Shown in pieces: positions 1-64,000 of a stretch of DNA of 64,000 nt. Both the position numbers and the translations under genes were made by a program. The notes below the pieces were generated by a model. It did not search any database. It was not told the origin of the DNA and saw nothing but the letters and a program-made list of their open reading frames with translations. The number at the start of each line of letters is the position of its first letter. Position 1 is the stretch's first letter. The DNA comes from Acidobacteriota bacterium (lineage in GTDB: Bacteria; Acidobacteriota; Terriglobia; Terriglobales; Acidobacteriaceae): contig JAJYBU010000012.1 of NCBI GenBank assembly GCA_021778845.1, positions 1 through 64,000 on the forward strand, given 5' to 3'.

Positions 1-1
1 C

Positions 2-409
2 GCCCACCTCATCGACGTCTCCGACGCCGCCGACTCCACCTCCGGCAGCGCCCGCCCTGACCCCGTCGCCGACTACAACATCATCACCGCCGAGCTTAAA
101 TCCTTCGACCCCGCCCTCGCCGCCAAGCCCACCGTCCTGGTTGCCGCCAAGGCTGACGTCGCCAACCCCGACAAGCTCAAAAAACTCACCACCTTCGCCA
201 AGCGCAAGAAGCTCCCCCTCTACTTAATCTCAGCCGTAACCGGCGAGGGCATCGAAAAACTGAAGTACGCTCTGGCCGACGCAGTTGAAGCCCACCGCAC
301 CATCGACCTCACCGCCCCGCCCACCATCACCCCGGCCATCTCCAAGCCAGCCAAGCGCAAGCCCAACTACCCGCCCCCGGCCCCAAACGCCAAAACCCGC
401 TCGCGCTAA
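2..409 (+). CDS. obg: GTPase Obg/CgtA, C-terminal part (truncated at window start)
   Basis: Open frame from base 2 to TAA at 407-409; AHLIDVSDA...[28 protein letters not shown]...[12 protein letters not shown] matches the Obg G4/G5 region. Confidence 0.85.
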
Positions 410-448
410 CTCCAACCGCCCCAGCCCCGCGCACGAAGCCCACCGCAA

Positions 449-1846
449 TCAGGAGGGCTCGCCAAACCGTCCCCGCACCAACCCAAGCGCCTCTCCTTTG
501 CTCGCAACCGAGCCCTCCAATTGCGCATCCTCGGCAACCTCCAGCATCGCCCGAAACTGCGGCCCCGGCTTGTATCCGGATGCAATCAAATCATCTCCGG
601 TCAGTAACAGCCGCGGACGAATCTGTTCCTCGCTCAGCTCTTCATACTTCTCCTTGGCGAACGCATACAGGTCCAGCTTCCCATGCGAGCTCAGGCAATC
701 CGCCCTATGCAGCGCCAGATGCTCCTCAAACTTCGGCAGCCGCAGAAATCGCTTCAGCGTCGACTGCTTCATCTGCATCACATCCCCAAACTGCATATGG
801 TGTTTCACCAGCGCGAGGATCTGCTCCATATCCTCGCCGCTAAACCGCAGCCGCGTCAGGATCCTCCGCGCCACGGCAACTCCCACCTCCACATGCCCAT
901 TGAACCGTATCCGATCTCCTGGCCGGCGCGGGTCCGGAGGCGTAAACGTAGCCGGCTTGCCCACATCATGCAGCAGCATTCCCCAGGCCAGCGTCGCGCT
1001 CGCACCCGCTGGCAGTTGTTCCAGCAGCATCAGCGTATGCACCCACACATCGCCCTCCGGATGAAACTCCGGCGGCTGCTCCACCCCCTGCATGCGCTTC
1101 ACCTCCGGCAGCACCTGAGCCAGCAGCCGCGTCTCATTCAGTGACTCAAACCCTCGCCGCGCCCCGCCCTCGGTCAGAATCTTCGTCAACTCCTCGCGCA
1201 CGCGTTCAGCGGACACAACATCAATCGTCTCCGCCTGCTGCCAGATCGCATCCATCGTTCGCCGCTCGATGCTGAACTCCAGCCGTGCTGCAAATCTCAC
1301 CGCCCGCAGCATCCGCAGCTTGTCTTCGGCAAAACGCATCTGCGGCTCGCCGATCGCCCGCACCAGCCGCGCCTCCAGATCACCCCGCCCACCCACATAA
1401 TCCAGCACGCAGTCCTCGATGCGGTCGCCCGCGTCATACGCCAGCGCATCCAGCAGCAGCCCATTGATGGTGAAGTCGCGCCGCAGCACATCCTCGCGCG
1501 GGTCCAACGAGAACCGCACCGCATCCGGCCTTCGTCCATCGCTGTACGCCCCATCATGACGAAACGTCGCCACCTCGGTCGCCACGCGCTCCCCGGCCTC
1601 CGGCTCCCCCACCCGGTCGATCACCAGCACCACCCCAAAGTGCGCTCCCACAGCCTCAGTCCGTGGAAACGCCGCCAGCACCAGCTCCGGAACCGCTGAC
1701 GTCGCCACGTCGAAGTCCTGCGGCATCACGCCCAGCAGCAGATCGCGCACACATCCACCGGCAAAGTACGCCGCATGTCCCAGCGCGTGCAGCCGCCGCA
1801 CAATCCGCAGCGCCGCTTCATACCCGCTGTTCTCCGATCTCCCCAT
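449..1846 (-). CDS. CCA tRNA nucleotidyltransferase / poly(A) polymerase with HD domain
   Basis: FAGGCVRDLLLG..PQDFDVATSA and LLHDVGKPATF HD motif; start placed at internal Met (MGRSENSG) to avoid overlap with tsaD. Confidence 0.9.
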   Translation of the reverse strand: MGRSENSGYEAALRIVRRLHALGHAAYFAGGCVRDLLLGVMPQDFDVATSAVPELVLAAFPRTEAVGAHFGVVLVIDRVGEPEAGERVATEVATFRHDGAYSDGRRPDAVRFSLDPREDVLRRDFTINGLLLDALAYDAGDRIEDCVLDYVGGRGDLEARLVRAIGEPQMRFAEDKLRMLRAVRFAARLEFSIERRTMDAIWQQAETIDVVSAERVREELTKILTEGGARRGFESLNETRLLAQVLPEVKRMQGVEQPPEFHPEGDVWVHTLMLLEQLPAGASATLAWGMLLHDVGKPATFTPPDPRRPGDRIRFNGHVEVGVAVARRILTRLRFSGEDMEQILALVKHHMQFGDVMQMKQSTLKRFLRLPKFEEHLALHRADCLSSHGKLDLYAFAKEKYEELSEEQIRPRLLLTGDDLIASGYKPGPQFRAMLEVAEDAQLEGSVASKGEALGLVRGRFGEPS

Positions 1847-1889
1847 TCGGCCCTCTACGCTCTCCACTCTATCCTCTACACTCTGTTTA

Positions 1890-3077
1890 ATGCCCAGCAC
1901 CCTCATCCTCGGTATCGAGAGCTCCTGCGACGAGACCTCCGCAGCCGTCGTCCGCAACGGCCAAGCAGTCCTCTCCAACGTCGTCGCCTCGCAGCTCATC
2001 CACAGCAACTACGGCGGCGTCGTACCCGAGCTAGCCTCCCGCGAGCACCTCCGCGCCATCGTCCCCGTCGTCCGCGAGGCCATGCAGCGTGCCAACGTCG
2101 CCTACTCCGATCTCGCCGCCATCGCCGTCACCGAAGGCCCAGGCCTCGCCGGAGCCCTGCTCGTCGGCATCAGCTTCGCCAAGGCCCTGGCCTTCGGCGC
2201 CAACCTCCCGCTCATCGCCGTCAACCACCTCGAAGGCCACATCCACGCCGTTCTCATGGACGCAACCACGGCCTTCGCCGACGCCTCCCCACTCCTCGCC
2301 CTCGTCGTCAGCGGCGGCCACACCCACCTCTACCTCGCCACCCAAACGCCCGAACAAACGTGGCACTACCGCAACGTAGGCAAGACCCTCGACGACGCCG
2401 CCGGCGAGGCCTTCGACAAGGTCGCCAAGCTCCTCGGCCTCCCCTACCCCGGCGGCCCCTGGATCGACGCCCTCGCCTCCCTCGGAACCGCCGACACCCG
2501 CCTCTTTCCCTTCGCGCAGATCAAACAAAAGGCCACCGGCAACACCGCCCCCAAGCTCGCCCGAGAAGCCGCCCTCCAACCCAACGACGATCCCGCCCGC
2601 TTCGACATGTCCTTCTCCGGCATCAAAACCGCCGTCCGCCGTTACGTCGAACTGCACCACATGCAGCCCGCGATCGCAACCCGCGACGATGCCTTCCGCG
2701 CCATCGGCCTGCACAAAGCAAAGCCCGACACCATGAACCTCGCCCGCGCGCTCCCTTACTTCGACGCGCCAACCCTCAACCTCATCGCCAGCTTCCAGAA
2801 CGCGGTCGTCAAGAATCTCGCCCGCTCCGCCTTCCATGCAGCCGAGCACTACGGCGTCCGCAGCCTCCTCGTCAGCGGAGGCGTCTCCGCCAACAGCGAA
2901 CTCCGCCGCCACATCACTGCCGAAGCCACCCGCCGCAACCTCCCCGTCGCCTTCCCAGCCATCGCTCTCTCCACCGATAACGCCGCCATGATCGCCGCCG
3001 CCGCCTTCCCCAAGTTCCTCACCCGGGACTTCGCCCCCGACACGCTCGAACCCACACCCCAGCTTCGCCTCGGCTGA
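1890..3077 (+). CDS. tsaD: tRNA N6-adenosine threonylcarbamoyltransferase TsaD
   Basis: LGIESSCDETSAAVV, NHLEGHIHAV, VVSGGHTHLYL, SGGVSANSELR. Confidence 0.96.
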   Translation: MPSTLILGIESSCDETSAAVVRNGQAVLSNVVASQLIHSNYGGVVPELASREHLRAIVPVVREAMQRANVAYSDLAAIAVTEGPGLAGALLVGISFAKALAFGANLPLIAVNHLEGHIHAVLMDATTAFADASPLLALVVSGGHTHLYLATQTPEQTWHYRNVGKTLDDAAGEAFDKVAKLLGLPYPGGPWIDALASLGTADTRLFPFAQIKQKATGNTAPKLAREAALQPNDDPARFDMSFSGIKTAVRRYVELHHMQPAIATRDDAFRAIGLHKAKPDTMNLARALPYFDAPTLNLIASFQNAVVKNLARSAFHAAEHYGVRSLLVSGGVSANSELRRHITAEATRRNLPVAFPAIALSTDNAAMIAAAAFPKFLTRDFAPDTLEPTPQLRLG

Positions 3078-3134
3078 AGGCTCCAACTCAGCTAAAATCA
3101 AAAGAGTATAGACAACAGCAGAAAGTAGCCTGCG

Positions 3135-4748
3135 GTGCGGCGCGCAAGCGTCTCGCCCAGCGGCAATTGGCGACGCGTGGCACTCGAACTCTTCAACACT
3201 CTCTCCGGTAAAATCGAACCGCTCTTCGCCTCCGACGGCCACGTCCTGCGCTTCTACTGCTGCGGCCCCACCGTCTACGACTACGGCCACATCGGCAACT
3301 TCCGCACCTTCCTCCACGTCGACCTGCTGCGCCGCACCGCCCGCCTCCACGGCCTCGCCCTGCACCACGTCATGAACATCACCGACGTCGACGACAAGAT
3401 CATCCGCAACGCCGCCGCCGCCGGCCAGCCCATCGCCGAGTACACCACCAAGTACGAGCGCGCCTTCTTCGAAGACATGGACGCCCTCAACATCGAGCGC
3501 CCCGAAGACATCGCCCGCGCCACCGAAAACATCCCCGGCATGGTCTCCCTCATCGAACGTCTCGCCGCCCAGGACATCGCCTACAAGGCCGAGGACGGCA
3601 GTTGGTACTTCCGCATCGCCCGCTTCCCCGGCTACGGCAAGCTCTCCAAGAAGGACCTTCACGGCATCGAAGACGGTGCCCGCGTAGACCTCGACGAGTA
3701 CGACAAGGACTCCGCCCGCGACTTCGCCCTCTGGAAGGCCACCAAACCCGGCGAAGCCTCATGGGAAACGCCCCTCGGCCCCGGCCGCCCCGGCTGGCAC
3801 ATCGAGTGCTCCGCCATGGCCATCAAATATCTCGGCGACTCCTTCGACCTCCACGCCGGCGGTGAAGACCTCATGTTCCCGCACCACGAAAATGAGATCG
3901 CCCAATCTGAAGCCGCCACGCACCACCCCTTCGCGCGCCACTGGTTCCACGTCCGCTTCCTGCTCGTCGAAGGCAAAAAAATGTCCAAGTCCGAGGGCAA
4001 CTTCTTCACCCTCCGCGACCTCCTTCTCAAGGGCTATCGCGCATCGGCCATCCGCTTCCTTCTGCTCAGCGTGCCCTACCGCCACCAGCTCAACTTCACC
4101 TTCGACGGCCTCACCGAATCCACCAACGCCATCGAGCGCCTGCGCACCTTCCACGACCGCATCCGCACCGGCAACTGGCCCGAGAGCATCTCCGTCCCCC
4201 ACCAGGATTCGTCCGCTCGACCGGAGCGCAGCGAAGGGGAGAGACCTGCCGTTGCCGCGGCGACCAGCGCCCTGACGGAAACAATCCGCAAGGGCAACGC
4301 CGACTTCACCGCCGCCCTCGCCAACGACCTCAACACCGCCGAAGCCCGCGCCGCCATCTTCGACGTCCTCCGCGCCGTCAATACGGCCGCCGACCACTCC
4401 CGCCTCACCCGCTTCGACGCCGAAGAAACCATCGCTCTCCTCGACAAATTCGACTCCATCTTCGCGGTCCTCAATAACGGGGAAGCGGACCGCGACGCCG
4501 AACTCACCCGGGCCGCTCTCCGCTGGGCCGAAGCCGAAGGCCGCATGGCCGACGTCTCCCCCGACGTCCTCGAAAAATTCGGCAGCACCAGCCTCACCGA
4601 CGCCGCCATCGACGCCCTCGTCGCCGAGCGCACCCAGGCCAAGAAGCAGCGCAACTTCGCCCGCGCCGACGCCATCCGCAACGACCTCCTCGAAAAAGGC
4701 ATCCTCCTCGAGGACTCCAAGGACGGCGTCCGCTGGAAGCGCAAGTAG
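3135..4748 (+). CDS. cysS: Cysteine--tRNA ligase
   Basis: CCGPTVYDYGHIGNFRTF, GWHIECSAM, HHENEIAQ, KMSKSEGNF; DALR domain after a repeat-derived linker. Confidence 0.96.
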   Translation: MRRASVSPSGNWRRVALELFNTLSGKIEPLFASDGHVLRFYCCGPTVYDYGHIGNFRTFLHVDLLRRTARLHGLALHHVMNITDVDDKIIRNAAAAGQPIAEYTTKYERAFFEDMDALNIERPEDIARATENIPGMVSLIERLAAQDIAYKAEDGSWYFRIARFPGYGKLSKKDLHGIEDGARVDLDEYDKDSARDFALWKATKPGEASWETPLGPGRPGWHIECSAMAIKYLGDSFDLHAGGEDLMFPHHENEIAQSEAATHHPFARHWFHVRFLLVEGKKMSKSEGNFFTLRDLLLKGYRASAIRFLLLSVPYRHQLNFTFDGLTESTNAIERLRTFHDRIRTGNWPESISVPHQDSSARPERSEGERPAVAAATSALTETIRKGNADFTAALANDLNTAEARAAIFDVLRAVNTAADHSRLTRFDAEETIALLDKFDSIFAVLNNGEADRDAELTRAALRWAEAEGRMADVSPDVLEKFGSTSLTDAAIDALVAERTQAKKQRNFARADAIRNDLLEKGILLEDSKDGVRWKRK

Positions 4749-4764
4749 CCGCACAAACCAGCAC

Positions 4765-5901
4765 TTATTGAGCCCCGGCCATCTCCTTAGAATTCACGCG
4801 GCGACTCTTCTCCTGCTCCTCTAAGTCGAACTTCCTCGCCACCCCATGACCGTACCGGATCAACGGCCGCTCAATCAGATAGTAGCTCGCAATCGCGCAG
4901 CCAAATGCGGTGCACCAGCACAGCAACTTGTGCGAACGAAAGCTGCCCGGCGCCGGCGCCACCAGCGGATTGAAGAAAAGTTCCTGCCACAGATACAAGC
5001 TGTAGGAGATCCGCCCCACAAATCTAACGGGCGCAAGCTCAAGAAGCCGGCTCGTCATCGAGTCCCGATGCAGCATCGTCGACGCCAGCAACAGCGGGTA
5101 CACCGTAATACCGAGTGCGTGATCGGACCGCGAGTGGTGGAACGTGACGCGCGCAAACACCCCGGCCGTGTACAGAAGCGCCACCCACGGATAGAGATAG
5201 GTCTTCGCCAGCTCCCTCACCCTCTCACGATTTAACGCCAGCGCGAAGACACAACCTAGAAAAATCTCCCCAATCACCGTATCGGTACGCAGATAAATCA
5301 GCGGCGTAAATCCCTGCAGTCGCGGTGTCGCCATCACAAACACTCGCCACACTTCAAAGATCACCACCAGCGCCGAGAGCACCGCCAGTCGATAGCGGCG
5401 GCACAGCACCAGAAATCCCGGTAGAAAAAGATAGAACTGTTCCTCAACCGCCAGGCTCCAGAAGTGTGCGGTCTCCCAGTTGGTCGCCGTGCGCGGAAGG
5501 AAGCTGCGAACCATCAGTGCAGAGCCTGCAATCGCCGACCACACCTGCGGTATCTTCCCCCACAGCATCAAAATCGAGATCACCGCGAGATAGGTCAGCG
5601 CGGCCGGCTGAATCCGAAAAAATCTTCGCGTATAAAAACTGCGCAGCGAGATCCCGCCAAAGCGTTGCTCCTCGCGCAGCAACCGATTGCAGATCAGCAA
5701 TCCGCTCAGCGCAAAGAACAACTGCACGCCGCGACCGCCGTTGGCCCTCAGCCATTCGTTGGATACCCAGCCATATCTCCACACCAGACTGTGACCCATC
5801 AACACCCAAAGGATGGCGACCGTGCGCCAGCCATCAAGGGTCGGAAGATAGCCGCTACTCTCCCTTTGTTTGCTCGGGCTCACAACAGACTTGTTGCGCA
5901 T
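4765..5901 (-). CDS. Acyltransferase family 3 (OafA/YrhL-like)
   Basis: LDGWRTVAILWVLMGHS, FFALSGLLICNRLL, WSLAVEEQFYLFLP; multi-TM. Confidence 0.88.
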   Translation of the reverse strand: MRNKSVVSPSKQRESSGYLPTLDGWRTVAILWVLMGHSLVWRYGWVSNEWLRANGGRGVQLFFALSGLLICNRLLREEQRFGGISLRSFYTRRFFRIQPAALTYLAVISILMLWGKIPQVWSAIAGSALMVRSFLPRTATNWETAHFWSLAVEEQFYLFLPGFLVLCRRYRLAVLSALVVIFEVWRVFVMATPRLQGFTPLIYLRTDTVIGEIFLGCVFALALNRERVRELAKTYLYPWVALLYTAGVFARVTFHHSRSDHALGITVYPLLLASTMLHRDSMTSRLLELAPVRFVGRISYSLYLWQELFFNPLVAPAPGSFRSHKLLCWCTAFGCAIASYYLIERPLIRYGHGVARKFDLEEQEKSRRVNSKEMAGAQ

Positions 5902-6008
5902 TCCCTCTCTCGTGTCGCACTCGCCAAGCTTCGATCTGGACCCACCTGAGCATGGGACGCCAACGGCTTGATGAGGCGAGAATCGATTCAACCACTTGCT
6001 CGTCCAGA

Positions 6009-6986
6009 CTACTCCACCGCCTCGCCCGCCATCCCCACAATCTCGCGCTTACCGCGATCCACGCGGCTGTACACCACCATCGCGACCGCGCACACAATCA
6101 CCGCCATCCCCGCAATCTCAGTCTTCACCAATCGCTCGTGCAGCAACAGCGCACCCAGCAACACCGCAATCACCGGATTCACAAACGCATACGTCGACAC
6201 CTTCGTCACCGCAACGTTTTGCAGCAGGTACGTAAACGCCACCAGCCCAAACAGCGATCCAAAGATTGACAGGTACACGATCGCGCCAAAGCCCGGCCAC
6301 GTCCACACCGCGCGATGCAGCCCGCCGCCCCCTACCGCGACCATCGCATTGAAGATCCCCGCCGCTCCAATCTGCCATCCCGTAGCCACAAACGTATCCG
6401 CCGTAAACTGAAATCGCCGCGACAGCACCGCTCCAATCGCGAACGCCAGCGCCGCACTCAGCAGCATCCCCACGCCCAGCAGTGTCTTCGATCCGGCCAC
6501 GCTCGCATGCATCGACGGCCACACCAGCACGCTAATCCCCAGCGTTCCCAGCATCGTTCCCGTCCACCCGCGCTTGTTCAACGCATCGCCGTCCGGCAGC
6601 ACCCACTCAATCAGCGCAATCATAATCGGCGTCATCGACACCACCAGCGACGCAAACCCCGACGCCACCATCTTCTCCCCCCACGTCAGCAGCATATTGT
6701 TCGCTGACATGAACAGCAGACCCACCAACACCAACTTCCAACCCTCGCCCTTCGGCACGCGCAAACTCTTCCCGCGCATCACGCTGATCAGCACAATCAG
6801 CGTCGCCGAAATCAGCGACCGCGTCGCCGACACCACCGGCACCGGCAGATGCTCCCCCGCAATATGGATCGCCCCATACGTCGATCCCCAAAACAAATAC
6901 ACGCTGCCAAAGGCCAGCAGCACCATCGTCGATTTCGGCAGCCGAGACAACATCTCCTCCCATCCTACGGGAGTCGCGCTCCGCAC
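6009..6986 (-). CDS. EamA/DMT family transporter
   Basis: Ten-TM pattern; FWGSTYGAIHIA, PVIAVLLGALLLHERL. Confidence 0.88.
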   Translation of the reverse strand: MRSATPVGWEEMLSRLPKSTMVLLAFGSVYLFWGSTYGAIHIAGEHLPVPVVSATRSLISATLIVLISVMRGKSLRVPKGEGWKLVLVGLLFMSANNMLLTWGEKMVASGFASLVVSMTPIMIALIEWVLPDGDALNKRGWTGTMLGTLGISVLVWPSMHASVAGSKTLLGVGMLLSAALAFAIGAVLSRRFQFTADTFVATGWQIGAAGIFNAMVAVGGGGLHRAVWTWPGFGAIVYLSIFGSLFGLVAFTYLLQNVAVTKVSTYAFVNPVIAVLLGALLLHERLVKTEIAGMAVIVCAVAMVVYSRVDRGKREIVGMAGEAVE

Positions 6987-6993
6987 GTTGCCT

Positions 6994-9819
6994 CTAGAAG
7001 TGAAAGCCCAACTCCGCCGTCATCGCCCTCGGCGTCACATAGTGCGTTCCACTGAACGTAGAGAGAAAGTTATACAGCGCATACTTGTTCGTGAAGTTGA
7101 CTGCGGTCAGCATCAAGCTCCATTTGTACCTGTGCCCATTGAACAGATTGTCCTCACCCAGCGACGCGTCGAAGAGATTCCGCGGCTGAATGCGTGGCGG
7201 ATTATGGTCATTGCCCCCGGTGCCCGGAGCAGGAATGTTGATCTGCGTCGAACCCAACTGCGAAGCCAGGCAAGCATAGTACGGCGTGCCCGCGACCGGC
7301 GCGCCAATCTGGTTGCGCCCATTCGCCTTCACCCCACCGCAACTGAACCCGGCCTGAAACTCCTCGTCCGGAGTCAACGGCAGGTACACCTTCGCTCCCG
7401 TCACTGGATTAATCGTGGGAGGAATATTGTTGTCCACCAACTCCACCGCGGGCTGGCCATTCAGCGTCGTCGAAGTGTTCGGGCAGGCCGTGTTCGGATC
7501 ATTCGACACCGGGTTATAGCAAGGCGTCGAACCCGCCACCATGCCACTATCAAACCGCCAGTTGAAACTCACCCACGGGCTGAACTTTCCCGGAATCTGA
7601 TACTGCACATGCGTCGTCTCGTTGAACTTCTCATCATGATCGATCCGGAACGGATAGTACGTCGTCCCCTGCGCAACGCCGCCCGTTGCTCCAGCGCCCG
7701 CCACCTGCGGCCCAATGAACCGCGCCGCCACCGACGACATCACCACAAACGCCGAAAATCCGCGATACGTCGGCACCTCCGCATGCAGCGCATAGCCCGG
7801 TATCTTCGAACTGTGCCAGTCGATCGGAAACGTAATCGGCGTATTGCCCAGCACACTGAAGTCGAACGCATTGTGCGTGTACTTCCAGATGTACTCGCCC
7901 GAGAGAATCAGGTGCCTTCCGGCAGCCTGCTGAAATCCAGCATGAAACTCATTGCGAAATCCCGGCTGCAGAATCGTGCCAACGCCAGGGCTGCAACCCA
8001 GCAGCGGCGACAGCACATCGCTCCCGCAGCCCAGGCTCGAAAGCACCAAGTTTTCATTGAACGGCGACTCCAGCGTCCGCGCATACGAGAGCCGCAGAAT
8101 GCTGGCCGTCTTCTTCACCGCATATGAAACGCCCACCCGCGGCTCCGCCTGCCGCGCCACCGCGAGTCCGTTGTACAGGTCGCCGCGCATGCCCAGATTG
8201 AACAGCCAGTTCCCGGCCGTGATCTGGTCCTCCAGATACAGCCCAACCTCCTTCACATCCGTGTGTCCAACAAAGTCATACAGCGCGCCGCCACGAGTCA
8301 GATCGTACGGCGCCAGCGCGGAGATAAAGTTCGGGTTTGGCAGCACCGCCCCGCCAGCACACGTCGATGCCGTATACCCCGCAACCGGATTCCCATTCAC
8401 ATCCATGCACGGCGAGTTGAACGTATTGTTCACCACTCCCAGCTTGTCATCCTCGCGCAGAAACGTCTGCGAGTACGTTCCACCCAGCTTTACATTGTTC
8501 ACGCCCTTCACATACGAGACGTAGCCATGCACTCCGGTGTTCGTCAACGATCGTGCCTGTCCGATCGTCTCGTTCTGCAGCGTCACCGGCCCGAGATCGG
8601 CGAGCGGATCCTTGCTCGGGTAATAGTTGTAAGCATCCCTCCGCACATACACTCCGACATTCGCCACCGCATACTGATTGAACGTGTGCGTATACGACGG
8701 CGCAATGTCATACGTAAGAATCTGCGATCGCTGATCCGTATTCCCCACATCGCCGAAGACCGGATGTGCCGTGTCCCCGCCGCTGATCACGTTTTGAACA
8801 TTGAGATTGTCGAACGCATTCGGATTCTGAAACCACGACCGGCTGACATTCACATTAAGTTGCAGCGCACCCTTGGTCGACAGTTGCCGGTCCACGCGTT
8901 CGAACGTATTCAACTCATTGCCCTTGTCATGAAACACCGTGAACTCCGGCGGATCGAGAAAGCGCCCGGTGTTCAGCCCATCGACCTCGAAAAAATTCCC
9001 CCAGCTCTTCCCGCCATAGCTGATGTCGTACGACCCCGTCGCTGAACCAAACGTCCCATACGACGTCGACACCGATCCCGTTGGCGTCTTAACTCCCAGC
9101 CCCGACCGCGTCGTCACATCGATCACCAGGCTCGTCTTTCCCCCATACTCCGCCGGCGGCGCTCCCGAAATCACCTCGATCGACTGCACCGAGTTGGATG
9201 GAATCTGGTTCGAAAACACCTTGCTCTGCTGATCCGTAATCGGCTGCCCATCAATCGAGAACGAGTTCGACGCATGATCGCCCAGCCCATGAAACAGTCC
9301 ATTCGAATCCGCCGCAACCCCCGGCGATGCCAGCGTTACCAGCGAACTCAGCGATGACGACTGACTCTCAAGCGGCAGCTTGTCGAACGTTCCGCGATCC
9401 AGATCCGTATGAAACGTCGAGTCGTTCTGCTCCATGTCCTCCGGTGCTTCCACCGTAACGCTCTGCGACGAAGTCGCCACCTGCAGCGCCACCGGCACAC
9501 TCACCATCGCTCCAGCATTCACCTGCACCATCTTCAAAAACGGCTGGAATCCGGCATAGTTCACCGTCAGCTTGTACGGACCCAACGGCAGATTAGCGAA
9601 CCGGAACTGCCCGCCAGAGTCAGCCACCATCGTCCGCGAGGTTCCACTCGTCGAACTCGAAATCACCACCGTCGCCCCTGGGATCACAGCTCCGGTCGAG
9701 TCCGTCACCATTCCATTCACACTTCCCAACGCACTCTGACCCCTCGCCGTCCCACCACAAATCGCGACCATCAGCGCCAGCATCGGCCCCGCGAGTCGCA
9801 ATCGAAAAAATCTCTGCAT
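6994..9819 (-). CDS. TonB-dependent receptor with N-terminal carboxypeptidase-regulatory-like domain
   Basis: GSVNGMVTDSTGAVIPGATVVI; IEVISGAPPAEYGGKTSLVIDVTTRSG; C-terminal LGFHF. Confidence 0.92.
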   Translation of the reverse strand: MQRFFRLRLAGPMLALMVAICGGTARGQSALGSVNGMVTDSTGAVIPGATVVISSSTSGTSRTMVADSGGQFRFANLPLGPYKLTVNYAGFQPFLKMVQVNAGAMVSVPVALQVATSSQSVTVEAPEDMEQNDSTFHTDLDRGTFDKLPLESQSSSLSSLVTLASPGVAADSNGLFHGLGDHASNSFSIDGQPITDQQSKVFSNQIPSNSVQSIEVISGAPPAEYGGKTSLVIDVTTRSGLGVKTPTGSVSTSYGTFGSATGSYDISYGGKSWGNFFEVDGLNTGRFLDPPEFTVFHDKGNELNTFERVDRQLSTKGALQLNVNVSRSWFQNPNAFDNLNVQNVISGGDTAHPVFGDVGNTDQRSQILTYDIAPSYTHTFNQYAVANVGVYVRRDAYNYYPSKDPLADLGPVTLQNETIGQARSLTNTGVHGYVSYVKGVNNVKLGGTYSQTFLREDDKLGVVNNTFNSPCMDVNGNPVAGYTASTCAGGAVLPNPNFISALAPYDLTRGGALYDFVGHTDVKEVGLYLEDQITAGNWLFNLGMRGDLYNGLAVARQAEPRVGVSYAVKKTASILRLSYARTLESPFNENLVLSSLGCGSDVLSPLLGCSPGVGTILQPGFRNEFHAGFQQAAGRHLILSGEYIWKYTHNAFDFSVLGNTPITFPIDWHSSKIPGYALHAEVPTYRGFSAFVVMSSVAARFIGPQVAGAGATGGVAQGTTYYPFRIDHDEKFNETTHVQYQIPGKFSPWVSFNWRFDSGMVAGSTPCYNPVSNDPNTACPNTSTTLNGQPAVELVDNNIPPTINPVTGAKVYLPLTPDEEFQAGFSCGGVKANGRNQIGAPVAGTPYYACLASQLGSTQINIPAPGTGGNDHNPPRIQPRNLFDASLGEDNLFNGHRYKWSLMLTAVNFTNKYALYNFLSTFSGTHYVTPRAMTAELGFHF

Positions 9820-9986
9820 GAAAACTCCTGTCTGTTGAGACCAAGAAGCCGAAGCTCCTATGCGGCTACGGCCTGTCCAGCATCAGCACCACCTCGGCGC
9901 AACGGCTGCACTCCGTTAAGAGAACCGCCAGGCTTAACGCCCCTCTTCGTGCTCACTCCAGCACGGCGATCTCTCACGACAATCTG

Positions 9987-10355
9987 TTACAGGGTCTCTA
10001 CAGGCGGGGGCCTGCTAAACATCGCAAAGTGCCACAGCGTCTCAGGCGCATGATTGACGCCCTGTGCCACCTCGCACTCCACCAGCACCATCCGCACCAG
10101 CGCGACATGCGTCGCCACCGGCAGCGCCGAGTGCATCGCCATGCACAGCGGACAGCTTTCCTCTCCACCCGGCGTCTGCGAACCATCCACAGCCGCCGTA
10201 GCCCGCACCGCCTTTTGTGGCAGCCACTCGCCGTGGATGTGGATCGCCTGCGCCGAACTCGCACCCACCACCAGCAGCAAACACGCGAACGCCAGCACCT
10301 GCACCCACAAGGAATGCGCATGCTCGACAGCTCCGCGTTTTGCTCGCTTCGTCAA
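9987..10355 (-). CDS. Small secreted/membrane protein with CPLC motif (DUF2946-like)
   Basis: N-terminal hydrophobic segment, HIHGEW, EESCPLCMAMHSALP; directly upstream of the TonB receptor on the same strand. Confidence 0.5.
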   Translation of the reverse strand: MTKRAKRGAVEHAHSLWVQVLAFACLLLVVGASSAQAIHIHGEWLPQKAVRATAAVDGSQTPGGEESCPLCMAMHSALPVATHVALVRMVLVECEVAQGVNHAPETLWHFAMFSRPPPVETL

Positions 10356-10443
10356 GGGTTCACGTCACCGGAAAGTTCGATCCAATCGACCTCTTCCAGT
10401 ATGACGCATTTTCAGCGGCGAAAGACTCCCGAACGCAACTCCT

Positions 10444-11451
10444 CTACCCCTGATTCGCATCCCGCCTTGCCGCCTGAATCGCCCCCGTCAGCGCCGGCAC
10501 AACCTCAAACAGATCGCCCACCACGCCAATATCCGCAACCTCAAAGATCGGCGCGTCCGCATCCTTATTGATCGCAATCACCGTCTTCGCTCCCTTCATC
10601 CCCACCAGGTGTTGGATCGCCCCGGAGATCCCCACCGCCACATACAGCTTCGGTGCAACCGTCTGCCCCGAGCTTCCCACCTGCCGTTCCATCGGCAGCC
10701 AGCCCGCATCGCAGATCGGCCTTGACGCTGCCACATCCGCTCCCAGCGCGGCCGCCAGGTCCTCCACCAGCTTCAAATTCTCCTGCTCCCCAATCCCTCG
10801 TCCCACGCTCACAATCATCGCCGACGACGACAGGTCCACCGTCTGCGCCGCCTCTCGAAACGCCTCGCCCGGCTTCGTGCGAATCTTACCTGCCTCCAGC
10901 TTCGGAGCGAACGCCTTCACCTCGCACTCGCCCTCCTCGACCGCATCCGCGCGAAAACTCCCCGCCTGCACCGACGCCACGCACACCCCGCCCGCGCCCC
11001 CATGCCGATACTCCGCATTCAACTTCCCCTGCATCCACTGCCGCACAAACACCGACCCACTCTGCGCATCAACCCGTATCGCCGTCACATCCCCAATCAG
11101 AACCTCGCCCAGCCGCGTCGCCAACGCCGGCGCATAATCCCGCACCTGGTACGTATGCGGAAACACCACATGCTTCGGCTTCACCTCGGCAATCAACTGC
11201 TCCAGCGCCGCAACCCAACCATCCGCCGTGTACTGCTCCAGCAGCGTATCGCCCACCGCCCACGCCGCCGCCAGCTTCTTCGTCGCCAACTCCGTCACCA
11301 GCCCCGCAATCGCCGCACCCTCGCCCAGCACCGCAGCCGAGCACTCAACTCCCAACCCCGCAGCCAATGTCTGTCCCGCAGCCAGCGCCTCAAAACTCAT
11401 CCGGTGCCAACCCGCACCCTTGGTCTCCATCACCACCAATACACCACTCAT
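10444..11451 (-). CDS. etfA: Electron transfer flavoprotein subunit alpha
   Basis: C-terminal FAD domain GRGIGEQENLKLVEDLAAALGADVAASRPICDAGWLPMERQVGSSGQTVAPKLYVAVGISGAIQHLVGMKGAKTVIAINKD. Confidence 0.95.
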   Translation of the reverse strand: MSGVLVVMETKGAGWHRMSFEALAAGQTLAAGLGVECSAAVLGEGAAIAGLVTELATKKLAAAWAVGDTLLEQYTADGWVAALEQLIAEVKPKHVVFPHTYQVRDYAPALATRLGEVLIGDVTAIRVDAQSGSVFVRQWMQGKLNAEYRHGGAGGVCVASVQAGSFRADAVEEGECEVKAFAPKLEAGKIRTKPGEAFREAAQTVDLSSSAMIVSVGRGIGEQENLKLVEDLAAALGADVAASRPICDAGWLPMERQVGSSGQTVAPKLYVAVGISGAIQHLVGMKGAKTVIAINKDADAPIFEVADIGVVGDLFEVVPALTGAIQAARRDANQG

Positions 11452-11480
11452 CTGCTTCCTCCGGCCTTCTTCTCTGCCTC

Positions 11481-12281
11481 TTAAATCTGTGACATCGGCA
11501 GCGGCCCCAACACCAGGTTGGAGATATTGCTCACCGTCGCCTCAAAACCAAACCGCGGTTCCGCTTGCAGCTTCTTCCACTGCGGATCGTTCGAAAACTT
11601 CTTCCAGTCGCCATCCAACTCCGCGTCATCCGCAAAGCTCAGCATGTACGTCAGGCTCGGCATCCGCGATCCGATCAGCGTATCTCCAAAGAACACCGGT
11701 TGCGCACCCGAGCGCTTGAAGACCTCGAACTCTCCACTGTGAAACATCTCAACCTTGCGCACATGGTCGCGCATCGACGGGCTCTCATACGTCCGTAGCT
11801 GGAAGATCCGCTTCGCCCCGGTAGCTGTCATCGTCGGCACCGTCATCCGCGGCCATCCCGCAAACGCCGACAGCAGCCAGCTCTCCACCCGCACAAACGC
11901 AGGCGAAACCGCCGGCGCATTCCAGAACGCATCGGCCAGCTTCACAAACTCCTCATCCTTCGCAAGCTGTTGGTCAAGCGTCGCCAGCGACTCCACCGAC
12001 CGGCTCGGAATCAGCAAATAATTCGCCGGCGCGTCCGGCCCAAACTTCAGTTCAAACGCGCCCACCGGCGTCATCCCCATGCGATGCAACGCCGGGATCA
12101 GCACGCTGAAATAATCCGCAGTCAGCTTCACCTGCGGACCACTCTGCAACTGGTACCGCCGAATCTGGTAGTACTCACGGTCGTCACTCCGCGCAGCCTG
12201 CGCCAACGCGCCACGCGCCGCAGTTGCAGCAGTTGCCGCCGTAGCAGCAAGCGATGCGGCTAGAAATTCGCGACGTTGCAT
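11481..12281 (-). CDS. NIPSNAP family protein with Tat-like signal
   Basis: MQRREFLAASLAA signal; YYQIRRYQLQSG and IFQLRTYESPSM repeat domains. Confidence 0.8.
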   Translation of the reverse strand: MQRREFLAASLAATAATAATAARGALAQAARSDDREYYQIRRYQLQSGPQVKLTADYFSVLIPALHRMGMTPVGAFELKFGPDAPANYLLIPSRSVESLATLDQQLAKDEEFVKLADAFWNAPAVSPAFVRVESWLLSAFAGWPRMTVPTMTATGAKRIFQLRTYESPSMRDHVRKVEMFHSGEFEVFKRSGAQPVFFGDTLIGSRMPSLTYMLSFADDAELDGDWKKFSNDPQWKKLQAEPRFGFEATVSNISNLVLGPLPMSQI

Positions 12282-12348
12282 TGCATCTCCATTGCATCCA
12301 TTCTTGCGTCTGACATTCCCACGCCCTCCCGCATCGCCCGCTCGCCGG

Positions 12349-13128
12349 TCACAGCACCTTCACTTCAAACTTCAGCCGTTCCACCAGCTTCGCCGCAATC
12401 TCATCAGCCGAGCCCGTCAGCATCTCCGTCTGCTTCACTCTCACCGGCGGCGACACCCGCACTATCTCATCCACGCGCTTCCCCGCCGCAGCAGCCTCCA
12501 CCTCGCGCATCTCCTTCTGCCGCGCCCGCTTGATCCCCATCAGCGTCGCATACCGCAGCCGGTTCCCCCCCGACTGCACCGTCAGCAGCGCCGGCAGCGG
12601 CATCTCCACCTGCTGCATCCAGCCATCCTCCAACTCACGCTTCACCTTAATGCCGCCGCTCACCAACTCCACCTGTAGCACCAGCGTCGCATGCGGAACA
12701 CCCAGCAACTCCGCCATCACCACGCCCGTCTGCCCAGCTCCCAGGTCATCCGACTGCAACCCAGTCAGCACCAGATCCGCAGTCTCCCCCCGCACCGCCT
12801 CCGCCAGCAGCCGGGCCACATCCAGCGAGTCCCGCTCGCCCAGCGACCCCGCGCCACTCTCCGGCGTCACCACATGCACTGCCCGGTCCGCACCCTTGGC
12901 CAGCGCCTCGCGCAGCGTACTCTGCACCCGCTCCGGCCCGGCGCACAGCACCACCACTTCGCCATCACCCGCGCGTTCCTTCAACTGCAACGCCTCTTCC
13001 AGCGCATACGCATCCGGCTCATTCATCGTCCACGCCACATCGCTCTCGTCGACACCGCGCCCATCCGCCGCCACACGCACCACCGCATCGCGTTCCGGCA
13101 CCTGCTTCACCGCCACCACAATCTTCAT
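12349..13128 (-). CDS. etfB: Electron transfer flavoprotein subunit beta
   Basis: MKIVVAVKQVPERD, MNEPDAYALEEALQLKE, LTGLQSDDLGAGQTG. Confidence 0.95.
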   Translation of the reverse strand: MKIVVAVKQVPERDAVVRVAADGRGVDESDVAWTMNEPDAYALEEALQLKERAGDGEVVVLCAGPERVQSTLREALAKGADRAVHVVTPESGAGSLGERDSLDVARLLAEAVRGETADLVLTGLQSDDLGAGQTGVVMAELLGVPHATLVLQVELVSGGIKVKRELEDGWMQQVEMPLPALLTVQSGGNRLRYATLMGIKRARQKEMREVEAAAAGKRVDEIVRVSPPVRVKQTEMLTGSADEIAAKLVERLKFEVKVL

Positions 13129-13230
13129 TCCAACTCCACTCGGCGGCTACACCGCCAACGCCCACCCAGCCTATCGCACCACCACCCCGGCTGTCTCCGC
13201 ACAGGCGATTACAGAACCCGCCGCACCTCC

Positions 13231-14634
13231 TCAGTCACTCTGCGCCTCCAGCGCTCGCGCCTGCGCTGCCTCCTGCCACACCGCCTCTTCATGCAGCCTT
13301 TGGTCCCCGGAGACCGAAGCATCGCCCGAGATCCCATACGCCACCGCTGCACCAATCAGCGCCGGAATCAGAAACGCATGTCCACCCGTAGCCTCGGCGA
13401 CGAACACCACCGCCGCCAGCGGTGTCTTGTACGCCGCAGCTATAAACGACGCCATCCCCACAGCCGCATACAGCGCCAGCGACGGGCTATGCACCACCGT
13501 CTGCGCAAACGCAATCCCCAACCCGCCACCCGTCAGAAACAGCGGAACGAACATCGCGCTCACGCCCCCGGCCCCAAGCGTGAACGCTGTCGCCGCCAGC
13601 TTGAGGATGCCGAACACCACCAGCTCGCTCGAACTGTGGCTCTGCGTAAGAATCGTCCCCACAGCCTCATAGTTCGGGCCCAGCGGAATCAGCGTCCCCG
13701 GATACATCTGCACAAACCACAGCCCGCACAGCCCCGTCAGCAGCCCGCCAATCGACAGCTTGATCCAGTGCGCCGCCTTCCACCTCACCACAAAGCCGCG
13801 CAGATACCGGAACGCAATCACAAACACCACAGCGAGCAGCCCAATCAACATTCCCAGCACAGCACTCCACAGCAAATCGCGCATCGTATATGAGCCCGAT
13901 CCGTTGAAATCGAACAACGGCTTGCTGCCCATGAACGCCACCAGCGTCATATACGACACCACCGAAGCAATCAGCGACGGCATCAGCGCCTCATGCGCCA
14001 GATCGTCCTTGTACGGCATCTCCAGAGCGAACACAATCCCCGTCAGCGGCGCTCGAAAGACCGCCGACATGCCCGCCGCAGCTCCGCAGATCAGCATGAT
14101 CCGCCGATCCCGCGCGTCCAGCCGAAATCGGCGCATGCCATGCAGCTTCGACCACAGCCATGACCCAATCGCCGCACCGCCATAGATGCTCGGCCCTTCC
14201 AGGGCAGCGCTGCCGCCGAAGCCCACCGTCGTCACCGCCGCCAGCAGCTTGGCAGGAAACGCACGCATGTCAATCGCACCCTCATGCTCGTGATAGGACT
14301 GAATCACTTCTTCGGTAGAGTGCTGGTTCGGATCGCTCGTCAGGTACTGCATAATCAGGCCAGTCAACGCGCAGCCCACCACCAGCCCCGGCACAATCGC
14401 CCAATGATGCCCCAGGTAGTACGCCAGAATCGGCGGCCACATCTCGCGCAGAATAATCGCCGCAATCGCCGTGATCGTCAGCCCCGCCGTCACTCCGATC
14501 AGCGGCGCAATCAGCAGCCACTTATGCAGATTGCGCGCATACGCCGCCCTCAGATCCTCCTGCACCCTCGGCACGTACCGGCGCAGCAATGAGTACTGCA
14601 TGAATGGTTTTGCCGCTGTCCTTTGAGTCACCAC
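13231..14634 (-). CDS. CLC-family chloride channel/antiporter
   Basis: GGSAALEGPSIYGGAAIGS, FRAPLTGIVFALE, LGAGGVSAMFVPLFLTGG. Confidence 0.9.
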   Translation of the reverse strand: MVTQRTAAKPFMQYSLLRRYVPRVQEDLRAAYARNLHKWLLIAPLIGVTAGLTITAIAAIILREMWPPILAYYLGHHWAIVPGLVVGCALTGLIMQYLTSDPNQHSTEEVIQSYHEHEGAIDMRAFPAKLLAAVTTVGFGGSAALEGPSIYGGAAIGSWLWSKLHGMRRFRLDARDRRIMLICGAAAGMSAVFRAPLTGIVFALEMPYKDDLAHEALMPSLIASVVSYMTLVAFMGSKPLFDFNGSGSYTMRDLLWSAVLGMLIGLLAVVFVIAFRYLRGFVVRWKAAHWIKLSIGGLLTGLCGLWFVQMYPGTLIPLGPNYEAVGTILTQSHSSSELVVFGILKLAATAFTLGAGGVSAMFVPLFLTGGGLGIAFAQTVVHSPSLALYAAVGMASFIAAAYKTPLAAVVFVAEATGGHAFLIPALIGAAVAYGISGDASVSGDQRLHEEAVWQEAAQARALEAQSD

Positions 14635-14711
14635 ATTCTCCCTTGCGCTGAGTTCGTTGCCCTAAAACCCTTGCTCTGCATCCCTTGCCCTGATTCCTCG
14701 CACGACCGCAT

Positions 14712-15134
14712 CTAATCCGTAAGAGCCTTAAGCGCAGCCGCCAGTTGCGGCCCCAGCTCATTCAGTTCACGCGCATGGTCCGACGACAGCTTTCTCAGCA
14801 GCCGATTCCCCTCCGCCGTCATCTTCAACACCACATGGCGGCGATTCTCCGGATCGCTCGTCCGCACAATCAGGCCAGCCTCCTCGCAGCGGTTCCCCAA
14901 CTCCACCACGCTGTGATGCCGCAGCGCCAGCCTCTCCGCAAGATAGCCCACCGCCGTCACCGTTCCCTTCGGCGCACCCGCAATCTGCAGCAACAACTGA
15001 TGCTGCTGCGGCGTCAGGCCCACCCGCGTCGCAGCCTCTTCGCTGAAGTGCAAAAACCTCCGCAGCGCAAACCGAAACTCGGCAAGCTCCTGAATACGTC
15101 GCTCAGCATCCTCCACCTTCAGCCTCTTCACCAT
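14712..15134 (-). CDS. MarR-family transcriptional regulator
   Basis: wHTH: PQQHQLLLQIAGAPKGTVTAVGYLAERLALRHHSVVELGNRCEEAGLIVRTSDPENRRHVVLKMT. Confidence 0.85.
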   Translation of the reverse strand: MVKRLKVEDAERRIQELAEFRFALRRFLHFSEEAATRVGLTPQQHQLLLQIAGAPKGTVTAVGYLAERLALRHHSVVELGNRCEEAGLIVRTSDPENRRHVVLKMTAEGNRLLRKLSSDHARELNELGPQLAAALKALTD

Positions 15135-15194
15135 TCAGCTATCGTAACACGATACGTAAACCCATCAGCGATTCATCTCCGCATACTCGCCTCT

Positions 15195-15941
15195 CTACCG
15201 TCCGCGTATTGCCTGGATCAGCAACGCCGTCCCCACACAAACCAGCCCGCCATACACATACTTCAGATACGCATCTCCCCGCAGCCGGTGATTCACCGCC
15301 CTGCCCAGAAAAATCGCTGGCACCACCACCGGCAGTGCGATCAGGTAGTCATGCGTCACCGCCGGAACCCACAACCCCGCATACCAGTAGCTCACCATCG
15401 CCACCACGCTCGCCGGCAGAAAGTATCCCTGCAGCGTCGCTCGAAAATGTTGCGGAGACCATCGCCGCATCGCACCATACATCACCAGCGGAGGCCCGTT
15501 CATCCCATACGCGCCCCCCAGCACCCCAGCCAGAAACCCGCAGCCCATCAACCAGCGGCGGCTGTCATCGCGCAGCTCAGGCGGCTTCGTCCCCACCAGA
15601 AAATATCCTGCGAAGACCACAATCACGACCGCCAGAACAGCCTTCACCAACCGCTGATGGCTGCTGGCCAACAGCGCAACGCCCATCGGAACACCAGCAA
15701 ACGTGGATACCAGCAACCATCCCGCGCTGCGCACATGGATCTTTCTCCAGTCCTGCACCACCACCACGCCGGCGACAGTGATCGACAGCAGCACCGCCAG
15801 CGGGGCCGCAACCCCCACCGGAAGAATCAGCGCCAGCAGCGGCACCGCAATCAGCGCCTCACCAAATCCGAATGTCGATCGAATCAGCGTAGCGACGAAC
15901 ACCACCACCAGCACCCACACCGTCGTCGTATGCAGCATCAT
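15195..15941 (-). CDS. TauE/SafE-family sulfite exporter-like permease
   Basis: Multi-TM; IRSTFGFGEALIAVPLLAL, GGAYGMNGPPLVMY. Confidence 0.85.
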   Translation of the reverse strand: MMLHTTTVWVLVVVFVATLIRSTFGFGEALIAVPLLALILPVGVAAPLAVLLSITVAGVVVVQDWRKIHVRSAGWLLVSTFAGVPMGVALLASSHQRLVKAVLAVVIVVFAGYFLVGTKPPELRDDSRRWLMGCGFLAGVLGGAYGMNGPPLVMYGAMRRWSPQHFRATLQGYFLPASVVAMVSYWYAGLWVPAVTHDYLIALPVVVPAIFLGRAVNHRLRGDAYLKYVYGGLVCVGTALLIQAIRGR

Positions 15942-17890
15942 TCCTTCGCCGCAGTCTGCGCCGCCAATCCTCGTGCGGCAAGCTGCGCAATATCCAACAA
16001 CTGCGGCGGCGCATCTCCACCCACCGCGCCCAGCGCATCGCGGAACATCGAATTACAGAACGGGCAAGCCGTCCCGATCGTCTCCGCGCCGGTCGCAATC
16101 AACTCCTGCGCCCGCACATGGCTCACCCGTTCTCCGCTCTCTTCCCCCAGAAACGCCAACCCGCCTCCGGCCCCGCAGCAGAACGACCGCTCCCGGCTCC
16201 GCTCCGCCTCCACCAACTCGCCCGCCGTCGCCACCACCGCGCGCGGCTCGTCATACACCTCGCGATACCGCCCCAGGTAGCAAGGGTCGTGATACACAAC
16301 GCTCTCGCCCGTCTGCTTCGGCAGCAGGTGCGCATGCCGCGCCATAAACTCCGAGTGGTGTTCAATCTCCGGCGCTACGCCATACTCCAGCCAGTCGGTC
16401 GCAATCGTCCGCACGCAGTGCGGGCAGATCGTGACAATCTTCTTCACGCCCGCCGTCGCAAACGTCTTCAGCCCCTGCTCCGCAAGCTCCCCAAACAGCA
16501 GATCATTCCCCAGCCGCCGCGCCGGATCGCCCGTACACTTCTCCTTCTTCAGCACGCCAAACTCCGTCCCCAGCGCCCGCATCACGCGCGCAAAGTCCGA
16601 CACAATCTCGCGCCCCTTCGGGTCATAGCTTCCCATACACCCCAGCCACAGGCAGTACTCCTGGCTCCCATCGAAGATCGGAAACTCCTGCTTCGCAATA
16701 AACTTGTCCCGCTCCATCGAACTCATGCCCAGCGAGTTTCCCTGCTTCTCCAGCGCCAGAAACAGCTTCGTTCCGAACCGATCCTCCCACGCTCCCGTAT
16801 TCACCGCACCCCGCCGCAGCCCAATCAACACCGGCAGATGCTGCACCCCCACCGGGCACTGATACTCGCACGCACCGCACGTCGTACACGCAAACACGGC
16901 CTCCATCGACAGCGCCTTCTGCTCCCCATCCAGCAGCGCCACCTCGCTCCCCGGCCCCTCCGCATTCAGATACGACCTCACCCCCAGCACAATCTCCTTC
17001 GGGCTCAGCACCTTCCCCGTATTGGCCGCCGGGCAGTGTTCCGTGCACCGCCCGCACTCCACGCAGCTATAAGCCTGCAGCGCAATCAACTGCGTCAGGT
17101 CCTTCCCCGCCACCAGCCCGAAGTCCTCATCCCCCTCCAGCTTCGGAAGCTGCGAAAACTCCGGCCGCTTCAGGAACACCGTCAGCGGACTTAGCACCAA
17201 ATGCAAATGTTTCGTGCCCGGAATGATCGGCAGAAACGCCAGCAGCGTCAGCGTATGTACCCACCACAATCCCGCAGCCGCCACGCCTCCATCCGCCACA
17301 AACAGCGCCGCAAGATAGCTCACCATCAGCATAAAGATCAGCCCGGCAATCACCCCCGACTCCACCGAAACCTTCTCCCCCAGCCACCGCGGCCGCACCA
17401 CAAACCGCCGCACAAACAGTCCGCCGATGCTCACCGCCACCAGCAGCGCCCACACCGCCGCATACCCCACATAGAACGTCCCAAAGCCCCCCGCATACTG
17501 CAAAAACCCGCACCCGAACCCCACCGCAATGTGATTCAGCGACACCAGCGCGAACGCCAGAAATCCCCAGAACACAAACGCATGAGCCAGACCCGGCAGC
17601 GGCCGCTGCCTGATCACCTTCGCCTGGCACAGCACCTCCCACACAAACTTCCACACCCGTTTCCCCACCGGCCGCAGCGAAAAATCCGCATCCTTCTTCG
17701 CCCCCCACACATTCCGCGCCATCGGCGCCAGTCGCCACGCAAACACCCCCGCCGACGCAGCAATCAGCGCCGCCAGCAGCAGCCTCTCAGCCACCGGAAA
17801 TCCACCCGGCTCCGCCAGTCTCATCCCCTGTCCCACCACTTCCAACACGCCAGCGATCACGCCTGCCTCCACACTTCCAGCGAACGCCAC
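15938..17890 (-). CDS. Membrane-bound (Fe-S) oxidoreductase, CCG-domain / putative ETF:menaquinone oxidoreductase
   Basis: NarI-like TM N-terminus; CVECGRCTEHCP and CTTCGACEYQCP 4Fe-4S motifs; CCG domains DPCYLGRY...FCCGAGGG. Confidence 0.87.
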   Translation of the reverse strand: MAFAGSVEAGVIAGVLEVVGQGMRLAEPGGFPVAERLLLAALIAASAGVFAWRLAPMARNVWGAKKDADFSLRPVGKRVWKFVWEVLCQAKVIRQRPLPGLAHAFVFWGFLAFALVSLNHIAVGFGCGFLQYAGGFGTFYVGYAAVWALLVAVSIGGLFVRRFVVRPRWLGEKVSVESGVIAGLIFMLMVSYLAALFVADGGVAAAGLWWVHTLTLLAFLPIIPGTKHLHLVLSPLTVFLKRPEFSQLPKLEGDEDFGLVAGKDLTQLIALQAYSCVECGRCTEHCPAANTGKVLSPKEIVLGVRSYLNAEGPGSEVALLDGEQKALSMEAVFACTTCGACEYQCPVGVQHLPVLIGLRRGAVNTGAWEDRFGTKLFLALEKQGNSLGMSSMERDKFIAKQEFPIFDGSQEYCLWLGCMGSYDPKGREIVSDFARVMRALGTEFGVLKKEKCTGDPARRLGNDLLFGELAEQGLKTFATAGVKKIVTICPHCVRTIATDWLEYGVAPEIEHHSEFMARHAHLLPKQTGESVVYHDPCYLGRYREVYDEPRAVVATAGELVEAERSRERSFCCGAGGGLAFLGEESGERVSHVRAQELIATGAETIGTACPFCNSMFRDALGAVGGDAPPQLLDIAQLAARGLAAQTAAKE

Positions 17891-17983
17891 AATAGCAGAC
17901 GCGCCCCACCTCGTGCCGTGACGACTTCTGCCCCAAACGAAAACGGCGAGCCGCAGCCCGCCGTCTTACCCAAACCAAAAATA

Positions 17984-18268
17984 TTAGTAGCTGAAAAACT
18001 CGTTCAACCCGCGCCGCAGCTGAATCCCGGTCGTCAGGCATACCGCAGACGTCAGGAACAGAAACCCATCCCAATACGCCAGCGGATGAATCCAGCCCGG
18101 CGAGTACGTCAGGTCCTGGCCACTCCATATCGTGATAATCGTGCCAATAATCAGTGTCTGAAAACCCACCACCAGCAGCATCTGCCCGCGCCGCCGCCGC
18201 CGGTCGATCTGGTCCACCTGCTCCGGTGTCAGGTGCCGCTCTTCGACGGGGATCAACATGTTGGCCAT
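17984..18268 (-). CDS. Small hypothetical membrane protein (94 aa)
   Basis: ORF with two predicted hydrophobic segments, fills the intergenic space. Confidence 0.55.
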   Translation of the reverse strand: MANMLIPVEERHLTPEQVDQIDRRRRRGQMLLVVGFQTLIIGTIITIWSGQDLTYSPGWIHPLAYWDGFLFLTSAVCLTTGIQLRRGLNEFFSY

Positions 18269-18379
18269 GGCATCTTCGCTCCTGCTGCAAACTCTGCGTC
18301 CGGCTGTAACACCGACGCTCCCCGCATTAAATCACAAACCATCCTCGATGCGAAACCGCTCCCGCCCGTCCCCGCACCC

Positions 18380-18748
18380 TCACCCCAGCGTTCGCCGCCC
18401 AAACGCAGCCCGAATCCGTTCCGCGCGATTCTCCGCCGTCCCCACCGCCGCCTGCTGCAGGTCTGCCACCGACTGAATCCCCACCACCTCAAACCGCTTC
18501 CGGCAGCGAATATTCTTGCACCCCACCAGGTCATCGCGCCGCACCATGTAGCTGCGCGCCTTGGCAAACTTCGCGCGGTCCAACTCATCGGCTCCGCGCG
18601 GTACCTGCGCCCGTTTGCGCCGCACCAGCCAGGTCAACTCATACTCCCCCGGCTGTCCGCAGTGCGGGCAAATCATCGTGTGTTTCTTCTGTTCCGTCAC
18701 TTCTTCGAAGAAGTCGCGCTCTTCCATTGCTTCCCTCGCCGCCTTCAA
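18380..18748 (-). CDS. Hypothetical zinc-ribbon-like protein
   Basis: CPHCGQ...CKNIRCRKRFEVVG cysteine pairs. Confidence 0.55.
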   Translation of the reverse strand: MKAAREAMEERDFFEEVTEQKKHTMICPHCGQPGEYELTWLVRRKRAQVPRGADELDRAKFAKARSYMVRRDDLVGCKNIRCRKRFEVVGIQSVADLQQAAVGTAENRAERIRAAFGRRTLG

Positions 18749-18909
18749 TCTAGGTCAACACGCGCGCGTTCAACCCACTCTCAGAATACGCCTCGCCCTC
18801 CATCCCGAACGTCCTCACACCCTGCCTTTCTCTCTCCATTTCATCTCCAAATCCTTCTTCGCTGCATCCATCAGGAGTACGCTGTACTTCAACCCGGAGG
18901 TTCGCATCC

Positions 18910-19098
18910 ATGCCCCAGTCAAAATCCAAGGCAAAGAAGCAGGTCTTCTCCGCCACCAAAGCCGTCAAGTCCAACGCCCGCGAGCGTCTCGGATCGCCCC
19001 CGCCCTCGCATCCCCTCCCCACGCTCAAGGACAAGATCACCGCCCGCCCCAAACACAAGGAAACCTTCGCCGACCTGCTCGAAGTCAAGGACGAATAA
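18910..19098 (+). CDS. Small basic hypothetical protein (62 aa)
   Basis: ATG ORF immediately upstream of and co-oriented with the SIMPL gene. Confidence 0.5.
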   Translation: MPQSKSKAKKQVFSATKAVKSNARERLGSPPPSHPLPTLKDKITARPKHKETFADLLEVKDE

Positions 19099-19100
19099 CC

Positions 19101-19835
19101 ATGCCACTCCGCCCGCTCGCCCTCATCTTCACCGCCATCATCGTGGCGCTTCCCCTCTCCGCCCAGCAGATCCAGATCGGCAAAGACAACAAGACCATCG
19201 CCATCACCACCTCCGACGAAGCCTCCGCCCTCGCCGACACCGCCGTCCTCACCATCGGCTTCGACTCCTTCGGCAAGGATCAGGACACCACCTACGCCGA
19301 CGCCACCCGCACCTCCAACGCCATCATCTCCGCCATCACCACCTCCGGCACGCCTAAAGACGCCATCCAGAGCCAGCAGCAAGATCTCACTCCCCTCAAC
19401 CCCGAGAACTTCCCGGACAAACCGCACTACGCCGACGGCATGCGCTTCCAGTTCTCCCAACGCTGGCAAGTCACCGTCCCCGCCGATCAGGCCGCCAATC
19501 TCCTCCAGCTAGCCATCACCTCCGGCGCCAACAACAGCGGCAACATCCAGTGGCAACTCAGAAACGACGAAGCCCTCCAGTCCGACGCAGCACGGAAAGC
19601 CCTCCATCACGCCCGCGACATCGCCTCCAGCATGGCCCAGGGTCTCGGTGTCCAACTCGGCCCCCTGCTCTACGCCAGCAATCAGGCTCCCGCCCCGCGC
19701 ATCTTCCCCATGTCCCGCATGAGCAGTGAAAGCCCCGGCGACGTCCTCCGCAACCGTACCCTCAAGCCCCTCGCCATCTCCCCCGCCCGCATCACCCGCT
19801 CCTCCACCGTCTACGCCGTCTTCGCCATCGAATAG
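19101..19835 (+). CDS. SIMPL domain (DUF541) secreted protein
   Basis: Signal peptide, then ITTSDEASALADTAVLTIGFDSFG...ALHHARDIASSMAQGLGVQLG...SSTVYAVFAIE. Confidence 0.85.
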   Translation: MPLRPLALIFTAIIVALPLSAQQIQIGKDNKTIAITTSDEASALADTAVLTIGFDSFGKDQDTTYADATRTSNAIISAITTSGTPKDAIQSQQQDLTPLNPENFPDKPHYADGMRFQFSQRWQVTVPADQAANLLQLAITSGANNSGNIQWQLRNDEALQSDAARKALHHARDIASSMAQGLGVQLGPLLYASNQAPAPRIFPMSRMSSESPGDVLRNRTLKPLAISPARITRSSTVYAVFAIE

Positions 19836-19870
19836 AAGCCATCCCCACAATAACCACCCGACGAAGATAC

Positions 19871-19930
19871 TGTCATCTCGACCGCAGCCAAACGGCTTTA
19901 TCGTTTGGCGTAGTGGAGAGACCTGCAGTT
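19871..19930. repeat. Interspersed repeat copy with internal hairpin, intergenic
   Basis: TCATCTCGACCGCAGCCAAACGgctttatCGTTTGGCGTAGTGGAGAGACCTGCAGTTT; shares TCATCTCGACCG and GTGGAGAGACCTGCAGTT with the scpA copy. Confidence 0.7.
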
Positions 19931-19994
19931 TGGTAGCGCTGCTACGCTCGATACTTGCTGGAGAATTGCTACCGGGCCCTCTGATCAAGCTTTT

Positions 19995-20064
19995 GCTTTG
20001 AAGGGGCGGGACTTCAGTCCCACCATAACTCCAGCCAGATCAATGCGGCTTTAGCCGCTGAGGG
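19995..20064. repeat. Two short palindromic repeats downstream of the SIMPL gene
   Basis: GGCGGGACTTCAGTCCCACC and GCGGCTTTAGCCGC. Confidence 0.55.
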
Positions 20065-20429
20065 AATGCACGGAACTTGTTCAGCGTTTCACTGGAAGCG
20101 TCCCCCATCGACCCAGCGAGTCGCCAACCTCTCCCCAGCGCACTCCCGCGCCTGCGACATTTCGTACGCCCGTCGTCCCCCTCAAAATAAATCTCTCTCC
20201 CGCCAATCCATCTCCCACTCCCGCTCGTTCTCCTCACGAAGCCAAGCACCACCCGGTGCCTGCGATCCGCAGCCAACCCGCCGCGGCCAGCGCCACCGGT
20301 ACAGTCTCAACTCGTAACCCTCATCCGTCTTTGGCGATCGTTCCAGACGCGAGCCTCTCTGCGTCCCCGCCCCACTGTGTCCGATCGCCAACTCCATTCA
20401 CCGCCAATCAACCCCGTCAGGAGACTCCC

Positions 20430-21407
20430 ATGTCCGTAGGCAAAGTAACCCAAGAGATGATCGATAGCGTAGTTAACCGCCGTTCCTTCCTCACCGGAGC
20501 AGGCGCCATCGGCATCGGTGCCGCCGCCGCAACCCTCGTCGGTTGCAGCAACTACAACAGCATGAGCAGCACCACAACCGTCATGGCCTCCGGTTCCACC
20601 GACACCGCAACCCAGATCTTCACCGCCGCTCTCATCGCCGAAGACCTCGCCATCACCACCTACTACAACGCCCTCATCGGCGGCGTCATCAAAGATCCCA
20701 ACCTCGCCAACGGCGGCACCGCCGTCAACGTCTCCGCCGGCGGCAGCGTCGTCAACGTCGCCTACCTCCAGGCCGCGCTCCTCGAAGAAGTCCAGCACGC
20801 GCAGCTTCTCCGGACCCTCCTTGGTCTCTCCCCCACCGGCAGCGGCGACGTCGGCGCCGGCGTCCCCGCCACCTTCTACTACCCCACCGGCACCTTTGAC
20901 ACCCTCACCAACTTTGTCCCGCTCCTGCTCGCCCTCGAGACCGCCTTCGTCGGTGCCTACATGACCGCCGTCGAAGAGTTCGCCTCCATGGCCGCCGGCT
21001 ACAACGGCTTCAGCTCCACCCAGGCCAACCCCGCCATGAGCGGCAGCAACTACACCCAGGCCGACCTCATCCTCTACGCCAAAGTCGCCGCCTCCATCCT
21101 CGGCGTCGAAGCCGAACACCGCGCCCTCATCCGCGCCATTCCCTCAGTCACCATCGCCAGCCCCACCATCGGCACCACCAACGTCCTTCCCGCCAACAAC
21201 GTCAACTACGAAAGCCAGGCCGACCTCACTGGTCTCATCGTCGGAGTCGGCGGCACCAGCACCACCGCTGCCGCAGCCCTCACTCCCTTCCTTGCCGCCA
21301 GCTCCGCGCAGAGCGCCGGCTTCAGCTTTACCACCGCCAACGCCGGCTTCAGCTCCGTCATCACCGCCGGCGTCACCACCTCCGGCACCATCCCCAGCGC
21401 CGAGTAA
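20430..21407 (+). CDS. Ferritin-like domain protein with Tat signal
   Basis: NRRSFLTGAGAIGIG..VGCSN signal; ALIAEDLAITTYYNALI...LLEEVQHAQLLRTLLG...EAEHRALIR. Confidence 0.83.
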   Translation: MSVGKVTQEMIDSVVNRRSFLTGAGAIGIGAAAATLVGCSNYNSMSSTTTVMASGSTDTATQIFTAALIAEDLAITTYYNALIGGVIKDPNLANGGTAVNVSAGGSVVNVAYLQAALLEEVQHAQLLRTLLGLSPTGSGDVGAGVPATFYYPTGTFDTLTNFVPLLLALETAFVGAYMTAVEEFASMAAGYNGFSSTQANPAMSGSNYTQADLILYAKVAASILGVEAEHRALIRAIPSVTIASPTIGTTNVLPANNVNYESQADLTGLIVGVGGTSTTAAAALTPFLAASSAQSAGFSFTTANAGFSSVITAGVTTSGTIPSAE

Positions 21408-21606
21408 CCCTCATCCCCGCAACCAAAAAAGCGGAGGCAGCTTGCGCTGTCTCCGCTTCGATGTATAACCGCCGCTGCCGCCTGCATCGGAGAGCAAGCT
21501 GCCATAGCAGTGACGCCCCAGGCAGCCGCGTCGGTTCCATTGCCCTGTAGTCTATACCCCAAAAACCATCCTGAGGAACAGAAAAATACTCCCGTAAACT
21601 ATCTTC

Positions 21607-22305
21607 ATGCCGTTGAACGTCGCTTTGATCATCTTTGAACTCGTCGTGATGGTGCTCGCCATCTCCCTTCACGACTGTGCCCAGGCCTGGGCCGCCAACC
21701 GTCTCGGCGACCCCACCGCCCGCATGATGGGCCGCCTCACCATGAACCCCGCCCGCCACTTCGACCTCCTCGGAACCCTCGTCTGGCCCGTCCTCTTCAT
21801 CTTCCGCAGCCCTCTCGTCCTCGGCTGGGGCAAGCCCATCACCTTCACTCCGCGCAACTTCCGCGACCCCTCCCGCGACGAAATGCTCGCCACCCTCGCC
21901 GGCCCCGCCGCCCAATTCCTCACCGCCGTCGTCGCTCTCCTCGCGCTCGTCATCGTCCGCCACACCGTCGCCGGCTCCGTCGACTCGCTCGTCATCGCCT
22001 CCCAGCTCGCCATGCGCAACCTCAGCATCGGCACCGAAGGCCTTCCCGGCATCTTCCCCCTCATCCTCTTCCTCTACTTCTGCATCCTCGTCAACACCCT
22101 CCTCTTCGTCTTCAACCTGCTGCCCCTCCCCTTCCTCGACGGCGGCAAGATCCTGATGCACTATCTCCCCTTCAACGCCGCCAGAACCTACCAGAGCATG
22201 AGCCTCTACTTCATGTTCGGCTTCTTCTTTCTCGGCTTTTACGTCATCCAGCTCTTCTTCTTCCCCATCATGGGCATCTTCCAGGCCCTGCTCTTCAGCC
22301 TCTAA
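21607..22305 (+). CDS. Site-2 protease (M50)-like membrane protein with degenerate active site
   Basis: SLHDCAQAWAANRLGDPTARMMGRLTMNPARHFD and NLLPLPFLDGGKIL; HExxH position reads HDCAQ. Confidence 0.85.
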   Translation: MPLNVALIIFELVVMVLAISLHDCAQAWAANRLGDPTARMMGRLTMNPARHFDLLGTLVWPVLFIFRSPLVLGWGKPITFTPRNFRDPSRDEMLATLAGPAAQFLTAVVALLALVIVRHTVAGSVDSLVIASQLAMRNLSIGTEGLPGIFPLILFLYFCILVNTLLFVFNLLPLPFLDGGKILMHYLPFNAARTYQSMSLYFMFGFFFLGFYVIQLFFFPIMGIFQALLFSL

Positions 22306-22324
22306 CCCCGAGGGCTCTCCCACC

Positions 22325-23020
22325 ATGCCGCCAGCCGATTCCCTCACCAGATCCGAAGCCCTCTGGACAGCCGTCGACCGCTACGTCGCCGAAACCCTCA
22401 TGGCCCCCGATCCCGTCCTCGACGCCGCACTCGCAGCCAACACCGCCGCCAATCTTCCCGCCATTGACGTCTCTCCCACCCAGGGCCGCTTCCTCCAACT
22501 GCTCGCCCAGGTTCAGCGCGCCCACCGCATCCTCGAGATCGGCACCCTCGGCGGCTACAGCACCATCTGCCTTGCCCGCGCCCTTCCGCCTGGCGGCCAG
22601 CTCGTCACCCTCGAACTCGATCCCAGACACGCGAAGGTTGCCCTCGCCAACATCGCCCACGCCGGCCTCGCCCACGCCGTAGAGCTTCGCCTCGGCCCGG
22701 CCCTCCAATCCCTCGCCCAGCTTCACGCCGAGCGCGTCGATCCCTTCGACCTCATCTTCATCGACGCCGACAAGCCCGGCTACCCCGACTACCTTCCCTG
22801 GGCTCTCAAGCTCTCCCGTCCCGGCACCCTCATCCTCGCCGACAACGTCATCCGCGACGGTGGCGTAGCCGACCCCAACAACACCGACCCCGCCGTCGTC
22901 GGAGCCCGCCGCTACCTCGAAATGCTCGCCGCCGACCCCCGTCTCTCCACCGCCGTCATGCAAACCGTCGGCAGCAAAGGCTACGACGGCTTTGCCTTCG
23001 CCCACGTCCTCAGCCTCTAA
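22325..23020 (+). CDS. SAM-dependent O-methyltransferase (CCoAOMT-like)
   Basis: ILEIGTLGGYSTICLARALPPGGQLVTLELD; FDLIFIDADKPGYPDYL. Confidence 0.9.
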   Translation: MPPADSLTRSEALWTAVDRYVAETLMAPDPVLDAALAANTAANLPAIDVSPTQGRFLQLLAQVQRAHRILEIGTLGGYSTICLARALPPGGQLVTLELDPRHAKVALANIAHAGLAHAVELRLGPALQSLAQLHAERVDPFDLIFIDADKPGYPDYLPWALKLSRPGTLILADNVIRDGGVADPNNTDPAVVGARRYLEMLAADPRLSTAVMQTVGSKGYDGFAFAHVLSL

Positions 23021-23057
23021 ACTCCATGCCACCCGTTGTATCCTTGAACTTCCACTC

Positions 23058-24239
23058 ATGAGCCCCAATCCATCTCGTTCCGCACCCCGTCCCCGCGTCC
23101 TCTCCGGCATGCGTCCCACCGGCCGTCTGCACCTCGGCAACTACATGGGAGCCCTCTACAACTGGGTCAACCTCCAGCAGGACTACGACTGCTACTTCTT
23201 CATCGCCGACCTCCACGCTCTCACCACCGACTACGCTGACCCCGGCGACGTGCAGGCCAACAACATCGAGATCGCCCTCGACTTCCTCGCCGCCGGCCTC
23301 GACCCCGGCCGCTGCGTCATCTTCAAGCAATCCGACGTCCCCGCCCACTCCGAGCTCTTCCTTCTCTTCAGCATGTTCACCCCCCTCGGCTGGCTCGAGC
23401 GCGTCCCCACCTACAAGGACCAGCAGGAGCAGCTCCGCGAGAAGGATCTCGCCACCTACGGCTTCCTCGGTTACCCTCTCCTCCAGGCCGCCGACATCCT
23501 GCTCTACAAGCCCGACTTCGTCCCCGTCGGTGCCGATCAGGTCGCCCACGTCGAGCTCACCCGCGAAGTCGCCCGCCGTTTCAACTCCCTCTATCCCGGC
23601 GACTTCTTCACCTCCCCCGAAGCCGCTCCCTGGGAGATGGACGCCATCCTCGAGAAGGCCCGCAAGCTCGCCGGCGAACCAAAGAACTCCACCCGCAGCG
23701 ACTTCAGTCCTCACCAGCTCTTCGAGGCCGCCTCGCAGACCAAGAAAATCTCTCCCTTCGGCCGCCGCGAGATCCTCCCCGAGCCGCAGGTTCTGCTCAC
23801 CCCGTCCCCCAAGCTCCCCGGCCTCGACGGCCGCAAGATGTCCAAGTCCTACAAGAACCACATCGAGCTATCCGAGTCCGACGAGAGCATCCGCGCCAAG
23901 CTCAAGGTCATGCAGACGGACCCCGCCCGCATCCGCCGCGACGACCCCGGCAACCCCGACCTCTGCCCCGTCTTCGACCTCCACAAAGTCTTCTCCACCG
24001 ACGCCATCCAGGCCGAAGCCGCCGCCGGCTGCCGCTCCGCCTCCATCGGCTGCATCGAGTGCAAGAGCTGGGTCGCCGACGCCATCGTCCGCACCATCGC
24101 CCCCATCCGCGACCGCCGCGCCGACCTCGAGCGCCGCCCCGGTGTCGTCCACGACGTCCTCGCCAACGGCAAGGACCGCGCCGCCAAACGCGCCAACCTC
24201 ACCCTCGGCGAAGCCAAGCACGCCATGGGAATCGCCTGA
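23058..24239 (+). CDS. trpS: Tryptophan--tRNA ligase
   Basis: LSGMRPTGRLHLGNYMGAL; LLQAADILLYKPDFVPVGADQVAHVELTRE; GRKMSKSYKN. Confidence 0.96.
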   Translation: MSPNPSRSAPRPRVLSGMRPTGRLHLGNYMGALYNWVNLQQDYDCYFFIADLHALTTDYADPGDVQANNIEIALDFLAAGLDPGRCVIFKQSDVPAHSELFLLFSMFTPLGWLERVPTYKDQQEQLREKDLATYGFLGYPLLQAADILLYKPDFVPVGADQVAHVELTREVARRFNSLYPGDFFTSPEAAPWEMDAILEKARKLAGEPKNSTRSDFSPHQLFEAASQTKKISPFGRREILPEPQVLLTPSPKLPGLDGRKMSKSYKNHIELSESDESIRAKLKVMQTDPARIRRDDPGNPDLCPVFDLHKVFSTDAIQAEAAAGCRSASIGCIECKSWVADAIVRTIAPIRDRRADLERRPGVVHDVLANGKDRAAKRANLTLGEAKHAMGIA

Positions 24240-24241
24240 TC

Positions 24242-25372
24242 ATGCCCGACGAAACCAACCTCGACCCCCAGGAAGATCTCGAGCAACCGCTCGACCCATC
24301 TCCCGACCCCTCCACGGATCTGTCATCTCGACCGGAGCGCAGCGCAGTGGAGAGACCTGCAGTTAGGACCGCCACGGACTCCGGCGCACAGGCCGCTGTC
24401 ACCCTGAGCGACCCTGAGCCCACGGAAGGGCAGTCGAAGGACCCCGAAGCAGCCGGCCCCACCGAAGAACTTTCCACCCCCACCCCCCACACCCCTTTCG
24501 CCCTCGAGCACCCCCCCACGCCACCGCCGCCGCCCGAGCCCAGACGCTCCGAAAAATCCCGCGACAAGACCCGCGACGAAGCCTCGCAATCCCCCTTCAG
24601 CATCACCGTCGGCCAGGTCTACGAAGGCCCGCTCGATCTCCTCCTCGACCTCATCCGCAAGCAGAACATCGACATCTACGACATCCCCATCGGCCGCATC
24701 ACCGCCCAGTTCCTCGAGTACACCCACCACCTCAAGGACACCGACGTCGACGCTGCCGGCGAGTTCATCTACGTCGCCTCGCTGCTCATCCACATCAAGA
24801 GCCGCACCCTTCTCCCCCGCGACCCCCTGACCCCTGAAGGCGACACCGAAGACCCTCGCCGCGAGCTCGTCGAGCGCCTCCTCGAGCACGAGCGTTTCAA
24901 GGCCGCCGCCCAGATGCTCCAGCAGAAGCAAATGCTCGAAGAGGCCACCTGGACCCAGTCCGGCCTCAAAAACTTCCTCCACGACGAAGGCCTCGACTCC
25001 GCCGAAGCCGAGCGCGAAATCGACGCCGACACCGTCGACCTCGTCCGCGTCTTTCAGGACATCCTCACCCGCCTCCGCCAGCGCCCCATCCACGCCATCG
25101 ACGAGGAGACCGTCACCGTCGCCCAGATGATCGAGTTCGTCAAGCGCCGCCTGCTCATGGAAGACAAGCCCATGAGCCTCCGCCGCCTGCTGCACAACTC
25201 CAGGTCCGAGCGAGCCATCATCTGCACCTTCCTCGCCATGCTGGAGCTCGTTCGCCTGCAAGCCATCCTGCTCCGCCAATCCGAGCAGTTCGGCGACATC
25301 CTCATCAAAAAATCCGACCGCTTCGAGCAAATCTTCGCCGACCAGGCCCAGGTCCGCGACGACTGGAGCTAA
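24242..25372 (+). CDS. scpA: Segregation and condensation protein A
   Basis: VYEGPLDLLLDLIRKQNIDIYDIPIGRITAQFLEYTHHL; long low-complexity N-terminal extension. Confidence 0.93.
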   Translation: MPDETNLDPQEDLEQPLDPSPDPSTDLSSRPERSAVERPAVRTATDSGAQAAVTLSDPEPTEGQSKDPEAAGPTEELSTPTPHTPFALEHPPTPPPPPEPRRSEKSRDKTRDEASQSPFSITVGQVYEGPLDLLLDLIRKQNIDIYDIPIGRITAQFLEYTHHLKDTDVDAAGEFIYVASLLIHIKSRTLLPRDPLTPEGDTEDPRRELVERLLEHERFKAAAQMLQQKQMLEEATWTQSGLKNFLHDEGLDSAEAEREIDADTVDLVRVFQDILTRLRQRPIHAIDEETVTVAQMIEFVKRRLLMEDKPMSLRRLLHNSRSERAIICTFLAMLELVRLQAILLRQSEQFGDILIKKSDRFEQIFADQAQVRDDWS

Positions 25373-25427
25373 CCAACCGACACCGTTCCACTGATCCGCG
25401 TTTATCGTTACTCATCGAATCACGTCA

Positions 25428-25456
25428 TTGACATCGGCCTATCACGGTAAAATACT
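25428..25456 (+). promoter_or_regulatory. Candidate sigma70-type promoter of the TIR gene
   Basis: TTGACA (25428-25433), 17-nt spacer, AATACT (25451-25456), 7 nt before ATG at 25464. Confidence 0.5.
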
Positions 25457-25463
25457 CGCGACT

Positions 25464-26972
25464 ATGGAAGCGAAATCTGCCGAATCCAAAAGGCGAAACG
25501 CGAAGACGGAATCTGCGCCGCCGCAGATGTCCGAGGAAGACAGGCTCAATTCGGCCCTGAATCTTTTCTTTCTGCTAGCGCAGTCATACTACAAAATCCT
25601 TGAGGGCGCTCTCGGAATGGCCACTTGGTGCAGTGCGCTTGATCTTGAGTTGAATGAATCCTACCTCTGGACGACGAGCAACCTCCAAAATCTTCTCAAG
25701 AATCACGAGTGCCTAAAAGATTTTCCGGGTATGTTCGAACCCGCCTTCCCCGACCTCTATCCTTCGACAATTCGTGATGTCGAGTGGACCGACATGGTGG
25801 CTCCTGAAATCGAGCAGTTCCTAAGTTCCGTGCAACAATATGTTCGCAAAAAGGGAATATACCCACCCGACGAGTACTCCCCTGCATGGACGTTCGTAGA
25901 GTTGTTTCGACCCTCGCTAAATTTGTCAATTGAGCGAGCAACTGCCTACAACCAGCGCATGCGTGCGTATGCCAGACAGTCATCGGGGTTTAGACCGGAT
26001 ATGAGAGAGACAGCTAAATCGCAATCAGTAGGTGCCGTGAAATCCGCGTTCATTTCCTACTCTTGGGATGACAACGCACATTGTGAATGGATACGTGAAT
26101 TAGCAACACGCCTTCGCAAAGATGGGGTTGATGTTTGCATCGACAGATGGTCTGCGATTCCGGGAGATCAACTGCCCGCGTTCATGGAACGAGGTGTCCG
26201 CGACAACGAGTTTGTTGTCATTGTCTGCACGCCCCGCTACAAGCAACGCTCAGACGCTCGCGAAGGTGGCGTCGGCTATGAAGGAGACATCATGACAGCA
26301 GAAGCCATGACCTCACAAAACGAGCGGAAGTTTATTCCAGTTTTGCGCCACGGGGAGTGGAAACAATCAGCGCCATCCTGGCTGCTTGGAAAGTATTACA
26401 TCGATCTCACGGGAGCCCCCTACTCGGAACGAAATTATGATGATCTCGTTCACACTTTGCTTGGGGTTCGCGAAACTGCTCCTCCAATCGGTACGCCGAT
26501 GGCAACGATCACTCAAGCAAATCGGCCACCGGAGTCATCGCCCGAAAAAAGCACGGCGGAAAATGACGAAATAAAAATCACTCGCGTGATCGTTGAAGAA
26601 ATAACAGAGCCGCGGAATGACGGCACCCCCGGCAGTGCTCTGTACACGATTCCATTTGCTCTTTCTCGTTGCCCACCATCGGAATGGGCAAGGATGTTCA
26701 TAGAGAATTGGAATCATCCACCCAAATTCACAATGATGCATCGACCTGGAATTGCCCGGCTATCGGGTTCGACAGTGAGCCTGACCGGCACGACCATCGA
26801 AGAGGTTAAACGCTATCACCGCGATACTCTTCAATTGGCTGTTAGTGAAACAAACCGTCAATATCGCGAACATCGTCTGAAGGATGATCCGCGCCGCGTA
26901 CAAGAGCAGTCCGCGCGCGACGGTCATCGAAAGCGCGTTGAAGATGTTTCAAAAAACATAAAGTTCGATTAG
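25464..26972 (+). CDS. TIR/SEFIR-domain protein flanked by uncharacterised N- and C-terminal domains
   Basis: KSAFISYSWDDNAHCEWIRELATRLRKDGVDVCIDRWSAIPGDQLPAFMERGVRDNEFVVIVCTPRYKQRSDAREGGVGYEGDIMTAEAM; visibly lower GC than its neighbours. Confidence 0.85.
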   Translation: MEAKSAESKRRNAKTESAPPQMSEEDRLNSALNLFFLLAQSYYKILEGALGMATWCSALDLELNESYLWTTSNLQNLLKNHECLKDFPGMFEPAFPDLYPSTIRDVEWTDMVAPEIEQFLSSVQQYVRKKGIYPPDEYSPAWTFVELFRPSLNLSIERATAYNQRMRAYARQSSGFRPDMRETAKSQSVGAVKSAFISYSWDDNAHCEWIRELATRLRKDGVDVCIDRWSAIPGDQLPAFMERGVRDNEFVVIVCTPRYKQRSDAREGGVGYEGDIMTAEAMTSQNERKFIPVLRHGEWKQSAPSWLLGKYYIDLTGAPYSERNYDDLVHTLLGVRETAPPIGTPMATITQANRPPESSPEKSTAENDEIKITRVIVEEITEPRNDGTPGSALYTIPFALSRCPPSEWARMFIENWNHPPKFTMMHRPGIARLSGSTVSLTGTTIEEVKRYHRDTLQLAVSETNRQYREHRLKDDPRRVQEQSARDGHRKRVEDVSKNIKFD

Positions 26973-27047
26973 CCCTCGTAAGCCATCTGCTCGTCACCTT
27001 CCATCCTGCGATACCCTGAACACTCCACCCCCGCACAGGAGCCCGCC

Positions 27048-28160
27048 ATGCGCACCTTCATCGTCCGCGCCGCCGCCCTCGCCCTCTTGGCGCTGCTCCT
27101 CACCCCAATCTCCCGCGCCCAAACCCCAGCCCAAACCCCAGCCCAAACCCCAGCAAAGCCCTGGCCCATCCGCGCCGTCATCGTCACCACCTTCGAGATC
27201 GGCGCCGACACCGCCGACACTCCCGGCGAGTTCCAGTTCTGGGTCGAGCGCGAGCATCTCTCCGAGACCCTCCCCTTCCCCGGCGGCCCGCTCGACGCCC
27301 ACGACCCCTCCGGCACCCATCCCCTCCGCACCAACCCCGACCACACCATCCTCGGCATGGTCAGCGGCACCACCCTCGTCAACGCCACCGCCTCCATGAT
27401 GGCTCTCGGCCTCGACCCCCGCTTCGACCTCACCCACGCCTACATCCTCATCAACGGCATCGCCGGCGTCGATCCCGCCGTCGCCTCCATCGGCTCCGCC
27501 GCCTGGGCCAACTTCGTCGTCAACGACGTCGCCCGCGAGATCGATCCCCGCGAAGCTCCCTCCGACTGGCCCTACGGCATCTTCCCCTCCGGAGCCCTCC
27601 GTCCCGCCCCCGACGCCGTCCCCCAAACCGCCTGGGCCCGTTCCAACCTCTACACCCTCAACCCCTCCCTCACCGCCTGGGCCTACGCCCAAACCAAAGA
27701 CCTTCCCCTCGGCGACGACCCCGTCGTCGCCGCCTACCGCGCCGGCTTCACCAACCACCCCGCCGCCCGCCGTCCACCCTTCGTCCTCATCGGAGCCACC
27801 TTCTCCAGCGACTACTACTGGCACGGCCGCATCATGACCCAATACGCCCGCGACTGGGTCCATCTCTACACCGCCGGCCGCGGCACCTTCACCACCTCCC
27901 AGATGGAAGACGCCGGCTTCCTCAACGCCATCGAGCGCCTCAACAACCTGCATCGCGTCGACGCCAACCGCGTCCTCGTCCTCCGCTCCGCCTCAAATTT
28001 CACCGAGCAGCGCCCCAACCACACCGCCGCCGAGACCATCACCGAGCCCTACATCGGCTCCCGTCTCGCCCTCGAATCCGCCTACCGCTGCGGCTCCACC
28101 GTCCTCCACAAACTCCTCGCCGACTGGCCCTCCACCTTCGCCCGCATCCCTGCCAACTAG
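27048..28160 (+). CDS. Purine nucleoside permease (NUP) family protein
   Basis: Signal peptide; IRAVIVTTFEIGADTADTPGEFQFW..., YILINGIAGVDPAVASIGSAAWANFVVNDVAREID. Confidence 0.85.
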   Translation: MRTFIVRAAALALLALLLTPISRAQTPAQTPAQTPAKPWPIRAVIVTTFEIGADTADTPGEFQFWVEREHLSETLPFPGGPLDAHDPSGTHPLRTNPDHTILGMVSGTTLVNATASMMALGLDPRFDLTHAYILINGIAGVDPAVASIGSAAWANFVVNDVAREIDPREAPSDWPYGIFPSGALRPAPDAVPQTAWARSNLYTLNPSLTAWAYAQTKDLPLGDDPVVAAYRAGFTNHPAARRPPFVLIGATFSSDYYWHGRIMTQYARDWVHLYTAGRGTFTTSQMEDAGFLNAIERLNNLHRVDANRVLVLRSASNFTEQRPNHTAAETITEPYIGSRLALESAYRCGSTVLHKLLADWPSTFARIPAN

Positions 28161-28290
28161 CCTCCAAACCTCTCCGGGATTAGACTTGTAAAGGGCCCAA
28201 CGCTCCACTGCCGCTCTTATCTATGAAACCCTCATCCACGAAGCCTCAAGCGTTCCGCGCTCCCTCCCGAGTGAGCTAAGACAAACGACG

Positions 28291-29919
28291 ATGGCCACCC
28301 CCGTTCTCACCCCTAAAGCCGCTGGCTCAACCTCCATCCTCGAAGCCAAGCTCGCAAAATCATCTCCCGGCAAAGCCGGCACCATCCTCTTCAGCATCCT
28401 GCTCGCCGGCGGCCTGCTCTTCATCGGCGACAGGCTCTCCGCCGATCTTGCCCTCGTTCACTCTCCCTCCATCTTCCCCTTCATCCTCCTCGGCATCGCA
28501 CTCCTCATCGCCCTCGGCTTCGAGTTCGTCAACGGCTTCCTCGACACCGCCAACGCCGTCGCCACCGTCATCTACACCCACTCTCTCGACCCCCACGTCG
28601 CCGTCGTCTACTCCGGCATCCTCAACTTCATCGGTGTCCTGCTCAGCTCCGGCGCCGTAGCCTTTGCCATCGTCGGCCTCCTTCCCGCCCACCTCTTCCT
28701 CAACATCGACAAGGGCTCCGACTTCTCCATGGTCTTCGCCGTCCTGGTCGCAGCCATCGCCTGGAACCTCGCCACCTGGTGGAGAGGCCTTCCCGTCTCC
28801 AGCTCCCACACCATGATCGGCTCCATCCTCGGCGTCGCCCTCAGCTACCAACTCCAGCAAGGTGCCGGCCGCTCCACCGGCCTCGACTGGAGCCAGATCA
28901 AAAAAGTCCTCGAAGCTCTTCTCATCTCGCCCGTCATCGGCTTCGTCTTCGCTGGCGTCGTTCTCCTCCTGTTCAAACTCATCGCCCGCGACCCCCGCCT
29001 CTACAAGCAGCCCGAAGGCAGCGCACCTCCGCCCATCTACATCCGCGCCCTGCTCATCCTCACCTGCGGCGGCGTCTCCTACGCCCACGGCTCCAACGAC
29101 GGCCAGAAGGGCATGGGCCTCATCATGCTCATCCTCGTCGGCACCGTCCCCACCGCCTTCGCCCTCAACCACCACCTCAGCCCCCGCGACGTCCAGGGCT
29201 TCGCCGCCATCTCCACCCAGGCCTCCACCGCCGTCAGCCACTACCTCGACCCCCGAGCCTCCATCGCCGCACCCGACCCCGAAGTCGAACTCAACCGCTT
29301 CCTCACCACCCGGACCTACCACAGCAGTGTGATCCTCGCACTCCAGCAGCAGATCGACACCCTCCGCACCGAGGCCGACTCCTACGGTTCCATCGCCCGC
29401 GTTCCCTCCACCATGCAGGCCACGGTTCGCAACCAGATGTACCTCACCGGCGAGACCCTCCGCCTGCTCCCCACCACCCCCGGCGCTCCAACCCTCTACC
29501 CCGCCGACACCGCCGTCTTCTCCACCTACCGCGGCTACCTCGACCGCTCCACGCACTTCATCCCCACCTGGGTCAAAGTAGCCGTCGCTCTGGCTCTCGG
29601 CCTCGGAACCATGGTCGGATGGAAGCGCATCGTCATCACGGTCGGCGAAAAAATCGGCAAATCCCACCTCACCTACGCCCAGGGAGCCGCCGCCGAACTC
29701 GTCGCCATGTGCACCATTCTGGTCGCCGACGTCTACGGCCTCCCGGTCAGCACCACCCACGTCCTCAACTCCGGAGTCGCCGGCACCATGACCGCGAACA
29801 GCAGTGGCCTGCAATGGGCCACGATCCGCAACATCGCCATGGCCTGGATCTTCACCCTGCCCGTCGCCGCTCTCCTCTCCGGCACCCTCTTCTGGCTCTT
29901 CAGCCACCTCGCCGCCTAA
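28291..29919 (+). CDS. Inorganic phosphate transporter, PiT family
   Basis: FEFVNGFLDTANAVATVIYTHSL; VSSSHTMIGSILGV; YAHGSNDGQKGMG; VSTTHVLNSGVAG. Confidence 0.93.
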   Translation: MATPVLTPKAAGSTSILEAKLAKSSPGKAGTILFSILLAGGLLFIGDRLSADLALVHSPSIFPFILLGIALLIALGFEFVNGFLDTANAVATVIYTHSLDPHVAVVYSGILNFIGVLLSSGAVAFAIVGLLPAHLFLNIDKGSDFSMVFAVLVAAIAWNLATWWRGLPVSSSHTMIGSILGVALSYQLQQGAGRSTGLDWSQIKKVLEALLISPVIGFVFAGVVLLLFKLIARDPRLYKQPEGSAPPPIYIRALLILTCGGVSYAHGSNDGQKGMGLIMLILVGTVPTAFALNHHLSPRDVQGFAAISTQASTAVSHYLDPRASIAAPDPEVELNRFLTTRTYHSSVILALQQQIDTLRTEADSYGSIARVPSTMQATVRNQMYLTGETLRLLPTTPGAPTLYPADTAVFSTYRGYLDRSTHFIPTWVKVAVALALGLGTMVGWKRIVITVGEKIGKSHLTYAQGAAAELVAMCTILVADVYGLPVSTTHVLNSGVAGTMTANSSGLQWATIRNIAMAWIFTLPVAALLSGTLFWLFSHLAA

Positions 29920-30000
29920 CCCACCCCACCCCACCGCTATTCCGGCGTCAAACTTAGCTTCGTCACCCAGAGCGCAGCGAAGGATCTCCGCATTGCCCCC

Positions 30001-30452
30001 TGCTTCTGCTCTTGCCCTTGCTTTTGCCCTTGCCCTTGCCCTTGCCTTTGCCTTTGCCTTTGCCTTTGCCTTTGCCTTTGCCTTTGCCTTTGCCTTTGCC
30101 TTTGCCTTTGCCTTTTTGGTTGTCATCCCGTAGGGATCTGCTTCTTCTTTTGCTTTTGCTTTTGCCTTTGCTCTTGCTCTTGCTCTTGCTCTTGCCTTTG
30201 CTCTTGCTCTTGCTCTTGCTCTTGCTCTTGCTCTTGCTCTTGCTCTTGCTCTTGCTCTTGCCTTTGCTGTTGCTGTTGCTGTTGCTGTTTTGGTTGTCAT
30301 CCCGCAGGGATCTGCTTTTGCCTTTGCCTTTGCCTTTGCTTTTGCTTTTGCTTTTGCCCTTGCCCTTGCCCTTGCCTTTGCCTTTGCCCTTGCCCTTGCC
30401 CTTGCCCTTGCTCTTGCTCTTGCCTTTGCCCTTGCCTTTGCCTTTTCTCTCA
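30001..30452. repeat. Hexanucleotide (TTGCYN)n low-complexity tract with two embedded GGTTGTCATCCCGYAGGGATCTGC units
   Basis: Long runs of TTGCCT/TTGCTC/TTGCCC; units near 30118-30141 and 30293-30315. Confidence 0.95.
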
Positions 30453-40130: not shown

Positions 40131-40526
40131 ATGCCTGCCAAGCTTGAAAAATCCGACGCCGAGTGGCGCGCCCTGCTCACCCCCGAGCAGTATCACGTCC
40201 TCCGCGAGAAGGGCACCGAGCGTCCCTTCACTGGCGCGCTCACCAACAACCACGCCGACGGCTTCTACCACTGCGCAGCCTGCGACGCCCTCCTCTTCCA
40301 ATCCGACACCAAGTTCGAATCCGGCTGCGGCTGGCCCAGCTTCTTCGACACCATCGCCAGGGACGCCGTCGAGCTCCACGAAGACCGTTCCTTCGGCATG
40401 CATCGCATCGAAGTCACCTGCGCAGCCTGCGGCAGCCATCTCGGCCACGTCTTCCCCGACGGCCCCAACCCCACCGGCCAGCGCTACTGCATCAACTCTG
40501 CTTCCTTGAAGTTCGAGGACAAGTGA
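40131..40526 (+). CDS. msrB: Peptide-methionine (R)-S-oxide reductase
   Basis: [51 protein letters not shown]. Confidence 0.94.
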
Positions 40527-40574
40527 GCGATGGCGAAGCAGTAGAGAGTAAGGAGTAAGTAGTAGAAAAGACAA

Positions 40575-40609
40575 AATGCCCCGACCTGCTCTAGGCAGAC
40601 CGGGGCATT
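40575..40609. terminator. Terminator-like hairpin between convergent msrB and rpmB
   Basis: AATGCCCCG...CGGGGCATT outer stem with inner CTGC-tctag-GCAG. Confidence 0.7.
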
Positions 40610-40695
40610 CTCATCACCGAAACAAGATACAAGGATGCAGCAGACCAGAGCGCTCAACCCAACCGCTCTACTCCTTGCTCATTACTCGCTACTGC

Positions 40696-40890
40696 TTAGC
40701 CCTTGATAACCTTGCCGCTCTTGATGCAGGTGGTGCAGACCCTGACTCGCTTGGTCCCGCCGCCCGACGGCGCAGCTGCCTTCACCGACTGTAGATTCGG
40801 GTTCCAGCGCCGGCGAGTTACGTTATTCGCGTGCGAGATGTTGTTACCAAACTGCGGCCCCTTGCCGCAAAGCTCACATACCTGTGCCAT
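40696..40890 (-). CDS. rpmB: 50S ribosomal protein L28
   Basis: [34 protein letters not shown]...[14 protein letters not shown]. Confidence 0.95.
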
Positions 40891-40994
40891 GACATCACTC
40901 CAAAGATCAAAACTTATTCCGCAAACTTCCAGAGAACTCCACGTCATCAACGACCCTTGCTCGGTCTCGATATCCCAGACATCTACGGGGTGAG

Positions 40995-41071
40995 TGGTAG
41001 GCACGAGCGGATTCGAACCGCTGACCTCTACCGTGTCAAGGTAGCGCTCTAACCAACTGAGCTACGCGCCT
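40995..41071 (-). tRNA. tRNA-Val (GAC anticodon), CCA end encoded
   Basis: Minus strand AGGCGCG TA GCTC AGTTGGTTA GAGC G CTACC TTGACAC GGTAG AGGTC AGCGG TTCGAAT CCGCT CGTGCCT ACCA; all four stems pair and the loop anticodon is GAC. Confidence 0.95.
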
Positions 41072-41207
41072 CTGGTGCGTCGTTTCAGTGTATCTTGACT
41101 TTCACCCCCACCGCAACCTCTCCCGCCAGCAACAGCAGTCCGCTGTGATCCGAGGATCGAAGTTTCCCAAAACCCGACTTACAGGAAAGACTGGCCGTGC
41201 CGAAAAG

Positions 41208-41543
41208 CTAGAGGGTGCTGGAAGGCACACCGTACTTGAGCTTTGCTGCCTCGTCGCTCAGGACCCGCAAAGCCATTGGACCGCCGCCCTGCATGTCGCC
41301 ATGGGGAAAATAAAGCTCCCAGAACCGTTGATCTTGAGGATCTTGGTACAGGATTTCCCATCCGCTCGCAGCAAGAGCAATCCTTTGAAATCTGTTGGCA
41401 GTCAGTTGCCTAATCAGGACTGAGGCTTCATCTTCCACCATCCGCCCTTCGATCAGGGTCCAGGAGCCGACCAATTCGCTCGTGTCCTTGAAGCTAGTCA
41501 CTGTGTCCTCACTGGCTACTAGTCTACGATTCGCTAGGTTCAT
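41208..41543 (-). CDS. Imm27-like immunity protein (orphan)
   Basis: SELVGSWTLIEGRMVEDEASVLIRQLTANRFQRIALAASGWEILYQDPQDQRFWELYFPHGDMQGGGPMAL resembles Imm27 (remembered family pattern). Confidence 0.68.
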   Translation of the reverse strand: MNLANRRLVASEDTVTSFKDTSELVGSWTLIEGRMVEDEASVLIRQLTANRFQRIALAASGWEILYQDPQDQRFWELYFPHGDMQGGGPMALRVLSDEAAKLKYGVPSSTL

Positions 41544-41571
41544 GAAATACGATATTTTCGGCAACTCCGCC

Positions 41572-42150
41572 CTACCGCCCCGCCGCCACCCCCACCGGCT
41601 CCCCCACCCGCCGAATCACAATCCACGCATACTCCGCAGCCGACACCGGCGCCAGCCCGGCAATCGCCCACAGCAGCGCCGTCCGCAACTCTCCCAATCC
41701 CGACCGCGGAATCACCTCGCACGTCATCACCGTCAGCACGCCCAGAATCTGCACCAGCGTATTCAGTTTCCCCAGCTTGCTCGGCTCGAAGTTTCGCAGC
41801 GTATTGGTCGCGAACAGCAGCGTCGCAATCAGCAGAATCCCAATATCCCGGCTCAGCACCAGCACCGTCACATACCGCGGAATCGCCCCCACATGCGTCA
41901 GCACCACAAACATCGTGCTCAGCAGCAGCTTATCTGCGATCGGGTCCAGATACTGGCCCAGTTTGGTGCGTTGCTTCAGCGCCCTCGCCAGCAGCCCATC
42001 CAGCCCATCGCTCACCCCCGCCACCCACAGCAGCGCAAACGCCAGGCCCCAGTGCCGGTTCAGGATCGTAATCACCAGAAACGGCAGCACAAACAGCCGC
42101 AGCATCGTCAGCAGGTTGGGTGCAGCGCGAAATTGTCTTAATGCAGTCAC
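41572..42150 (-). CDS. pgsA: CDP-alcohol phosphatidyltransferase (PgsA-like)
   Basis: NLLTMLRLFVLPFLV; GVSDGLDGLLARALKQRTKLGQYLDPIADKLL. Confidence 0.9.
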   Translation of the reverse strand: MTALRQFRAAPNLLTMLRLFVLPFLVITILNRHWGLAFALLWVAGVSDGLDGLLARALKQRTKLGQYLDPIADKLLLSTMFVVLTHVGAIPRYVTVLVLSRDIGILLIATLLFATNTLRNFEPSKLGKLNTLVQILGVLTVMTCEVIPRSGLGELRTALLWAIAGLAPVSAAEYAWIVIRRVGEPVGVAAGR

Positions 42151-42336
42151 AAACGCTCAAAACCGCTGGGACGTCACGTCCGGGGATACGCCATGGTAGC
42201 CGATTTCCCCGTGCGAAACCCATCCCTCAATCTACGACCATTTTGGTCTTGCTTCCAGACCCGCAATTCCGTACACTGACTTTGGTGGAAGTCTGCGCGG
42301 CTTCTCTTCCGCGCCACATCCCCCCCGGATCCATCC

Positions 42337-42825
42337 ATGCTTAGGCTCACCAAAAAAGCGGACTACGGCCTCATGGCCCTCAAGTATCTTGCCGAGCAAG
42401 CCGTTCTCGCCGAGCAGGCCGGTGCCGACCTCAATCTCTCCGGTGCCCGCTCCGCAAAGGATATCGCCGAGGCTTACCATATTCCTCCGCAACTCCTCGC
42501 CAAGATCCTCCAGACCCTCGCCCGCGCCAACCTCCTCATCTCCCACGCCGGCACCAATGGCGGCTACGCTCTTGCCCGCCCCGCAGCCGACATCTCCACC
42601 TTTGAGGTCATCCGCGCCATCGACGGCCCGCTTTTCATCACCAGTTGCATCACCATTCACGGAGCCTGCGACCTCGCCGGCCACTGCACCATCAAAGAGC
42701 CGTTGCGCAAAGTCAACGACAGCATCACCACCCTGCTCTCAGGCATCAGTGTCGCCGATCTCATCGAACCCGCAGATCACCTCCCCGCGGCAATGGCCGG
42801 CGGCCTGGTCAACATCGAACGCTAG
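42337..42825 (+). CDS. Rrf2-family transcriptional regulator (IscR-like)
   Basis: MLRLTKKADYGLMALKYLAE...; three Cys in SCITIHGACDLAGHC; directly upstream of iscS. Confidence 0.92.
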   Translation: MLRLTKKADYGLMALKYLAEQAVLAEQAGADLNLSGARSAKDIAEAYHIPPQLLAKILQTLARANLLISHAGTNGGYALARPAADISTFEVIRAIDGPLFITSCITIHGACDLAGHCTIKEPLRKVNDSITTLLSGISVADLIEPADHLPAAMAGGLVNIER

Positions 42826-42919
42826 CACCATCGTTCTCAGCGCTTTCACAACAAACTGAGAACTGAAACTGAAAACTGAGCACAAGCGCACAGCGCGACA
42901 TTTTAGGAGCAAGAACATC

Positions 42920-44203
42920 ATGGCTGAAACCATCGGAATGAACGTCACCCAGTCGACCCACCCTCTCCCCCCCGGCGTCAAGCTGCCCATCTACATGGAC
43001 AACCACGCGACGACGCCGCTCGACCCGCGCGTTCTCGATGCCATGATGCCCTACCTCACAGGCATCTTTGGCAACGCGGCTTCGCGTAACCACTCCTTCG
43101 GCTGGGAAGCCGAGCAGGGCGTCGAGAAGGCTCGCGAGCAGATCGCACGTCTCATCGGCGCGACCGCCAAGGAAGTCATCTTCACCTCCGGCGCCACCGA
43201 GAGCACCAACCTCGCCATCAAGGGCGCGGCCGAGATGTACCGCGAGCGCGGCAACCACATCATCACCCAGGTCACCGAGCACAAGGCCACGCTCGACACC
43301 TGCAAGCGCCTCGAAAAGTCCGGCTTCCGCGTCACCTATCTCCCCGTCATGGCCGACGGCCTCATCGACCTCGAAGACCTCCAGCGCGCCATCGTCACCG
43401 ACGGCCCGGACAAGACCATCCTGGTCTCCATCATGTACGCCAACAACGAAATCGGCGTCGTTCAGCCCGTCCAGGCCATCGGCAAGCTCTGTCACGACAA
43501 CGGCATCATCTTCCACTGCGACGCCGTCCAGGCCGTCGGCAAGATCCCCGTCAACGTCCTCACCGACAACATTGATCTCATGTCCATCTCCGGCCACAAG
43601 CTCTACGGCCCCAAGGGCGTCGGTGCCCTCTACGTCCGTCGCCGCAACCCCCGCGTCCAGCTCGCCGAGCAGATCAACGGCGGCGGCCACGAGCGCGGCA
43701 TGCGCAGCGGCACCCTCAACGTCCCCGGCATCGTCGGCCTCGGTGCGGCATGCGAGATCTGCCAGAACGAGATGGCCGCCGAGTCTGCCCGCGAAGCCGA
43801 GCTCCGCGACTACCTCAAGAACAAGCTCGAGTCCGCCCTCGACTACGTCCAGGTCAACGGCAACATGGAGCACCATCTCCCCGGCAACCTCAACATGAGC
43901 TTCATCTACGTCGAAGGCGAGAGCCTCCTGATGGGCATCAACGACATCGCCGTCAGCTCCGGCAGCGCCTGCACCTCGGCCACCCTCGAGCCCAGCTACG
44001 TCCTCAAGGCCCTCGGCCTCGGCGACGACGTAGCCCACAGCTCCATCCGCTTCGGCCTCGGCCGCTTCAACACCAAAGCCGAAGTCGACTACGTAGCCGA
44101 CAAGATCATCGACGTAGTCCAACACCTCCGCGAGCTCAGCCCGCTCTACGAGATGGTCAAGGAAGGCATCGACCTCTCGAAGATCGAGTGGGCCGCCCAC
44201 TAA
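42920..44203 (+). CDS. iscS: Cysteine desulfurase IscS
   Basis: [54 protein letters not shown]. Confidence 0.95.
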
Positions 44204-44392
44204 GTTTGAGGGGCCTTCGCTGTTGAAGGGCCTGCGTCTCATCCGACGTCGTGTTTCTGATCGCCGTCATCCTGAGCGCAGCGAAGGATCTCAGTAATTC
44301 GGATTAGCAGCCGGCTTCAGCCCCGGCCAGGTTTCAACCGGCGCATCAAACCGCACCGGAGCATCATCAAAAGTACACGAGGGACACACATC

Positions 44393-44812
44393 ATGGCATA
44401 CAGCGAAAAGGTAGTCGATCACTACGAACATCCCCGCAACGTCGGCACGCTCGACAAGAGCTCTGCCGAAGTTGGAACCGGCCTCGTCGGCGCACCGGAG
44501 TGCGGCGACGTCATGCGCCTCCAGATCCGCGTCAATCCCGAGACGCAGGTCATCGAAGACGCCAAGTTCAAGACCTTCGGCTGCGGCTCGGCCATCGCCT
44601 CCAGCTCCCTCGCCACCGAGTGGGTCAAGGGCAAGACGGTCGCCGAGGCCCTTTCCATCTCCAACACCGACATCGTCAAGGAACTCTCCCTGCCGCCAGT
44701 AAAGATCCACTGCTCCGTGCTCGCCGAGGACGCCATCCGCGCCGCCATCGGCGACTGGAAGCAGAAGAACAACGTCGCCGAAGCATCCGCAGTAGCGGTC
44801 GCTGCTCACTAA
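44393..44812 (+). CDS. iscU: Fe-S cluster scaffold IscU
   Basis: MAYSEKVVDHYEHPRNVG; GAPECGDVMRLQI; FGCGSAIASSSLATEWVKGK; KIHCSVLAEDAI. Confidence 0.95.
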   Translation: MAYSEKVVDHYEHPRNVGTLDKSSAEVGTGLVGAPECGDVMRLQIRVNPETQVIEDAKFKTFGCGSAIASSSLATEWVKGKTVAEALSISNTDIVKELSLPPVKIHCSVLAEDAIRAAIGDWKQKNNVAEASAVAVAAH

Positions 44813-44875
44813 TCCTCCTTTCTCCCAAGGGGCCCCCCACCCATGACAGCCCCCGCTGCCATGGGTGGAATTCAC

Positions 44876-44995
44876 AAGCTTCAGCGCCAACGGCGCGACA
44901 TCTACCAGCCTGGGCCGAAGGCCTGGGTCCCCGCCCCCGGAAGCTCCGAGGGCTGAAAGCCCGGCATCAACATATTCGGGGCAACGCCCCGGGTC
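44876..44995. repeat. Cluster of REP-like palindromes between iscU and iscA
   Basis: GCGCCAACGGCGC, CTGGGCCGAAGGCCTGG, AGGGCTGAAAGCCC, CGGGGCAACGCCCCG in tandem. Confidence 0.75.
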
Positions 44996-45013
44996 ACCTC
45001 CTCAGGACCGCTT

Positions 45014-45511
45014 ATGTCCACGATCTCCATCTCGACCACCACCAGCCAGTCCATGAGCGCTCCCGCGCCCGACGCCAACAAGGATCCGCTCGCCGGCATG
45101 ACCCTGCTCACCGCCGAAGGCCAGCAACCCCGCGCCAAAGCCGCCATCGAGATCACGAAGAGCGCCCTCAAGCGCATCCGCATCGCAATGGCCAAGGAAG
45201 GCATCTCGCCCGACGCCGGCGGTCTCCGCGTAGGCATCCAGGGCGGAGGCTGCAGCGGCCTCAGCTACAACATCCGCTTCGACACCCAGCCCCGCGAACG
45301 CGACCGCACCTTCGTCTTCGGCGCCGGCATCGAAACACCCAACGACCCCAGCGGCGCCAAGCCCGTCCGCATCTTCGTCGACCCCAAATCCTTCCTCTAC
45401 CTGGCCGGCATGGTCCTCGACTTCGAAGAGACTCTCATGCGCCAGGGCTTCAACTTCATCAACCCCAACTCCACCAAATCCTGCGGTTGCGGCTCCTCCT
45501 TCTCCGCGTAA
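45014..45511 (+). CDS. iscA: Fe-S cluster assembly protein IscA/HesB family with N-terminal extension
   Basis: ITKSALKRIRIAMAKE...GGLRVGIQGGGCSGLSYNIRFD...NPNSTKSCGCGSSFS. Confidence 0.93.
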   Translation: MSTISISTTTSQSMSAPAPDANKDPLAGMTLLTAEGQQPRAKAAIEITKSALKRIRIAMAKEGISPDAGGLRVGIQGGGCSGLSYNIRFDTQPRERDRTFVFGAGIETPNDPSGAKPVRIFVDPKSFLYLAGMVLDFEETLMRQGFNFINPNSTKSCGCGSSFSA

Positions 45512-45573
45512 ATGGAGCTTTAGCCCTTGGTACTACTGTTTGACAACAGGCAGGATGGGCAATAACTTCATAG

Positions 45574-45643
45574 TTGAGATTCTGAGCGACTCAGTAATTG
45601 AGATTCGCCATGGCTCATAGGCGAAATGGCCTGTGTGCCATTT
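45574..45643 (+). promoter_or_regulatory. Candidate operator region of hicAB: direct repeats TTGAGATTC plus hairpin
   Basis: TTGAGATTC at 45574-45582 and 45598-45606; AAATGGC-ctgtgt-GCCATTT at 45624-45643. Confidence 0.45.
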
Positions 45644-45679
45644 TCTATTTGGAGCAACCAATAGGAATAGGGGAATCTC

Positions 45680-45871
45680 ATGAAGTATCGCGACATCGTC
45701 AAACGCATTGAGCAGGATGGCTGGTATTGGAAACGTACCAGTGGCAGTCACCACATTTACAAGCATCCAACAAAACCCGGAAACGTCATAGTCGCCTATC
45801 ATGGTGGCAAAGACATACCTGAGGGAACGGTAAAGAGTATTCTGAGGCAAGCCGGATTGGAGCAGGAGTAA
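45680..45871 (+). CDS. hicA: HicA-family toxin
   Basis: MKYRDIVKRIEQDGWYWKRTSGSHHIYKHPTKPGNVIVAYHGGKDIPEGTVKSILRQAGL, with conserved GSHHIYKH. Confidence 0.93.
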   Translation: MKYRDIVKRIEQDGWYWKRTSGSHHIYKHPTKPGNVIVAYHGGKDIPEGTVKSILRQAGLEQE

Positions 45872-45874
45872 GCG

Positions 45875-46093
45875 ATGCGCGACTATCTCGTCATCATTGA
45901 GCAAGGTAAAGACGGCGGCTGGGGAGCTTACGCCCCCGATCTACCTGGCCTCGGTGTAGCTGCTGAAACTCGCGAAGAGGTGGAGACTCTGATTCGCGAA
46001 GGCATCCGTATTTACATCGAAGAGCTGCGCACCGACGGTCTCCCCATCCCAGAGTCCAGCACCTTTGCCGAGCGCATCTCCGTAGCCGCCTAA
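45875..46093 (+). CDS. hicB: HicB-family antitoxin
   Basis: YLVIIEQGKDGGWGAYAPDLPGLGVAAETREEVETLIREGIRIYIEEL. Confidence 0.93.
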   Translation: MRDYLVIIEQGKDGGWGAYAPDLPGLGVAAETREEVETLIREGIRIYIEELRTDGLPIPESSTFAERISVAA

Positions 46094-46783
46094 CTACCGC
46101 ACCCCCGCCACCTGATCGCTCACCGGCAGGTGATACATGTGCGCCAGCATCTCTTCATACGTCTTCATCGGCGGCAGGAACACGCTCGCTCTCCGCGCAT
46201 CGAGCCCCTCCGGATCCTCCACCGCTACCATCGCCATCTTCCCGCCGACGACCTTGAACTGCGTTCCATAGCGCTGCAGCTTACCCTCGCCGATCAAGTC
46301 CTTATCCACCACCGTCGCCAGCGCCGACCCGTCGATCTTCCCCTCCCCCGCCAGCCTCTCCAGCCGCGGCAATAACGACACCTGCCACGCATGGTCCGGC
46401 GTATGCGTCAGCATCGCCATCGCGTCGTTCGACGCGTCATACCCCACCATCGCAATCGTCGGCCACCCATGCCGCGCCACAATCTCTTTCAACTCCGTCG
46501 TCAACTGCCGATCCACCTCCGCCGTCTTCGCCGTATACACCGGATGCCCCGTCCCCGCACCGCGAGCCGCCTGGTCGCTCGCATACATCGCGACCAGCTT
46601 CTCGCGCAGCGCCGCATCCGTCCCCGCACCATTGCGCTTGATTAACTCCGCCCGCCGCGCAGCCAGATCATTCCTCCACACCGCATCGGCGCCCGTCCCG
46701 GCAGCAGCCGTCGCCTGCGCCTTCGCTCCACTCGCCATCCCCAAACACAGCACGAGCAGCGCCCACACTCTCAGCATCTTCAT
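46094..46783 (-). CDS. DUF6624-like exported protein
   Basis: Signal peptide; ARHGWPTIAMVGYDASNDAMAMLTHTPDHAWQVSLLPRLERLAGEGKIDGSALATVVDKDLIGEGKLQRYGTQF. Confidence 0.65.
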   Translation of the reverse strand: MKMLRVWALLVLCLGMASGAKAQATAAAGTGADAVWRNDLAARRAELIKRNGAGTDAALREKLVAMYASDQAARGAGTGHPVYTAKTAEVDRQLTTELKEIVARHGWPTIAMVGYDASNDAMAMLTHTPDHAWQVSLLPRLERLAGEGKIDGSALATVVDKDLIGEGKLQRYGTQFKVVGGKMAMVAVEDPEGLDARRASVFLPPMKTYEEMLAHMYHLPVSDQVAGVR

Positions 46784-46929
46784 GCCCTTAAGTGTAAGCC
46801 CGCCCAATTGCTTCGGCGCAGCGCCTGATACATCTGCTCGCCGCCCCACCCAGGATTCTTCAGCCGTCTTTTTCCCGCTCCCCACGCCACCACCCACTTC
46901 GCCCTTAGCACAGCCAGCGTCGTTAGACC

Positions 46930-47188
46930 TGTCAAGCCCCCTCAACGGCACAAAACAGCCAGAACCCGCATAAACACTGGCGATTAAATCACTAACAACT
47001 TGGCATAGTTACCCCACCCAACCACGTACAATGGAAGTAGACCCAAAACCACCCTGCCCGGCAGCCGCCGGGCCTTCGTTTTTTAATCACTCACCGCGAG
47101 AATGGCGAAGCCGGACTACCACAAGTCCGGCCTCATCCCCATTCCCCTCAAGACTTTAGGCCCAAAAGTACCCCGGGGGGAGGCCCCC
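46930..47188 (+). promoter_or_regulatory. Composite leader element, copy B (upstream of hscB)
   Basis: TGTCAA 46930, GGCGATT 46979, TGGCATA 47001, TACAAT 47027, AAAAGTACCCCGGGGGGAGG near 47164. Confidence 0.72.
47056..47084 (+). terminator. Intrinsic terminator within leader copy B
   Basis: GCCCGGC-AGCC-GCCGGGC followed by CTTCG and TTTTTT. Confidence 0.7.
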
Positions 47189-47226
47189 ATGCCATCCAAC
47201 CCGCGCAGCGGGTACTCTAACAACAC

Positions 47227-47829
47227 ATGAGCCCCGACTACTTCACCCTCTTCTCCCTCCCGCAGCATCTCCACCTCGACCTCGCAGCCCTCGAGAAGGC
47301 CTTTTACGCCCAATCGCGCAAGCTCCACCCCGACCGCTTCGCCAGTCAGCCCCTCGAAGCCCAGCAGGCCGCGCTCGCCGCCAGTTCGCAGCTCAACGAC
47401 GCCTACCGCACCCTCCGCGACCCCATCCTCCGCACCGAATACCTGCTCTCCCTCCAGGGCATCCAGCTCGAAGAGCAATCCCGCGCCGCCACTGACCTTG
47501 CAAAGGCCAGCGGCATCACCAAAAAGCAAGTAGCTCCCCCCGACCTCCTCGAAGAAGCCTTCGAGCTCAACATGGCCCTCGAAGAGATGAAGATGGGCGG
47601 CGACGACCCTGACGCCCGCGAGCAACTCGAGATCGCGCGCGTTAAATTCACCGCCATGCTCACCGAAGCCCACGAGCAGCTCGAAGCCCTCTGGACCGCG
47701 TGGGACACTGCCGTAGACACCAGCAACGAAGCATCCAAAGACTCCGCCAAACAGGCCATGGTCGCTCTGCTCAACCGCCGCACCTACATCCGCAACCTCG
47801 TCCGGGACGTCATCGCCGCCCTCGAATAG
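47227..47829 (+). CDS. hscB: Fe-S co-chaperone HscB
   Basis: DYFTLFSLPQHLHLDLAALEKAFYAQSRKLHPDRFAS...LNDAYRTLRDPILRTEYLLSLQG. Confidence 0.94.
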   Translation: MSPDYFTLFSLPQHLHLDLAALEKAFYAQSRKLHPDRFASQPLEAQQAALAASSQLNDAYRTLRDPILRTEYLLSLQGIQLEEQSRAATDLAKASGITKKQVAPPDLLEEAFELNMALEEMKMGGDDPDAREQLEIARVKFTAMLTEAHEQLEALWTAWDTAVDTSNEASKDSAKQAMVALLNRRTYIRNLVRDVIAALE

Positions 47830-47902
47830 CCAGCTCTCACTTCCACCAGCCGCACCGCATCCATCACTCCCACCACCCATCCCAATCTGGTATCAAACAA
47901 CC

Positions 47903-48793
47903 ATGCGCCTGCTCTCCCGATCCATACATCTCGCGGCCGCCGTCCTCTCAGTGCTCGCATGCACCCGGATCCCAGCGCAACAAAACCCCGACTGGACCAC
48001 CCCTCTCACCCCATTCCGCATCGCCCCCAACCTCTACTACGTCGGCAGCCGAGACCTCGCCTCCTACCTCATCACCACCCCCGCCGGCGACATCCTCATC
48101 AACTCCAACCTCGCCTCCTCACCGCCACAGATCCGCCACAGCGTCGAGCAACTCGGCTTTCACTTCTCCGACATCAAGATCCTCCTCATCAGCCACGCCC
48201 ACTTCGACCACGCCGCCGGCAGCGCCGCGATCCTCCAACAAACGCACGCCCGCTACATGGTCATGGACGCCGACGTCTCCACCATCGAAACCGGTGGCCG
48301 CACCGACTTCGCCCACTTCACGACCTTCCCCCCAACCCGCGTCGACCGCATCCTCCACGACGGCAGCACCGTCCAACTCGGGGGCATCACCCTCACCGCG
48401 CACAAGACCGCCGGCCACACCCCTGGCTGCACCACCTGGACCATGCAGGTCATCGAAGACGGCAAGCCCCTCAACGTCGTGATCGTAGGCAGCGTCACCG
48501 CCCTCAGCGAATACCGCCTCGTCGCCACCCCCGGCCATCCCGCCTCCTACCCCGGCATCGCGCAGGACTTCGCACACACCTTCGACGTTCTCAACGCGCT
48601 CCCCTGCGACATCTTCCTCAGCTCACACGGCAGCTACTTCGACCTGCTCAGTAAGCTCGCGCGCATGAAGGCCGAAGGCTCCTCAGTCTGGATCGATTCC
48701 GCCGGCTACAAGCGCGCCATCGCTCAAAGCCGCGTCGACTTTGAAGCCGACCTCGCCCGCCAGCAAACCGCCGCCGCCCATCTCCACTCCTAG
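47903..48793 (+). CDS. Subclass B3 metallo-beta-lactamase
   Basis: Signal peptide; ISHAHFDHAAGSAAI, AGHTPGCTTWTM, LSSHGSYFDLLSK. Confidence 0.88.
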   Translation: MRLLSRSIHLAAAVLSVLACTRIPAQQNPDWTTPLTPFRIAPNLYYVGSRDLASYLITTPAGDILINSNLASSPPQIRHSVEQLGFHFSDIKILLISHAHFDHAAGSAAILQQTHARYMVMDADVSTIETGGRTDFAHFTTFPPTRVDRILHDGSTVQLGGITLTAHKTAGHTPGCTTWTMQVIEDGKPLNVVIVGSVTALSEYRLVATPGHPASYPGIAQDFAHTFDVLNALPCDIFLSSHGSYFDLLSKLARMKAEGSSVWIDSAGYKRAIAQSRVDFEADLARQQTAAAHLHS

Positions 48794-49257
48794 CGCCGCT
48801 TCAACCCCGCCAGATGATGCAGGTCATGTCCCGCCATCGTCTCCACGATCGTCCAGAGCGTCATCTCCCCGCGCTCCGGGTGCATCACGGCCTTACGCTT
48901 ATCTTCCTCGCTCATTGCACCGACAAACGCAACATTCCAGGCCCGCAACGCTTTGAAGGACTCCAACGCACCCTCCAGCGAGTACGCATCGTACATACGC
49001 GCCCACATATCCTGATCGAACGGCTGCATCATGCGCTCCCCCGCAAACGCCTGCCGCAGCCGAAAGCCAAATGCAATCTCGCAGTCTGCCAGGTGTGCCA
49101 CAATCTCCCGCACGCACCATTTCCCCGGCGCTGGCCGAGCCTCAATCTCCGCCGTACTCAACCCATCCAACACCAGCCCCAGCCGCCGTGGCGTCTCGGC
49201 CATCACCTTCGCGGCATCGCGTCCGCCCAACATCTCCGCATACGGATTCACGCTCAT
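48790..49257 (-). CDS. DinB family protein
   Basis: PAPGKWCVREIVAHLADCEIAFGFRLRQ; ETMAGHDLHHLAGLKR. Confidence 0.88.
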   Translation of the reverse strand: MSVNPYAEMLGGRDAAKVMAETPRRLGLVLDGLSTAEIEARPAPGKWCVREIVAHLADCEIAFGFRLRQAFAGERMMQPFDQDMWARMYDAYSLEGALESFKALRAWNVAFVGAMSEEDKRKAVMHPERGEMTLWTIVETMAGHDLHHLAGLKRR

Positions 49258-49712
49258 GCCTTCACTCCGCTCGCAAACGCCCACGGATCATACTCGCCCA
49301 CCGACCACAGGTATCCCTCCGGATCGCGCACGCTGAACGCCTTCCCTCCGTACTCCATCTCCTTCAACTCCATCACCACCTCAGCGCCCGCGGCCTTCAC
49401 TCGCTCCCACATAGGAGCACAATCCGCCGCCACCAGATACAGAGGCGAGGTCACCCGTCCGCCAATCTCCCCCGGCGTCGCATACAGCCGCGTCAGCGGC
49501 CCCGGATTCGTCGCCGACCCCAGCATGATCATCCCCGTCCCAAACCTCATCTCCGCATGCGCCACAGTCCCCTCCGTCCCCTCATACACCGCATGTCGCA
49601 CGAACCCAAACACCCGTTCCAGCCAGTCAATCGCCGCATGCGCATCTCGATACCGCACACTGGGAATCAGCACCGACCCAACCTTCCCTATATCGTTCAT
49701 ACCGAACATCAT
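49254..49712 (-). CDS. VOC family (glyoxalase-like) protein
   Basis: VRYRDAHAAIDWLERVFGFVRHAVYEGTEGTVAHAEMRFG...GGKAFSVRDPEGYLWSVGEYDPW. Confidence 0.88.
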   Translation of the reverse strand: MMFGMNDIGKVGSVLIPSVRYRDAHAAIDWLERVFGFVRHAVYEGTEGTVAHAEMRFGTGMIMLGSATNPGPLTRLYATPGEIGGRVTSPLYLVAADCAPMWERVKAAGAEVVMELKEMEYGGKAFSVRDPEGYLWSVGEYDPWAFASGVKA

Positions 49713-49910
49713 CCACCCCAGCCCCTCATCTGCACAACCAAAAAACGCGCCCTCCGCAGCGGAGCCTGTCCGCCTCCACAGCACCCACATTGTGCCGCAT
49801 CGCCCCATCTCGGACAAAATCCGTCGGATATAGGACAATAGTTCTTGGCGCACCTTTTTTGATCCCGCACCCTGGGACCCCATCCGCGCCCACGGAAAGC
49901 AGAGGAAGCA

Positions 49911-51935
<2,025 letters not shown>

Positions 51936-52061
51936 CGCATCGCTCCCATGGGCACTCAGTGCAGGGGTGTGCGTTCCCATCTGTGGACTGCCCTCTTGAT
52001 CGGGGCGCAGCAGCGCGACAATGCCTGCGTTTCTCTTGGTTGTTAGCGCGTCAGACGGAAC

Positions 52062-52997
52062 CTACAACACGAGACCGGTGGACTGGGCCTGCTCGTGGGC
52101 ATGGTAACTGCTTCGTACTAGCGGACCAGACTCGACGTGGCGGAATCCCATGCCGAGCGCCTCATGCTTGAGGAAAGCGAACTCCTCAGGGGTATAGAAG
52201 CGGGACATCGGCAGATGATCGCGGCTTGGACGCAGGTATTGCCCTATCGTCAGGATGTCCACCTTGCGGTCAGCAAGGTCGCGGAAGACGCCGAGAAGCT
52301 CGTGCATCTCCTCGCCCATGCCGACGATGATCCCGGTCTTGGTCACGAGCGGGCCCAGTTCGTGCATCGTGGACTCACTCTTTGCCTCGGCTAAAAATTC
52401 CAGGCTGCGCTCGTACCGGCCGCCGGACTTTGCAACCCGGTAAAGCCGGGGCACGGTCTCGATGTTGTGGTTCAGAATCTCGGGCCGCGCGGCAACTACC
52501 ATCTGCCGAGCCTCAGCCACACCCTGAAAGTCGGGGGTCAGCACTTCGACCTGCGTTCCGGGAGACTGGCGGCGGATCTCGAGGATGACGTTGACGAAGG
52601 CCTGTGCTGCGCCAAGGTTGTCATCGTCGCGGTTCACGCTGGTAATGACTGCGTGCGCCAGCCCAAGTTGCGCCACCGCATAGGCCACCCGCTGCGGCTC
52701 CGTGTGATCAATCGGCTCAGGCTTGCCCTTGGGCACAGCGCAGAAGCCACAGCGCCGCGTGCACAGATTCCCTAGCATCATGAACGTCGCTGTCTTGTGG
52801 TTCCAGCACTCGCCGATGTTGGGGCAGTGCGCGCTCTCGCAGACCGTATTGAGCTTCAGCTCGCGGGCCAGCTTCTTGAGGTCATGAAACGTCTCGCCTA
52901 TGGGAGCACGGGCCTTCAGCCACTCGGGCTTGGCGACCGGCCTGCGCGGCGAAAGGTCGATCTGGATCAGAGCGTCGGATTGGACCAAAGGCATCAT
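52062..52997 (-). CDS. lipA: Lipoyl synthase
   Basis: CESAHCPNIGECWNHKTATFMMLGNLCTRRCGFCAVPKG. Confidence 0.96.
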   Translation of the reverse strand: MMPLVQSDALIQIDLSPRRPVAKPEWLKARAPIGETFHDLKKLARELKLNTVCESAHCPNIGECWNHKTATFMMLGNLCTRRCGFCAVPKGKPEPIDHTEPQRVAYAVAQLGLAHAVITSVNRDDDNLGAAQAFVNVILEIRRQSPGTQVEVLTPDFQGVAEARQMVVAARPEILNHNIETVPRLYRVAKSGGRYERSLEFLAEAKSESTMHELGPLVTKTGIIVGMGEEMHELLGVFRDLADRKVDILTIGQYLRPSRDHLPMSRFYTPEEFAFLKHEALGMGFRHVESGPLVRSSYHAHEQAQSTGLVL

Positions 52998-53142
52998 CGG
53001 CTCTCTTGATTGTAGATGGTTTCGCCAGATGAAGGCATTGGGTGCTGCTGGGCAGCGTTGATTCCCGCTACCGCAACGTTTCATTTCAGGGCAAGAAGCG
53101 TGACATCTAAAGTTTTGGGAAGCAACCGCCGATAAACCCAAT

Positions 53143-53277
53143 ATGAAACTCGACCTTGTGCTGGCACTCGCCTCGATCGCCATCCTGCTCACTCCCTGGC
53201 TAATGGATGCCGGGATGAGCCATCAACTTCGGAAGTTCATGAAAAACCAGGAAAGGCAGTCGAATCACGATCTGTAG
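53143..53277 (+). CDS. Possible small membrane protein (44 aa)
   Basis: ATG...TAG: MKLDLVLALASIAILLTPWLMDAGMSHQLRKFMKNQERQSNHDL; not in the supplied ORF list. Confidence 0.35.
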   Translation: MKLDLVLALASIAILLTPWLMDAGMSHQLRKFMKNQERQSNHDL

Positions 53278-53354
53278 GGGAGGCGCACATCTGTAGCATT
53301 TCCGTCCGCCATCATCCGTACCGAGCTCACCCGAGGTGAAGCCAAATAGCACGT

Positions 53355-53798
53355 CTAGCGCAGGCGCTCACGGACTTCTGGCCGGCTGAGATAGAGAAAA
53401 AACACCAGCGCGAAGAGGCCGTTGATGATGTACGGCGGAATATGGGTCCGGTGGAAGCCGTAGAAGTATCCGGCAGCCATCAGCAGGCAGCCTGCCGTGA
53501 CCAGCGACCATCCCCAGCGGCGCAGACGCAACATCCCGAAGACGCCCACTACCAGTAGCGTGCAAACACCGAGGATGCTGTACTTGGCCGCGCTGTGTCC
53601 AAACGTCCCGTTCATCGCCGCAAACGCGTTGAGCATCGCCAGCACCAGCAAATACATTCCGATCAGCGCCATGCCCGGGAGCATTCCCTTGCTCTCCCCG
53701 GCGGGTGTTCCGGGCAGGTGGCGCGCACCGAAGCCCGCGTCCTGGGCAGGCGGGGGCGTCGAAGTCTTAGGCGGAAGCGGAGACTCGTCTGGGTTCAT
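53355..53798 (-). CDS. Hypothetical membrane protein
   Basis: 147-aa ORF with four hydrophobic segments, adjacent to the cytochrome c gene. Confidence 0.65.
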   Translation of the reverse strand: MNPDESPLPPKTSTPPPAQDAGFGARHLPGTPAGESKGMLPGMALIGMYLLVLAMLNAFAAMNGTFGHSAAKYSILGVCTLLVVGVFGMLRLRRWGWSLVTAGCLLMAAGYFYGFHRTHIPPYIINGLFALVFFLYLSRPEVRERLR

Positions 53799-53807
53799 GG
53801 ATCTCGT

Positions 53808-54209
53808 CTAGAGCGTGTGGAGGTAGGCCAGCAGGTCATCGAGATTCTGCATAGTCATCGGCACTCCCGGCATCATGCCATGGCCCTGGAGAATCGTAAC
53901 CCGCAGGCGGTCATCGTTGGCCGGAGCTCCGCTGGGCAGGTACTGCTGCTTGAAGACACCCAGCATCGACGGTCCGTGCAGCGCATCGGAGTCGCGGTCA
54001 TCGTGGCACTGCGCGCATTTAGCCTGAAATACTTCGTGCCCCTGCATCTGCTGGGCATTCAACTGGCTGAGCGGCATGGGCGGTGGAGCGGAGTGACATC
54101 CGGCAAACACAGCGAACAACGTAACACCAAGACAGCAGAGCGAGAGTCGCGTCCCTATCGATGCATTCACTTCGATTCCCTCTCCTGTTATGTCGGACCT
54201 GCGGTGCAC
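53808..54209 (-). CDS. Monohaem c-type cytochrome, exported
   Basis: HEVFQAKCAQCHDDRDSDALHGPSMLGVF..., ILQGHGMMPGVPMTMQNLDDLLAYL. Confidence 0.85.
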   Translation of the reverse strand: MHRRSDITGEGIEVNASIGTRLSLCCLGVTLFAVFAGCHSAPPPMPLSQLNAQQMQGHEVFQAKCAQCHDDRDSDALHGPSMLGVFKQQYLPSGAPANDDRLRVTILQGHGMMPGVPMTMQNLDDLLAYLHTL

Positions 54210-54218
54210 CTGTTGACG

Positions 54219-55271
54219 TTACTGCGCGTCTCTCTTGAATACCTGTTCGGCGAAGAAGTTCTCGATCTTGGCCTGGTCGGTCAGAATCTCCCGATAGGCT
54301 GCCTGCAGGAGCTGGGCGCGGCTGTCGTGGAGTTGCTGGCGGATGCTCTGCTGCACGCGCGGATCAGTCAGTTCACGCTGCCCGGCGGCGTCCTTGCCGA
54401 TGAGCTTGAAGATGGAGTAGCCCACCGGCTTGTGCGTGGTGGGGTCGAACTGTGCAATGATGTCGGTCGTCTGGCCGGCGTTCAGCTTCGTCACAGCGGC
54501 ATAAATAGTGGGATTGGACTTCAGCTGAGTCTCGGTAATGAAGCCCATGTCTCCGCCGTTGGGAGCCGTGTCCGGGCGCTCTGAGAAGTTCGCAGCCAGC
54601 TCGCCAAAGTCCTCGCCCGAGTCGATGCGGTTCTTGATGGCCTGGATCTTCTTGCGTGCCTCGTCGTCGCTGGTGGCCTTGTTGTTCTGCAGATTGCCCG
54701 CCTGCGCGGAGCCCTGATCGGTCACCTCAATCTGGGCCATGTGATATGCGGGCTCGATCAGGTTGAAGTCTGCCTTGTGGGCGTTGTAGTAGTTGGTCAC
54801 ATCGGCGTCGGTAACGGTGATGCGGGAGTTGATCTCCTTGTTGAGCAGCTTGGTCTGCGTGAGGCTGCGGCGCACGTCGCGCTTGAGCTCGTCGAGGGTA
54901 AGATTGGCAGCCTTGAGCTTGGCCTGAAACTGATCCTCTGTGTAGGGCGCTTTCATCTCCGCGAGCTTGGCGTCGACCTCTGCATCCGTGGCGGTCAGGC
55001 CCTCCTTGGCGGCGCGCTGATCGATGATTCCCTCGATGATCAACGTATGCAGGATGTTGAGCTTGAGCGAGTCGGCCTGGTCGGGCGAGGGCGTCTGCTG
55101 CTGCGGATTCGTCGCCAGTTGAGCGCTGTACGCCTTATCAACATCGGTCTGGAAGATTGGATGACCGTTGACTGTGGCCACGACCCCCTGCTGAGGGCCT
55201 TTATGGCATCCGGCGAGGAGGACGAGCGCGGACGCGAGGATAAAGCTGATCGTGCGGGCGGACTTAGGCAT
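54219..55271 (-). CDS. SurA/PpiC-type peptidyl-prolyl cis-trans isomerase
   Basis: VATVNGHPIFQTDVDKAY; IDSGEDFGELAANFSERPDTAPNGGDMGFI; lipobox-like LLAGC. Confidence 0.9.
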   Translation of the reverse strand: MPKSARTISFILASALVLLAGCHKGPQQGVVATVNGHPIFQTDVDKAYSAQLATNPQQQTPSPDQADSLKLNILHTLIIEGIIDQRAAKEGLTATDAEVDAKLAEMKAPYTEDQFQAKLKAANLTLDELKRDVRRSLTQTKLLNKEINSRITVTDADVTNYYNAHKADFNLIEPAYHMAQIEVTDQGSAQAGNLQNNKATSDDEARKKIQAIKNRIDSGEDFGELAANFSERPDTAPNGGDMGFITETQLKSNPTIYAAVTKLNAGQTTDIIAQFDPTTHKPVGYSIFKLIGKDAAGQRELTDPRVQQSIRQQLHDSRAQLLQAAYREILTDQAKIENFFAEQVFKRDAQ

Positions 55272-55320
55272 CGGGGACGGATTCCTGACGCTGCGGGGTA
55301 ATGTTCGCAGCCTGTTAAGT

Positions 55321-57006
55321 TTACAACTTCCCGAGTTCGACGGTGCGGACGCTGGTAATCGCGTCCACCTGACGCAGGGCGATGAGGGCCTGCTCGAGCT
55401 CGGGGTGGATGGAGGTTGGGCCGCCGGATGGAGTCATATCCAACTGCACGACAGCAAGAGCGTGGCCTGCGCCGGCTGCCGAACCCTTGGCGGGTTTGGC
55501 GCGGCCGAGCGCGAAGCTGGCGATATTGAGTTTCGCTTCGCCGAGGATCGTTCCAATGCGTCCGATGACGCCCGGAACATCCTGGTTGCGGATGATGACG
55601 AGCGTTCCGGAGAGCTCTGCCTCGATGTCGATGCCATCGTAGCTGAGCAGCCGCGGCGAGTGACCATGCAGCACGGTCGCGAGGCCGGTCCACGTGCCCT
55701 GCTCGTCGCCACCAGCGGTCTTGCGGGTCCAGTGCAGGGTCAGGCGGAGGGTCGCGCCGGTGCCGCCGGAGATCTGCTCGCGCTTGTCCTCCTGCACGCG
55801 CAGGCCGCGTTCTGCGGCGGCGGCATAGGCGTTGATGCGGTTGACGCCGTCGGCGCCGTGCAGCACCCCGGCGATCGCCGCGTTGCGGATCATCTCGGTC
55901 TTCAACTGTGCGAGACGGCCGTTGTAGGTCAGCGAGATGCTCTCGATATTGCCCAGCGCGGTGTTGCTGCTGCCGGTGCCGCCGGCGTGGCCCAGCAGTT
56001 GGCCGAGGCGCGATGCCATCTCGATATACGGCGAGAGCTCGGCGTATTCCTCTTCCGTCAGCGAGGCGACATTGATGGCGTTCTGCACCACGCCCAGCTT
56101 GAGGTAGTCGCGAACCTGGTTGGCGAGCTGAATCCCGATAGCCTCCTGAGCCTCGTCGGTGGAGCCGCCAATGTGCGGCGAGAGCAGGATGTTGTCCAGC
56201 GAGAAGTAGGGTGACTCCTTCAGCGGCTCCTTGCGGAAGACGTCGAGCGCGGCTCCGGCGACTTGGCCGGAGGCGAGTGCCTCGGCGAGCGCTTCGTCAA
56301 CGATGAGCTCGCCGCGCGCGCAGTTCACGATGCGAACGCCCTTCTTCATGGTGGCGATCGATTTCTGATTGATAAGGCCCTCGGTCTGCGGGGTGAGCCC
56401 GACATGCAGCGAGAGGAAGTCGGAACTGGAGAGCACCTCTTCGAGCGACAGCAGCGCGACCTGATTCTCGCGCGCGATGACGGGAGCGATGAACGGATCG
56501 TAGCCGATGACCGTCATGCCGAAGGCCTGGGCGCGGCGGGCAACCTCCAGCCCAACGCGGCCGAGACCGATGATGCCCAGCATCTTACCGCGCAGCTCTG
56601 AACCTTGTAACGATTTCTTCTCCCACTTTCCAGCGTGCATGGTGACGTTGGCGCGGGGAATGCCGCGGGCCATCGAGATCATGAGGCCAAGCGTGAGCTC
56701 GGCGACGGCTACCGCGTTGGCGCCGGGGGTGTTCATCACAACGATGCCGCGGCGCGTGGCCTCGTCGGCGTCGATGTTGTCCACGCCCACGCCGGCGCGG
56801 CCGATGATGCGCAGCTTCGGCGCGGCGGCGAGCAGGGCGGCGTCGGCCTGAACCGCCGAGCGGACGATCAGCGCGTCGGCGTCGGCCAGCTCCGCGGGCA
56901 GGCCGCCGGGTGCGATCTGGTCAGCGGTGACGACGTTCCATCCGGGCTCTTCCTGGAAGATGGCGAGTGTGGCGGGTGAGACCTTTTCTGCGAGAACGAT
57001 CTTCAA
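55321..57006 (-). CDS. serA: D-3-phosphoglycerate dehydrogenase (probable TTG start)
   Basis: KIVLAEKVSPATLAIF; GMTVIGYDPF; GLGRVGLEVARRAQAFG; LSPHIGGSTDEAQ; C-terminal ACT domain. Confidence 0.93.
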   Translation of the reverse strand: MKIVLAEKVSPATLAIFQEEPGWNVVTADQIAPGGLPAELADADALIVRSAVQADAALLAAAPKLRIIGRAGVGVDNIDADEATRRGIVVMNTPGANAVAVAELTLGLMISMARGIPRANVTMHAGKWEKKSLQGSELRGKMLGIIGLGRVGLEVARRAQAFGMTVIGYDPFIAPVIARENQVALLSLEEVLSSSDFLSLHVGLTPQTEGLINQKSIATMKKGVRIVNCARGELIVDEALAEALASGQVAGAALDVFRKEPLKESPYFSLDNILLSPHIGGSTDEAQEAIGIQLANQVRDYLKLGVVQNAINVASLTEEEYAELSPYIEMASRLGQLLGHAGGTGSSNTALGNIESISLTYNGRLAQLKTEMIRNAAIAGVLHGADGVNRINAYAAAAERGLRVQEDKREQISGGTGATLRLTLHWTRKTAGGDEQGTWTGLATVLHGHSPRLLSYDGIDIEAELSGTLVIIRNQDVPGVIGRIGTILGEAKLNIASFALGRAKPAKGSAAGAGHALAVVQLDMTPSGGPTSIHPELEQALIALRQVDAITSVRTVELGKL

Positions 57007-57180
57007 ATACGGCTCCAGTATGGTTGGGGCGCGGATGCGCAACCCTACTAGTGTACTTCGGGACGGGCGTCTGGTCCGACGGTTGCCAGTGCTCGTTCTG
57101 AGCCCCCCTGATTCCGATTGGCCGATGCGAACGAGGTGCGAGCCGCCGCTGTGCCGCTGCTGGCCGGGAACGCCCGCACG

Positions 57181-57530
57181 CCCCCCTCCCCTCCCCCCCC
57201 ATACTTTTTCGTCTAAAGTATTCCATTCAGGTGAGTTGCGGGGGGGGTTGGCTGCAAAGTATTCCATTCAGGAGGGTTGCGGGTAAGCTATTCCATTCGT
57301 TGAGGTTAGGTTCTGCGCGGACGGCGGGAGGCTTCGCCTACAGGGCGACGGAGCTGGTGCGGGGGCTTGATGGGGATGGGTCTAGTTAAATTTTACGCGC
57401 GCGGCGGGGGTAACTATGCCAGGTTGGCGAGAGAGAAATCGGCAGTGTTCACAGGGGTTTTGTGCAGATTGGGGCGGCGAGGGGGTTGACACGCGAGTTT
57501 TGGGCTGTTTTCGACGAAATTATTTTTGGG
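57181..57530 (-). promoter_or_regulatory. Composite leader element, copy C (upstream of serA)
   Basis: Minus strand: TGTCAA 57491-57486, GCCGATT from 57443, TGGCATA from 57421, TAAAAT 57395-57390, two CCCGCAAC..CCTGAATGGAATACTTT copies, AAAAAGTATGGGGGGGGAGGGG. Confidence 0.75.
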
Positions 57531-57671
57531 AACAGCGAGTTCCGCCCCTCGCGTCGTCGCGAGCCCCACAAAGTATCAAGCACAGGGCCCCCGACGTTTG
57601 CTGAGAGGGCCGTTGGCAGACCCCGGGTCCGTGAATTTGGACGCGGGGTCGCGCTTGTCGTGCAGGGTTGG

Positions 57672-58685
57672 CTATTTCGTCGGGGCGGGGGATGCTGGCG
57701 ACGTGGCTGCGGGGGGTGCCGGTGGAGTGATTCCCTCGGAGCGCAGGGCGTCGTCGATCACGCCGAAGATGTAGTCGATGGGTAGCGCGCCCTCGATCTT
57801 TTCGCCGTTGATGAACATGGTGGGCGTGGACTCCACGTGCAGCGAGTTGGCGAGTTGCTTGGAGGCTTCTACGGCGGAGGGATCCTGCTTGACGATGCAG
57901 GCGTTGAGCGTGGCGGCGTCCACGTGATGCGCAGCGCCCTGATCGCGGGTGAGTTTGTCGAGCTGCGTGATGGCGCGGTCGAGGGTGTGCGCGGGCTTGT
58001 CGGACTTGGCGTCGCCGGGCGTGGCGGCTGCCGGATCCTTGCCGATGTCCTCGGCGTGGGTGTGGATGTAGTCGACGAGGCTCCAATAGCCTTCAGGGGA
58101 CTGCGCGGCGAGGCAGTTGACGTCGATGGCCGCGTGCATGGCCCAGGGATGCTGGTCGAGCGGGAAGTCGCGGTAGACGATGCGGACCTTGTCGCCGTAA
58201 CGGTTGGTGATGGCGGGGAAGATGGTCTGGTGGAGGCGGGCGCAGAAGGGGCACTCGAGGTCGTCGAAGTTGACCATGATGACGGGCGCGGTGGGCGGGC
58301 CGCCGCGGAAGGGACGGCCGGCGTCGGAGACCATGGTGCGGGGGTCGGCGGAGATGTCGTACTTGATGAACTGCGCGATGGTCTTGCCGTCGTCGGAGAT
58401 GAGGAAGTTGATGGGGTGCGCGGACTTGTCGTCGGCTGTGAGAGTGACGGTGATGGTGTGGTAGCCGGGGATGTCCGAGGGCTGCGCGGGGCCGATGCTG
58501 ATGGTCGATCCGGGCGGGAGCTGCGCCTTCTCGCGAAGCAGCACGTCAACGCGATGCGCGACCGCGGGAGACAACTGCGCGCCGGTCTCGATCTTTGTCG
58601 CAGCAGGAATTTGGGCGCGGCAGCCGAACGAGGTGAGGATGGCGGCGAGGAAGAGGGGGGCCAGACGGCGAGGGGTAAACAACAT
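57672..58685 (-). CDS. DsbA-family thioredoxin-fold protein with N-terminal domain
   Basis: Signal/lipobox; IMVNFDDLECPFCARLHQTIFPAI; VESTPTMFINGEKIEGALP. Confidence 0.87.
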   Translation of the reverse strand: MLFTPRRLAPLFLAAILTSFGCRAQIPAATKIETGAQLSPAVAHRVDVLLREKAQLPPGSTISIGPAQPSDIPGYHTITVTLTADDKSAHPINFLISDDGKTIAQFIKYDISADPRTMVSDAGRPFRGGPPTAPVIMVNFDDLECPFCARLHQTIFPAITNRYGDKVRIVYRDFPLDQHPWAMHAAIDVNCLAAQSPEGYWSLVDYIHTHAEDIGKDPAAATPGDAKSDKPAHTLDRAITQLDKLTRDQGAAHHVDAATLNACIVKQDPSAVEASKQLANSLHVESTPTMFINGEKIEGALPIDYIFGVIDDALRSEGITPPAPPAATSPASPAPTK

Positions 58686-58692
58686 GCCTTGA

Positions 58693-59277
58693 TTATCGCA
58701 GTTCAGGCTGACCATATGGTGGATCCGGCCATGGGGGTGCCCCGGGTCCCGCTTCTGGAACCCGGGCCTCGGCTGCACGCTGCCTGCGCAACGCAGTCCA
58801 AGGCGATTCCACTTCAACCCCTCTCAGGCTGCCCGTCGCGTAATGGTCGAAGCTCGACCACAGCCAGTCTTCCGGCTTCTGGACGAAGGAACGCTCGACC
58901 GGATTGCGGTGCATGTAGCGGAGCTTCTCGATGCGCTTCTCTTCTGTGAAGACGTTGAAGTCGTAGTACCTCTGCTCCCAGAATGGGCGTCGGTTTTGTC
59001 GAAGCGCGACGGAGAGCTTGATCGCCTTCATCACGTCGGCGATGGTCTTGTGTTCGGGCTCGCTGATGAGGATGTGGACGCGGTTGGGCATGACTACGTA
59101 GCCGGTGATCCAGAAGCTACATCGGATGCGTGTTCTTTCCAAGGCATCTTCAACCAGAGTGCGAGCTGAGGGTGTTTGCAGGTACGGGCGACGACCGTGG
59201 CAGATGAAGGTGATGAAGTGCAGATTGCCTGTGTGGTGGAGTCGTACGAGTCCGGTCGGTATGGGCAGAGCATACAC
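58693..59277 (-). mobile_element. REP-associated tyrosine transposase (RAYT, Y1_Tnp) with altered HUH motif
   Basis: LHFITFICHGRRPYLQT...ITGYVVMPNRVHILISEP...LRYMHRNPVERSFVQKPEDWLWSSFDHY. Confidence 0.88.
58734..58749 (+). repeat. Inverted repeat/REP arm flanking RAYT (left)
   Basis: GGGGTGCCCCGGGTCC, exact reverse complement of 59294-59309. Confidence 0.85.
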
Positions 59278-59293
59278 CCGGGTCCGAAAATCC

Positions 59294-59309
59294 GGACCCG
59301 GGGCACCCC
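59294..59309 (-). repeat. Inverted repeat/REP arm flanking RAYT (right)
   Basis: GGACCCGGGGCACCCC; part of hairpin CCCGGGTCCG-aaaatc-CGGACCCGGG (59277-59302). Confidence 0.85.
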
Positions 59310-59345
59310 GTTCGCCGGGATGAAATAGGTGTGGGCGGATTGCGG

Positions 59346-64000: not shown

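Follow-up and report, generated by a model that had tools for sequence, protein, structure and literature searches.

The window, which comprises the whole 64,000-nt stretch of DNA analyzed here, represents one contig (C31) of a 3.77 Mb Granulicella genome. It contains an hscB gene on the forward strand (47227–47829), whose product matches the Pfam family DnaJ above the cut-off (8.7e-7) and HSCB_C below it (0.068). Upstream of hscB, an isc-like run of genes is found, consisting of an rrf2-like gene (42337), an iscS-like gene (42920), an iscU-like gene (44393), and a gene encoding an A-type carrier (45014). Because a gene in opposite orientation to hscB (46094–46783) intervenes, hscB is not simply part of an isc operon. 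The region directly upstream of hscB harbors a composite sequence element, here termed copy B, and the window holds two more copies of it: copy A (30558–30829, forward strand) upstream of an scpB-like gene (30954–32072) and copy C (57188–57491, reverse strand) upstream of a serA-like gene (57042–55321, reverse strand). Both match the profiles R1 and R2, which represent the two modules of the element, and both were recognized by nhmmer. Next to copy A, degenerate direct repeats of 12/18 bp form a long array (29948–30511), and arrays of GGCAACGGCAAC-like hexamers also adjoin four copies of the element elsewhere. Some 1.5 kb away from copy C, the reverse strand encodes a transposase domain, Y1_Tnp (IS200/IS605-type), at 58969–59226; the modules do not flank it.

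All features of copy B described below are located on the forward strand. The promoter-like module 1 (46930–47040) contains TGTCAAGCCCC at 46930 and, at a fixed spacing, TTGGCATAGTTACCCC (47000–47015), followed by TACAAT and GAAGTAG. TACAAT (47027–47032) is a putative –10 box, in which the T..A.A.T positions are invariant among 52 aligned copies. A conventional σ70-type –35/–10 pair was considered and rejected: TTGGCA (47000–47005) is separated from TACAAT by 21 nt, and a promoter scan of the region found none. Downstream of module 1, a terminator-like hairpin (47056–47084), recognized from its sequence and from hairpins at the equivalent place in gene-linked leaders, combines the stem arms GCCCGGC (47056–47062) and GCCGGGC (47067–47073) around an AGCC loop with a CTTCG spacer and six T residues (47079–47084). 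Assuming that transcription starts just past TACAAT and ends at the T-run, a short RNA of about 45–50 nt would result (47033–47084). Module 2 (47110–47183) opens with a second hairpin, in which the arms GCCGGACT (47110–47117) and AGTCCGGC (47124–47131) enclose ACCACA, and continues with CCTCAAGACTTTAGGCCCAAAAGTACCCCGGGGGGAGG. Its G-run GGGGGGAGG (47175–47183) occupies the Shine-Dalgarno position in gene-linked copies. On its 3′ side lies a 13-codon ORF, MPSNPRSGYSNNT (47189–47230), whose TGA overlaps the ATG of hscB; its first codons (ATGCCATC) are similar to the start of a gene from another species that belongs to the family described below, and the ORF is perhaps the remnant of the parental gene's start. 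Finally, a putative –10 box of hscB itself, TACTCT (47213–47218), is located near the start codon. A sequence check confirmed every feature of copy B that the first-pass annotation had listed. Its term “strong intrinsic terminator” holds for the presence of hairpin and T-run, but the latter is offset from the stem by the 5 nt of CTTCG, and “strong” is therefore an overstatement.

The structure of copy B is not a product of chance. A perfect hairpin of at least 8 bp occurred in only 3 of 300 shuffled versions of the region, the 192-nt leader folds with a z-score of –4.2, and matches to both modules are found throughout the genome. A BLAST search of the copy B region against its own genome returned 48 matching places (E up to 10), several of them spanning both halves, and profile searches of the same genome identified 37 copies each of module 1 and module 2. 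Many copies are also present on the contigs of a cultured Granulicella, strain L46. Copy B itself matches R1 with E=2.2e-22 and R2 with E=4.7e-16 (47113–47183), although both models were built from sets of sequences that included copy B. The earlier description, in which the composite element recurs and has a terminator-like hairpin in its interior, is correct. Five copies from this genome, including copy B and the gene-linked C14 copy, form a subfamily together with a gene-linked copy from another species, and this subfamily can be aligned over its full length, from TGTCAAG to GGGGGGAGG. Two of its members carry insertions within the hairpin loop, with outer stem bases that still look complementary; the inserted sequence is another dispersed repeat, approximately CGAAGCCTCTCGCCGTCCGCGCAGGAC. 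Rfam covariance models gave no match for the element, and we found no description of it, nor of Granulicella transcription start sites, in the literature.

Among 88 copies, the motifs of module 1 are arranged in a strict register. GTCAA and TGGCATA lie 70 nt apart in 70 copies and 48 nt apart in nine, and TGGCATA is followed by TANAAT at a distance of 26 nt in 77 copies and of 26 or 25 nt in 86. The sequence between these motifs has diverged in the aligned copies. Such a rigid register suggests binding of a protein to one face of the DNA; an identical pattern could arise through common descent and one deletion of 22 nt. For the hairpin of module 2, no clear covariation was detected outside a conserved core. 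A strict scan identified terminators in seven of the 88 copies, compared with 0.4 expected, and most copies carry no detectable one. Module 2 also occurs 3′ of genes in the absence of module 1, and four such solo copies are located between 20 and about 300 nt past the stop codon of the preceding gene.

The placement of the copies was evaluated with a simple gene finder made for this analysis. The downstream gene is co-oriented with the copy in 30 of 51 judgeable cases and opposite in 21 (p = 0.26; 58 copies examined), whereas the preceding gene shares the orientation of the copy in 38 of 53 (p = 0.002). We therefore rejected the view that the element class is a universal leader of the next gene. 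In a sample of species, 13 of 30 copies from this genome have a counterpart beside the same neighbor in another species, indicating that the elements are mostly old and do not jump freely. Target duplications or terminal inverted repeats were not noticed in the aligned copies, and the flanks of empty and filled sites are too diverged to be aligned.

At hscB, the element is confined to this lineage. The element was not seen in the stretch read upstream of hscB at any of 24 further Granulicella loci, seven of which keep the same divergent neighbor. A TANNCT-like box within 60 nt of the hscB start is found in 18 of 25 Granulicella loci including this one, mostly at –13 to –16. From this comparison, an hscB promoter was probably already in place when this lineage acquired the element between it and the neighboring gene. 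The first-pass annotation had named an attenuator as one of two readings. In a true attenuator, transcripts from module 1 would be conditionally terminated at 47084 and read-through would set the level of HscB. The element is indeed co-oriented with hscB, its terminator-like hairpin is located between TACAAT and the gene, and the G-run and the short ORF with its overlapping stop codon could couple translation. However, the relatives lack the element, a –10-like box lies downstream of it, and other copies face unrelated genes or, in about 40% of cases, genes on the opposite strand. In addition, the distance from TACAAT to the stem is just 23 nt, too short to accommodate an antiterminator: the proposed search for alternative pairing revealed no complementary segment, and the terminator formed in every fold tried that included it. 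We consider a true attenuator of hscB improbable, and the absence in relatives, the proximal box, and the missing pairing partner also make conserved attenuation of this gene unlikely. The alternative offered by the same annotation, in which a short RNA stands alone and initiation takes place a second time, fits best and is plausible: the –10-like box before hscB is present here and similar in most relatives, and the RNA itself is deduced from the positions of TACAAT and the T-run.

Several copies of the element are located directly 5′ of genes of a small, unnamed, multi-copy family that occurs in soil acidobacteria. Its products share the motif CRHI-x-T-x-G-x-RCGSPAL..FCYYH, of which the N-terminal pattern C-x-H..RCGSPAL..C-x-x-H is zinc-finger-like, followed by a helical segment (..SIQxAL..IDPxRA..LLLYGLQIAS). 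The family is present in 15 of 28 Granulicella genomes and in 87 of 150 genomes of the order; a single genome can contain up to 14 matches, some of which run through stop codons. Searches of Pfam and NCBIfam matched the protein to no named family above the cut-off, PHROGs yielded none either, and no transposase family was matched in any of the three collections. Its predicted fold, a low-confidence model (pTM 0.38), has no match in the PDB with E≤0.001.

An R1 match is found in 36 of 54 family gene loci, some of which overlap, and in every case it is located upstream of the gene and on its strand. Between module 1 and the family gene, 19 of 41 leaders contain a terminator-like hairpin, compared with 1.6 expected in shuffled sequences. 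The stems differ in sequence, yet they pair: GACCCGGC with GCCGGGTC, GTCCGGC with GCCGGAC, and GCCTCGGC with GCCGGGGC. This recurrence of hairpins with different stems is the best evidence that the hairpin has been selected in the leaders of family genes. In most gene-linked copies, the G-run of module 2 is located 12–84 nt before the ATG. Judged from these comparisons, the attenuator-like architecture is a property of the CRH..RCGSPAL genes, most of which it precedes across the Acidobacteriaceae, and not of hscB. In four gene-linked copies, the leader hairpin and module 2 are separated by a small ORF with the motif PPHELNARRxRK; two of these ORFs were compared with Pfam and gave no convincing match. 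We also considered that solo copies are the remains of lost genes and rejected this, as no convincing trace of the gene could be seen 3′ of 91 of the 98 copies. As a rule, the leader may thus have spread by itself rather than been left behind by gene loss.

The distribution of the repeat closely follows that of the gene. All 15 Granulicella genomes that carry the gene have module 2, compared with one of 13 without it (Fisher 4e-7). The only exception is a genome of 74% completeness in which the gene was not found; the other 12 contain no module 2. Among the 150 genomes of the order, module 2 occurs in 31, of which 29 have the gene (Fisher 3e-6), including all 27 with at least two copies, and module 1 shows a weaker but similar association (45 of 52). 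The leaders of the family genes add to these counts, but the repeats far exceed the genes in G018 (52 module 2 copies versus 2–3 gene hits) and G007 (34 versus 3). On a tree of HscB, which as a single-gene tree is a weak guide, about five changes of the gene label are needed, at least three of them forced by well-supported branches.

Taken together, we regard it as fairly probable that the dispersed element has its parental form in the 5′ leader of the CRH..RCGSPAL family and that copy B is one of its orphan copies. According to this model, module 1 would act as a promoter with a fixed array of upstream sites, and the hairpin 20–35 nt past TACAAT would halt most transcripts, giving rise to a short RNA. 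Where the parental gene follows, some expression of the family protein would then be permitted by read-through, by the G-rich ribosome site in module 2, or by both, and copies that lack the gene would have been dispersed between genes. At hscB, copy B would represent a lineage-specific case located upstream of the gene's own proximal –10-like box, and hscB is therefore probably transcribed mainly from that box. Read-through or translational coupling via the 13-codon ORF would be a secondary effect on hscB at most. Since only this lineage has the element close to hscB, it probably does not serve as an iron-sulphur switch. More tentatively, we propose a gene-dependent dispersed-repeat system with no recognizable transposase, in which the family's leader would be kept or spread only where the gene is present and both would be gained and lost together.

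Other explanations would account for parts of these data. The element could be a non-autonomous selfish repeat of the REP or MITE type, spread directly or indirectly by the family product, with promoter and hairpin serving the spread of the repeat. The association with the gene in Granulicella and throughout the order, the repeated changes in gene presence on the HscB tree, the excess of copies over genes, and the occurrence of modules apart from each other are in agreement with this; nevertheless, the absence of a transposase or solved-fold match for the protein, the lack of noticeable target duplications, and the positions common to several species make it somewhat unlikely. Rather unlikely, in our view, is a regulon in which the family protein or a different factor would bind module 1 as a promoter, and module 1 would produce dozens of short RNAs or drive adjacent genes. 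Here, the TGTCAA-TGGCATA spacing, which in spite of a diverged interior is 70 nt or shorter by exactly two helical turns (22 nt), has to be weighed against the downstream orientation, which does not favor such a role, and against common descent as a source of the same spacing. TIRYT genes and TIR repeats have been reported in Acidobacteria, including G. mallensis (PMC3733652), and the genome contains four Y1_Tnp hits, one of which is the domain close to copy C. Spread by such a Y1 (IS200/IS605-type) transposase, as for the TIR family of a TIRYT gene, is very improbable all the same, as no Y1 gene is flanked by modules except for a weak partial module 1 match and the known copy C.

With our preferred reading, copy B as an orphan of a family leader, attention turns from a single putative switch at hscB to a system that extends over a whole family, in which each genome has dozens of promoter-like elements with identical spacing, linked to a widespread protein family that has no name. 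Should the protein mobilize or need the repeats, the system would be REPtron-like but based on a protein that is not a transposase. Transcription of the elements, if it occurs, would give the Acidobacteriaceae a large family of short RNAs that annotation has overlooked.

Compared with known systems, the element resembles MITEs in being non-coding, intergenic, multi-copy, and inserted in a lineage-specific manner, but no matching transposase was found and no terminal inverted repeats were noticed in the aligned copies. Leader attenuators share with the gene-linked copies the order of promoter, short leader, terminator-like hairpin, and gene, as well as stems that vary and stay paired; in contrast, neither an antiterminator nor a leader peptide would fit into the ~20–35 nt that precede the stem, and the copy at hscB lacks the parental gene. 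The REP/RAYT (REPtrons) and TIR/TIRYT (PMC3733652) systems differ in that the protein described here has no Y1 (HUH) transposase domain and that the element is larger, promoter-like, and fixed in its spacing, carries no GTAG tag, and is located only upstream of the gene. Like the element, however, these systems consist of intergenic hairpin repeats dispersed in tens of copies and in mosaic arrangement, with one or a few associated genes that carry the repeat in their flank. As in both, the presence of the repeat tracks one gene family, but the family is a different one, and the tight link of a scattered repeat with the CRH..RCGSPAL family appears, to our knowledge, to be new.
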